Below, piece by piece: positions 1 through 40,101 of a stretch of 40,101 bases of DNA. The notes beneath the pieces were generated by a model. The model saw only the letters and a list, made by a program, of their open reading frames with translations. It searched no databases and was not told where the DNA came from. Location of the stretch: positions 1 through 40,101 of the forward strand of contig JAAYBJ010000322.1 in assembly GCA_012730105.1 (NCBI GenBank), in the 5' to 3' direction. The stretch is from Candidatus Hydrogenedentota bacterium (GTDB lineage: Bacteria > Hydrogenedentota > Hydrogenedentia > Hydrogenedentales > CAITNO01). Position numbers and translations under genes: made by a program. Positions within the stretch are counted from its first letter, which is position 1; each line of letters opens with the position of its first letter.

Positions 1-353
1 ATTTCGTGGAAGCCATAGGCGGGCGTGGGGTGTCCAAAGGCGGCGGACCCGCCCAAGACAATAATCCTGCACGTTCCAGGTTCTTTGGTTTTCGGAATGC
101 TGAACCCCCACATTTCGAAGTCGTCCACTGTGGGAACTCCGCCAAGCCTGTACATAAACTGTTGATAGTAACCCGGGTTGATCGCGTATGCCGGGGTGTC
201 CGAGAATGGATTATCAACAAAGAGGGGGATGGGCGGAGCGATGTCGATCAAAATAAATACCGCTTCCAACGCTGCAATAATGGCAACAACTAGAAGTAAC
301 CCGCACAAAAAGATGCGCACCATACCCATCGCAAATCGAAAAAATTTCCGCAT
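1..353 (-). CDS. SGNH/GDSL-hydrolase-like protein, N-terminal part (cut by window edge)
   Basis: Reading from the ATG at 353 towards base 1 gives 117 codons with no stop, so the 3' end lies outside the window. Residues about 10-38 are a single hydrophobic segment after a basic start (MRKFFRF), a signal anchor or signal peptide. After a Pro-rich stretch, residues 97-107 read RIIVLGGSAAFG, which resembles block I of SGNH hydrolases, with the Ser of GGS as the candidate nucleophile. This family includes membrane-anchored proteins that de-acetylate or acylate polysaccharides. The gene lies 71 bp downstream of wecE on the same strand, so a role in surface sugar modification is a reasonable inference. 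The catalytic Asp/His block would be outside the window, so activity cannot be judged. An AGAGGGA ribosome site lies about 12 bases before the start. Confidence 0.6.
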   Translation of the reverse strand, partial: MRKFFRFAMGMVRIFLCGLLLVVAIIAALEAVFILIDIAPPIPLFVDNPFSDTPAYAINPGYYQQFMYRLGGVPTVDDFEMWGFSIPKTKEPGTCRIIVLGGSAAFGHPTPAYGFHE

Positions 354-424
354 TATCTGTTTGTATTCCCTCTTATACTGGAAAATGCGAGGAATAACTA
401 TTTCTTCCTCCTTACCTCCCGCTT

Positions 425-1558
425 CTAACAGGTGAAGGCTCTGATCTTAGTGATGATCTCCTCCTGTTGTACATCGGCAAGTCCATAATAGAACGGCAAC
501 CGCACCAGCCTCGTGCTGATATCTTCCGTTACAGGGCAGTCCCCTTCTTTGCCGCCCCATCGTCGTCCCATTCTTGAGAGATGTAGCGGCAGATAGTGAA
601 ACACGGTATGTATATCCCGTTCCCGCATATGAGCGATAAACCTGTCTCTACAGTTTTCAGAAGGTAGAATCAGGTAGAAAATATGACAGGCTTGCTGGCA
701 ATTTGGTGGCACAACCGGGATGCGTACGGATTGCGCGTCCGCCCAAGACTGTAAACTGTCCCGATAACGCCGCCATATTTCCCTTCGTTTTTCATATACC
801 GCTTGAAATCGGTCAAGTTGCGCCAGCAGCATGGCCGCCAGAATGTCCGACAATACATAGCTGCTGCCAAAGTCCACCCAGCTGTACTTGTCCACCTCTC
901 CCCGAAAAAAGGCCTGGCGGTTGGTTCCTTTTTCACGAATGATTTCAGCCCTCTCAATGTAGTGTTCATCATTGATGAGAAGAGCCCCCCCCTCGCCGCA
1001 GGTGTAGTTTTTTGTCTCGTGAAAACTCAATGCCGCCATCTGCCCCCAGGAACCCAGCGGTTTGTGTTGAAAAGCGCCCGACAATCCGTGCGCATTGTCT
1101 TCAATTACGACCAGGTTATTTCGCTTGGCAATTTCGGATATAGCATCCATGGCACAGGCGACACCGGCATAATGCAGCGGTATTACCGCGCGGGTTCGGG
1201 AGGTGATGTACTTTTTCAGTTGCGTTTCATCGAGATTCAGCGTATCTGCGCGTATGTCCGCAAAAACAGGGGTAGCCCCGTGCAGCACGAACGCGTTGGC
1301 CGTGGAGACGAACGCGAAGGACGGGACGATAATTTCATCGCCGGGTTGCAGGTTGAGAAGCAGCGCGCTTATTTCCAGCGCGCTGGTGCAGGAGGTCGTC
1401 AGCAGGGCGCGTTTCGAAAGGGTTACGGATTCCAAGAGCGCCTCACAGCGCCGGGTATATGGACCGTTACCCATGATGTGCCCCGACGCCAGAACCTCCT
1501 CTATATAGCCCAATTCATTTCCCACAGGCGATGCCTGGTTGAAAGGAATAAGCGACAT
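425..1558 (-). CDS. wecE: dTDP-4-amino-4,6-dideoxygalactose transaminase (WecE/RffA type)
   Basis: PLP-dependent DegT/DnrJ/EryC1 aminotransferase of about 377 residues. It follows E. coli WecE closely along its whole length, for example IPFN near the start, SCTSALE at 56-62, QPGDEIIVPS, STANAFVL, HYAGVAC and REKGTNR. The PLP lysine is K183 in SFHETKNYT; the Asp holding the pyridine nitrogen is D154 in IEDNAHG. WecE makes dTDP-Fuc4N, the precursor of Fuc4NAc in enterobacterial common antigen or O-antigens. An upstream ATG at 1588 is in frame, but the ATG at 1558 fits the family N-terminus and has GGGAGG about 11 bases before it. No glycosyltransferase or other sugar-nucleotide gene adjoins it, so the final glycan is unknown. 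The downstream gene is the SGNH-like protein. Confidence 0.93.
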   Translation of the reverse strand: MSLIPFNQASPVGNELGYIEEVLASGHIMGNGPYTRRCEALLESVTLSKRALLTTSCTSALEISALLLNLQPGDEIIVPSFAFVSTANAFVLHGATPVFADIRADTLNLDETQLKKYITSRTRAVIPLHYAGVACAMDAISEIAKRNNLVVIEDNAHGLSGAFQHKPLGSWGQMAALSFHETKNYTCGEGGALLINDEHYIERAEIIREKGTNRQAFFRGEVDKYSWVDFGSSYVLSDILAAMLLAQLDRFQAVYEKRREIWRRYRDSLQSWADAQSVRIPVVPPNCQQACHIFYLILPSENCRDRFIAHMRERDIHTVFHYLPLHLSRMGRRWGGKEGDCPVTEDISTRLVRLPFYYGLADVQQEEIITKIRAFTC

Positions 1559-1605
1559 AACCTGTTTTGCCTCCCGGTATTCACGCAAACCAATCCAATG
1601 CTTTA

Positions 1606-1611
1606 ATTATA
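1606..1611 (-). promoter_or_regulatory. possible -10 element upstream of wecE
   Basis: On the minus strand this reads TATAAT, a perfect -10, about 48 bases before the wecE ATG in an AT-rich pocket between thiF and wecE. No convincing -35 is seen at 16-18 bases upstream. If real, wecE is transcribed separately from thiF. Confidence 0.35.
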
Positions 1612-1673
1612 CAATTTATTCGTCGAGATGCATAACTGGATTCCGCAATCTTCGTCGTGTTGCACACATGCAT

Positions 1674-2492
1674 TCAGGCCTCGCTCTCCCCAAGCAGCAA
1701 ACGCAACACGATATTGGCCTGATGATGGGCGACAACGCCGACCCGGGGCGCCATGAGGCCGCACCCCCGAACACACGCAGAGGATCCATCGCCGCACAGG
1801 TACAGCCTCCCGCTGACCCGGCCCGTCCGCACTAAGTTGGCGCTTGTGTGACCGGCCATACCGGACGCGGCAACGACCATTGTATTGGGGAAGGTTTTCA
1901 GTACGGTCTCGACCAGCATCGCCTTTTCCTCTTCCCGGTCGAAGGCTTCCACGACCACTTGGGTTTCTTGGAAAATCTTCGGGATATTCTCCGGCGTAAG
2001 GCGTACCGTGTGGGTTGTCACCGCGACAGCGGGATTTACCCGTGCAAGGGTGTCCGCGAGCGCGTCCGTTTTCAACAAGCCAATCTGATCCACGAAGTAC
2101 TGCTGCCTGTTCAGATTGCTGGGCTCGACGACATCGAAGTCCGCCAGCACCAGTCTCCCCACACCAGTCCTCGCGAGCGCCACGGCGACAGCCGAGCCCA
2201 GCCCGCCCAGTCCGGCTATCGCGACTGAAGACTGTTTCAAAATCCGGTGTACCCCCGGCGTATGCCTGGCCGTCATCAGCGTCTCCAGTTCCTCGTGTGA
2301 GAGGATTTCACCTTTTACGATAAAGACAATGGCGTCTCCGTCGCACAGGGGCTGGTCCTCAAGTATTGGAATTCCATTACAAATTACGACATCCGCTCCC
2401 GGTTTCACGGTGTCTCTTAATTTGAAAATGGTAGTTCCCACCTCAATTGTCCTCGGGGATTCTGAGACAAGAACCGTAATTTCCGCTTTCAT
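1674..2492 (-). CDS. thiF: ThiF-family adenylyltransferase with N-terminal ThiS-like domain
   Basis: 272 residues. Residues 1-66 have the beta-grasp pattern of ThiS/MoaD (VVICNGIPI, GDAIVFIVKGE). Residues 70-272 are an E1-like ThiF domain: ARHTPGVH, the nucleotide-binding loop GLGGLG at 94-99, DFDVVEPSNLNRQQYF at 118-133, VEAFD, and ASGMAGH. This arrangement matches the shorter ThiF type that I recall from clostridia; such enzymes adenylate the C-terminus of ThiS in thiazole synthesis. The built-in ThiS-like part has no terminal Gly-Gly, so it is unlikely to be the sulfur carrier itself. No thiG, thiH or separate thiS is in the window. MoeB or HesA are alternatives, but the CxxC zinc pairs typical of MoeB are absent. 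GAGGG lies 9 bases before the ATG. The gene is 60 bp downstream of the M28-like gene on the same strand. Confidence 0.82.
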   Translation of the reverse strand: MKAEITVLVSESPRTIEVGTTIFKLRDTVKPGADVVICNGIPILEDQPLCDGDAIVFIVKGEILSHEELETLMTARHTPGVHRILKQSSVAIAGLGGLGSAVAVALARTGVGRLVLADFDVVEPSNLNRQQYFVDQIGLLKTDALADTLARVNPAVAVTTHTVRLTPENIPKIFQETQVVVEAFDREEEKAMLVETVLKTFPNTMVVAASGMAGHTSANLVRTGRVSGRLYLCGDGSSACVRGCGLMAPRVGVVAHHQANIVLRLLLGESEA

Positions 2493-2552
2493 GTTTCTAT
2501 CCCTCTTCGCAGCGGCGCCGGATTACAGTCGGAAGGCCTTGGCACACGAATA

Positions 2553-3716
2553 TTACCCCTCTTTTTTTTCATGCTCGTCGATTACGGAGCGTCCCAGCGC
2601 CTCGGCAAAACACGCGGCATTGAAAACCGCCCGGGAGTCGAGGCTCATCCGCGTATCTTCTTCGGCCCCGTAATTGACGGGAAGATTCTGCTCATCGAGA
2701 CCGATAAGGCTGATTACGTTCATGCCCCGGAGAAGCGGCAGGTACGCATTCGTGGCGAAATCATGCACGCGAGCGCTTCTAGCCTTGAAACTTTCCGCGC
2801 ATCCAGTAGCGGCCTGAATCAGCCTTTTGGAGCAGGGTGCCCGAAACAACATGCCTTCCGCTTCCGTGTAACACAGGTCTCCCGCCCCCACGCCTTCCAA
2901 ATTGATAATGTATGTTTCCTTTTTAAGCGCGGTAATTTCACCAATCAGGGATCGCATTCCGGCCATGTTGGCAAAATGGCCCCCGGAAACATAAAAGAGC
3001 ACGGATGCCTTTTTTACAGGGTTCTTGCACAGCCGCTCGGCAATTTCCAATAACGCGGCAATTCCAGAGGCGTTATGATTGGCGCCTTGAGACGCATCCC
3101 CGCCAAAAGAGGCTATAAAAACTGCCGTGGCCGTCAGCGTGAAGAATACGAGACAACCCATTCTAATCCACCCTGTCAGGGGGTTAACCGCGCCCAGGTA
3201 AACTCCGTAGGCATCGATACAGCAGGTCGCAAGCACAAGCACCATCCCGATCATGATCAGCCGGTGGAAACGACGTATAAAAGGCAACCCTGAAGCGCTT
3301 GACACTGGATTGTTGTCCGTGTCCAGGTACGCTGTAAAGACCAGCAGGCGGTCGGTGTCCCCGCCTTCTTTGAAGCCAACCACACTGGTGGATTCATAAT
3401 ACGCGAGCAGGCGCGAAAATACAGGGTAACCGATACATTCGGCCATATAGGCAAGAAATATCAAGAACCCGTAACAGAAGGCCGCCGTGGGCCACCAGAA
3501 TGCGATGACGCAGGTAACGACAAATTCGCCATAATACGCGGCCATTACCAGCCTGAAATTCTCCACAACGCCGAAACTCGTCCTATGTGCGTCATCCACA
3601 AAAGGACGCAATCTTTCTAAAACGTAATTCGCAGCCCGCTCTTCCTGTTCCGTGGCGGACTGCCGGTGTTCCAGGCTTTCCGTTAAAAATTGAATGTCCT
3701 TTTTGATGTTTTCCAT
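2553..3716 (-). CDS. membrane protein with degenerate M28 (aminopeptidase) fold
   Basis: 387 residues. The order of landmarks is that of M28 zinc peptidases: LLVFTAYLDT at 124-133 (family: AHYDS), GANHNASGIAALLEIA at 211-226 (family: GADDNASG), FYVSGGHFANMAGMRS at 241-256 (family: a Glu-Glu pair then GS), YIINLEGVGAG at 269-279 (family: NLDMVG), and NYGAEEDTRMSLD at 348-360 (family: H..DT). At each expected metal or catalytic position the usual residue is replaced (His to Tyr, Asp to His, Glu-Glu to His-Phe, Asp to Glu, His to Gly). Hydrophobic segments at about 57-92, 152-173 and 184-204 interrupt the domain. I infer a non-catalytic membrane protein derived from M28; the alignment is by eye. 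Its partner and role are unknown. It lies between the radical SAM gene and thiF, all on the minus strand. Confidence 0.6.
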   Translation of the reverse strand: MENIKKDIQFLTESLEHRQSATEQEERAANYVLERLRPFVDDAHRTSFGVVENFRLVMAAYYGEFVVTCVIAFWWPTAAFCYGFLIFLAYMAECIGYPVFSRLLAYYESTSVVGFKEGGDTDRLLVFTAYLDTDNNPVSSASGLPFIRRFHRLIMIGMVLVLATCCIDAYGVYLGAVNPLTGWIRMGCLVFFTLTATAVFIASFGGDASQGANHNASGIAALLEIAERLCKNPVKKASVLFYVSGGHFANMAGMRSLIGEITALKKETYIINLEGVGAGDLCYTEAEGMLFRAPCSKRLIQAATGCAESFKARSARVHDFATNAYLPLLRGMNVISLIGLDEQNLPVNYGAEEDTRMSLDSRAVFNAACFAEALGRSVIDEHEKKEG

Positions 3717-3938
3717 GTGACCCCAGGTTCCCGCGCACTGCCCCGCGCGTACTTCCCTGATTTCCTTGTGTTTCAGCCCGATAAACTGTCAACGCCCTGT
3801 ATCCTATCAGCCGGTTACATTATACGTTTTCGAGAGGATATACCCCAAGAACAGGTACTATCCTGAACGGAAGTAATTCGCTATCAGGGGAATACCTTCT
3901 CTGCACCGTTTGTAAGGATTTCACTTCGAGGGAAAGAT

Positions 3939-5378
3939 TCACTGGAGCAGGTCCAATACATCTTTTCGCCCCGGCAGACGCCGAAATTCCATTTCGATGG
4001 TATGGGCGGCCAATTCCCTGTTCAGGCCTTTGTAGTGAAGAAAGCTGAACAAGAGTTTCGCCAACTGAGCCAGTGGCAGGCCATGGGTGCGTTTTTCTTT
4101 TTGCCAGATATAGGAAGCAAATTCTTCAAAGGCATGAAAGGGGGACGGATTGGTCTGCCACAGTAATTCCAGACTTTTTGAAAAATTGCCGTGGTTATAA
4201 TACAGATCGAAGTACCTTGCAAAGCGCTTCATGCCTTGTATGTCGCTGAACGAGAGATGTTGCGTCTGCAATACCTCGTAGGGTGGAGTGGCGTCAAACG
4301 CCGATCCTGCATCGCTTTCATCTGCCAAGGGTGTTCCTTTCAAGCGTTTCAGCAAACCGACCTGAATTTCCTGCACCCCTGAGTTTACCAGGGCGTCAAA
4401 GCCTATGGCGACACTAGTAGTGTCCTCTCCGGGAAGCCCGACAATCAAATCGGCATGCAGAGCGGCCCCCGTGTTATTGCGGAGGAAATCTATCGTTTCC
4501 ATGGTCCGCTCTATATTCTGATTGCGCCTGATCCGCCTTTGCACCTCCTGGCTGAAACTCTGTACACCCAGTTCCAGGTGTAGGGCCTTGCCGGGAAAGG
4601 CCTCGATTTTCTCCAGAACCGCCGGTGAAATCCGGTCCGGCATGATTTCAAAATGCAGTTGGGTGTCTCCAGAAGACTGTTCCAGAAAGAAATCCATAAT
4701 TTCCAGGACCCGTCTTTCATCGGTGTTAAAAGTCCTGTCCGTAAACTTGAATAACCGCACTCCCCGGTCCAGAAGAACTCGCATCGCGGCCAGGAAACTA
4801 TCGAGGGAGAAATAGCGTACTCTTTCATCCCGTGACGACAGGCAGAAGGTGCAGCGATAGGGGCAGCCCCGGGAGCTTTCCACGTATACGATCCGGTTTC
4901 GTATATCTTCATCCGTGTATAAGTCATAAGGGCTGGGAAGTTCTTCGAGGTCGGGCGGAGACGCGTCGATAATCCCTTTCTTCGGTTTTGAGCCCGCATC
5001 CAGCTGCCGGATCAATTCCGTCAGCGCTCTTTCGCCCTCACCGCGGATGACGTAATCCACTACGTTGAGGTATAGGCTCTCTTCCGTTTCTCCGAGCATT
5101 TCCGGTCCACCGAATATCAGGACGATACCGGGAGATACGGCATGCAGGATCTCCGCGACATGATTGAGTAGTTCAACGTTCCAGATGTAGACCCCGAAGC
5201 CTATAACTTGCGGCTGCAAGGCAAGGAGTGCTTCGGCAATCTCGAAGGGTGACTGCTGAATCGTAAATTCATGAACGTGGGGATGGTAGCCCGCAACACG
5301 CAGGGAAGCTTCCAGACGCCTCAAACCAAAGGCGCAATGGAAATAGCGCGCATTCGCGGTTGTCAAAAGGATTTCCAC
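3939..5378 (-). CDS. B12-binding domain radical SAM protein (DUF4080-type)
   Basis: 479 residues. Residues 1-130 form a Rossmann-like cobalamin-binding domain (LLTTANARYFHCAFGLRRL, GFGVYIWN, IFGGPEM, YVIRGEGE). The radical SAM core begins with SRGCPYRCTFC; Cys 172, 176 and 179 are the 4Fe-4S ligands for SAM. LHLELGVQSF and ADLIVGLPGE are conserved core strands, and the tail after about 380 resembles the DUF4080 region of these proteins. Members act as methyltransferases or do other radical chemistry on largely unknown substrates; substrate unknown here. The start is a GTG, chosen because the protein begins as homologues do (xILLTT). A GAGGAAAG ribosome site lies somewhat far upstream. It is not an anaerobic sulfatase maturase: it has the B12 domain and lacks the extra Cys clusters. 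Confidence 0.85.
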   Translation of the reverse strand: MEILLTTANARYFHCAFGLRRLEASLRVAGYHPHVHEFTIQQSPFEIAEALLALQPQVIGFGVYIWNVELLNHVAEILHAVSPGIVLIFGGPEMLGETEESLYLNVVDYVIRGEGERALTELIRQLDAGSKPKKGIIDASPPDLEELPSPYDLYTDEDIRNRIVYVESSRGCPYRCTFCLSSRDERVRYFSLDSFLAAMRVLLDRGVRLFKFTDRTFNTDERRVLEIMDFFLEQSSGDTQLHFEIMPDRISPAVLEKIEAFPGKALHLELGVQSFSQEVQRRIRRNQNIERTMETIDFLRNNTGAALHADLIVGLPGEDTTSVAIGFDALVNSGVQEIQVGLLKRLKGTPLADESDAGSAFDATPPYEVLQTQHLSFSDIQGMKRFARYFDLYYNHGNFSKSLELLWQTNPSPFHAFEEFASYIWQKEKRTHGLPLAQLAKLLFSFLHYKGLNRELAAHTIEMEFRRLPGRKDVLDLLQ

Positions 5379-5528
5379 CGGAAAAGTTCTTTCCTCGCCT
5401 TTCCTTCAGGGGTCCCAGGTGTCTTGAGATACCTCGTCCCCGGGTGAATTCGGCGAGTATTCGCAACCTATACAATCGGGTTTAAACCCCGACGGTAACA
5501 GACCGCCGGCGCTGCCGGAGGGTCGGCC

Positions 5529-6218
5529 TTAGTTGATACCCGTATTGAGATTGATATTCACCACGCCATTTTCAAGGGCGACCAGTACCATGAGCGTCCG
5601 TTCCTCCTTTTCAAAAGTCAACATGGAGGCGTCTCCGGCCTGTGCCGCGGACAGGGTTTGATTCCATCCCTTTTCCGGGCAGGTCTTTTTGTAAAACGCG
5701 GCGACATCGTCAATGGTATCTGTCGTAGTACCCACCACCGAGAAAGCCGGTCCCGTATTTTCCATCACCATCTGGATCGTCATCCCCGGGTAAAGCAACA
5801 CATCTTTCGGGAAATTTTCCGGTACTTTGGTGCCCGTGCCGGATTGCATGGTCAGGGTGCCGTCCGGGCCGGACATGTTCATTTGCGACGAATCATCTGT
5901 CGCACTTACCGTCATTGTGGATTGTTTGTTGTTTTCATCCGTAACCGTCATAGAAAAAGACTTGTCATTCTCGTCGATCTTGACATCCACATCCTCCCCC
6001 CCGCTTCCCACCGCCTGTTCCACGAGCTTTTCCGCCACTTTTTCGGCGGCTGTGCTGGAGGTATCGACTTCTTTTACCTCCGTCTGCGATTCAACAGCCT
6101 GTGCCGCCGGTTCATTTGCGCTTGAATCTTCGGCCTTCTTGCCGCCGCACCCGAAAACCATTAGCAACAAGGCAACAGTAAACAAAGTCGTTTGTAAAGC
6201 AACGCTAAATTTTTTCAT
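5529..6218 (-). CDS. putative lipoprotein, unknown function
   Basis: 229 residues from the ATG at 6218; a longer frame opens at 6380 but the inner ATG has AAGGAAC a few bases upstream and starts a textbook lipoprotein signal. The signal is MKKF, a hydrophobic stretch, and lipobox VFGC with C24. A charged linker rich in Ser, Glu and Ala (25-75) leads to a region of TVTDENNK-type beta strands. The C-terminal part has FPKDVLLYPGMTI and VAAFYKKTCPEKGWN, a pattern seen in small bacterial lipoproteins of unknown role. It would be lipidated after LspA cleavage (lspA is at 31939) and held at the periplasmic membrane face. It is divergent from the GltS-type transporter. Confidence 0.75.
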   Translation of the reverse strand: MKKFSVALQTTLFTVALLLMVFGCGGKKAEDSSANEPAAQAVESQTEVKEVDTSSTAAEKVAEKLVEQAVGSGGEDVDVKIDENDKSFSMTVTDENNKQSTMTVSATDDSSQMNMSGPDGTLTMQSGTGTKVPENFPKDVLLYPGMTIQMVMENTGPAFSVVGTTTDTIDDVAAFYKKTCPEKGWNQTLSAAQAGDASMLTFEKEERTLMVLVALENGVVNINLNTGIN

Positions 6219-6644
6219 GGGTTGTTCCTTTTTGTCTGGCGCATTGTCAAAGAGATGAACATTATCATACCACAATTGCCTATATTTTCTTACCGAAGAC
6301 ACGGTGATTCTGGTTACCCGTGGATTCATAGGAACGGAAGAGTCGGATACCAGGAGCGACCGAATACGCTTTCTTGTCATTAGTCATCTTTCACATCTTC
6401 ACTGATGCCGGGTTCGGATACACGCATATCTGAGAAACTGGCAAGGGAGCGAAACCTCGGCAAGACGCCAGCGACTATTGTTCAGGATGTCCCAAAAGTG
6501 TACGGGAGCAATTGCTTTTCTTTCTTCTTCTGTTCTACCATGAGTCCAGAAGGGTAAGACAGGTCGATCGGAGGAGAAAAGAAAATCTCTTGTCAACCAT
6601 ATCAATAACCATGGAAAGGGTATTACGCGACAGTGGAAGTGACA
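6219..6644. other. divergent intergenic region, no gene seen
   Basis: 426 bases between the lipoprotein (minus) and the transporter (plus). Short frames on both strands have no ribosome site or recognisable protein. It should hold promoters for both flanking genes; on the minus strand TATGAT (revcomp of 6266-6271) is a weak -10 candidate for the lipoprotein, without a clear -35. Confidence 0.4.
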
Positions 6645-8057
6645 ATGAACAGCTTTGGTGCGGTAACGGCTGCGGCGATCATCATCGCTTTGCTCATACT
6701 GGCGGCAAAAGGATTGCGGCTATGGGTGCGTGTTTTTGACCGTTTTTTCCTGCCGACTTCCGTGATTGCGGGTCTGCTGGGCTTATGCCTGGGTCCGCAG
6801 ATCGTGGGACGTCTTTACGAGGAAGGAACCTACCTGAGCCAGGGCATCTTTCCCTCACCAATAGTGGACGTATGGCGTCAAATGCCCGGTATTCTGATCA
6901 GTTTCGTTTTTGCGGGTCTGTTCCTGGGAAAACAACTGCCGCCCGCCCGAAAGATATGGCGCCTGGGCGGGCCACAGGTATTGCTGGGCTGTACCATATC
7001 CTTTGGCCAGTACGCTTTCGGATTGCTCGCTGCGGTACTGATACTGACCCCGTTCATGGAGGTGAATCCCCTGAGCGGTCTGCTCCTGGAGATTTCCATG
7101 TCCGGCGGCCATGGCACCGCGGCGGGGCTTGCCGGCACCTTTGCTGAACTCGGGTTCGCGGAAGGCCAGGACCTTGCCCTGGGATTGGCCACGATTGGGC
7201 TTATTTCCGGTGTTGTATTCGGTACGCTATTCATCAACCACGCCGTGCGCAGTGATGCCATTACCATTGCCCGGGAAGAACCGGCTTCCGATGACGAGCA
7301 TTACGACCTTACCTCTATTCAGGACAACGAAAAAACGAACCGCAAGCCGGCATCCGACACCACCTCCGATCCCCTGACCCTGCATTTTGCCCTTTTGTCC
7401 CTGTCCCTTATTATCGGCGAATTGTTGCGCCGCGGCCTGGTGCTTTTTGAACGCCTCACGTATGGACCGCTGACGGGCGACATCATGTCGCATGTTCCTC
7501 TTTTTCCCATGGCGATGATCGGCGGCGCCATCCTGCAGGCCATACTGACCTCCAGCGGCAAGTCGAAGTATGTGTCCCGCGAATTGGTTAACCGTATTTC
7601 GGGACTTTGCCTGGACTTCATCATTGTGGCCTCGCTCGCGACAATGTCGCTGTCGAGCATCGGGGAAAACTGGATGGCCTTTGTCATTCTAGCCGCTACG
7701 GGCATGGGATGGACGGTGTTCTGCTTCTGGGTGCTGGCACCGCGCATGCTGCCTGACCGCTGGTTTGAAAGGGCCATCGGTGATTTCGGCCAGGGCACAG
7801 GCATGGTGGTAAGCGGGCTTTTGTTAATGCGGATCGCCGACCCGAAAAATAAAAGCGGCGCCTTGGAGGCATTCGGGTGCAAACAACTCGCCTTTGAACC
7901 CTTCTTGGGCGGAGGTATAATTACCGCCATAGCATTACCCCTCTGCGCCCGTTTGGGCGCTATGACGATGCTTGTTTTCTTCGCTGTTGCGACTTTGACG
8001 GTCATTGTGCTCGGAATCACCGTTTTCGGCCCATCCTCGAGCAACCCGCGAGACTAA
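6645..8057 (+). CDS. sodium/glutamate symporter family (GltS-like) transporter
   Basis: 470 residues from the ATG at 6645, which has TGGAAGT 4-5 bases before it; a GTG at 6633 is also in frame. Ten or more hydrophobic helices are arranged as two homologous halves, as in GltS. The first half contains LLLEISMSGGHGTAAGLAGTF, the reentrant-loop signature GGHGTA; the second contains GDFGQGTGMVVSGLLLMRIADP. GltS imports glutamate with sodium across the inner membrane. At 470 residues it is longer than the 401-residue E. coli protein, mainly through a hydrophilic loop around residues 205-250 (rich in Asp, Glu, Ser, Thr). Substrate cannot be fixed from sequence; other dicarboxylates are possible. No operon partner. 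Confidence 0.82.
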   Translation: MNSFGAVTAAAIIIALLILAAKGLRLWVRVFDRFFLPTSVIAGLLGLCLGPQIVGRLYEEGTYLSQGIFPSPIVDVWRQMPGILISFVFAGLFLGKQLPPARKIWRLGGPQVLLGCTISFGQYAFGLLAAVLILTPFMEVNPLSGLLLEISMSGGHGTAAGLAGTFAELGFAEGQDLALGLATIGLISGVVFGTLFINHAVRSDAITIAREEPASDDEHYDLTSIQDNEKTNRKPASDTTSDPLTLHFALLSLSLIIGELLRRGLVLFERLTYGPLTGDIMSHVPLFPMAMIGGAILQAILTSSGKSKYVSRELVNRISGLCLDFIIVASLATMSLSSIGENWMAFVILAATGMGWTVFCFWVLAPRMLPDRWFERAIGDFGQGTGMVVSGLLLMRIADPKNKSGALEAFGCKQLAFEPFLGGGIITAIALPLCARLGAMTMLVFFAVATLTVIVLGITVFGPSSSNPRD

Positions 8058-8164
8058 GCCGCAAGTCGCTGGAAGGCTACGTAAACGCTATAAGCAGCCG
8101 GGTTGTTGTGTCTCATTAAGCAATACCCCCCATAGCGACTGGCACGCTTTTCCCCTGTAGCGTC

Positions 8165-9073
8165 CTATTTTTGGACGTCCACCTCGAAAATGTGCATGAA
8201 GGAATTATTGTCCTCAGGAATGAAAAAGAAGCGCAGGCCCTGGTCGAACGATTCCACGAAGAAAGGGTTCTGCGTCCAGGCGCGTCGTCCCGACGGACGC
8301 AGTGGCATGGGTAATTGATACTGTGCCCGAAGTTCGCTTATATGTACAAGGTCGATACCTCCCAGATGCAGGGAGGGAAGTTGTCGTCCCGGCTCGTTGT
8401 AGGTCCGCAACCCGGCACACAGCAGAAATGAAGTTCCGGGAACCCGCTGCATATCCTGGTAATCAATATAGTGGTTCCCGTTGATCTGTGTGTCCGGGTG
8501 AGCAGGGTCTGGAACAATCCATTCCCCATCGCGCTGTTCTGTTTTCCAACGATAGAAGCGGCGGGAGCCCCAGTTTACTCCTATAAGCAGGCGTTGCTCC
8601 GGAAAATGGGATACTGCCCCGAGGTGGTCGTCAAAGCGAAACACTTCCCTGCTCTCCATTGTCTCAGGATTTACCGCATACACAATAGCGGCGCTGTTTG
8701 GGCGATAGGCGGCAACTGAGACCCAGATATTCGTACCGTCAAAATCAATGCCACCAGGATGATATAGAGGGCCTTCGCCCAGTGTGATGCTTCGCAACAG
8801 AGAACCATGGCGGTCCATTTCAAACAGGTGTCCCGTGCCCTTTTCCGCCGCACGATCTATGACTTCCACGGAAGACAGGAAGAAACGATCACCCACAGCG
8901 GTCATACCCTGAGGATGGTGCGTGGGGAAGTTGAGTTCTCTCGTTTCCACGGGTATTCCCAGTGCACCGGGGCCCAGACTTCGAAACGCGGTTTCAAGGT
9001 TAATTTCTGCGGTTGTTGTACTGACAGCCGTCAAGAGGACCGGCAAAAGGATACGGTGAACGGCCGTGACCAT
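8165..9073 (-). CDS. secreted beta-propeller-like protein (DUF6454-like)
   Basis: 302 residues beginning with a hydrophobic signal peptide (about 1-22, ending STTTA). The mature part has repeated beta strands typical of a propeller: GMTAVGDRFFLSSVE, HPGGIDFDGTNIWVSVA, IVYAVNPETME, LLIGVNWGSRRFYRW, QINGNHYIDYQDM and NSFMHIFEVDV. It resembles the DUF6454 family, whose function is not known; the family assignment is from memory and moderate. AGGAGAG lies about 9 bases before the ATG. It is the last gene of a three-gene minus-strand set with a DUF1080 protein (15 bp away) and a Gfo/Idh oxidoreductase, so a part in exported glycan or glycoside turnover is likely. Confidence 0.65.
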   Translation of the reverse strand: MVTAVHRILLPVLLTAVSTTTAEINLETAFRSLGPGALGIPVETRELNFPTHHPQGMTAVGDRFFLSSVEVIDRAAEKGTGHLFEMDRHGSLLRSITLGEGPLYHPGGIDFDGTNIWVSVAAYRPNSAAIVYAVNPETMESREVFRFDDHLGAVSHFPEQRLLIGVNWGSRRFYRWKTEQRDGEWIVPDPAHPDTQINGNHYIDYQDMQRVPGTSFLLCAGLRTYNEPGRQLPSLHLGGIDLVHISELRAQYQLPMPLRPSGRRAWTQNPFFVESFDQGLRFFFIPEDNNSFMHIFEVDVQK

Positions 9074-9088
9074 GAAGGGCCTCTCCTG

Positions 9089-9847
9089 CTATTGTTGGAC
9101 GTGCTGCCGAGCATTGTTGACGTTGCGCTGTTGGGCGGACGGAATTGGCGGCGCATGGGGCCGGTCGAGGTCCACAATACGGATATTTCGCCAGAATACC
9201 TTGCGCGCCACCGGGTCTTTGCTGCCATGTACCTGAAGGGCGATGAATCCGGACGCGGTCATGGAATCTTTTAAGTCTGCGGCAGGAACCCCGTTGAGCC
9301 AGGTTTTGATGGAATCGCCACGTGCTTCGATACGAAAATGATTCCATTCGTTTTGTTTGAAGGCCCTTTGCGCTTCCGGTTTATCCTTAACGTCCTGTAG
9401 CCAGCCACGGCGTCCCTCGTCATAAATGCCGCCGCTCCAGGCACGATCGGAAGGATCAATCTCCACCTGGTAACCGTGTACCCGGCCGTTGTCATATTCT
9501 GGATAGCTGTTGCTGCGGATTTGTACGCCGGAATTCATCTGCGGGTCCACCTTGAATTCCAGTTCGAGGATAAAGTCGCCATATAGCGTATCCGTGCAAA
9601 GGAATGAGTTAGGCGTACCGCTGACGGGCTTACCATTTACCACGCGTCCGGGCACGGTGATGCCCACGATGACTCCGTCTTCTACTTGGTATTCGGCCTT
9701 GCCGCCCCGTTGCGTCCAGCCGTCCAGCGATTTACCGTCAAAAAGGGAAACCCAGTTTTCATCCGTATCCGTATCCGCCACCGCTACAACACCCGCTGAC
9801 AATACAAGCACCACCACGGTAGCCATAATGCATTTAAAATTGTTCAT
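9089..9847 (-). CDS. secreted DUF1080 (3-keto-disaccharide hydrolase-like) protein
   Basis: 252 residues from the ATG at 9847 (AAGGA about 9 bases before it); the frame opens further upstream at 9895 but that would overlap the preceding gene and spoil the signal peptide. Residues 1-25 are a signal peptide. The rest is the concanavalin-like jelly roll of DUF1080: WVSLFDGKSLDGW, FILELEFKVDPQMNSGVQIRS, GYQVEIDPSDRAWSGGIYDEGRRGWL, and WNHFRIEARGDSIKTWLNGV. Members cleave 3-keto-glycosides after oxidation of the sugar C3 hydroxyl. The gene follows a Gfo/Idh oxidoreductase by 29 bp, the partner expected to make the 3-keto sugar. Periplasmic location is inferred. Confidence 0.88.
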   Translation of the reverse strand: MNNFKCIMATVVVLVLSAGVVAVADTDTDENWVSLFDGKSLDGWTQRGGKAEYQVEDGVIVGITVPGRVVNGKPVSGTPNSFLCTDTLYGDFILELEFKVDPQMNSGVQIRSNSYPEYDNGRVHGYQVEIDPSDRAWSGGIYDEGRRGWLQDVKDKPEAQRAFKQNEWNHFRIEARGDSIKTWLNGVPAADLKDSMTASGFIALQVHGSKDPVARKVFWRNIRIVDLDRPHAPPIPSAQQRNVNNARQHVQQ

Positions 9848-9876
9848 CCTATGGTATCCTTGTGCTAATTTACGAT

Positions 9877-11166
9877 TTATCCTTCGAGCGACCATTCGCC
9901 ACGCATTTCGCGGGCGAGCATACCGTTGGCCTCCGCATCCTCCTTAAACTGCTCGGCCTTGGGATCCCAGACAAGCCGGCGGCCCAGCAACATGCTTATA
10001 TTTCCCAGATTGCAGAGCGAGGAAGAGCGATGACCAACCTCCGCGTTACAGATGGGCTGTTCGCGCGATACGACGCAATCCAGGAAATTCCTGAAATGAT
10101 CGCGGCTTTCATACAGATGAATCTCGTTTTCTCCAATTTCCTCTTTCAGGATGGTATCCGGCACCGACCGTATTTCCTTGCGGTCCACATAAATGGTGCC
10201 CTCGCTTCCCTCAAACTGCATGCCAAACTTTCCGGTCTTGCAGGTCAACCGCACCCCATTTTCATAAATACATTCAAAAAACACCCGGGTCGCCGTGGTA
10301 AAAATTCCGGAAGCCGGAAAAATGCCGTTGCCGCTGATCTCCACCGGACCGGAGTCGTCCATGTCCAACGCCCATTGGGCAATGTCAAGGTTATGGGCGC
10401 CAAAATTGGTGACTTGTCCACCGCTGTAATCCAGGATAAAACGAAAATTATAGTGGCAGCGATCGGAATGATATTCCGCATAGGGCGCCGGTCCCAGCCA
10501 CAAATCATAGTCTAAACCTTCGGGTACAGGCTCCGGCACCCACGTGGGTGAACACTGCCGATTGTTGTCCGGAATACCTATATGCACGCTATGCAACTTA
10601 CCTATACGGCCGTTGCGAACCAGTTCACAGGCTTGACGGAAACGCTTATCGGAACGCTGCTGGCTGCCGGTCTGAAGAATACGCCCGGCCTCCTTCACCA
10701 CGTCGCTGAGCACGCGTCCTTCGCGAATAGTCAAGGCCAGGGGTTTTTGCACATACATGTCTTTGCCGTGCCGGGCTGCATCCAGGGCGGGAAGCACATG
10801 CCAGTGATCCGGCGTAGCGATACACACAGCGTCAATGTCGTCCCGGCGTGTGATTTCGCTGAAATCGTTGCAGGCGGCGCAATCGGTATTGCCGTAAAAC
10901 TTGTTCACTAACTGCCGGGCCTCTTCCCGGTGGGCTGCGTCCACATCACACACAGCCAGCACCTGTACATTCCTGTTGCGCATGAAATTCTTCATGTTGT
11001 CGATGCCCTGGCCACCCGTGCCGATGATGCCCATCGTGATGCGGTCGGACGGCAGGGCGCGTTCCCGCGCGCTAAAAGCCGATGCAGGAATGATGGCAGG
11101 GAATAAAGACGCCGCCGCTGCAGATTTCAAAAACGTTCGTCGATTACAGGGTTTCGATTTGTTCAT
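9877..11166 (-). CDS. Tat-exported Gfo/Idh/MocA-family oxidoreductase
   Basis: 429 residues. A twin-arginine signal (NRRTFLK, R9-R10, then an Ala-rich helix) sends it folded across the membrane. The NAD(P)-binding loop GIIGTGGQG is at about 47-55; CDVD follows, then ATPDHWHV, and VQKPLALT, the family EKP motif with Gln in place of Glu. The C-terminal half is the usual alpha/beta substrate domain (NFGAHNLDIAQWALDMD). Exported members often oxidise sugars at C3. It heads an operon with the DUF1080 protein and the propeller protein, suggesting oxidation followed by cleavage of a glycoside. GGAAG lies about 10 bases before the ATG. Cofactor is probably carried in tightly bound, as for other Tat-exported members (inference). 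Confidence 0.9.
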   Translation of the reverse strand: MNKSKPCNRRTFLKSAAAASLFPAIIPASAFSARERALPSDRITMGIIGTGGQGIDNMKNFMRNRNVQVLAVCDVDAAHREEARQLVNKFYGNTDCAACNDFSEITRRDDIDAVCIATPDHWHVLPALDAARHGKDMYVQKPLALTIREGRVLSDVVKEAGRILQTGSQQRSDKRFRQACELVRNGRIGKLHSVHIGIPDNNRQCSPTWVPEPVPEGLDYDLWLGPAPYAEYHSDRCHYNFRFILDYSGGQVTNFGAHNLDIAQWALDMDDSGPVEISGNGIFPASGIFTTATRVFFECIYENGVRLTCKTGKFGMQFEGSEGTIYVDRKEIRSVPDTILKEEIGENEIHLYESRDHFRNFLDCVVSREQPICNAEVGHRSSSLCNLGNISMLLGRRLVWDPKAEQFKEDAEANGMLAREMRGEWSLEG

Positions 11167-11503
11167 TACACTCTCACTTCCATTCGTAAACTATCCAGCC
11201 TGACATTTTCCGCAATTCGCAATAATTCCCGGTTAACCCGTAAGGCCGCCAATCGCGTCAACCTTGCCCTGAAGCATACCTGACACCGATGCAGGCAGTA
11301 AAGGAATCACAATCACCGGGACGGCATATCACGTACCTTTTTAAGACCGAAGTATCCATGATTATGTTTCATTTCACCCGGCGGAATCCGGCACACGGGG
11401 CCGTCATTGCGGGGAATGCCAGGATGAAGAAGCCTAAAGCAACAGTTGTTCATCCTTCGTTGCCCGGTGGTATACTTCATGACACACAATGCGGGATATC
11501 ACA
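11167..11503. other. divergent intergenic region between oxidoreductase operon and sulfatase 1
   Basis: 337 bases. Apart from the extended -10 element at 11468-11476 (listed separately), I see no gene, RNA or clear repeat. It must carry the promoter of the minus-strand Gfo/Idh operon, but no confident -35/-10 pair for it was found. Confidence 0.5.
11468..11476 (+). promoter_or_regulatory. extended -10 promoter for sulfatase 1
   Basis: TGGTATACT fits the TGn-TATAAT extended -10 pattern. A start site near 11483 would leave a leader of only about 20 bases before the ATG at 11504. TTGTTC, 19 bases upstream of the -10 hexamer, is a possible weak -35. The same nine bases occur on the minus strand before moaA. 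Confidence 0.5.
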
Positions 11504-12880
11504 ATGACCACACGAAGAGACTTTCTTAAAACCGTTGCGGGTACGCTGGGCATGGCTGCCTCGACCTCCCCGATAACCGCCTTAGCCCAAGACATAACCG
11601 GCGTGGAAGAAAAGCGCCCGAATTTCATCCTGATCATGGCCGATGACCTGGGCTATGGCGACCTTGGCTGCTATGGCCACCCCAGCAACAAAACTCCTCA
11701 TCTGGATCAATTGGCTGAAGAGGGCCTTCGGTTCACCGATTTCCATGCCAATGGCCCCATGTGCTCGCCGACCCGGGCAGCGCTGCTGACCGGGCGCTAC
11801 CAGCACCGGCTGGGCCGGGAATTCGAGGGCGCTCTGTCCGCCAAGTCGCCCCATATCGGCCTGCCTCTGGAGGCAACAACCCTGCCGCAGATGTTGAAAC
11901 GGGCCGGTTATGCCACCGGGATGTACGGGAAATGGCACCTGGGATATCATGCCCCCAGCCTGCCGAATTATTTCGGCTTCGACGACTTCCGGGGGCTGCT
12001 GACCGGAGACGGAGACCATGTTTCCCACGTCAGCCGTTCGGGCGAAGAAGACTGGTATCACAATGAAAACATTGAAATGGAGGAAGGCTACAGTTCAGAG
12101 CTGATTACCAGGCACAGCATTGATTTTATGCGAAAAAACAAGGATAAGCCCTTCTTGCTGTACGTGGCCCACCTGGTGATTCATTTCCCCTGGCAGGCGC
12201 CCGGCGAAAACGCCCATCGCAAGGTCGGCATGGATTACTGGAGCCTGGAAAAGCTGGGCCCCCATCCCGAAGGAAGTGTGAAACCTGTGGTTCGGGAAAT
12301 GGTGGAGAGTCTGGATCAGAGCATCGGCGCAATTATGGCAGCCCTTCGGGAACTGAAGTTGGACGACAACACTTTTGTGTTGTTCATGTCCGACAACGGG
12401 GGCTATCTAAACTATGACGGCCTGTTCAAAGGCGAAATATCCAGCAATGCCCCGTGCCGAGGGCAGAAAACGGACGTCTGGGAAGGGGGGCACCGGGTGC
12501 CAGCCATTGCCTGGTGGCCGGGCAGAATTGCACCGGGGGCGGTATCTCATGAAACCGCCATAACTATGGACATCCTGCCAACCTGCGCCACCCTGGCATC
12601 GATTCCCGCACCGCCGAACCTGGACGGCACAACACTTGTTCCGCACTTGTTCGAAGGAAAGGGCCTCCCGGAACGGGATCTTTTCTGGCGTATTGACGAC
12701 GCAAAGGCCGTTCGTCGGGGTCCCTGGAAACTCATCGCGGAAGGGGATCAGGTATTTCTATTTAATCTTGAAACGGATATCGGCGAGCGGGAAGACATAT
12801 CCGCCCGGCACCCGGAAGTGGTAAAGCAACTGCTCGCCTCCTTACAGGCCTGGGAGCGTGATGTGGACAGCCCTACATAA
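11504..12880 (+). CDS. Tat-exported type I sulfatase (sulfatase 1)
   Basis: 458 residues from ATG 11504, where the Tat signal TTRRDFLK begins directly; an ATG at 11489 is in frame but adds five residues without a better ribosome site. The formylglycine signature CSPTR has C87 as the residue converted to the catalytic aldehyde. Metal-binding ADDLGYGD (D47, D48) and the late FMSDNGG are present, as are GKWHLG and WPGRI. It would remove sulfate esters from a carbohydrate in the periplasm or outside. The substrate cannot be told from the sequence. No formylglycine-generating enzyme or anSME maturase is in the window. The gene stands alone on the plus strand between two minus-strand operons. Confidence 0.92.
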   Translation: MTTRRDFLKTVAGTLGMAASTSPITALAQDITGVEEKRPNFILIMADDLGYGDLGCYGHPSNKTPHLDQLAEEGLRFTDFHANGPMCSPTRAALLTGRYQHRLGREFEGALSAKSPHIGLPLEATTLPQMLKRAGYATGMYGKWHLGYHAPSLPNYFGFDDFRGLLTGDGDHVSHVSRSGEEDWYHNENIEMEEGYSSELITRHSIDFMRKNKDKPFLLYVAHLVIHFPWQAPGENAHRKVGMDYWSLEKLGPHPEGSVKPVVREMVESLDQSIGAIMAALRELKLDDNTFVLFMSDNGGYLNYDGLFKGEISSNAPCRGQKTDVWEGGHRVPAIAWWPGRIAPGAVSHETAITMDILPTCATLASIPAPPNLDGTTLVPHLFEGKGLPERDLFWRIDDAKAVRRGPWKLIAEGDQVFLFNLETDIGEREDISARHPEVVKQLLASLQAWERDVDSPT

Positions 12881-12935
12881 ATCGCCTGATTAGCCTGACG
12901 CATCTTCCTATTCCTGACGGTCTGCTGAAAGCGCT

Positions 12936-15473
12936 TTACCAGGCAATATTCACGTTTCCCGTCACGTTCTCAACGACAAAATGCCTGCCGTACTTCGGGT
13001 CCCCTTCCTTGAGTTCAATTTTTCCCACATGGTACGGATAACTCGAATTGATGGCAATACGCACATTGCCTGCATCGCAGGAGGTATCCGGATAGAACCG
13101 CAACGTCGCGTTATCAAGCCCATTGACCTGCAACCTTCTGCGAACGCCATAATGTCCCGAGTGCGCTTCCCTGCAGGATAATAAGCCTTCTTGTTGCCCG
13201 TCAATAAACACGCGGCATTCCCGGTGCCACGCGCGGGGCATGACATAGGATGCGCGGCCCTCATCAAGCCAAGTCTCATAGCCGATGAGCAAGGGCGCGC
13301 CCTGGGGAAAGCGGAACTGTTCCGTTACAGTAGCGTCGGGACTATATCCCGACAGAAAGAAGCCATTATGCTTCCGTGCAACGCATACCAGGGGATTGGG
13401 CTGTTCCGGCAGTTTTTTTCTGACGGAAAAGTCATAGCCGAAAGACTGCAGCGCATAACGCATCAAAAGTTCGCCCTGAAACCATGCTCTTGGGTCATCG
13501 ACCGGCAACAGGCGCGCCCCGTTTCGATAGTAATTTGCGTTCACACCCCGGACCCAGACCAGCCCGCCCCCATTCCATTCCGGCACTACCCTGGACACAC
13601 CCACCACACGGCTTTGCCCATCTCTTGATACCGAGGCCAGGACCTCGGTATCCGAAGCATGTTGCACCGCGCGCAGCGGGCCGCCTCCCGTCAGCGAACG
13701 GTGTTGAATTTTCATCGGCCAGTTCCCTGTTTCCAGGCGGTCCGGGTTCTTTGCCAAGGCCAGGGTAAATTCCCCTTCCAGCGGTTCGGCCAGACGCACT
13801 CCGAGCAATTCCCGCATACCCTCGCCGGCATGATCCAGGGGACCATAAAGAATTACATGCCCCCCCTTCCTGACCGTATCCAACAGGCCTTCCTCCAGTG
13901 CAGTACCTCCATCGGGCACGATGGACACCAGTATGGATTCGGCATAGAGCCCCGGCTGCGTCGTTCTCGATGTCAGAAAATTGCGCGTGGATACCACTGT
14001 ATTCACCGGGAAGCCGGTATTCACCGCCCTGCACATGAACCAATCACCGAACAGCACCTCCTGAACCCTCGGGTTCGCCGAAAAGGTCATCTCATGGTAT
14101 TCCTCAAAGGGATATATCCATACCACGGGACCCGGCTGATCGGGACTGTCGGCCCGCCCACGCAGGATATGGGGAATCACTTCGTTCGGCACTTCCACCG
14201 GCATTTCCCCAAAGGAGTTATCAACCGTCAGGAACAAGATGGATGATGGCACCTGCATGGTACCGGTCGAATCGATACGGGCGACCGACATGGGCAGATA
14301 AATGTCATGCGGCTCCCGCCCGTACCGGTCCAGCCAAGGACTATTCAGCCACCATGGGTCATGGGTGTAATACCGGAACGGATAATCCTCCCCCGGGATT
14401 TCCGCGATGTGCGACATATACCCTACCAATTCCAGCCCGAAGTTGCCGTCCAGCGCGGCCCAGGGGGAATTCGGCGGGGGCGCCATATTGAAACCGCCCT
14501 GGTATATCTCCCGCAGCGGAACGCCGTCCGAGGCGAGGTCCATGCCCGTGGACAGATTTGTGCCCCGCGTCTCTATCAGAAATTCGGGGCATTCCCTACG
14601 GAATAACCGCCAGAAATCCAGGATCTTTTCCCGAACAGCGGGCAACCCCGCCGTGTCAAAACGCTCGCCGTCGAAGACGGCCCCGGTGCATCCCCAGGTT
14701 TCCAGTCCGAACCCGAAGCCGTTCGATAACCACAAATAGTCAAAGGACAAATCCTGCAGGAAATGTTGGCACTGCTTCCCGAAGAAAGTACCAAAGGGCG
14801 TTCCTTCGGGAATGCCTTCCGGGAAACCGGCATAACGTTCCTGGTCTTCTTTTAACACGGAATAACTGCACACCATGGTGCCCTTCCCCATGGTGTCGCC
14901 CAGACAGATCTCCGGATGCCGTTCATATTTGAAAGGAGAATTCGCGAATTCAGGACCGGGATCGAAGGTGGCCCCCACGCGCACGGGCTTACCGGTCACT
15001 TGAACGCCCACGCTTTTAAGAACCGCCACAATGTGCTTCAAATCAGCGTACGTAATTTTTGGAGGCTGCTCCATATACAGGAAGGCCCGCTGATGCAGCG
15101 AGAGATGCTCGGGGCCTGATCCGACTTCCACCTTGGAATTTGCGCCGCCGATGTACTTTGCCCATTCCATCTGTTCCGTGAGATCGCCTTTGTAAGCCAG
15201 AATTTCCGAGCCGTCAGCGGTCCATAACAACACGGAAACGCCCTCCGCATGCCGGGTCAACGGCCACCACTGGCGAAATAGTTCTTCACACGTTTCCCTG
15301 ACGTACGCCTCCTCCAGGCTTTTAAAAGGCTTAAGGCTCATTTCCAGGGTAACGTTCTTGATCCCCGGATAGTCCAGCACCTGGTCCATGGGCCGCTCCC
15401 CGTAGACACCAAAAGCCGCGAGACACGCCAGTGACAACACTACCTGCATTCGAAACAAGCGCCTTTCATTCAT
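12936..15473 (-). CDS. large secreted protein of unrecognised family, possibly glycoside-active
   Basis: 845 residues from ATG 15473, which has GGAGGT 9 bases before it and starts a signal peptide (to about residue 25); the frame runs open to 15560. I do not recognise the family. The first 450 residues have a barrel-like rhythm with NVTLEMSLKPFK near the mature start, FDYLWLSNGFGFGLETWG, and ECPEFLIETRGTN, acidic residues after strands as in TIM-barrel glycosidases (inference only). Around 580-610 LLDTVRKGGHVILYGPLDH resembles the Rossmann-like trimerisation domain of GH42-type enzymes. The C-terminal 200 residues look like beta-sandwich modules (VFIDGQQEGLL, LRFYPDTSCDAGNVRI). It lies 91 bp downstream of sulfatase 2 on the same strand, so they probably share a substrate. 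Confidence 0.65.
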   Translation of the reverse strand: MNERRLFRMQVVLSLACLAAFGVYGERPMDQVLDYPGIKNVTLEMSLKPFKSLEEAYVRETCEELFRQWWPLTRHAEGVSVLLWTADGSEILAYKGDLTEQMEWAKYIGGANSKVEVGSGPEHLSLHQRAFLYMEQPPKITYADLKHIVAVLKSVGVQVTGKPVRVGATFDPGPEFANSPFKYERHPEICLGDTMGKGTMVCSYSVLKEDQERYAGFPEGIPEGTPFGTFFGKQCQHFLQDLSFDYLWLSNGFGFGLETWGCTGAVFDGERFDTAGLPAVREKILDFWRLFRRECPEFLIETRGTNLSTGMDLASDGVPLREIYQGGFNMAPPPNSPWAALDGNFGLELVGYMSHIAEIPGEDYPFRYYTHDPWWLNSPWLDRYGREPHDIYLPMSVARIDSTGTMQVPSSILFLTVDNSFGEMPVEVPNEVIPHILRGRADSPDQPGPVVWIYPFEEYHEMTFSANPRVQEVLFGDWFMCRAVNTGFPVNTVVSTRNFLTSRTTQPGLYAESILVSIVPDGGTALEEGLLDTVRKGGHVILYGPLDHAGEGMRELLGVRLAEPLEGEFTLALAKNPDRLETGNWPMKIQHRSLTGGGPLRAVQHASDTEVLASVSRDGQSRVVGVSRVVPEWNGGGLVWVRGVNANYYRNGARLLPVDDPRAWFQGELLMRYALQSFGYDFSVRKKLPEQPNPLVCVARKHNGFFLSGYSPDATVTEQFRFPQGAPLLIGYETWLDEGRASYVMPRAWHRECRVFIDGQQEGLLSCREAHSGHYGVRRRLQVNGLDNATLRFYPDTSCDAGNVRIAINSSYPYHVGKIELKEGDPKYGRHFVVENVTGNVNIAW

Positions 15474-15564
15474 CACCACAAGACCTCCGGTTTGATTAAC
15501 TCGCTTTCTGTCACCCTCTTTTCTCAAGGCAATGCATACAGACGTATCCGTGCGTCCCATGAAA

Positions 15565-16995
15565 TCATTTCACACCTGCAGTGGGATATTGCTTGTCGGG
15601 TTGCCAGATGGCTTTCCCTTTGTATACCGAGCCGACGGGATAGCGGGAGTCGGGCCGGACGGCCTCTTCCATTATGGATTCCATTTTCTCCACGATGTCC
15701 GGGTGATGTTCCGCCACATCGGTCGTTTCGCCGATGTCCCTTTCGAGGTTATACAGTTCGATGCGCGAATCCCGTCCCAGGCGGACCCCCTTCCAGTCGC
15801 CCATGCGCACGGCCTGGTCATAGCGGTCGCGGCAGTGCCCGTAGTCCCAATACAGGTAGTTGTGGGGTTCCGCTACCCGGCCGCCGGTGAGGGCATCCAC
15901 AATGGAAATGCCGTCGATGCCGGGCGGCGCTTCCGTACCGGCCAATTCGGCAAAGGTCGGCAGCATGTCCCAGAACGCGATCATCTCGTCACTGGAAACA
16001 TCCGCAGGTATTCTGCCTGGCCAGCGCGCTATCATGGGCACGCGGATACCGCCTTCCGTCAGATCCCGTTTAAAGCCATGCAAAGGCCCACTCGTATTCA
16101 AATGTTCCGGCGTGCCTTCATGGCCCCCATTGTCGCTGGTAAAGATAACAAGCGTAGTGTCGGCTAGACACAGTGCTTCAAGCAGCGACAGGATGCGTCC
16201 CACATCCCTGTCCAGCCTATGGATCATGGCGGCGTATTTTTTCGCTTTTGCGCTCCAGTCTTTTTCGGTATACGGGTCCGTGGAAGGCACCGCCAACCCG
16301 TCGGGGTCTTCACTTTCCGCTGAGAAGTGGGGAAGTGTGAAGGCACCGTAAAGGAAGAAAGGACGATCCTTGTTCTCCTTGATAAAGCCCAAGGCCCGTT
16401 CCACAATCAGGTCATGGCTGTAATGGACTTTTGACAGGCTGTTTCCGGTCAGTTCGAGGCGGCCTTCATCGTCGTCAAGATACTCGGTGTAGTAGTAGTG
16501 AGCGTGGTCCTGGTTAAGATAGCCGAACCAAGTGTCAAAGCCCTGGTTCGTAGCCCGGCCCGCCGTGCCGGCATCCCCGAGGGACCACTTGCCGAAACCG
16601 CCGCAGCGATACCCGGCCTGCTTAAGAACTTCGGCCATGGTAGTGTCCTTCTCTTCAAGGTACGTGCAGTAATGGGGAACATTGTCCCGGGCCGGTGTAT
16701 GGCCATTGTGCTTCCCTGTCATAAGCACGCTCCGCGACGGCGTGCAAACGGGTCCACCCGCGTAGGCCTGTGTAAAGCGCACCCCCTGGGCGGCCAAGCG
16801 GTCGATATTCGGAGTCTGAATTAACTTCTGCCCGTAACAGCCTAGATCACCGTAACCGAGGTCATCCGCCATGATGAAGACAATATTCGGCCGCCGGCCT
16901 GTCAATAACGCCGACGCTCTCACCGTCGATGATGCCATTGGAATGACGGCGGCTCCGGCCATACATGCGGTTTTCAAAAAACTTCTTCTTTTCAT
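15565..16995 (-). CDS. Tat-exported type I sulfatase (sulfatase 2)
   Basis: 476 residues from ATG 16995 (AGAGGA about 7 bases before it); the open frame extends to 17022. A Tat signal KRRSFLK starts at residue 2. CTPSR carries the formylglycine cysteine C84; ADDLGYGD (D44, D45) and FTSDNGG supply metal ligands; GKWSLG and RWPGRI are family landmarks. It is only a moderate relative of sulfatase 1 and is closer to arylsulfatase A-like environmental enzymes such as those with TGKHNGHTPARDN. It should desulfate a glycan in the periplasm after cofactor formation by a maturase that is not encoded here. It precedes the unrecognised 845-residue secreted protein on the same strand. Confidence 0.92.
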   Translation of the reverse strand: MKRRSFLKTACMAGAAVIPMASSTVRASALLTGRRPNIVFIMADDLGYGDLGCYGQKLIQTPNIDRLAAQGVRFTQAYAGGPVCTPSRSVLMTGKHNGHTPARDNVPHYCTYLEEKDTTMAEVLKQAGYRCGGFGKWSLGDAGTAGRATNQGFDTWFGYLNQDHAHYYYTEYLDDDEGRLELTGNSLSKVHYSHDLIVERALGFIKENKDRPFFLYGAFTLPHFSAESEDPDGLAVPSTDPYTEKDWSAKAKKYAAMIHRLDRDVGRILSLLEALCLADTTLVIFTSDNGGHEGTPEHLNTSGPLHGFKRDLTEGGIRVPMIARWPGRIPADVSSDEMIAFWDMLPTFAELAGTEAPPGIDGISIVDALTGGRVAEPHNYLYWDYGHCRDRYDQAVRMGDWKGVRLGRDSRIELYNLERDIGETTDVAEHHPDIVEKMESIMEEAVRPDSRYPVGSVYKGKAIWQPDKQYPTAGVK

Positions 16996-17285
16996 TTCGA
17001 TCCTCTTTATTCCCACAGGCACGGCAGTAGAACCGGAGATTACTATCGGACGGCCCGGCTGCCCATCAGCGCGATCTTGCCCTTGCCGTTATTCGGCCTA
17101 TGGTAACGGTTTGTTCTCCGCCGTGTAAAGAGGTCACCCCCGCCCAGGGTCCAAGTGGACTGGGAAGCCCGGCCGTTGCTTGTTGAACTGGAAAGGTTCA
17201 AGGGGGTATGGTGTCCTTTCAGCCTCTTCGAGTTTGCCTTAACTTTTTCTGCGCTCGGATATGGATCACGCAAAGGAGCAGTCCC
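16996..17285. other. divergent intergenic region, no gene recognised
   Basis: About 290 bases between sulfatase 2 and the PHP-LamG gene. A 76-codon minus-strand frame (17043-17273) has a low-complexity, Arg/Ser-rich translation and no ribosome site, so it is not called. Promoters for both flanking genes should be here; none is clear. Confidence 0.4.
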
Positions 17286-19106
17286 ATGAACAACACGTTC
17301 TTTTCTGCGGAGTGGAAAACAAGATTACGAAACGCTTTTTGGGCGCCTGCCTTTTGGATTTTTACGCTGGTATTCGCCCTCATCATGACCTGCATCAGCA
17401 TGTGCGCACTGGCAGCGGATCAGGCTGGGGTGGAAGGAATCAGGTGCGTATTGAATCCCTATGACCCTATAGAGTGGGAAAAAGTAAATCACTATAAATT
17501 GAACCTACATACCCACACCAAGGAAAGCGATGGCCGTATGGCGCCATCCACGGTGATTGATGAATACCATGCCAGGGGCTATCACGGGTTGGCCATTACG
17601 GACCACAACCGCGCTACCTGGCCGTGGACCGACTATGACCGGGACCCAAAGGCCTTGGAAATGCTGGCGATTCCCGGGAACGAACTATCGCGGCATCATC
17701 ACACCCTGAGCCTCTTCACAACCTATCAAACCGAGGAAACCGACCAGGACAAGGCGTTGGAAGGCGTCGCCACTGCCGGAGGACTGGCGGTTCTGTGTCA
17801 CCCCGCCATGCATTGGCTCCGGGAATATAATGTGGCCCCCGCGCTGGAGATTCCCCTGCAGCCGCCCCTCCGTGAGATTACACAAGGCAACTTTACGATT
17901 GACACCTGGTTCCGTACCCTTGACACAGGCAGAAACATTCTGATGGGGAATTTTTCACCCCGTTATGAAGGTGCCCTGAACCTGGAATTGCACACTCTTA
18001 ACCGGGTGCGCCTGTTTTTGCAGCCCCAGGGCGGCGGCGCGACCGTCGACCTTAATGTCGAGGCGGACACGCTCGGAATTAATACCCGTGACGGGCAGTG
18101 GCACCACCTCGCCGGGATCCGGCGCAACGGCGATATCTTCCTGTACCTGGACGGCCGCCTGGCGGGACAAAGCCCCGATCGCGCCGGCGCTTTTAATCTG
18201 CAAGGGAACTGCTATTATGTCGGCCGCGACACGCGCACCAGTGATGTCATTTTCAAGGGTGATCTCTCCCGCGCACGATTGTGGTCCAGGGCATTCACCG
18301 ATGCCGAGGCATTGGTGTGCGGCACCGGCGCGCCCGCTGATGGACCACTCGCTGAATATGCTTTCCTGAAAGGGGACGGCACGGATACGGCAGGCAGTTC
18401 TGCCGGCCCTATGCATGGGAAAGTCGTCGGAGAAGTGAACGCATCCGTCGTAACGAACGCGCCTGAAGCTTTGCTTCGCAACTCGGACACCGTGTACGCC
18501 ATGACTTTTGGGAAGGATCAGTTTCCCACATCGATTCCGGACGCCGCGGTGGAACACTTTGCCGCGCTTTTTAACCGACATTCCTGCTTGAAAGGCATCG
18601 AGATTCATAATCGCACCCGCCCGGTCAGCGAACATCCCCTTGACCGGGAATTATGGGACAGGCTGCTGGCGTTGACGATGCCTGAGCGTCCGATATGGGG
18701 GGCCGCCGTGGATGATATGCACGCCATGGAACACCTGGGCGGTAACTGGATTGTGATTTTGAGCAAGAGTTTGAACGAACAGGATGCCCGCGCGGCCTTA
18801 GCGGAGGGGCGTTATTATTTCGCCTCAACGCGCCTGCATGAACCGGACCATAACGACGTGGAAGGCACGCCGCGCATTGAAAACATCCGCCATGACCCTG
18901 ATGAAGGCGTCATTACGATCACCGCAACAGCGTCGGGAAAAGCCGTCCAGGAAAACCAATTTGTATGGGTATCAAACGGCAAGCCCGTGCACACCGGGTC
19001 TATGTTGCGATATCGTGAGGTGGAAGGATTGGGCGCATATGCGCGCGTCGAAATCACCGGCGAGGGTGGCACGACATACACGAATCCCCTGGGTTTCCTC
19101 CGATAG
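17286..19106 (+). CDS. secreted PHP-domain protein with inserted LamG domain
   Basis: 606 residues from ATG 17286 (AAGGAG 7 bases before it); the open frame begins earlier at 17208. A long signal peptide or anchor spans about 18-44. PHP phosphoesterase motifs: LHTHTKESDG (H75, H77), ITDHN (D106, H107), GNELSRHHH (E133, H138-140) and VLCHP (H172). The fold then breaks for a LamG/concanavalin-like domain at about 190-390 (FTIDTWFRT, GQWHHLAGIRRNGDIFLYLDGRLAG, SRARLWSRAFTDAEA). PHP resumes with KGIEIHN at 436-442 and GAAVDDMHA with D476 and H479. PHP enzymes are metal-dependent phosphoesterases; the exported form suggests a phosphoester or other ester target outside the cytoplasm. The LamG insert may bind carbohydrate. 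About 245 bp separate it from the glycerate kinase gene. Confidence 0.85.
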   Translation: MNNTFFSAEWKTRLRNAFWAPAFWIFTLVFALIMTCISMCALAADQAGVEGIRCVLNPYDPIEWEKVNHYKLNLHTHTKESDGRMAPSTVIDEYHARGYHGLAITDHNRATWPWTDYDRDPKALEMLAIPGNELSRHHHTLSLFTTYQTEETDQDKALEGVATAGGLAVLCHPAMHWLREYNVAPALEIPLQPPLREITQGNFTIDTWFRTLDTGRNILMGNFSPRYEGALNLELHTLNRVRLFLQPQGGGATVDLNVEADTLGINTRDGQWHHLAGIRRNGDIFLYLDGRLAGQSPDRAGAFNLQGNCYYVGRDTRTSDVIFKGDLSRARLWSRAFTDAEALVCGTGAPADGPLAEYAFLKGDGTDTAGSSAGPMHGKVVGEVNASVVTNAPEALLRNSDTVYAMTFGKDQFPTSIPDAAVEHFAALFNRHSCLKGIEIHNRTRPVSEHPLDRELWDRLLALTMPERPIWGAAVDDMHAMEHLGGNWIVILSKSLNEQDARAALAEGRYYFASTRLHEPDHNDVEGTPRIENIRHDPDEGVITITATASGKAVQENQFVWVSNGKPVHTGSMLRYREVEGLGAYARVEITGEGGTTYTNPLGFLR

Positions 19107-19303
19107 CGACAGAAACAGAATCTCCGGTGCGCCTGTCTTTCTGGCACCACGGTACAGGCAGCCGATTCCGGTTGTGGGCCGTATTTGCGATAGTGTATAG
19201 TGCATCAAAATTCACGGTAATCCCCGGTGTCAATCCGACAAGGTTCTCTGTTATTTTTCCGGATTTTGCCCATAATAACAACGGAACTGAAGAGACGTTT
19301 TCC

Positions 19304-19312
19304 TGATATACT
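19304..19312 (+). promoter_or_regulatory. extended -10 promoter for glycerate kinase operon
   Basis: TGATATACT matches TGn-TATAAT with one mismatch. Predicted start about 19319, some 33 bases before the glycerate kinase ATG. A second, weaker candidate is TTGTGG (19172) with TATAGT (19196), 18 bases apart. Confidence 0.5.
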
Positions 19313-19351
19313 GTCCCTCCCGCTGAATCCAAAGTGAGGTCGCCAAAGGAA

Positions 19352-20509
19352 ATGAAACTACTTGTTGCCCCGGATTCCTTCAAGGAATGCATGGACGCCT
19401 TCAGCGTGGCCGATGCCATCGCCCGGGGGCTGCGCCTCGGCATTCACGGCCCCCTCGAAGTGATCTGCCGTCCGCTGGCGGATGGGGGTGAAGGCCTGAT
19501 GCGGGTATTGTTGCACGCCCTTGGCGGCGAAACAAGCGCCCAAACCGTCACCGGCCCCATGGGGATTTCCGTGGAAGCATCTCTCGGCCTGCTGGACAAC
19601 GGCAGAACCGCTGCCATAGAGATGGCCGCCGCTGCGGGACTGCATCTCGTCCCGGCGGCTGAACGTGATCCGCTCACCGCAACCACCCGCGGCGTAGGTG
19701 AACTGATACGGCACGCGCTGGACCTCGGCGTGCAACGCGTCATTGTGGGCCTCGGCGGCAGCGCCACCAACGACGGCGGCGCGGGCATGGCCCAAGCCTT
19801 GGGGGCCTCCCTGCGGGATGCCGCTGGAAATGAACTGCCCCCGGGCGGCGCTGCCCTGGCCCGGCTGAAGACTGTCGACCTGTCCCATTTGGACAAACGC
19901 CTCGCCGCCGTGGAAATCATCGGGGCCTGTGATGTCGAAAATACCCTGTGCGGTGCCTGCGGGGCTTCCGCGGTTTACGGTCCCCAGAAAGGGGCCACCC
20001 CCGAAAACGTGGCGTTGCTGGATTCGGCGCTGCGGCACTATGGTGGCATAGTGACAAAAGAAACCGGGTTGGACCTGTTCTCCCTGCTGGGCGGTGGCGC
20101 CGCGGGGGGTCTGGGCGCCGGGCTTGCCGCTTTCACGGGTGCACGCCTGCGTTCAGGGGTCAGCCTGGTGTTCGACGCCTATGGTGACATGGACCGGCAG
20201 GCGCAGGACGCAGATGCCTTTTTTTCTGGTGAGGGTTCTGTGGACGGCCAGACCCTCCACGGCAAAGTGGTTGCCGGCGTAGCCGGCCTGGCGCGAAAAC
20301 ACCACAAACCGCTCATCGTGTTTGCCGGCCGGTTGCGCGGACACCCCGAATCCCTCTACCAAGCGGGTGTCACGGCTGTCTTCCCCATCGCGCCGGAGCC
20401 CATGTCGACCGCCGATGCCTTGGCCAATGCCGACACTTACCTGGCTCAGAGCGCGGAAAATGTTGGACGACTTTTGGAACAAAGGCTGGAGACGACCGGC
20501 CATGTTTAA
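19352..20509 (+). CDS. glycerate kinase (GarK/GlxK family)
   Basis: 385 residues from ATG 19352; a GTG at 19334 is in frame but MKLLVAPDSFKECMDA is the family start. Further landmarks are RPLADGGEGLMRVL, MGISVEASLGLL, EMAAAAGLHLVP, ATTRGVGELIRHAL, VGLGGSATNDGGAGMAQALG, CDVENTLCGACGASAVYGPQKGA, GGGAAGGLGAGLAAF and FFSGEGSVDGQTLHGK. The enzyme phosphorylates D-glycerate with ATP to give 2-phosphoglycerate, feeding glycolysis from glyoxylate or sugar-acid breakdown. Full length and intact. It overlaps the next gene by 8 bp, so the two are co-transcribed; why a glycerate kinase travels with a heparinase-like enzyme is not evident. Confidence 0.95.
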   Translation: MKLLVAPDSFKECMDAFSVADAIARGLRLGIHGPLEVICRPLADGGEGLMRVLLHALGGETSAQTVTGPMGISVEASLGLLDNGRTAAIEMAAAAGLHLVPAAERDPLTATTRGVGELIRHALDLGVQRVIVGLGGSATNDGGAGMAQALGASLRDAAGNELPPGGAALARLKTVDLSHLDKRLAAVEIIGACDVENTLCGACGASAVYGPQKGATPENVALLDSALRHYGGIVTKETGLDLFSLLGGGAAGGLGAGLAAFTGARLRSGVSLVFDAYGDMDRQAQDADAFFSGEGSVDGQTLHGKVVAGVAGLARKHHKPLIVFAGRLRGHPESLYQAGVTAVFPIAPEPMSTADALANADTYLAQSAENVGRLLEQRLETTGHV

Positions 20510-22214
20510 AAAGTTGTTTTTATACTGGCACACGCTTCGTTTCCTGCGTACATCGCAGCTATTCTGGCGTATTTTCTATAGCATCCGCCGTCAGTGTCGC
20601 CTGTACCGTGTCCCCCAAGTCTCCGATCCCCCGCCCTCCTTTAATCCGGAAGCGCTGAGGCGACTCTCCGAATTTCTTGAAAAATGCAGCCGTTTCGATC
20701 TGCACCGCATGGCGGATATCGTTGCCTTGCGCAATCAGTCCTTTTGCTTTCTAAACAGGCCGGCGGAAAATACCGGCGAAATACCGTGGCGCGACAGGCA
20801 CTACCCGAAATTATGGCTCTATCAGTTGCATAGTTTTTCCTTCGGACGGGATTTTGCCATAAACGCCGCCGGAGACGATTATCTTGGCGACCGGGACCGC
20901 GCATTAGGTTGGATCCGCGACTGGACACACAAAAACCCTCCCGGGTCCCGCCCGGCATGGGACGCGGGGCCCGTATCCGACCGGCTGCTGAACTGGGCAC
21001 TTCTGGCCGCGGCTTTTAAACTGAACGACGCGGTTGTGCGCGGATCTTATTACTGTCAGACGAGGTGGCTGGAACATTGGCTGGAATACGACCTGCGCGC
21101 AAACCACCTGCTTAAAAACGCCTGCGCGCTAACTCTGGCCGGGGAAGTGTTGAACGATCAGCACACACTTGGCAAGGGCATGCGCCTCCTTGAAGAACAA
21201 ATTAAAGAACAATTCTTGCCGGATGGGGGCCACTTCGAACGCAGTCCGATGTACCACATCCAGGCGCTTTGGGATGCCCTTCTGGTATATGCCGTTCTCA
21301 AAGAAAAACCGGATTTTCTACAAAGCGCCCTGATACACATGACCTCTTTTCTCGAAGCGATCCTCCATCCGGACGGGGACATTCCGCTTTTCGGGGATTC
21401 CGTTCTACGTGCGGGCCCGCCGACGCCGGCGTTATTGCGGCTCGCACGACACACACTAGCCATGGCGTCGACCTTATCCTCCGGCCGCAAGGCGGGCCAT
21501 GCCCTGGAGAGTTCCGGTTTTTATGTGCTAGGCGATCCTGACAAGAACCATTGCATGATCGTAAAAACAGCGCCACCCTCTCCCCCCTTTCAGCCGGGCC
21601 ACAGTCACGCAGACCTCTTCTCCTACGAACTAAGTCTTGCCGGCCAGCGTTTTATTGTGGACAGCGGCGTTCACGGCTACGCGGAAAGCCCTTTGCGGGA
21701 TTACTGCCGCAGCACACGCGCCCACAACACGGCACAATTGGACGATTTGGAACAGTGCGAAACATGGCACACCTTCCGGATCGCCCGCCGGCCGCACTCC
21801 ATTTCAGCCCAATTCCATGCATCTGATGACTGTAGCACCTTGGAGGCTGTCTTTGCGCATTACGCCGGATTCCAATATCGCCGTGTCATTCACTTTGACC
21901 GTGAAACCTGTACCTGGGAAATCCATGACACCATGCAAGCAGCACCCGGTAAGCACGAACTTAAAAGTTTTGTTCATTTTCATCCCGCGTGGGAAGTCGC
22001 TCTCAGCAATAACACGATTACGGCGTCTTCAGGAACTATGCGGGGAAGAATAGTCGTTGAGCTTTCCGAATCACATAAAATAAAGTATGCACTGGACAAA
22101 TCCTCCTGCCAGTATTGCCCAGAGTTTGGTGTCGCCAGCCCTTCCCCGACCGTGATTCTGCACTGTTATGGGTCCGCCCCATTACATTTAGTCTATAAAA
22201 TATCCGTATCATAG
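20502..22214 (+). CDS. heparinase II/III family protein
   Basis: 570 residues from ATG 20502, with GGAG 10 bases before it inside the end of the glycerate kinase gene; the frame runs open from 20322. The first 340 residues are alpha-helical, the alpha/alpha toroid of polysaccharide lyases (YQLHSFSFGRDFAI, NWALLAAAFKLND, NHLLKNACALTLAGEV, DGGHFERSPMYHIQALWD). The C-terminal part is the heparinase II/III beta-sandwich: QPGHSHADLFSYEL at about 364-377, FIVDSGVHGYAESPLRDYCRSTRAHNT. There is no signal peptide, and the N-terminus resembles the cytoplasmic or membrane-associated members found in capsule and exopolysaccharide clusters. It may cleave uronic acid-containing polymers by beta-elimination; substrate unknown. 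Confidence 0.88.
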   Translation: MFKKLFLYWHTLRFLRTSQLFWRIFYSIRRQCRLYRVPQVSDPPPSFNPEALRRLSEFLEKCSRFDLHRMADIVALRNQSFCFLNRPAENTGEIPWRDRHYPKLWLYQLHSFSFGRDFAINAAGDDYLGDRDRALGWIRDWTHKNPPGSRPAWDAGPVSDRLLNWALLAAAFKLNDAVVRGSYYCQTRWLEHWLEYDLRANHLLKNACALTLAGEVLNDQHTLGKGMRLLEEQIKEQFLPDGGHFERSPMYHIQALWDALLVYAVLKEKPDFLQSALIHMTSFLEAILHPDGDIPLFGDSVLRAGPPTPALLRLARHTLAMASTLSSGRKAGHALESSGFYVLGDPDKNHCMIVKTAPPSPPFQPGHSHADLFSYELSLAGQRFIVDSGVHGYAESPLRDYCRSTRAHNTAQLDDLEQCETWHTFRIARRPHSISAQFHASDDCSTLEAVFAHYAGFQYRRVIHFDRETCTWEIHDTMQAAPGKHELKSFVHFHPAWEVALSNNTITASSGTMRGRIVVELSESHKIKYALDKSSCQYCPEFGVASPSPTVILHCYGSAPLHLVYKISVS

Positions 22215-22264
22215 AACTGCCTCCAGAACGGTATTCAATATAGTAAGATAAGAATTAATTATTC

Positions 22265-22293
22265 TTGACTCTCTGGATGTTTTTCAGTACACT
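22265..22293 (+). promoter_or_regulatory. predicted sigma70 promoter of the giant surface-protein gene
   Basis: TTGACT (22265-22270) and TACACT (22288-22293) are 17 bases apart. A start near 22300 gives a leader of about 160 bases, AT-rich, holding a small inverted repeat (CACTT/AAGTG near 22409-22425) but no riboswitch that I recognise. Confidence 0.55.
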
Positions 22294-22462
22294 TAAGATG
22301 TATTGGTTTGTTTTTTTGTAATTTATAAGGTAAGAAATATACCGCACCTGAGGCATGCCAACGTGTCATCACCTCATTTATAAAAAATTTTATGTATTTC
22401 GTATTTAATCACTTACACACAAGTGTGCCGCCTTGCACGGCGTCACCGGGGAAGGTATGGTC

Positions 22463-25400
22463 ATGACCTATTTTATTCACACCCGTATTATGCTTATAGC
22501 CGTCATTTTGTCCGCTATGCCCATTATGGCGGATGTAACGGTGGTAGGCTCGGGCTCAGGTATCGATGAAGCCAATGACAACGCGTTTTCGTTTACCGTA
22601 ACCGTGCCAACGGGGACGCAACTGGCTGTTGTGGGAGTCACGAATCGCGATGCCCGCAACGCGACTGCAGTATCACTGGGCAGTTCAACCATGACTTTTG
22701 CCATCAATTCCACTTCCAGTCCCAACAGCGACATGGATGAACGGGCGCAACTGTATTTTCTCGCCAATCCGCCCGCAGGAAGTCAAACCGTTTCGGTGAC
22801 CCTGTCCGGTAATTCACGCCACAAAGCGGCCGGATGCATCTTGCTTACGGGTGTAAATACTGCCGCGATGGCAACAACAACCAAAAAGGCGGATGAAAAT
22901 CAATTTGACAACGATCCCACCCCGAGCATCAGTTTTACCGCAGCAGAAGCGCCTGCAGGTTCCATGGCAGTTTCAGTGATTAACAGTCGCGGCGCTAACC
23001 TTGCCATCGCCGGGATCGGTCATACCGAAAGGTGGAACCTGGAAACCTATTATTTCTGGGACGCTCCGCAACGGTCCAGACACGGCGGGGGCACATCCCC
23101 CGGGTCCAGTGCCAGCGGCGCCACCGTAGCCTGGACCCCAGACGGAGGAGCGTACGACGCCAACTGGGGTATGGTGGCCATGGTGATTCCAGCGAGCTAT
23201 ACCGGGATTACCAACATAGCACCGGACACGCTCAGTGTAAACGACAATGATCCCAATAACACGGTTTTCGGAACCTTGACCGCCACGGACGCTGATAATA
23301 AGCCGCCCTACACCTGGTCGCTGATCAATAATGCAGGCGGGCGCTTTGCATTGAATGCCAGCGACACTCTGGATGTCGATGTGCGCATCGCGAACGCCGC
23401 GCTTATTGATTACGGCCAGAATACCTCCCACACCATCCGGGTCGGTGTCCGAAATAACGAATATCCCATTGTTTTTGAAAAAGATATTACCATCAATGTG
23501 GTGGATACCACAGACCCGGTAATCGGCCCTGTCACAGCCTCACAAACTTTCGCCCTGTCGGGAGAGTTTGTCACGTTCAGCGCCACCATCACGGATAACG
23601 ACGCAATAGCCGGCATCCCGACGATGACCCTGGGCGGTTCGCCGCTCATGTTCAGCAATCAGAGCGGCGATGTGTATACCTGGGGCTGGAATGTGCCTCT
23701 TGGATCTCCTGACGGTGCAGTTTCCGTTACGGTAACTGCAGAAGATGTAGCCGGCAATGAAACCACCCTGGTTGCGGACGATGTTATTATCGTGGACAAC
23801 ACGAAACCGTATATTACCGGGCTAACTGTTTCCCAAATGTATGCCAAAGAGGGGGATACGGTCACCATCCAGGTGGAAGTGCAGGATTTTTACGGTGTTG
23901 CAGAATTTCCGACCGTTACCCTTGCCGGAATAGACTGTGGCATTCCTTCCGTCAGCGGCTTTACCTATACCTGGCTGGTTGGCATTACATCCGCTTTTCC
24001 TGAAGGCCCGGCCGATGTTCTGGTCACCGCTCTAGATTTGGCGGGCAACCAGTCCCAGGGCAGCGGACCCGCCCTGTTGATCATTGACCGTACGGCCCCC
24101 ACCATTTCCGCCTTTGCGTCCACCCATGAGTACGCCACGCTCAACAATATCGTAACGCTGGAGGCGGCGGTTCTCGATAATTTCGGGTTGAACGGCGCAC
24201 CCAATATGTACCTGAACGGTACTATGCTGAATACACCGACCGTATCCGGAAGCACCTACTACTGGCAGTTCCCGATTACCACGGCTATCACCCAGGGCGC
24301 CGCCGTCATAGAGGTTGAGGCTACAGACCAGGCGGGGAATGAATCGTCGGCAGGTCCCGCCTCAACCATTCTGGTCATTGATTATACGCAACCCAGTATT
24401 TCCGCGCTGACGGTCAATCCGTCCCGCGCCAAAGGCGGCACCGCGCTTACCCTCACCGCGCAGGTGGTTGAGAATTACGGCCTCAATGGAACGCCCACAA
24501 TGAATATCAATGGGTTGCCCGTGCCGGCGCCCTCACACTCGGGCTCCACGTATACCTGGAATTACATTGTCCCAACCACGCCTCCGCCTGTGGAAGGGCC
24601 GGCGCAGATTGAAATCCTTGCCGTTGACCTGGCAGGCAATATAAACAATCTCCTGAACACCTCCCAGTTAACCTATGATCCGACTGCGCCCATTTTCAGC
24701 AATGCCGCAGCCGATCCCGATCTGGTGCGATTGGGACAAACAACTACAATCAGCGTCAATATGTACGATATCAGTCCGTTAACCGGGACGCCTGTGCTCA
24801 CAGTTAACGGCGTTTCGGCCACGTATGTCGGCATTGAGGACCTTGGCGACAACAATAAGATCCTTAGGTTTAGTTTTACCATTGCAGCCGGAACCCCCGA
24901 GGGCAATGCGTCACTTCAATTCTACGCAAGGGACGTTCTTGGCAATGCGCGCTTCACGGATTTTACAAACGTCCTGATGGTGGATAAAACAGCACCCGTG
25001 ATCAGCAATGTCTCCGCCAGCCCAAGCGTCAGCAGGGCCGGTGCCACGGTTAATATCACCTTTGATGCTATTGACGCCCTTTCTGAAATTTACGGAACTC
25101 CCACAGTAACCGTGAATGGCGCCAGCGCGTCGTACCAGTCGGTGTCAGGCGGCCATTACACCTACCGCTACACGGTGCGCGACGCCAGCCTGGATCCGGA
25201 CGGACCGGCCACGATCTTCATTACCTGCCGTGACACGGTGGGCAATTCCGGCTCAGCGCAACATGAAGACAAACTCATGATTGACAACTCTCTGCCCATG
25301 ATATCCGATTTGATCGTTTTCCCGAATATCGCGGCGGAAGGTACCGGTATCACCATCGGGTTCACCGCCACTGACGACAGCGGACTGGGCAGCCTGCCTG

Positions 25401-28400
25401 TAGTAAAGGTCAACGGCAACAATGCCTCTTTCGTTGCCGCCCAGGGCAGCACCTTCGAGTACGGTTATACCGTGCGCGGCGCCTATGACGATGAAGGGTA
25501 TGCGTTGCTCTCAATCCGTGTCGAGGATTCCATCGGGAATGTGCTGACCAGTGAGAGCACAGGTCTCCTTCTCGTTGATTTTACGCCGCCTGCCGGCGCA
25601 CTTGTCATCAATGACAACGCCCTGTTCACGCGGACAACGGATGTTACGCTGGGCATCACCGCTTCCGATGGTGAGTTCGGCAGTGGTGCCCAGAGCATGT
25701 GTTTCAGCGACGATGGCATCAGCTGGAGCGTCTGGGAGCCGATAGCGGCAAGCCGGGAATGGCAGTTGAAAAGCGGCCAGGGGTACAAAACGATCTACCT
25801 GCGCTTGCGTGACCGTGCCGGGAACGTCTCCATGCTGCCCATCACGGATACCATTGCGCTGAAACCCAACACCCTCGTGGTGGACCGCGAAGGTTCGGGG
25901 GAGGTGAAAGGCCTGCCTGGAGATGCCATCGTACTGGAGGTGACACCGCGCAACGTATTCGGCGCCATTCAGTCCTATGAGTGGTTCAAGGACGGCAGCC
26001 CCATAGAAGGCTACGGGCCGGTGCTGGTTATAGAGAATTTTGAGGAATACGATATGGGCAGTTATGTTTGCAGAGTCGCTGATGAAATGGAAACGGCGGA
26101 ATCCCTGCCTTTCACAATCGGGATCTCCGAAGAAACACCGGTGCCGGCCGCTTCCTGGAAGGGCATGGCCCTGTTGCTCTCCTGCATACTGCTCTTCGCC
26201 ATTGCTCTACTGCGGCGGCGCAGCCATTCTTCAGCAACTATCGTGTTATTTGTTGGAATCGGACTGTGCTTATCCGGTCTTGCCGGCGCCGAAGTTACCG
26301 TGGTCTATTCCGCACAGGCGGAGCAGCCCATGGATCTCAGCGATGCGGCCATGACTGACTTGGCCCTGCAAAAGGGCTCCATTGAAATCTGGACCAAAAA
26401 CGAGGACGGAACCGTTAAGCGTCAGTTATCCCGTTTGGGCGATCCCGGGGTGGCCAATCCCGGCTTTTCCTCCCACCAGCGTGAAGGGTTTGCAGAACAG
26501 ATGGGCAAGGGGCTTCCCATTACCGTCCTGAAAGACGGCACCGAGGAACTTCACATTCCCTTGTCGGACGAGGCCGTTCGCGTATATTCCCAGAATCTGA
26601 ATAAAGGAATGGGTGAACCCTCCTTTGAAATGAAGATCGTGGTGAACAGCAAAACGCTCGTTTCCGAAAAACGGTACGAAACGTTTGTGGATGGCGTCAT
26701 GCGCCCGAATATGCTGCGCCTGGATTATCCCGGCGGCGCGATTATCCAGGTCTTTGAGTACACGAACACGCCTCCCGCGCCACTGCCCCCGGTATATTTG
26801 CGGAAAGAAGGCGTGGGAGACGATAAAGAATCGGACGTCTATCCCAAATCATGGGTGACGAAAGCGGATGGCGAGACCCAGACACGGGACGTCCAGTTTA
26901 TTGTGCCCCAGCAGGGACTGGGCAACCTGGGATTTGACTCCGGCTGGGTACCGGGAGGTTCAGGTCCGGACCCGGGCGGGTTCATCATCCAGGTGCGCAT
27001 CAATGCCGAAGCGGGGTATACCTATGACGCGGCGGTAAACGGCGCTTTCAATCTTACGCCGGACAACCTGCTGGGGCTGGGCCCCGCCGCGGGCAACTGG
27101 GGATTTTATTTCGGCGCCGAATTCTTCATGAAGGCGGCCTTTGATATTCCCCCAATCCTGGGCTACGATATCGAACCCTTCATCGTGGATATCCCGTACG
27201 TGCCGGATTTCAACATGGTCGCCTCGGACCGGGACACCTTCAACAACTGGCTGTTGGATTCGGTGTCCACCGTGCGCGATGACGCTGGACGCACCAATGT
27301 GGTCAACCTGGACATCGTTTCGCTGCTGATCACGCAGGGGGTGCTTCCCGAACTGCCGGACTGGGTTCCCCTGCCGAGAGTGGGCGTATCCCTGGATGTC
27401 GGCGCCATAGCGGACGGCAGCCTGACCTGCGACAGCATCCTGCTGAGCGATGGCACCCAATATGTTCAGGAAGGGCAGGAGCTCGGTGTTTATGTCCCCC
27501 CGACGGGGTATCATGCGATCGCCGAATACCTTGAAAATGCCCATTTAAACCTGGGTGTAAAATTTTATCCCTTTGTCTTTTTTTCCTGGGACCTGTATGT
27601 GTTTGATTTCAGTTATGCGTGGCCGACGGATTTTAATGATCCGGACAACCTGCTGGCCCGACTTGAATGGCTGCCCATTGCACATACCAATTTCCCCTTC
27701 ACCAACGCGGAACTGAATTTTACGGGACAGCCCAGCACCCTTCCGGCGACTGACTGGTTCACGGAACTGTTCGTACCTGTGCTGCGAACGAATGACATAA
27801 GCCTTCATCAAGTCCGGTTCACACCCAACCTGTCCAATAATTTCTACAGCGCATGCATGGGCGCCGCTACGGCCTATCGGACAGATCCCACCGGCGGTAT
27901 TCCTGTAACCCTGGGAGACGATGCCTTTGTCGAGGTCACACTTACCGAAGGCAAACAGATACCGTTATACGGCGTCTATTATGATTCTTTCTTCATTGGG
28001 AGCAACGGTTACATAACGTTTAATGAAGGGGATGCTACAAACGAGGCCAACCTCGAAAACCACTTCAACCAACCCCGTATTTCAGGACTGTTTCTGAACA
28101 TGAATCCCGCCGAAGGCGGTACGATTTCCTATAAACAACTGCCCAACCGCGTTGTGGTAACCTATGACCATGTCCGCCTCGCCAATATCATCACAGAGCA
28201 GACGGCCAACTTTCAGATTGAAATGTTCTTTGATGGGCGCATTGTCATTACCTGGTTGCAGGAAGACACCTATGTCGGGCTTATCGGGTTATCACAAGGC
28301 AACGGCGTGCCCGAAGAATTTGAAAACAGTGACTTTACCCAGTATCCGGGTTGTCTGACGGACATCGCGCCGGAATACGGTATACGCGTCAATTTCACAC

Positions 28401-30142
28401 CCCCCGAGGTATTGCCCTATGAACCGCGCTGGCGCGCGGGTTCGGGCGACTGGAAAGCTACCGGTACCTATACCTCCGTTCCCCTGGGTGAAAACTGGGT
28501 GTACTTCAATTACATTCCCTTGTATTGGACGGCGCCGGGCGCCATGCTAACCCAGGTGAACACCCCCGACGTGTTTGTTGATTTGTACCCGGAATGGATC
28601 CGCTCCACGGGAACGGTGACAGTTTCCACACAGCCGGAAACAGCCTCCTGGGTAGTGACGGACATCGAAGGTGGTATTCATTCGGGAACGGGGCCCGCGG
28701 TACTTACGAACATCCCGACCGGCATGACAACTATCGAATGGCAGCCTTTGGCCACCTATCAAACACCCGATCCCGCAACCCAGGAGGCCATGTTATATTC
28801 CGGTATGACCGTTGGCTTTTCAGCGAATTACGCACCCATTGTCGGTCAGGGCGAAGCCACCCTGATTGTTAATATCCAGCCGGAAGCCGCCCTGGCTGCA
28901 GGCGCGCAATGGCGGGTGAACGGCGGCGCCTGGTTTGACAGCGGGTATGTGGCCACCGTTCCGGATGGTGATACTACCATTGAATTCAAGGAACTACCGG
29001 GCTGGACGCGCCCCGTGGCGATATCCTTGTTCCTCAACCGCAACACCACCACTGAATTTAACCGGGGATACGGACGCCATAAAGGAACGGTCTGGGTGGT
29101 TACTGAACCGCCAAACGCGCCCTGGGAACTGACAGACGGCGACGGCATTATGCATTTCGGTATCGGCGAGCAGGTGCTGCAGAACCTTCCGACCGGCGAT
29201 AACCTCCAGATCAGCTGGGGCGGCGTGCTTACCTATACGCCCCCGGTTCCCAATCCGACGGTATTTGCCCTGGCGCAAAACGAGGTTAAACGCATCGTAG
29301 GCGCTTATGTGCCTGTTATCGGTGTCGGCGAGGGCATTGTCAGCGTAACCCTGTATCCGCCCGCGGCCGCCAATGCTGGCGCGCAGTGGCGCCTGTTCGG
29401 GGATGAATGGCGCGTCAGCGGCGGTATGGTCGCTTCAAGGGACGGCGAACAGACCCTCCTGTTCAGCGACGTACCCGGCTGGATTACACCTCCGCAAATG
29501 ACGGTCAATGTGGTACGGGATATCACCAACTATTTCGAAGCCACCTATGAACGGCTCTCGGGAACGGTAGTCGTGGATGTGACGCCTGCCAACGCCTATT
29601 GGACGTTGACCGATGCGGATGGCGGCTCCTATACGCGCATCGGCGATGCCACCTTGACCGGAGTCCCTTCGGGCGAAGTATCCATCGCGTGGGGTGAACT
29701 GGAAGGCTATGAGCCGCCACAACCCAATCCAGCCTCCTATACCCTGGAAGCGGATGCCACCCTCACCATCAGTGGTGAATATGTTGAATCCATTCTCACC
29801 GCCGATTTCAGCGCCTTCCCCCTGACGGGGTTGCCACCGCTGGAAGTCACTTTCCACGACGAAAGTGAGTCAACCACCAAGGAGATCATCGAGTGGCGCT
29901 GGTATTTCGGTGACGGTAAAGTAAGCACGGAACAGCATCCCACCCATGTCTATCGCGAACCGGGCACGTACACGGTTACACTAACGGTCGTAACTTTTGA
30001 CAAAATGGATGTTATCTCCAAGAAACAATACATTGTCGTGACCCAGGGGATGCCGGCGGCCGGCCTGGCAGGCTTGGCGGCTGTCGCAGGACTGCTCGGT
30101 CTAGGCGGCATTTTCACCATAAAACGCAAGCGGCGGGTGTAA
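22463..30142 (+). CDS. giant surface protein: two secreted proteins fused in one ORF
   Basis: 2559 codons from ATG 22463 (GGGGAAGG 7 bases before it); ATGs at 22457 and 22433 are alternatives. First part: signal peptide ending IMA/DVTVV, a beta-rich N-domain, a cadherin-like domain (to about 23509), seven Ig-like repeats of 97-102 residues (23510-25582), a divergent eighth (to about 25863), one Ig domain, then PVPAASWKGMALLLS, a hydrophobic helix and LRRR (26141-26220), the form of a C-terminal sorting tail. At once a second signal peptide follows (26221-26290), ending LAGA/EVTVV. Second part: a large beta-rich region, a NIDO-like domain (about 27890-28300), alternating PEGA-like and GAQWR modules (28606-29790), a PKD domain (29798-30043) and a second sorting tail MPAAGLAGLAAVAGLL...KRKRRV. 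Probably envelope-anchored, adhesive or structural. Confidence 0.8.
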   Translation: MTYFIHTRIMLIAVILSAMPIMADVTVVGSGSGIDEANDNAFSFTVTVPTGTQLAVVGVTNRDARNATAVSLGSSTMTFAINSTSSPNSDMDERAQLYFLANPPAGSQTVSVTLSGNSRHKAAGCILLTGVNTAAMATTTKKADENQFDNDPTPSISFTAAEAPAGSMAVSVINSRGANLAIAGIGHTERWNLETYYFWDAPQRSRHGGGTSPGSSASGATVAWTPDGGAYDANWGMVAMVIPASYTGITNIAPDTLSVNDNDPNNTVFGTLTATDADNKPPYTWSLINNAGGRFALNASDTLDVDVRIANAALIDYGQNTSHTIRVGVRNNEYPIVFEKDITINVVDTTDPVIGPVTASQTFALSGEFVTFSATITDNDAIAGIPTMTLGGSPLMFSNQSGDVYTWGWNVPLGSPDGAVSVTVTAEDVAGNETTLVADDVIIVDNTKPYITGLTVSQMYAKEGDTVTIQVEVQDFYGVAEFPTVTLAGIDCGIPSVSGFTYTWLVGITSAFPEGPADVLVTALDLAGNQSQGSGPALLIIDRTAPTISAFASTHEYATLNNIVTLEAAVLDNFGLNGAPNMYLNGTMLNTPTVSGSTYYWQFPITTAITQGAAVIEVEATDQAGNESSAGPASTILVIDYTQPSISALTVNPSRAKGGTALTLTAQVVENYGLNGTPTMNINGLPVPAPSHSGSTYTWNYIVPTTPPPVEGPAQIEILAVDLAGNINNLLNTSQLTYDPTAPIFSNAAADPDLVRLGQTTTISVNMYDISPLTGTPVLTVNGVSATYVGIEDLGDNNKILRFSFTIAAGTPEGNASLQFYARDVLGNARFTDFTNVLMVDKTAPVISNVSASPSVSRAGATVNITFDAIDALSEIYGTPTVTVNGASASYQSVSGGHYTYRYTVRDASLDPDGPATIFITCRDTVGNSGSAQHEDKLMIDNSLPMISDLIVFPNIAAEGTGITIGFTATDDSGLGSLPVVKVNGNNASFVAAQGSTFEYGYTVRGAYDDEGYALLSIRVEDSIGNVLTSESTGLLLVDFTPPAGALVINDNALFTRTTDVTLGITASDGEFGSGAQSMCFSDDGISWSVWEPIAASREWQLKSGQGYKTIYLRLRDRAGNVSMLPITDTIALKPNTLVVDREGSGEVKGLPGDAIVLEVTPRNVFGAIQSYEWFKDGSPIEGYGPVLVIENFEEYDMGSYVCRVADEMETAESLPFTIGISEETPVPAASWKGMALLLSCILLFAIALLRRRSHSSATIVLFVGIGLCLSGLAGAEVTVVYSAQAEQPMDLSDAAMTDLALQKGSIEIWTKNEDGTVKRQLSRLGDPGVANPGFSSHQREGFAEQMGKGLPITVLKDGTEELHIPLSDEAVRVYSQNLNKGMGEPSFEMKIVVNSKTLVSEKRYETFVDGVMRPNMLRLDYPGGAIIQVFEYTNTPPAPLPPVYLRKEGVGDDKESDVYPKSWVTKADGETQTRDVQFIVPQQGLGNLGFDSGWVPGGSGPDPGGFIIQVRINAEAGYTYDAAVNGAFNLTPDNLLGLGPAAGNWGFYFGAEFFMKAAFDIPPILGYDIEPFIVDIPYVPDFNMVASDRDTFNNWLLDSVSTVRDDAGRTNVVNLDIVSLLITQGVLPELPDWVPLPRVGVSLDVGAIADGSLTCDSILLSDGTQYVQEGQELGVYVPPTGYHAIAEYLENAHLNLGVKFYPFVFFSWDLYVFDFSYAWPTDFNDPDNLLARLEWLPIAHTNFPFTNAELNFTGQPSTLPATDWFTELFVPVLRTNDISLHQVRFTPNLSNNFYSACMGAATAYRTDPTGGIPVTLGDDAFVEVTLTEGKQIPLYGVYYDSFFIGSNGYITFNEGDATNEANLENHFNQPRISGLFLNMNPAEGGTISYKQLPNRVVVTYDHVRLANIITEQTANFQIEMFFDGRIVITWLQEDTYVGLIGLSQGNGVPEEFENSDFTQYPGCLTDIAPEYGIRVNFTPPEVLPYEPRWRAGSGDWKATGTYTSVPLGENWVYFNYIPLYWTAPGAMLTQVNTPDVFVDLYPEWIRSTGTVTVSTQPETASWVVTDIEGGIHSGTGPAVLTNIPTGMTTIEWQPLATYQTPDPATQEAMLYSGMTVGFSANYAPIVGQGEATLIVNIQPEAALAAGAQWRVNGGAWFDSGYVATVPDGDTTIEFKELPGWTRPVAISLFLNRNTTTEFNRGYGRHKGTVWVVTEPPNAPWELTDGDGIMHFGIGEQVLQNLPTGDNLQISWGGVLTYTPPVPNPTVFALAQNEVKRIVGAYVPVIGVGEGIVSVTLYPPAAANAGAQWRLFGDEWRVSGGMVASRDGEQTLLFSDVPGWITPPQMTVNVVRDITNYFEATYERLSGTVVVDVTPANAYWTLTDADGGSYTRIGDATLTGVPSGEVSIAWGELEGYEPPQPNPASYTLEADATLTISGEYVESILTADFSAFPLTGLPPLEVTFHDESESTTKEIIEWRWYFGDGKVSTEQHPTHVYREPGTYTVTLTVVTFDKMDVISKKQYIVVTQGMPAAGLAGLAAVAGLLGLGGIFTIKRKRRV
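23510..25863 (+). repeat. tandem bacterial Ig-like repeats inside the giant protein
   Basis: Unit starts at 23510, 23801, 24092, 24386, 24683, 24989 and 25289, each opening with a T/S-x-P-x-I/F-x pattern (TDPVIG, TKPYIT, TAPTIS, TQPSIS, TAPIFS, TAPVIS, SLPMIS) and carrying G.PT/TV...NG, YTW/YTY and a D.AGN-like motif. Unit length is 291-306 bases. A more diverged unit follows at 25583 (TPPAGA). The DNA of the units is well diverged, so this is an old array rather than a recent expansion. Confidence 0.85.
26141..26290 (+). other. internal sorting tail plus second signal peptide (fusion junction)
   Basis: The translation reads PVPAASW, about 19 hydrophobic residues, LRRRSHSS, about 15 hydrophobic residues, then GLAGA/EV. 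The first helix with its following Arg cluster looks like the end of a sorted surface protein; the second looks like a Sec signal with an AxA-like cleavage site. Only about six residues separate them, and no Met codon or ribosome site lies between (one in-frame GTG at 26233 has none). Confidence 0.75.
28606..29790 (+). repeat. alternating PEGA-like and GAQWR-type modules
   Basis: Type A modules start near 28606, 29081 and 29555 (GTVTVSTQPETASW, GTVWVVTEPPNAPW, GTVVVDVTPANAYW). Type B modules start near 28850 and 29326 (GEATLIVNIQPEAALAAGAQWR, GEGIVSVTLYPPAAANAGAQWR, each continuing to a PGW motif). The order is A-B-A-B-A with a period near 475 bases. Confidence 0.75.
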
Positions 30143-30162
30143 TCCGATCCATGACGCCACAG

Positions 30163-30198
30163 GCGCGGCAGAAATCATTTTCTGCCGCGCTTTTCTTT
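30163..30198 (+). terminator. strong intrinsic terminator after the giant gene
   Basis: A perfect 12-bp stem (GCGCGGCAGAAA with TTTCTGCCGCGC), loop TCAT, followed by TTTTCTTT, 21 bases after the stop codon. Confidence 0.93.
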
Positions 30199-30221
30199 GG
30201 GCATACCGCTTCGTGCGCATA

Positions 30222-30250
30222 GTGAACTCACCTGTCCTGTGTGTTAAAAT
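30222..30250 (+). promoter_or_regulatory. predicted promoter of pfaD-lspA
   Basis: Extended -10 TGTTAAAAT (30242-30250) with GTGAAC (30222-30227) 17 bases before its hexamer. Start near 30257 leaves a leader of about 105 bases. The leader contains a hairpin at about 30302-30343 (arms CCGAC and GTCGG, extended by GGC/GCC and TCT/AGA with small bulges) without a following T-run. Confidence 0.5.
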
Positions 30251-30361
30251 GGCCGCGATAGTAAGCGAGACAAGGCGGGGATTATCAGGAGCATAAGCGT
30301 TTGGCCTCTCCCGACGGCAGATACGAATGTCGGCAAGAGCCTCTTAAACAAAGAAAGACTC

Positions 30362-31942
30362 ATGGAATTTACTAATGATTTGAAGCAGGCCCTGACCTGC
30401 CTGGACAAAACCATTTATGTGGTTGAAGAAGAGGGGCGCCGGCAATACGTCCGGCGTAGTGGAACCGGCGATTTCCCTGTTGGGGAACATGTCCTGGCCC
30501 TGGCGCCACCCTGCCTGCCCGACCGTCTGGGAGATCCTTCTTTTTGTCGCGACCATCACCTGCTCTATCCCTGTTACGCGGGCAGCATGGCCCACGGCAT
30601 CGCGTCGGAAGCCCTGGTCGCCGCCATGGGTGAAGCCGGCATGCTGGGCTTTTTCGGCTCGGCAGGCATGTCGCTGGAGGAACTTGAAGGGGTCATCAGG
30701 CGGCTTTCCGGGCGCATGGGTACGCTGCCTTTCGGCATGAACCTGATCAACAGCCCGGGTGACACCGACTGGGAACAGGGCGCCGTGGACTTGTTCCTCA
30801 AACACGGCGTCACCCTTATTGAGGCTTCCGCGTATTTGATGCCCACGCCCGCGCTGGTGAAATTCCGCGTCAAGGGACTGACCCGGGATGCCTGCGGAAA
30901 TATTGTCGCGCCAAACCGTATCATCGCGAAAGTGTCCAGAGTGGAAGTGGCGAAACGCATGCTGGCCCCCCCCCCTGCCAAAATGGTTGAAAAACTGCTG
31001 AACTCGGGTGAGATCAGCGACGACGAGGCCAGGGTCGCCGCCTTGATTCCCCTGGCGCAGGACATTACGGCGGAGGCTGATTCCGGCGGCCACACGGACC
31101 ACCGTGCCGCCTTGCCTCTACTGCCTTCGATGCTGAGGCTGGCGGCGGACATACAGGCGGAACGGCGTTATACCTCTCCCCCGCGTGTCGGCCTCGCAGG
31201 CGGGATGGGAACGCCCGCAGCCGTAGCGGCCGCTTTCGCCATGGGCGCCGCGTACATTGTGACCGGATCCATCAACCAGGCGTGCCTCGAATCTGGATCT
31301 TCCGCGAAAGTCAGGGAAATGCTCGCTTGCGCGGTACAAACCGATGTCGCGGACGCTCCCGCCGCGGACATGTTTGAAATGGGCATCAAGGTGCAGGTGC
31401 TTAAAAAGGGCACCCGCTTCGCCGAACGCGCCTCCAGGTTGTATGAACTCTACCGTCTTTATGGCGGTATTGAGGATATTCCCGAAACACAGCGCGCGAA
31501 AATTGAGGAAACAATCTTTCGGAAGCCGTTGCAGGATATCTGGAAGGAAACAGAACAATTCTTTAAAACACGGAACCCCCGGCAATTGGAGCGGGCGGAC
31601 AAAGACCCAAAATACAAAATGGCCCTGGTGTTCAGGTGGTATCTCGGCCACGCCTCCCACTGGGCGAATGCGGGAACGGAAGATCGCACCGAAGATTATC
31701 AGGTATGGTGCGGTCCTTCCATGGGCGCCTTCAACGACTGGACACGAGATTCTTTCATGGAAGACCCTGCCAGACGCAGCGCGCCATTGGCGGCCCTGAA
31801 TCTGCTTTACGGCGCGGCGCTGCTCCTGCGCGTACAAACCCTGCGCACCCAAGGCGTCCGTATCGAAGTGCCGGCGCAATTCCCCCCGCCTGTGGACACC
31901 TTACCGGAATTTATGGTTACTACACGGAAAGCATTTCCATGA
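30362..31942 (+). CDS. pfaD: PfaD-family FMN enoyl reductase (PUFA/polyketide synthesis type)
   Basis: 526 residues. It belongs to the PfaD group of nitronate monooxygenase-like FMN proteins: LLYPCYAGSMAHGIAS near the N-terminus, MLGFFGSAGMSLEELE, PFGMNLINSP, EASAYLMPTPALVKFR, ADSGGHTDHRAALPLLPSM, and the FMN phosphate loop GLAGGMGTPAAVAAAFAMGAAYIVTGSINQ. The C-terminal third (QRAKIEETIFRKPLQDIW, FRWYLGHASHWAN, WCGPSMGAFNDW) is the usual PfaD tail. PfaD acts in trans as enoyl reductase for PUFA synthases and trans-AT polyketide synthases. No synthase is in the window, so this is an orphan copy. Its stop overlaps the lspA start in ATGA, which implies translational coupling. The ribosome site is weak (AAAGAAAG). 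Confidence 0.88.
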   Translation: MEFTNDLKQALTCLDKTIYVVEEEGRRQYVRRSGTGDFPVGEHVLALAPPCLPDRLGDPSFCRDHHLLYPCYAGSMAHGIASEALVAAMGEAGMLGFFGSAGMSLEELEGVIRRLSGRMGTLPFGMNLINSPGDTDWEQGAVDLFLKHGVTLIEASAYLMPTPALVKFRVKGLTRDACGNIVAPNRIIAKVSRVEVAKRMLAPPPAKMVEKLLNSGEISDDEARVAALIPLAQDITAEADSGGHTDHRAALPLLPSMLRLAADIQAERRYTSPPRVGLAGGMGTPAAVAAAFAMGAAYIVTGSINQACLESGSSAKVREMLACAVQTDVADAPAADMFEMGIKVQVLKKGTRFAERASRLYELYRLYGGIEDIPETQRAKIEETIFRKPLQDIWKETEQFFKTRNPRQLERADKDPKYKMALVFRWYLGHASHWANAGTEDRTEDYQVWCGPSMGAFNDWTRDSFMEDPARRSAPLAALNLLYGAALLLRVQTLRTQGVRIEVPAQFPPPVDTLPEFMVTTRKAFP

Positions 31943-32481
31943 AACAACGCAACAAAATCATCCTTATCCTTTCCATCCTGCTTTCCCTGATTGTCCTTGA
32001 CCACCTGACTAAATGGGTTGCCATTCATTATCTCAAGGATTCGGGAATGAGTTATCACTTTCTGGGCGATTTATTCAGACTGCAATATGCGGAAAATACC
32101 GGCGCGTTTCTAAGTCTCGGCGCTTCTTTGCCGGACGGCGTGCGGTCCGTGGTCATGACCGGATTGAATACTGTCATCCTGGGTGGATTGCTGCTGTACA
32201 TGTTCCTGAGCCGGAATATTCAGCGTCTCCCGCTGTGCGCGTTCAGCCTGGTCGCCGCAGGCGGTATTGGAAATCTCATAGACAGGATATTCCGTGACGG
32301 ACGTGTGGTGGATTTTATGAATATGGGGATAACATCCAGCGGCTTCACATTGAGAACCGGCATATTCAATGTGGCGGATGTGGCCATCATGGCAGGATTA
32401 TTTCTTGTGCTTCTGAATGAGGCCTTTATCATATCCAGAAAAAAGTCGGATAACAAGGACATCACAAAAGAAAAGAAGTAG
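31939..32481 (+). CDS. lspA: lipoprotein signal peptidase (signal peptidase II)
   Basis: 180 residues from the ATG overlapping the pfaD stop; the frame stays open to 31636 inside pfaD but MKQRNKIILIL is the natural start. Four membrane helices. Family landmarks are LDHLTKW (D21), ENTGAFLSLG, GNLIDRIFRDGRVVDFMN with catalytic D125, and FNVADVAI with catalytic D147. It is an inner-membrane aspartyl protease that removes the signal peptide of diacylglyceryl-modified prolipoproteins, such as the one encoded at 5529-6218. Length is normal. The C-terminus is basic and hydrophilic (KKSDNKDITKEKK). Confidence 0.95.
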   Translation: MKQRNKIILILSILLSLIVLDHLTKWVAIHYLKDSGMSYHFLGDLFRLQYAENTGAFLSLGASLPDGVRSVVMTGLNTVILGGLLLYMFLSRNIQRLPLCAFSLVAAGGIGNLIDRIFRDGRVVDFMNMGITSSGFTLRTGIFNVADVAIMAGLFLVLLNEAFIISRKKSDNKDITKEKK

Positions 32482-32527
32482 CAGACAAAGCCGAAATTGA
32501 AGATGTGCAAAAGAAACTGCGGAGGGT

Positions 32528-32567
32528 AAATAAAAGAGGCCTGACACGAATCTTCGCACCAGGCCTC
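32528..32567 (-). terminator. minus-strand intrinsic terminator of the candidate small RNA
   Basis: Minus-strand arms GAGGCCTG and CAGGCCTC, extended inward by three G-U pairs and CGAA/TTCG, followed by TTTTATTT. The inner wobble pairs form only in minus-strand RNA, and the T-run lies only on that side, so it is directed against lspA transcription rather than being its own terminator (though it could also stop it weakly). Confidence 0.7.
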
Positions 32568-32582
32568 CGCGGAAGGAGAAAC

Positions 32583-32594
32583 GCCATATATGGC
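32583..32594. repeat. 12-bp palindrome
   Basis: GCCATATATGGC is a perfect palindrome inside the candidate small RNA; it could be a short RNA hairpin or a protein-binding site. Confidence 0.5.
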
Positions 32595-32698
32595 ACTGAC
32601 CACATTTATTGTAACATTTTTCGGTCCAATCCTCAAGTAAAATTTTTCGGCACCGACCTGCTCCCCCTCAGATTCGAAAGGAATAACATCACACATAG

Positions 32699-32727
32699 AT
32701 AATAGTCCGTTCATAAAAATTATTCAA
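32699..32727 (-). promoter_or_regulatory. sigma70-type promoter for the candidate small RNA
   Basis: On the minus strand TTGAAT (32727-32722) and TATTAT (32704-32699) are exactly 17 bases apart, in an AT-rich tract. Predicted start about 32692. Confidence 0.6.
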
Positions 32728-32816
32728 TAAATATAAGTGGTTGCGTAAACAATTAATTTATCTTGCAATTCGTCACTTTTCTATAAATAATAATACTAAA
32801 TAATTAAAAATATAAC

Positions 32817-34646
32817 TTGATTAGAAAGATTATAATGATTATTTCGTTTATTTTACTTGCTCTACTTCCTGCTATTTCAGAAGGGGCACTTCACCAAGAT
32901 ACCAGCGAAAACCTGTTGGTTTATAGTGACATGGCCAACGTCTTTTCAAACATGCCGCAAGATTCCGTCTTACAGTATGATACTCTGAAACTGGTAAGCG
33001 CTTTGCAAGGGCTTGTCAACAGGGGAAAACCCCGTCTCTTTATCCGTTTCCTTGAAGGGGAAGGACCGGACAAGCCTATTAACATCGACGATTACTGGTT
33101 CGAAAAAATACGCGACGGCCTGTTTCGGGATCATACCATCCGAAAAATAAATACGCTGGAAGAATTGTTGACGGCGTTTTCCCGGGAGATACAGGGATAT
33201 ATTGCCTGGGACCCGGCGGTAGCGGCAACGGCCAACGTCGCATCTACCGCGTGCGGCGTTGACGGACTGTTGCCGGTGCGTGCGGGCAGTCCGTTGCTGG
33301 AATATTTACGGGCTCGTGGCGTCGGGGTGAAGATAAAGGAAGACTTGACGGGCCTTTTTACCGGAAGTGAAACAGGCAGCGCGAAATGTGACGCCTATCT
33401 TTGGGCAAAACGCCGGTATTTAGATACGGGCAAGTGTAACCCCGCCTTGATGGCGTTTTATATCGACGCTTATACCCAGCGTCCCGGCGAACCCGGTTAT
33501 CACTATATCGACCTGCCGAATAGCACCCTCGCCAATCATGATTACTATATAGCGCGTAAAGCCTTTTTCTTCGACCTGCTGGTCTGGCCCGATGAATGCC
33601 CGGTGGACGACCCCGACCAACCGCTTGGCACGGATCGACAAACCCTGATCAGCCTTCTGGAAACGCAATACAAGAACAATGGCGGGAAGGCATTCACCTC
33701 CATAGGCGGGTTTGTTTCCTGGGACTTAAAATATACCAATCACGGGGCGGCCGGGGGCAAGCACGAGCCGGTGCCCACGGAGTGGGAATATGTGGCGTTG
33801 TTCAGTGCTTATAATGCGTTCCTTGACGCGGATGCCTTGGGACTGGTCTGCCTCCCCAATGCCTCGGTCTACAGCCACTTTCCAGTGAAAGACTCCTATC
33901 GGCAACATCCCAAACCGACGGTGCCGCCGCTGGAAGACAAGACCTACGTGCTGATCTATATGGGGGATTATGATTCCGCCGCCTGGATGTCCAGAAATAT
34001 CCCGCGCGTCTGGGATGATCCAGAGCGCGGCCGCCTGCCCATTGCCTGGGCATTCAACCCGAATCTTTCGGATCGTATCCCTCAGGCATTTGACTATACG
34101 TACGCAACGGCCACCCCGAATGACTGGTTTATCGGGGGGGATTCCGGCGCAGGCTACCTGAATCCTAACCTGCTGACAGGAAAGCGGCTGAACAGCGGGC
34201 TCCCGGATGCGTTGGAAATGTGGGTGGAACACAACATCCGCTATTACAAGAAATTTGACTACTCCATTACGGGGTTTGTCATTAACGGCTTCCATGGCGG
34301 TATGCCCTTAAAAGTGCAGGAAGCCTATACGCGGTTTTCGCCGGATGGTGTCGGGATGCAACTTGGCTTTCAACGCGCGCTTGTGGGTGAAACACCGTTC
34401 ATAAGGCATGCGTCGGATATTTACCCCAAAGCTGAAAATATTTCGGGCACTGCGGACGAAATGGCCGCCTTTAGCCGTGATCCGAAACCGCAATTTCTGG
34501 TTTTTCGCTGGATATTACAAAACCCGACGACCATGAAGCAGGTCTATGAAAATCTGCAGGCGCGCCACGGGGCGCATAACTGGGTCTTCTGCGACCCCTA
34601 CACATTTTTTGCCTTGTACCGGGAAAACCTGAAGAAGGCGAAGTGA
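32817..34646 (+). CDS. secreted GxGYxYP-domain protein (putative glycoside hydrolase)
   Basis: 609 residues if the TTG at 32817 is the start; this gives a normal signal peptide (IRKIIMIISFILLALLPAISEGA). An ATG at 32835 is possible but removes the basic n-region. Neither has a clear ribosome site. The N-terminal third (YDTLKLVSALQGLVNRGKPRLFIRF, DGLLPVRAGSPLLEYL) and the motif GGDSGAGYLNP at about 440-450 define the GxGYxYP family, thought to be sugar-active but not well characterised. The gene and its AT-rich upstream tract differ in base composition from neighbours at the 5' end only. No operon partner; the next gene has its own ribosome site 155 bp on. Confidence 0.85.
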   Translation: MIRKIIMIISFILLALLPAISEGALHQDTSENLLVYSDMANVFSNMPQDSVLQYDTLKLVSALQGLVNRGKPRLFIRFLEGEGPDKPINIDDYWFEKIRDGLFRDHTIRKINTLEELLTAFSREIQGYIAWDPAVAATANVASTACGVDGLLPVRAGSPLLEYLRARGVGVKIKEDLTGLFTGSETGSAKCDAYLWAKRRYLDTGKCNPALMAFYIDAYTQRPGEPGYHYIDLPNSTLANHDYYIARKAFFFDLLVWPDECPVDDPDQPLGTDRQTLISLLETQYKNNGGKAFTSIGGFVSWDLKYTNHGAAGGKHEPVPTEWEYVALFSAYNAFLDADALGLVCLPNASVYSHFPVKDSYRQHPKPTVPPLEDKTYVLIYMGDYDSAAWMSRNIPRVWDDPERGRLPIAWAFNPNLSDRIPQAFDYTYATATPNDWFIGGDSGAGYLNPNLLTGKRLNSGLPDALEMWVEHNIRYYKKFDYSITGFVINGFHGGMPLKVQEAYTRFSPDGVGMQLGFQRALVGETPFIRHASDIYPKAENISGTADEMAAFSRDPKPQFLVFRWILQNPTTMKQVYENLQARHGAHNWVFCDPYTFFALYRENLKKAK

Positions 34647-34734
34647 AACAGCGCCCCCTTTCCGTGCAGTGCCTTCGATGAAACCGTATCCCTTGTGGCG
34701 GGGTCAAATGTTTTGTAGACGGAAGATCGGGCTC

Positions 34735-34764
34735 AACACGATACCAAAGGTGGATTATCGTGTT
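34735..34764. repeat. inverted repeat upstream of the periplasmic repeat protein gene
   Basis: AACACGATA and TATCGTGTT form a perfect 9-bp inverted repeat with a 12-base spacer, followed by TCCCC. It may be a weak terminator of the GxGYxYP gene or an operator for the next gene, whose ATG is 37 bases on. Confidence 0.45.
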
Positions 34765-34801
34765 TCCCCGTTAACAGGTTAAAGACTAAGGAGAAGACAG
34801 G

Positions 34802-35767
34802 ATGAAGAACAGTCTGGTCGTATTGTTGGCCGCCACGCTGGCCTTTTCGGGAATTGCGCTTGCGGAATCCACGTCATCGGATGCCGCGCTGGAAATGACA
34901 ATGCTGATGCAGTTTGCCGAAGAAGTGGGCCTGGGCGACTATGAGCTTATCGATGTGCTGGCCGGTTACCGGGAATATCGCAGTATGATGGACGGCTACA
35001 CCAAGCAACGTGATGAAAAGGAAGCCGCCCTCAATGCGGCGATAGCGAATAATGAGAGTGGTGTAATCGCCGGACTCACCCGCGAACTTATGGACGTGGA
35101 CATGAACATTATGCGCCTGCAACAAAGCAGCGTCAACCAGGCGTCCGCCTTGATGGATGCCACGTCTGTGGCGAAGTTGTACCTGATGGTTCGGGATATG
35201 GATGCCGCCAAGGAGGCCTTTTTGAAGACACTTGCCGGCCCGCCCGCAATTGATCCCTGCACCGGGGTCGTGGCGCCGGAACAGGCTGAAATCGCCGAGA
35301 CAGCGCCTGCCGAAGCCGCACCTGTCGCGGCTGCGCCGGTTGAAGCCGCGCCCGTTGCCGCTGCGCCGGTTGAAGCCGCGCCCGTTGCCGCTGCGCCGGT
35401 TGAAACCGCACCGGTCGCCGCTGAGAATACCACGGAAGTTCTGATGAACCAGGCGAAGGAATTCCTGGGCAAAGTGGCCGCCAAAGATCTGGACGGCGCC
35501 ATGGTGGCTGTTTCGGATAACTTTGAACACTACGAGTATGGCAGCAAGGAAGAACTCAAGTCCTTCCTGGATGAAGCGAAACAGTCCGGCTTCCTCGATG
35601 AGCTTAAAATCATCACGGATGATACGGAAGTAAAAATCGAGGGGGATAAAGCGGTCATTTATCCCGTGGACGTGGAAGGTTTCTTTGGAAGTTTCACCCT
35701 GGAACTCACCTGTCAGAAAGAGGGCGACAAGTGGATGGTGACCACCATGGACATCTTCGGCATCTAA
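34802..35767 (+). CDS. periplasmic protein with coiled-coil, APVEAAPVAA linker and C-terminal NTF2-like domain
   Basis: 321 residues with AAGGAG 9 bases before the ATG. Signal peptide to about residue 21 (GIALA/EST). Residues 30-155 are helical with coiled-coil character (DGYTKQRDEKEAALNAAIANN, LTRELMDVDMNIMRLQQS). Residues 165-208 form a Pro/Ala/Val/Glu linker of ten-residue repeats. The C-terminal 105 residues (AKEFLGKVAAKDLDGAMVAVSDNFEHYEYG, DKWMVTTMDIFGI) look like a small SnoaL/NTF2-like or DUF4440-type fold. I do not recognise a specific function; the linker may span the periplasm or peptidoglycan. A strong terminator follows. Confidence 0.8.
   Translation: MKNSLVVLLAATLAFSGIALAESTSSDAALEMTMLMQFAEEVGLGDYELIDVLAGYREYRSMMDGYTKQRDEKEAALNAAIANNESGVIAGLTRELMDVDMNIMRLQQSSVNQASALMDATSVAKLYLMVRDMDAAKEAFLKTLAGPPAIDPCTGVVAPEQAEIAETAPAEAAPVAAAPVEAAPVAAAPVEAAPVAAAPVETAPVAAENTTEVLMNQAKEFLGKVAAKDLDGAMVAVSDNFEHYEYGSKEELKSFLDEAKQSGFLDELKIITDDTEVKIEGDKAVIYPVDVEGFFGSFTLELTCQKEGDKWMVTTMDIFGI
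35311..35430 (+). repeat. 30-bp tandem repeat coding the APVEAAPVAA linker
   Basis: Four 30-base units start at 35311, 35341, 35371 and 35401. Units 2 and 3 are identical; unit 1 differs at several bases and unit 4 is degenerate. Unit length keeps the frame, so copy-number change would lengthen or shorten the linker without disrupting the protein. Confidence 0.9.
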
Positions 35768-35793
35768 TTACACGAATTACGTTTTAAGCAACA

Positions 35794-35831
35794 GTGCGCC
35801 GGCTTCTGAAAAGAGGCCGGCGCACTTTTTT
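35794..35831 (+). terminator. intrinsic terminator after the repeat-linker protein gene
   Basis: Arms GTGCGCCGGC and GCCGGCGCAC, extended inward by TTCT/AGAG to a GAAA loop, followed by TTTTTT. It lies between this gene and the convergent moaC. Confidence 0.93.
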
Positions 35832-35874
35832 GATACATGCTGGAGGCAAAGGCGGGCGCTTCACGCCGCATCCC

Positions 35875-36393
35875 TTACTCCTTGGTCTTTTCCAATAAGA
35901 GGATATCCCCCATGACCATCTGCTTGTCCACGGCCTTGCACATGTCATACACCGTCAACAACGCCGCGCTGACCGCCGTAAGGGCCTCCATTTCAACGCC
36001 CGTCCTGCCGCAACTCGTCACTTCACTCGTGACGACAATGCCCTCCGGGTCCAGGGCGGCCTTGACGACAATCCCGGTCAACAGGATAGTGTGGCATAAG
36101 GGGATCCATTCCCAGGTACGTTTCGCGGCCTGGACGCCCGCAATTTCGGCAACCGTCAATACATCACCTTTTTTAAGCAGATTGCCCGCAACCAGTTCCA
36201 GGGTTTTGGGCGCCAGTTTGATAAGGCCCCGGGCGCGGGCAACCCGGCGCTGGTCGGGCTTGGCGCCCACGTCCACCATGCGAGCGCGGCCTTCGGCATC
36301 CACATGGGACATACGAGGCAGGCCGTCGTTCTTCTTGTTCACACGATTTTTTGCTGCGGGCCGAACTTTGCCGGACTCCTGATTCCTGGACAT
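35875..36393 (-). CDS. moaC: cyclic pyranopterin monophosphate synthase MoaC
   Basis: 172 residues. MoaC turns the MoaA product 3',8-cyclo-GTP into cyclic pyranopterin monophosphate in molybdenum cofactor synthesis. Signatures: LSHVDAEGRARMVDVG-type opening (here MSHVDAEGRARMVDVG), PLCHTILL, TSCGRTGVEMEALTAVSAALLTVYDMCKAVDK, GDILLLEK. An extra basic N-terminal 25 residues (SRNQESGKVRPAAKNRVNKKN) precede the core. The ATG lies 2 bases beyond the moaA stop; its ribosome site AGGAGG is formed by the last two codons of moaA. Confidence 0.96.
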   Translation of the reverse strand: MSRNQESGKVRPAAKNRVNKKNDGLPRMSHVDAEGRARMVDVGAKPDQRRVARARGLIKLAPKTLELVAGNLLKKGDVLTVAEIAGVQAAKRTWEWIPLCHTILLTGIVVKAALDPEGIVVTSEVTSCGRTGVEMEALTAVSAALLTVYDMCKAVDKQMVMGDILLLEKTKE

Positions 36394-36395
36394 GT

Positions 36396-37193
36396 TTAGC
36401 CTCCTATAATGTTAAATGCGGTGGTGCAGCAATCGCCCCGCTCGGGTTTCGCGCCGACCGCCGCTTCAATCGCCCTTGCGGCGCCCAGTTCCCGGACGCT
36501 GAACCCCAAATTGCTGAAGAGGCAGGGGCGAATATTACCGTCGCAGGACAGCCTGAGCCGGTTGCAATGTGCACAATCCCCTCCCTCTCCGCCGATTACC
36601 TTGGAAAAAGTGCCTGCCGACAAATTCATCCTGCGGATGAAACGCACTTCCAACCCCTCCGCCCGGCCATAGGCGGCAACATCACGTGCGTCGGGCTCCT
36701 CCGGACTGTCCCCGATGACGCAGTTCAGTTTGATTGGCCCAAGCCCGGCATCCCTGGCCCTCTCGATCCCCGTCAGGACATTGCGGACATCGCCGCCGCG
36801 GGTAATCTCCGCGTAGCGTTCCGGAACCAGGGCGTCCAAGCTGACATTCACCCGCTGCAGTCCGGCATCAGCCAGGTCCCGCGCGAACCGGGCCAGTTGC
36901 TGACCATTCGTAGTCATCGCCAGGTCCCGGATGCCCTCTATCTTGGCCAGCATCGAAACCAGCGTCACGATACCGCGCCGCACCAGGGGCTCACCGCCCG
37001 TCAGACGGAGTTTGGTGATACCCATGGCGGCGGCAGCCCGCGCCACCTCCGTTATTTCCTCAAAGGACAACAGCTCCTCATGCTGCAACAAGGGTATGCC
37101 CTGCGCCGGCATGCAATACACACAGCGCAGGTCACACTTGTCCGTCACGGAAATGCGCAGATAGGTAATCGGCCTATGAAAAGAATCCAGCAC
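36396..37193 (-). CDS. moaA: GTP 3',8-cyclase MoaA, shortened form
   Basis: 265 residues from a GTG start, against about 330 for typical MoaA. First cluster Cys 20, 24 and 27 (TDKCDLRCVYC), KLRLTGGEPLVRRG at 61-74, MTTNGQQL, VNVSLDAL. The second 4Fe-4S cluster is intact: C207, C210 and C224 (DCAHCNRLRLSCDGNIRPC), with the GTP-contacting Arg residues of NRLR. The C-terminal Gly-Gly needed for activity is present (IIGG). About 45 residues normally between the RFIELM strand and the second cluster are missing (RFIRRMNLSAGTFSKVIGGEGGDC), with no sign of frameshift. It is first in an operon with moaC. No other molybdopterin genes are here. An extended -10 lies upstream at 37251-37259. Confidence 0.9.
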   Translation of the reverse strand: MLDSFHRPITYLRISVTDKCDLRCVYCMPAQGIPLLQHEELLSFEEITEVARAAAAMGITKLRLTGGEPLVRRGIVTLVSMLAKIEGIRDLAMTTNGQQLARFARDLADAGLQRVNVSLDALVPERYAEITRGGDVRNVLTGIERARDAGLGPIKLNCVIGDSPEEPDARDVAAYGRAEGLEVRFIRRMNLSAGTFSKVIGGEGGDCAHCNRLRLSCDGNIRPCLFSNLGFSVRELGAARAIEAAVGAKPERGDCCTTAFNIIGG

Positions 37194-37250
37194 AGCGTTC
37201 CATCAATCATCACAGGTTGTATTCAAGGGGAAAAGATAACCGAAGGCATA

Positions 37251-37259
37251 AGTATACCA
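37251..37259 (-). promoter_or_regulatory. extended -10 promoter of moaA-moaC
   Basis: The minus strand reads TGGTATACT, identical to the element before sulfatase 1. Start near 37244 gives a leader of about 50 bases, too short for a molybdenum cofactor riboswitch. Confidence 0.55.
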
Positions 37260-37282
37260 GCAAGACGGCGTGCGGAGCATGT

Positions 37283-37305
37283 GAATTAAGAATTACGAAT
37301 TGAAG
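37283..37305 (+). repeat. 23-bp direct repeat, left copy, before the fucosidase gene
   Basis: AATTAAGAATTACGAATTGA followed by AGG. It matches the copy at 38369-38392 at about 20 positions with one inserted base. Confidence 0.75.
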
Positions 37306-37323
37306 GGCTTTTCGAATCGTTTC

Positions 37324-37332
37324 TGGTAGAAT
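37324..37332 (+). promoter_or_regulatory. extended -10 promoter of the fucosidase gene
   Basis: TGGTAGAAT fits TGn-TATAAT with one mismatch, 27 bases before the ATG. The start would lie near 37339, just before the ribosome site. No -35 is evident; the left direct repeat ends about 20 bases upstream. Confidence 0.5.
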
Positions 37333-37358
37333 GGCTGCAACAATAGGAGGTCCCAGGT

Positions 37359-38375
37359 ATGTACACACGGGTTTGTATTTTGTTGGCATGTGCCATTGTA
37401 ACGGGCGCCCACGCGCAGAAAGAAGATGCCGTCCGCGCAAAAGAATTGTCGGACCTGCACATGGGCATGTTTGTATGCTGGTCGCTCAGCACCTTTTCCG
37501 GCTACGAGTGGACGAGGGGCGTTACCAGCCCGGAGTATTTCAAAGCCACCGGCTGCGACACGGATCAGTGGTGCAAGACGGCAAAAGAGGCCGGCATGGG
37601 CTACATCCTTTTTCTGACCAAGCACCACGACGGCTTCTGCCTGTGGGACACAAAAACCACGGAATTCAAGTCCACTAACAGCCCGCTGAAGATGGACGTG
37701 CTGGCGGCACTACGTAAGTCCTGCGACACGTACGGATTGAAACTCGCCCTGTATTTTTCTGAGGGGGACTGGACCTGGATTAAAGAACCGCTGCCTGAAG
37801 ACGGGCTCATCCCCGGCAGCCCGGAATGGGGCAATCGCATCTGGTCCTCCGGGAAGAACCCGGAATTGAAAAAGGAGCAGCTGAAGGAACTGATGACCGG
37901 ATATGGCCCGATTGCCTTCTTCTGGATGGACCATGCCCAGGGCGACGGCGGTCTGAACCATAGTGAAACTACGACCTGGATGAAAAGCCTGCAGCCGGAC
38001 TGCTTTGTTGGCTTCAACCACGGCGTGCCCGCCGGCGATCTTTGCCTGCGCGAGATGGGCAGTCCCGGCCCCATCGGCGATGCCAATGCCTCAAAATATA
38101 ACAAGGACGCCGAGACCGGATACAAAGGCTATCTCGTCGCCGAATTCACCTATCCCATACTGCCACCCCATGAAGGCGGCGCCCAATGGTTCTATTCCCT
38201 GCCGAAACACGACCCGTTGTGCCATCCGGCTGAAAAACTCTTCGAAGACTATAAAGGCGCCGTCAAATACGGAAACATTTTTTCCATTGACGTGGGACCG
38301 GATTACAAGGGACGACTGCGGGACATTGATGTCACCACGCTGAGGGCGTTGGGGAAATTAATAATTGAGAATTAA
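37359..38375 (+). CDS. secreted GH29-type alpha-L-fucosidase, catalytic domain only
   Basis: 338 residues with AGGAGGT 7 bases before the ATG. Signal peptide to about residue 19 (GAHA/QKED). GH29 landmarks: LHMGMFVCWS, SPEYFKATGCDTDQWCKTAKEAGMGYILFLTKHHDGFCLWDT (H89, H90), KMDVLAALRKSCDTYGLKLALYFSEGDW, GPIAFFWMDH with D191 as the candidate nucleophile, and NIFSIDVGPDYKGRL. It would release alpha-L-fucose from glycans outside the cytoplasm. Typical GH29 proteins have a further C-terminal beta-sandwich; this one stops after the barrel. Its last codons (LIIEN) and stop fall in an AT-rich segment that runs into the right copy of the direct repeat. Neighbour genes are unrelated. Confidence 0.85.
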   Translation: MYTRVCILLACAIVTGAHAQKEDAVRAKELSDLHMGMFVCWSLSTFSGYEWTRGVTSPEYFKATGCDTDQWCKTAKEAGMGYILFLTKHHDGFCLWDTKTTEFKSTNSPLKMDVLAALRKSCDTYGLKLALYFSEGDWTWIKEPLPEDGLIPGSPEWGNRIWSSGKNPELKKEQLKELMTGYGPIAFFWMDHAQGDGGLNHSETTTWMKSLQPDCFVGFNHGVPAGDLCLREMGSPGPIGDANASKYNKDAETGYKGYLVAEFTYPILPPHEGGAQWFYSLPKHDPLCHPAEKLFEDYKGAVKYGNIFSIDVGPDYKGRLRDIDVTTLRALGKLIIEN

Positions 38376-38392
38376 GAAATAAGAATTGGAAG
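38369..38392 (+). repeat. direct repeat, right copy, at the fucosidase stop codon
   Basis: AATTAAGAAATAAGAATTGG followed by AAGG, a near match in the same orientation to 37283-37305. The fucosidase TAA stop lies within it. Confidence 0.75.
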
Positions 38393-38629
38393 GCGGAAAT
38401 GAAGAAAATGTTGTCAGGGATAAGTGCTATACTTTTACGATTCGGATAGTGAAGTTGTATCAGCGTTTACCAATAAAGAAGAAAGCGTTTTTGTTTCCAA
38501 AGCAGATTTTGCGCTGTCAACCCTAGCATCGGTGCAAATGTGAAACAATCTTTTGGCGGGCAACCCCGAGCACATTTCGTCTCTAAAATGTCCGTTGCGC
38601 ATAAAGAGTCGCGCGAAACGTGCTAGTGA

Positions 38630-38842
38630 TTACGTCTGCTGAAAGACATGGAATACCTGACACGAGCCGAACTCGAAGACATATATACCAACGCCGAGAA
38701 ACTCTGCCACCTTATCGCTTCTATCCTAAAAAGCACGCCAACCCGATTTCATTCCGCATTCGGCTGTTCCGCCCCCTGTTCCCCCTCCCCCATTCTCCTA
38801 TGCTATAATCCAGTTTCGGGTGGATTCCCCTGGGAGTTATAG
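38630..38842 (+). pseudogene. remnant of a four-helix-bundle (S23 / 23S intervening-sequence type) protein
   Basis: The frame through 38630-38751 translates to LRLLKDMEYLTRAELEDIYT followed by NAEKLCHLIASILKS, which resembles the last two helices of four-helix-bundle proteins (typically ...LGYL...EFEELY..AEEI.RML.GLIKSL). Upstream in-frame stops and the absence of the earlier helices show it is a fragment. After IASILKS the frame continues into unrelated Pro/Ser-rich sequence to 38842. Assignment by eye. Confidence 0.45.
38801..38809 (+). promoter_or_regulatory. extended -10 promoter of the ABC exporter operon
   Basis: TGCTATAAT is a perfect extended -10, preceded by a C-rich tract with no -35. 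Start near 38816, about 36 bases before the permease ATG. Confidence 0.65.
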
Positions 38843-38851
38843 CCTTTTATC

Positions 38852-39715
38852 ATGCCTCGAGTTGTATATACCCCTCAATCTGAATCTTTTACGCCTAAAC
38901 GCGTCCTGCGCAACATGGCGCGTGGCGTCGTGCAGTCGCGCTACATGGCGCTGCGGTTGGTGGTCAAAGATATTAAATCCGACTATTCCAAGTCCCAATT
39001 CGGCCTGATCTGGGAACTTATCGATCCCCTGGTGCTGGGTTTTATTTTCTATTCGCTCATGCGTACCCGGGTCATTAATCCCGGTGAAACGCATATGCCC
39101 TATGCCATCTTCATCATTTACGGCCTGCTGATGTATGCCACCTTCACTGAATCCGTCATGCGCATGGTCAACCTGGTCAAAAGTTCCAAGTCCCTGCTCA
39201 GCCAGTTGAAACTGCCTCCGGAAGCGCTGATTCTGTCCGTGCTTTTCCGCATCGGGTTCAACTGCTTTTTCAGATTGCTGGTCATGTTGTTTTTCTCGCT
39301 GCTCTTGCGGAACAGCGCCCTGGCCATTGATCAGAGCGCCTTTAACTTGGTCGGTTTTCTCAAGTTCCTCCTGCTTTTCCCGTCCGTGATTCTGGTGGGC
39401 GCATCTATCGGCCTGTTTTTTGCCCCGCTGAATGCTATTTACAGCGATGTGGGCACGGCATTACGCATCGGTTTGGGACCGTATCGTTACCTCTCCCCCG
39501 TGCTCTGGCCGCTGCCGCTCACCGGGCTCTGGGCCTATGTACACGCCGTCAGCCCTATATCCCCCCTGTTTCTGGACCTGCGCACACTCGCTACCAACGA
39601 CATCATGAACTATCCCGGCCATTTTGCGGCACGTATCTTTCTTTTCGGAGGCATGTTCCTCTTCGCCTGGTTTGTTTTCCACATTTCCATCGTTGTACTC
39701 TCGGAGAAGGCGTAA
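38852..39715 (+). CDS. ABC-2 type permease for polysaccharide export (Wzm/TagG family)
   Basis: 287 residues. An amphipathic N-terminal region with RYMALRLVVKDIKSDYSKSQFGLIWELIDPL, the hallmark of ABC-2 polysaccharide/polyol-phosphate export permeases, is followed by about six hydrophobic helices (LVLGFIFYSLM, YAIFIIYGLLMYATFTESV, FFRLLVMLFFSLLL, FLKFLLLFPSVILVGASIGLFF, and two near the C-terminus). YRYLSPVLWP and SPISPLFLDLRTL are late-loop motifs. With the ATPase that follows after 1 base, it exports a lipid-linked O-antigen, capsule or teichoic-like polymer across the inner membrane. The polymer is unknown; wecE at the other end of the window is a possible contributor. Confidence 0.9.
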   Translation: MPRVVYTPQSESFTPKRVLRNMARGVVQSRYMALRLVVKDIKSDYSKSQFGLIWELIDPLVLGFIFYSLMRTRVINPGETHMPYAIFIIYGLLMYATFTESVMRMVNLVKSSKSLLSQLKLPPEALILSVLFRIGFNCFFRLLVMLFFSLLLRNSALAIDQSAFNLVGFLKFLLLFPSVILVGASIGLFFAPLNAIYSDVGTALRIGLGPYRYLSPVLWPLPLTGLWAYVHAVSPISPLFLDLRTLATNDIMNYPGHFAARIFLFGGMFLFAWFVFHISIVVLSEKA

Positions 39716-39716
39716 T

Positions 39717-40101
39717 ATGGCTCCTATCGTACAAGTGGAACATGTGTACAAAAAATACTCGCGTAACGCTAATGCCCACCTCAATTACGGAATGCGCGAC
39801 CTATATAACCATCTGCTTGGACGTAAACCGTCCATGGAACTGCGCAAGGACGAATTCTTCGCCGTAAACGATGTATCCTTCAGTCTGGAGCGGGGCGACA
39901 CCCTTGCCCTCATCGGCCGCAATGGTTCCGGGAAAAGCACCCTGCTTAAAATGCTGAACGGCCTTATCAAACTCGATGCAGGACGCATCGTTATGGATGG
40001 GCGTGTTCAGGCGCTGATCAATCTCGGCGCGGGATTTAACGGGGCGCTTTCCGGCATGGATAACATCTACAACAGCGCCGCCCTGTATGGGTTCAACCGG
40101 A
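39717..40101 (+). CDS. ABC exporter ATP-binding protein (Wzt/TagH family), 5' part
   Basis: 128 codons, open to the window end. It begins 1 base after the permease stop with GGAGAAGG 6 bases before the ATG. MAPIVQVEHVYKKYSR, an insert typical of polysaccharide exporters (LNYGMRDLYNHLLGRK), FAVNDVSFSLERGDTLALIGRNGSGKSTLLKML (Walker A GRNGSGKST), and ALINLGAGFNGALSGMDNIY, the modified Q-loop region of Wzt/TagH proteins. Whether it has the C-terminal carbohydrate-binding extension of Wzt cannot be seen. It powers the permease at 38852-39715. Confidence 0.93.
   Translation, partial: MAPIVQVEHVYKKYSRNANAHLNYGMRDLYNHLLGRKPSMELRKDEFFAVNDVSFSLERGDTLALIGRNGSGKSTLLKMLNGLIKLDAGRIVMDGRVQALINLGAGFNGALSGMDNIYNSAALYGFNR

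Follow-up and report, generated by a model that had tools for sequence, protein, structure and literature searches.

Gene layout at the locus

The window, i.e. the whole 40,101-nucleotide stretch of Candidatus Hydrogenedentota DNA analyzed here, represents one contig, C303, of a metagenome-assembled genome of 5.63 Mb and carries a reading frame of 2559 codons, counted from the ATG at 22463, the features of which are collected in Table 1. The probable start is this ATG or that at 22457, and GGGGAAGG precedes the ATG at 22463 (anti-SD dG -6.7). The first-pass annotation had described a sorting tail followed directly by a second signal peptide inside one reading frame, and this description was confirmed, the chain being open from end to end. 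In the N half, the Pfam matches were Big_13 (3.5e-13), Big_3_3 (1.3e-10), Ig_3 (6.7e-5) and Cadherin (0.0022); the PKD domain of the C half matched PKD_4 (1.9e-14). At the join between the two halves, the RRR of the internal tail occupies positions 26213-26221, and the A4 tail model matched positions 26141-26224. The predicted signal peptidase I site of the internal signal peptide (SP2) falls between 26290 and 26291, where the segment EVTVVYSAQ begins.

Table 1. Features of the fused gene and its surroundings in the window. A slash within a sequence marks a predicted cleavage site.
Feature	Position	Strand	Basis
Single ORF, stop to stop	22409..30142	+	Open throughout; stop codon 30140-30142
Signal peptide 1 (SP1), MTYFIHTRIMLIAVILSAMPIMA/D	22463..22531	+	Sequence, alignment of N-termini, upstream anti-SD dG -6.7
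Mature N-terminal protein, cadherin-like/bacterial Ig-like repeats, last domain Ig	22532..26140	+	Pfam
Internal tripartite sorting tail VPAASWKGMALLLSCILLFAIALLRRR (VPAAS motif, hydrophobic helix, RRR)	26141..26221	+	Tail HMM 12.2 bits, second tail model, AF2 helix
Internal signal peptide 2 (SP2), SHSSATIVLFVGIGLCLSGLAGA, ending LAGA/E	26222..26290	+	-3/-1 conservation; position shared with signal peptide of stand-alone homologues
Mature C-terminal protein (first domain, further domains, PKD domain)	26291..30049	+	AF2, Foldseek, Pfam
True C-terminal sorting tail MPAAGLAGLAAVAGLLGLGGIFTIKRKRRV, MPAAGLAGL...KRKRRV	30050..30139	+	Tail HMM 20.7 bits
lspA-like gene (lipoprotein signal peptidase II)	31567..32478

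Conservation of the join and age of the fusion

Homologues of the N half were sought in 60 relatives and those of the C half in 119. A single stop-free ORF of 2565-2635 codons was present in five other genomes (G001, G006, G007, G009 and G011), and in a sixth (G003) the join was covered on one contig. The join was thus unbroken in all seven Hydrogenedentota genomes covering it, the window included, which represent four genera of one family (f1); G002 and G012 yielded only pieces ending at contig ends. Whole-protein identity to the window was 64% in G001, which belongs to its genus, and 82-85% for the pieces from G003; outside the genus it was ~47%. Alignment of the seven joins revealed that the tail, the basic residues and SP2 were kept in every one of them. 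The proposal that one chain comprises two secreted surface proteins is supported by the occurrence of the same join in seven genomes and four genera. The window being a metagenome-assembled contig, an assembly error or a stop codon recently lost in this one genome had been offered as the alternative, but six other genomes assembled in separate projects from independent metagenomes carry the stop-free join, which for practical purposes excludes it. Gene neighbors of the fused gene were not shared outside the genus, so the fused gene has been kept as a unit, and family f1 yielded no split orthologue. A likeness between the two mature starts (DVTVV and EVTVV) had also been pointed out; it holds in the window but is lost in relatives, where AVSIL, AVTVL or AVQVL stands against E[VA]xVVYSA. 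The likeness is therefore local and no evidence of duplication, and the duplication of one signal-plus-start was rejected as an origin of the join.

Homologues of each half as separate genes, which the first-pass annotation had suggested looking for, do exist. The C half occurs as a stand-alone gene with its own N-terminal signal peptide in families f3, f7, f10 and f11, and these signal peptides end where SP2 ends (e.g. ...MAAWG/DSSLVYTA and ...SAIASA/ESYWIYSA). An N-half-like Ig protein in G018 (L092) terminates in ...LPVLGFLGICAAVAFLAGAGICALRGAARRGA followed by a stop codon. Within the genus of the window, a stand-alone paralogue of the C half (L157, G002:C115), ~62% identical, likewise carries a signal peptide of its own. 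Since stand-alone C-half genes with their own signal peptides are found in other families, the fusion is derived but old. Judging from the sequences compared, it predates the split of the four genera and has been maintained, rather than reflecting a lost stop codon, a conclusion drawn from the join in all seven covered genomes, the stand-alone second half outside the family and the N-half-like protein that ends at the tail. An old fusion may still be functionally neutral, an ancestral stop loss having been fixed and tolerated as SP2 still works internally; both halves exist as separate genes elsewhere, so an advantage may be absent. This we regard as highly improbable given that the fusion has persisted in four genera whose synonymous divergence is near saturation, no re-split having been observed, and that the arrangement recurs in unrelated proteins (see below); moreover, such neutrality concerns why the fusion exists and not its working.

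The first-pass annotation had further stated that the two halves are not separated by a start codon having a ribosome site. This holds for the window, where the in-frame candidates are weak or misplaced: an ATG at -42 and a TTG at -39 lie inside the first transmembrane helix (anti-SD dG -3.3 and -5.7) and a GTG at -16 has a dG of +1.2, the values for the real start being -5.7/-6.7. It does not hold for G011, with an in-frame ATG at -34/-35 just before the basic cluster (dG -6.6/-6.7), or for G006, with an ATG at -36 in the same situation (dG -6.8) and a GTG at -25 (-8.2); G007 has an in-frame ATG at -27 (dG -4.7). The second protein might accordingly be made also, or mainly, from an internal in-frame start by the basic cluster, which would make these nested genes rather than an obligate polyprotein, and the starts in G006, G011 and perhaps G007 could initiate it. 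However, the window, G001, G003 and G009 lack a well-placed start with a ribosome site at the join, and background anti-SD values within the gene already reach -5.9 to -8.4 at the 5% level. A conserved internal ribosome start, absent from four of the seven genomes, was rejected, and we consider internal initiation distinctly unlikely as an account of the second protein. As none of the genomes has a stop codon at the join, ribosomes reading the first half make the fusion regardless.

Signals at the join and their predicted processing

For the tail HMM, 31 stand-alone C-terminal tails were taken from other proteins, the polyprotein gene contributing none. It matched exactly two places per chain in all seven genomes, namely the join and the true C-terminus, while the maximum on 210 shuffled sequences was -0.1 bits. 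The internal tail of the window scored lower than its C-terminal tail (12.2 vs 20.7 bits), and in G003 both tails were weak (4.1 and 5.3 bits). The tail is a genome-wide signal, found at 14 places in G000, the genome of the window, and at 8-28 in the other f1 genomes (E<=1). Small residues at -3 and -1 are the rule for signal peptidase I. Across the seven genomes, column -3 of SP2 is Ala in six and Thr in one, column -1 is Ala in six and Gly in one, and the Glu at +1 is invariant, whereas columns -22 to -4 and -2 are variable (entropy 1.15-2.81 bits). Basic residues precede the h-region in all seven. On its sequence, SP2 presents the features of a Sec signal peptide cut by signal peptidase I, i.e. 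a basic n-region, a hydrophobic h-region and small residues at -3/-1.

The only positions held in the hairpin formed by the two segments are -3/-1, the tail proline, a Leu and the basic residues; the rest drifts freely, with 31-47% identity vs 65-89% in the flanks and pN/pS of 0.50-0.75 vs 0.11-0.28. SP1 and the true C-terminal tail drift fast in the same manner, which is the usual behavior of cleaved signals. The first domain of the C half (26291-26785, the first 165 residues) was modeled by AF2 as a compact domain folding from residue 2 (pLDDT 90.0, pTM 0.83). Foldseek returned no match for this fold at E<=0.001, the best (1.6e-3) being a weak LolA/DUF1329-like lead. The AF2 model of the join region had a mean pLDDT of 48 and serves for helix positions only, predicting helices at 216-234 and 242-254. 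As sequence alone proves no cleavage, and as two helices do appear in this low-confidence model, the hairpin might remain uncut and anchor, together with the C-terminal tail, one giant protein displaying two ectodomains. We consider this unlikely because the small residues at -3/-1 are the only fixed columns in the second helix, the next domain begins exactly at the predicted site, the hairpin drifts as do the cleaved signals SP1 and tail 2, and the aligned stand-alone homologues have a signal peptide at this place.

The exosortase encoded in the genome of the window shows the Cys/Arg/His pattern ECGAIEIMAIF...NILRL...FAHEYVWQ and is identified as exosortase H (XrtH) by TIGR04177 (87.3/89.4 bits, above the cut-off of 86). 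XrtH-like genes were present in 53 of the 68 genomes of the order, and in 36 of the 38 good-quality ones; since only the copy in the genome of the window exceeds the TIGR04177 cut-off, the other copies are named XrtH by similarity. At L083 (7058-8578, G000:C23), exosortase H and a region resembling the XrtH-associated membrane protein share one 507-codon ORF, the downstream region scoring 22.9 bits with NF041730, under the cut-off of 35; the exosortase ORF of G007, G009 and G011 stops after the catalytic part. In keeping with exosortase substrates, a motif, a transmembrane helix and a basic cluster are shared by many proteins of the genome; tail 2 lies at a C-terminus, a position that the internal tail would reach only if SP2 were cut first. 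Assignment to the LPXTG sortase substrates was rejected, the motifs being VPAAS and MPAAG and the TIGR01167 score 12.7 bits (cut-off 15.9). So was processing as a lipoprotein by signal peptidase II, SP2 having an invariant Glu instead of a lipobox Cys at +1. The lspA-like gene, located two genes downstream of the fused gene and syntenic within the genus, is an unlikely source of the cutting enzyme as SP2 has no lipobox.

A single ORF conserved as such, conserved features of the tail and SP2 and an exosortase H in the genome are consistent with the reading that we favor, at a probability of roughly 0.7: one gene encodes a pre-polyprotein of two surface proteins that signal peptidase I and probably exosortase H turn into two separately anchored proteins. 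We infer its membrane topology, both cuts, their order and a 1:1 function as follows. SP1 would direct the chain, N half first, through Sec until the internal tail halts transfer, leaving its basic cluster on the cytoplasmic side. Transfer would then be restarted by the adjoining SP2, so that the join would form a helical hairpin whose RRR loop faces inward while both ectodomains lie outside. Signal peptidase I is expected to cut after LAGA, releasing the C-terminal protein with its own C-terminal tail. The freed N half would end in the tail plus a short peptide, by then an ordinary C-terminal sorting tail, which exosortase H of the genome probably cuts and re-attaches as any tail. With the C half anchored through its own tail, the products would be two separately anchored surface proteins in a fixed 1:1 ratio. 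If so, gene-calling and topology-prediction programs wrongly present such proteins as one giant each, and the system would offer a clean test of whether an exosortase can act on a tail only once signal peptidase I frees it.

Further joins and comparison with known systems

Further joins were sought with a junction model (HMM) run on every one of the order's 68 genomes and by a hydropathy scan of loci, and were found in three other unrelated protein types, one of them outside the order. The first is a 2489-residue polyprotein with Gly-rich and Ig repeats (L087, 3406-10872, G009:C146), a homologue of which, 52-57% identical, is encoded on the minus strand in another family (L131, 3301-9663, G062:C394); their join, KVPAASHWG...RLRRR...APAQA/Q, is kept across two families of the order, G062 being absent from the junction model. 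The second (L134, 4107-6566, G038:C88, 820 residues) has an N part of ~600 residues, with ...LTEWG...AMRRR preceding VVRAGVAAGLILAAAIVFAGGTADA/Q, and then a small second protein of ~175 residues. The third, outside the order (L200, 3176-7576, G144:C9), is a 1467-residue ORF with a signal peptide, PKD-like repeats and an IPTL-type tail, in which IPIPTLTYNG...RNRIRIR leads to a second signal peptide (...AGTGFA/Q), a body and a C-terminal tail of its own; the genome has an XrtH-like gene (65 bits). Junction-search matches ranked below these were mostly ordinary C-terminal tails. At two further loci (L088, 6315-7877, G018:C1; L089, 1294-3708, G027:C159), a helix resembling a sorting tail continues in the same frame into the start of a type IV pseudopilin (GGFTLIELL... 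and GRGFTLIELL...), the G018 contig having a run of N upstream; if these joins are real, prepilin peptidase rather than signal peptidase would separate the parts. We find it plausible, with confidence evenly balanced, that bacteria with exosortase H regularly organize genes as exported polyproteins: a hairpin cassette of tail plus signal peptide would let a single ORF give rise to two separately anchored surface proteins, signal peptidase I and an exosortase acting in order, and this cassette would have evolved repeatedly, in proteins unrelated to one another and beyond a single bacterial lineage.

To our knowledge, bacterial polyproteins are rare, and two complete surface proteins fused across a dedicated double-cut hairpin have hardly been described. 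FbcH of Bradyrhizobium, the cytochrome b/c1 precursor, is a single chain that is cleaved at an internal signal peptide to give two exported proteins; unlike the polyprotein, these are respiratory membrane proteins without sorting tails or exosortase. In Clostridioides, a surface cysteine protease splits the SlpA precursor into two surface proteins, but this precursor has neither an internal signal peptide nor a sorting tail. Our literature search retrieved no paper on exosortase H substrates of the polyprotein type and, for midcut, XrtH, bacterial signal-peptide polyproteins and fbcH, nothing direct in the portions of the sources consulted except MXAN_5598 of Myxococcus (PMC11980579). In the sections consulted, its authors describe an adhesin-like N part with an internal tripartite MYXO-CTERM tag, propose a gene fusion with processing of the N part, and state a precedent for functional internal sorting tags (PMC11980579). 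It differs in enzyme and motif (MYXO-CTERM/myxosortase) and in its C part, an outer-membrane barrel with OmpA domains, and those sections present it as a single protein and mention no internal signal peptide (PMC11980579). The tails of the PEP-CTERM/exosortase and XrtH systems are described, in the parts of the sources consulted, as C-terminal (PMC1569441, PMC3237569), whereas one of the two tails here is internal. As far as the literature searched shows, what is new is the union of two large and complete surface proteins that each bear a tail, and also an internal signal peptide that is complete, the conservation beyond one genus and the recurrence in unrelated proteins.

The closest curated kind is NCBIfam NF033207, midcut-by-XrtH, which resembles the join in its mid-chain motif, transmembrane segment and basic cluster followed by a second hydrophobic segment, and in its occurrence in XrtH-encoding genomes, to which that of the window belongs. 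The join aligns to model positions 33-103, is the best match in several relatives and ranks among the best matches to the model in the family. The scores (15.9 bits for the whole N half and 23.1 for the junction segment in the window, 27.1 for the best orthologue) lie under the 45-bit cut-off, which none of the 386 genomes searched exceeded. Membership was rejected on these scores, so the join is not filed under NF033207, though it would work like a member. It is unlike NF033207 in that its second segment is a full signal peptide, which opens an unrelated surface protein of >1200 residues with a C-terminal tail of its own.
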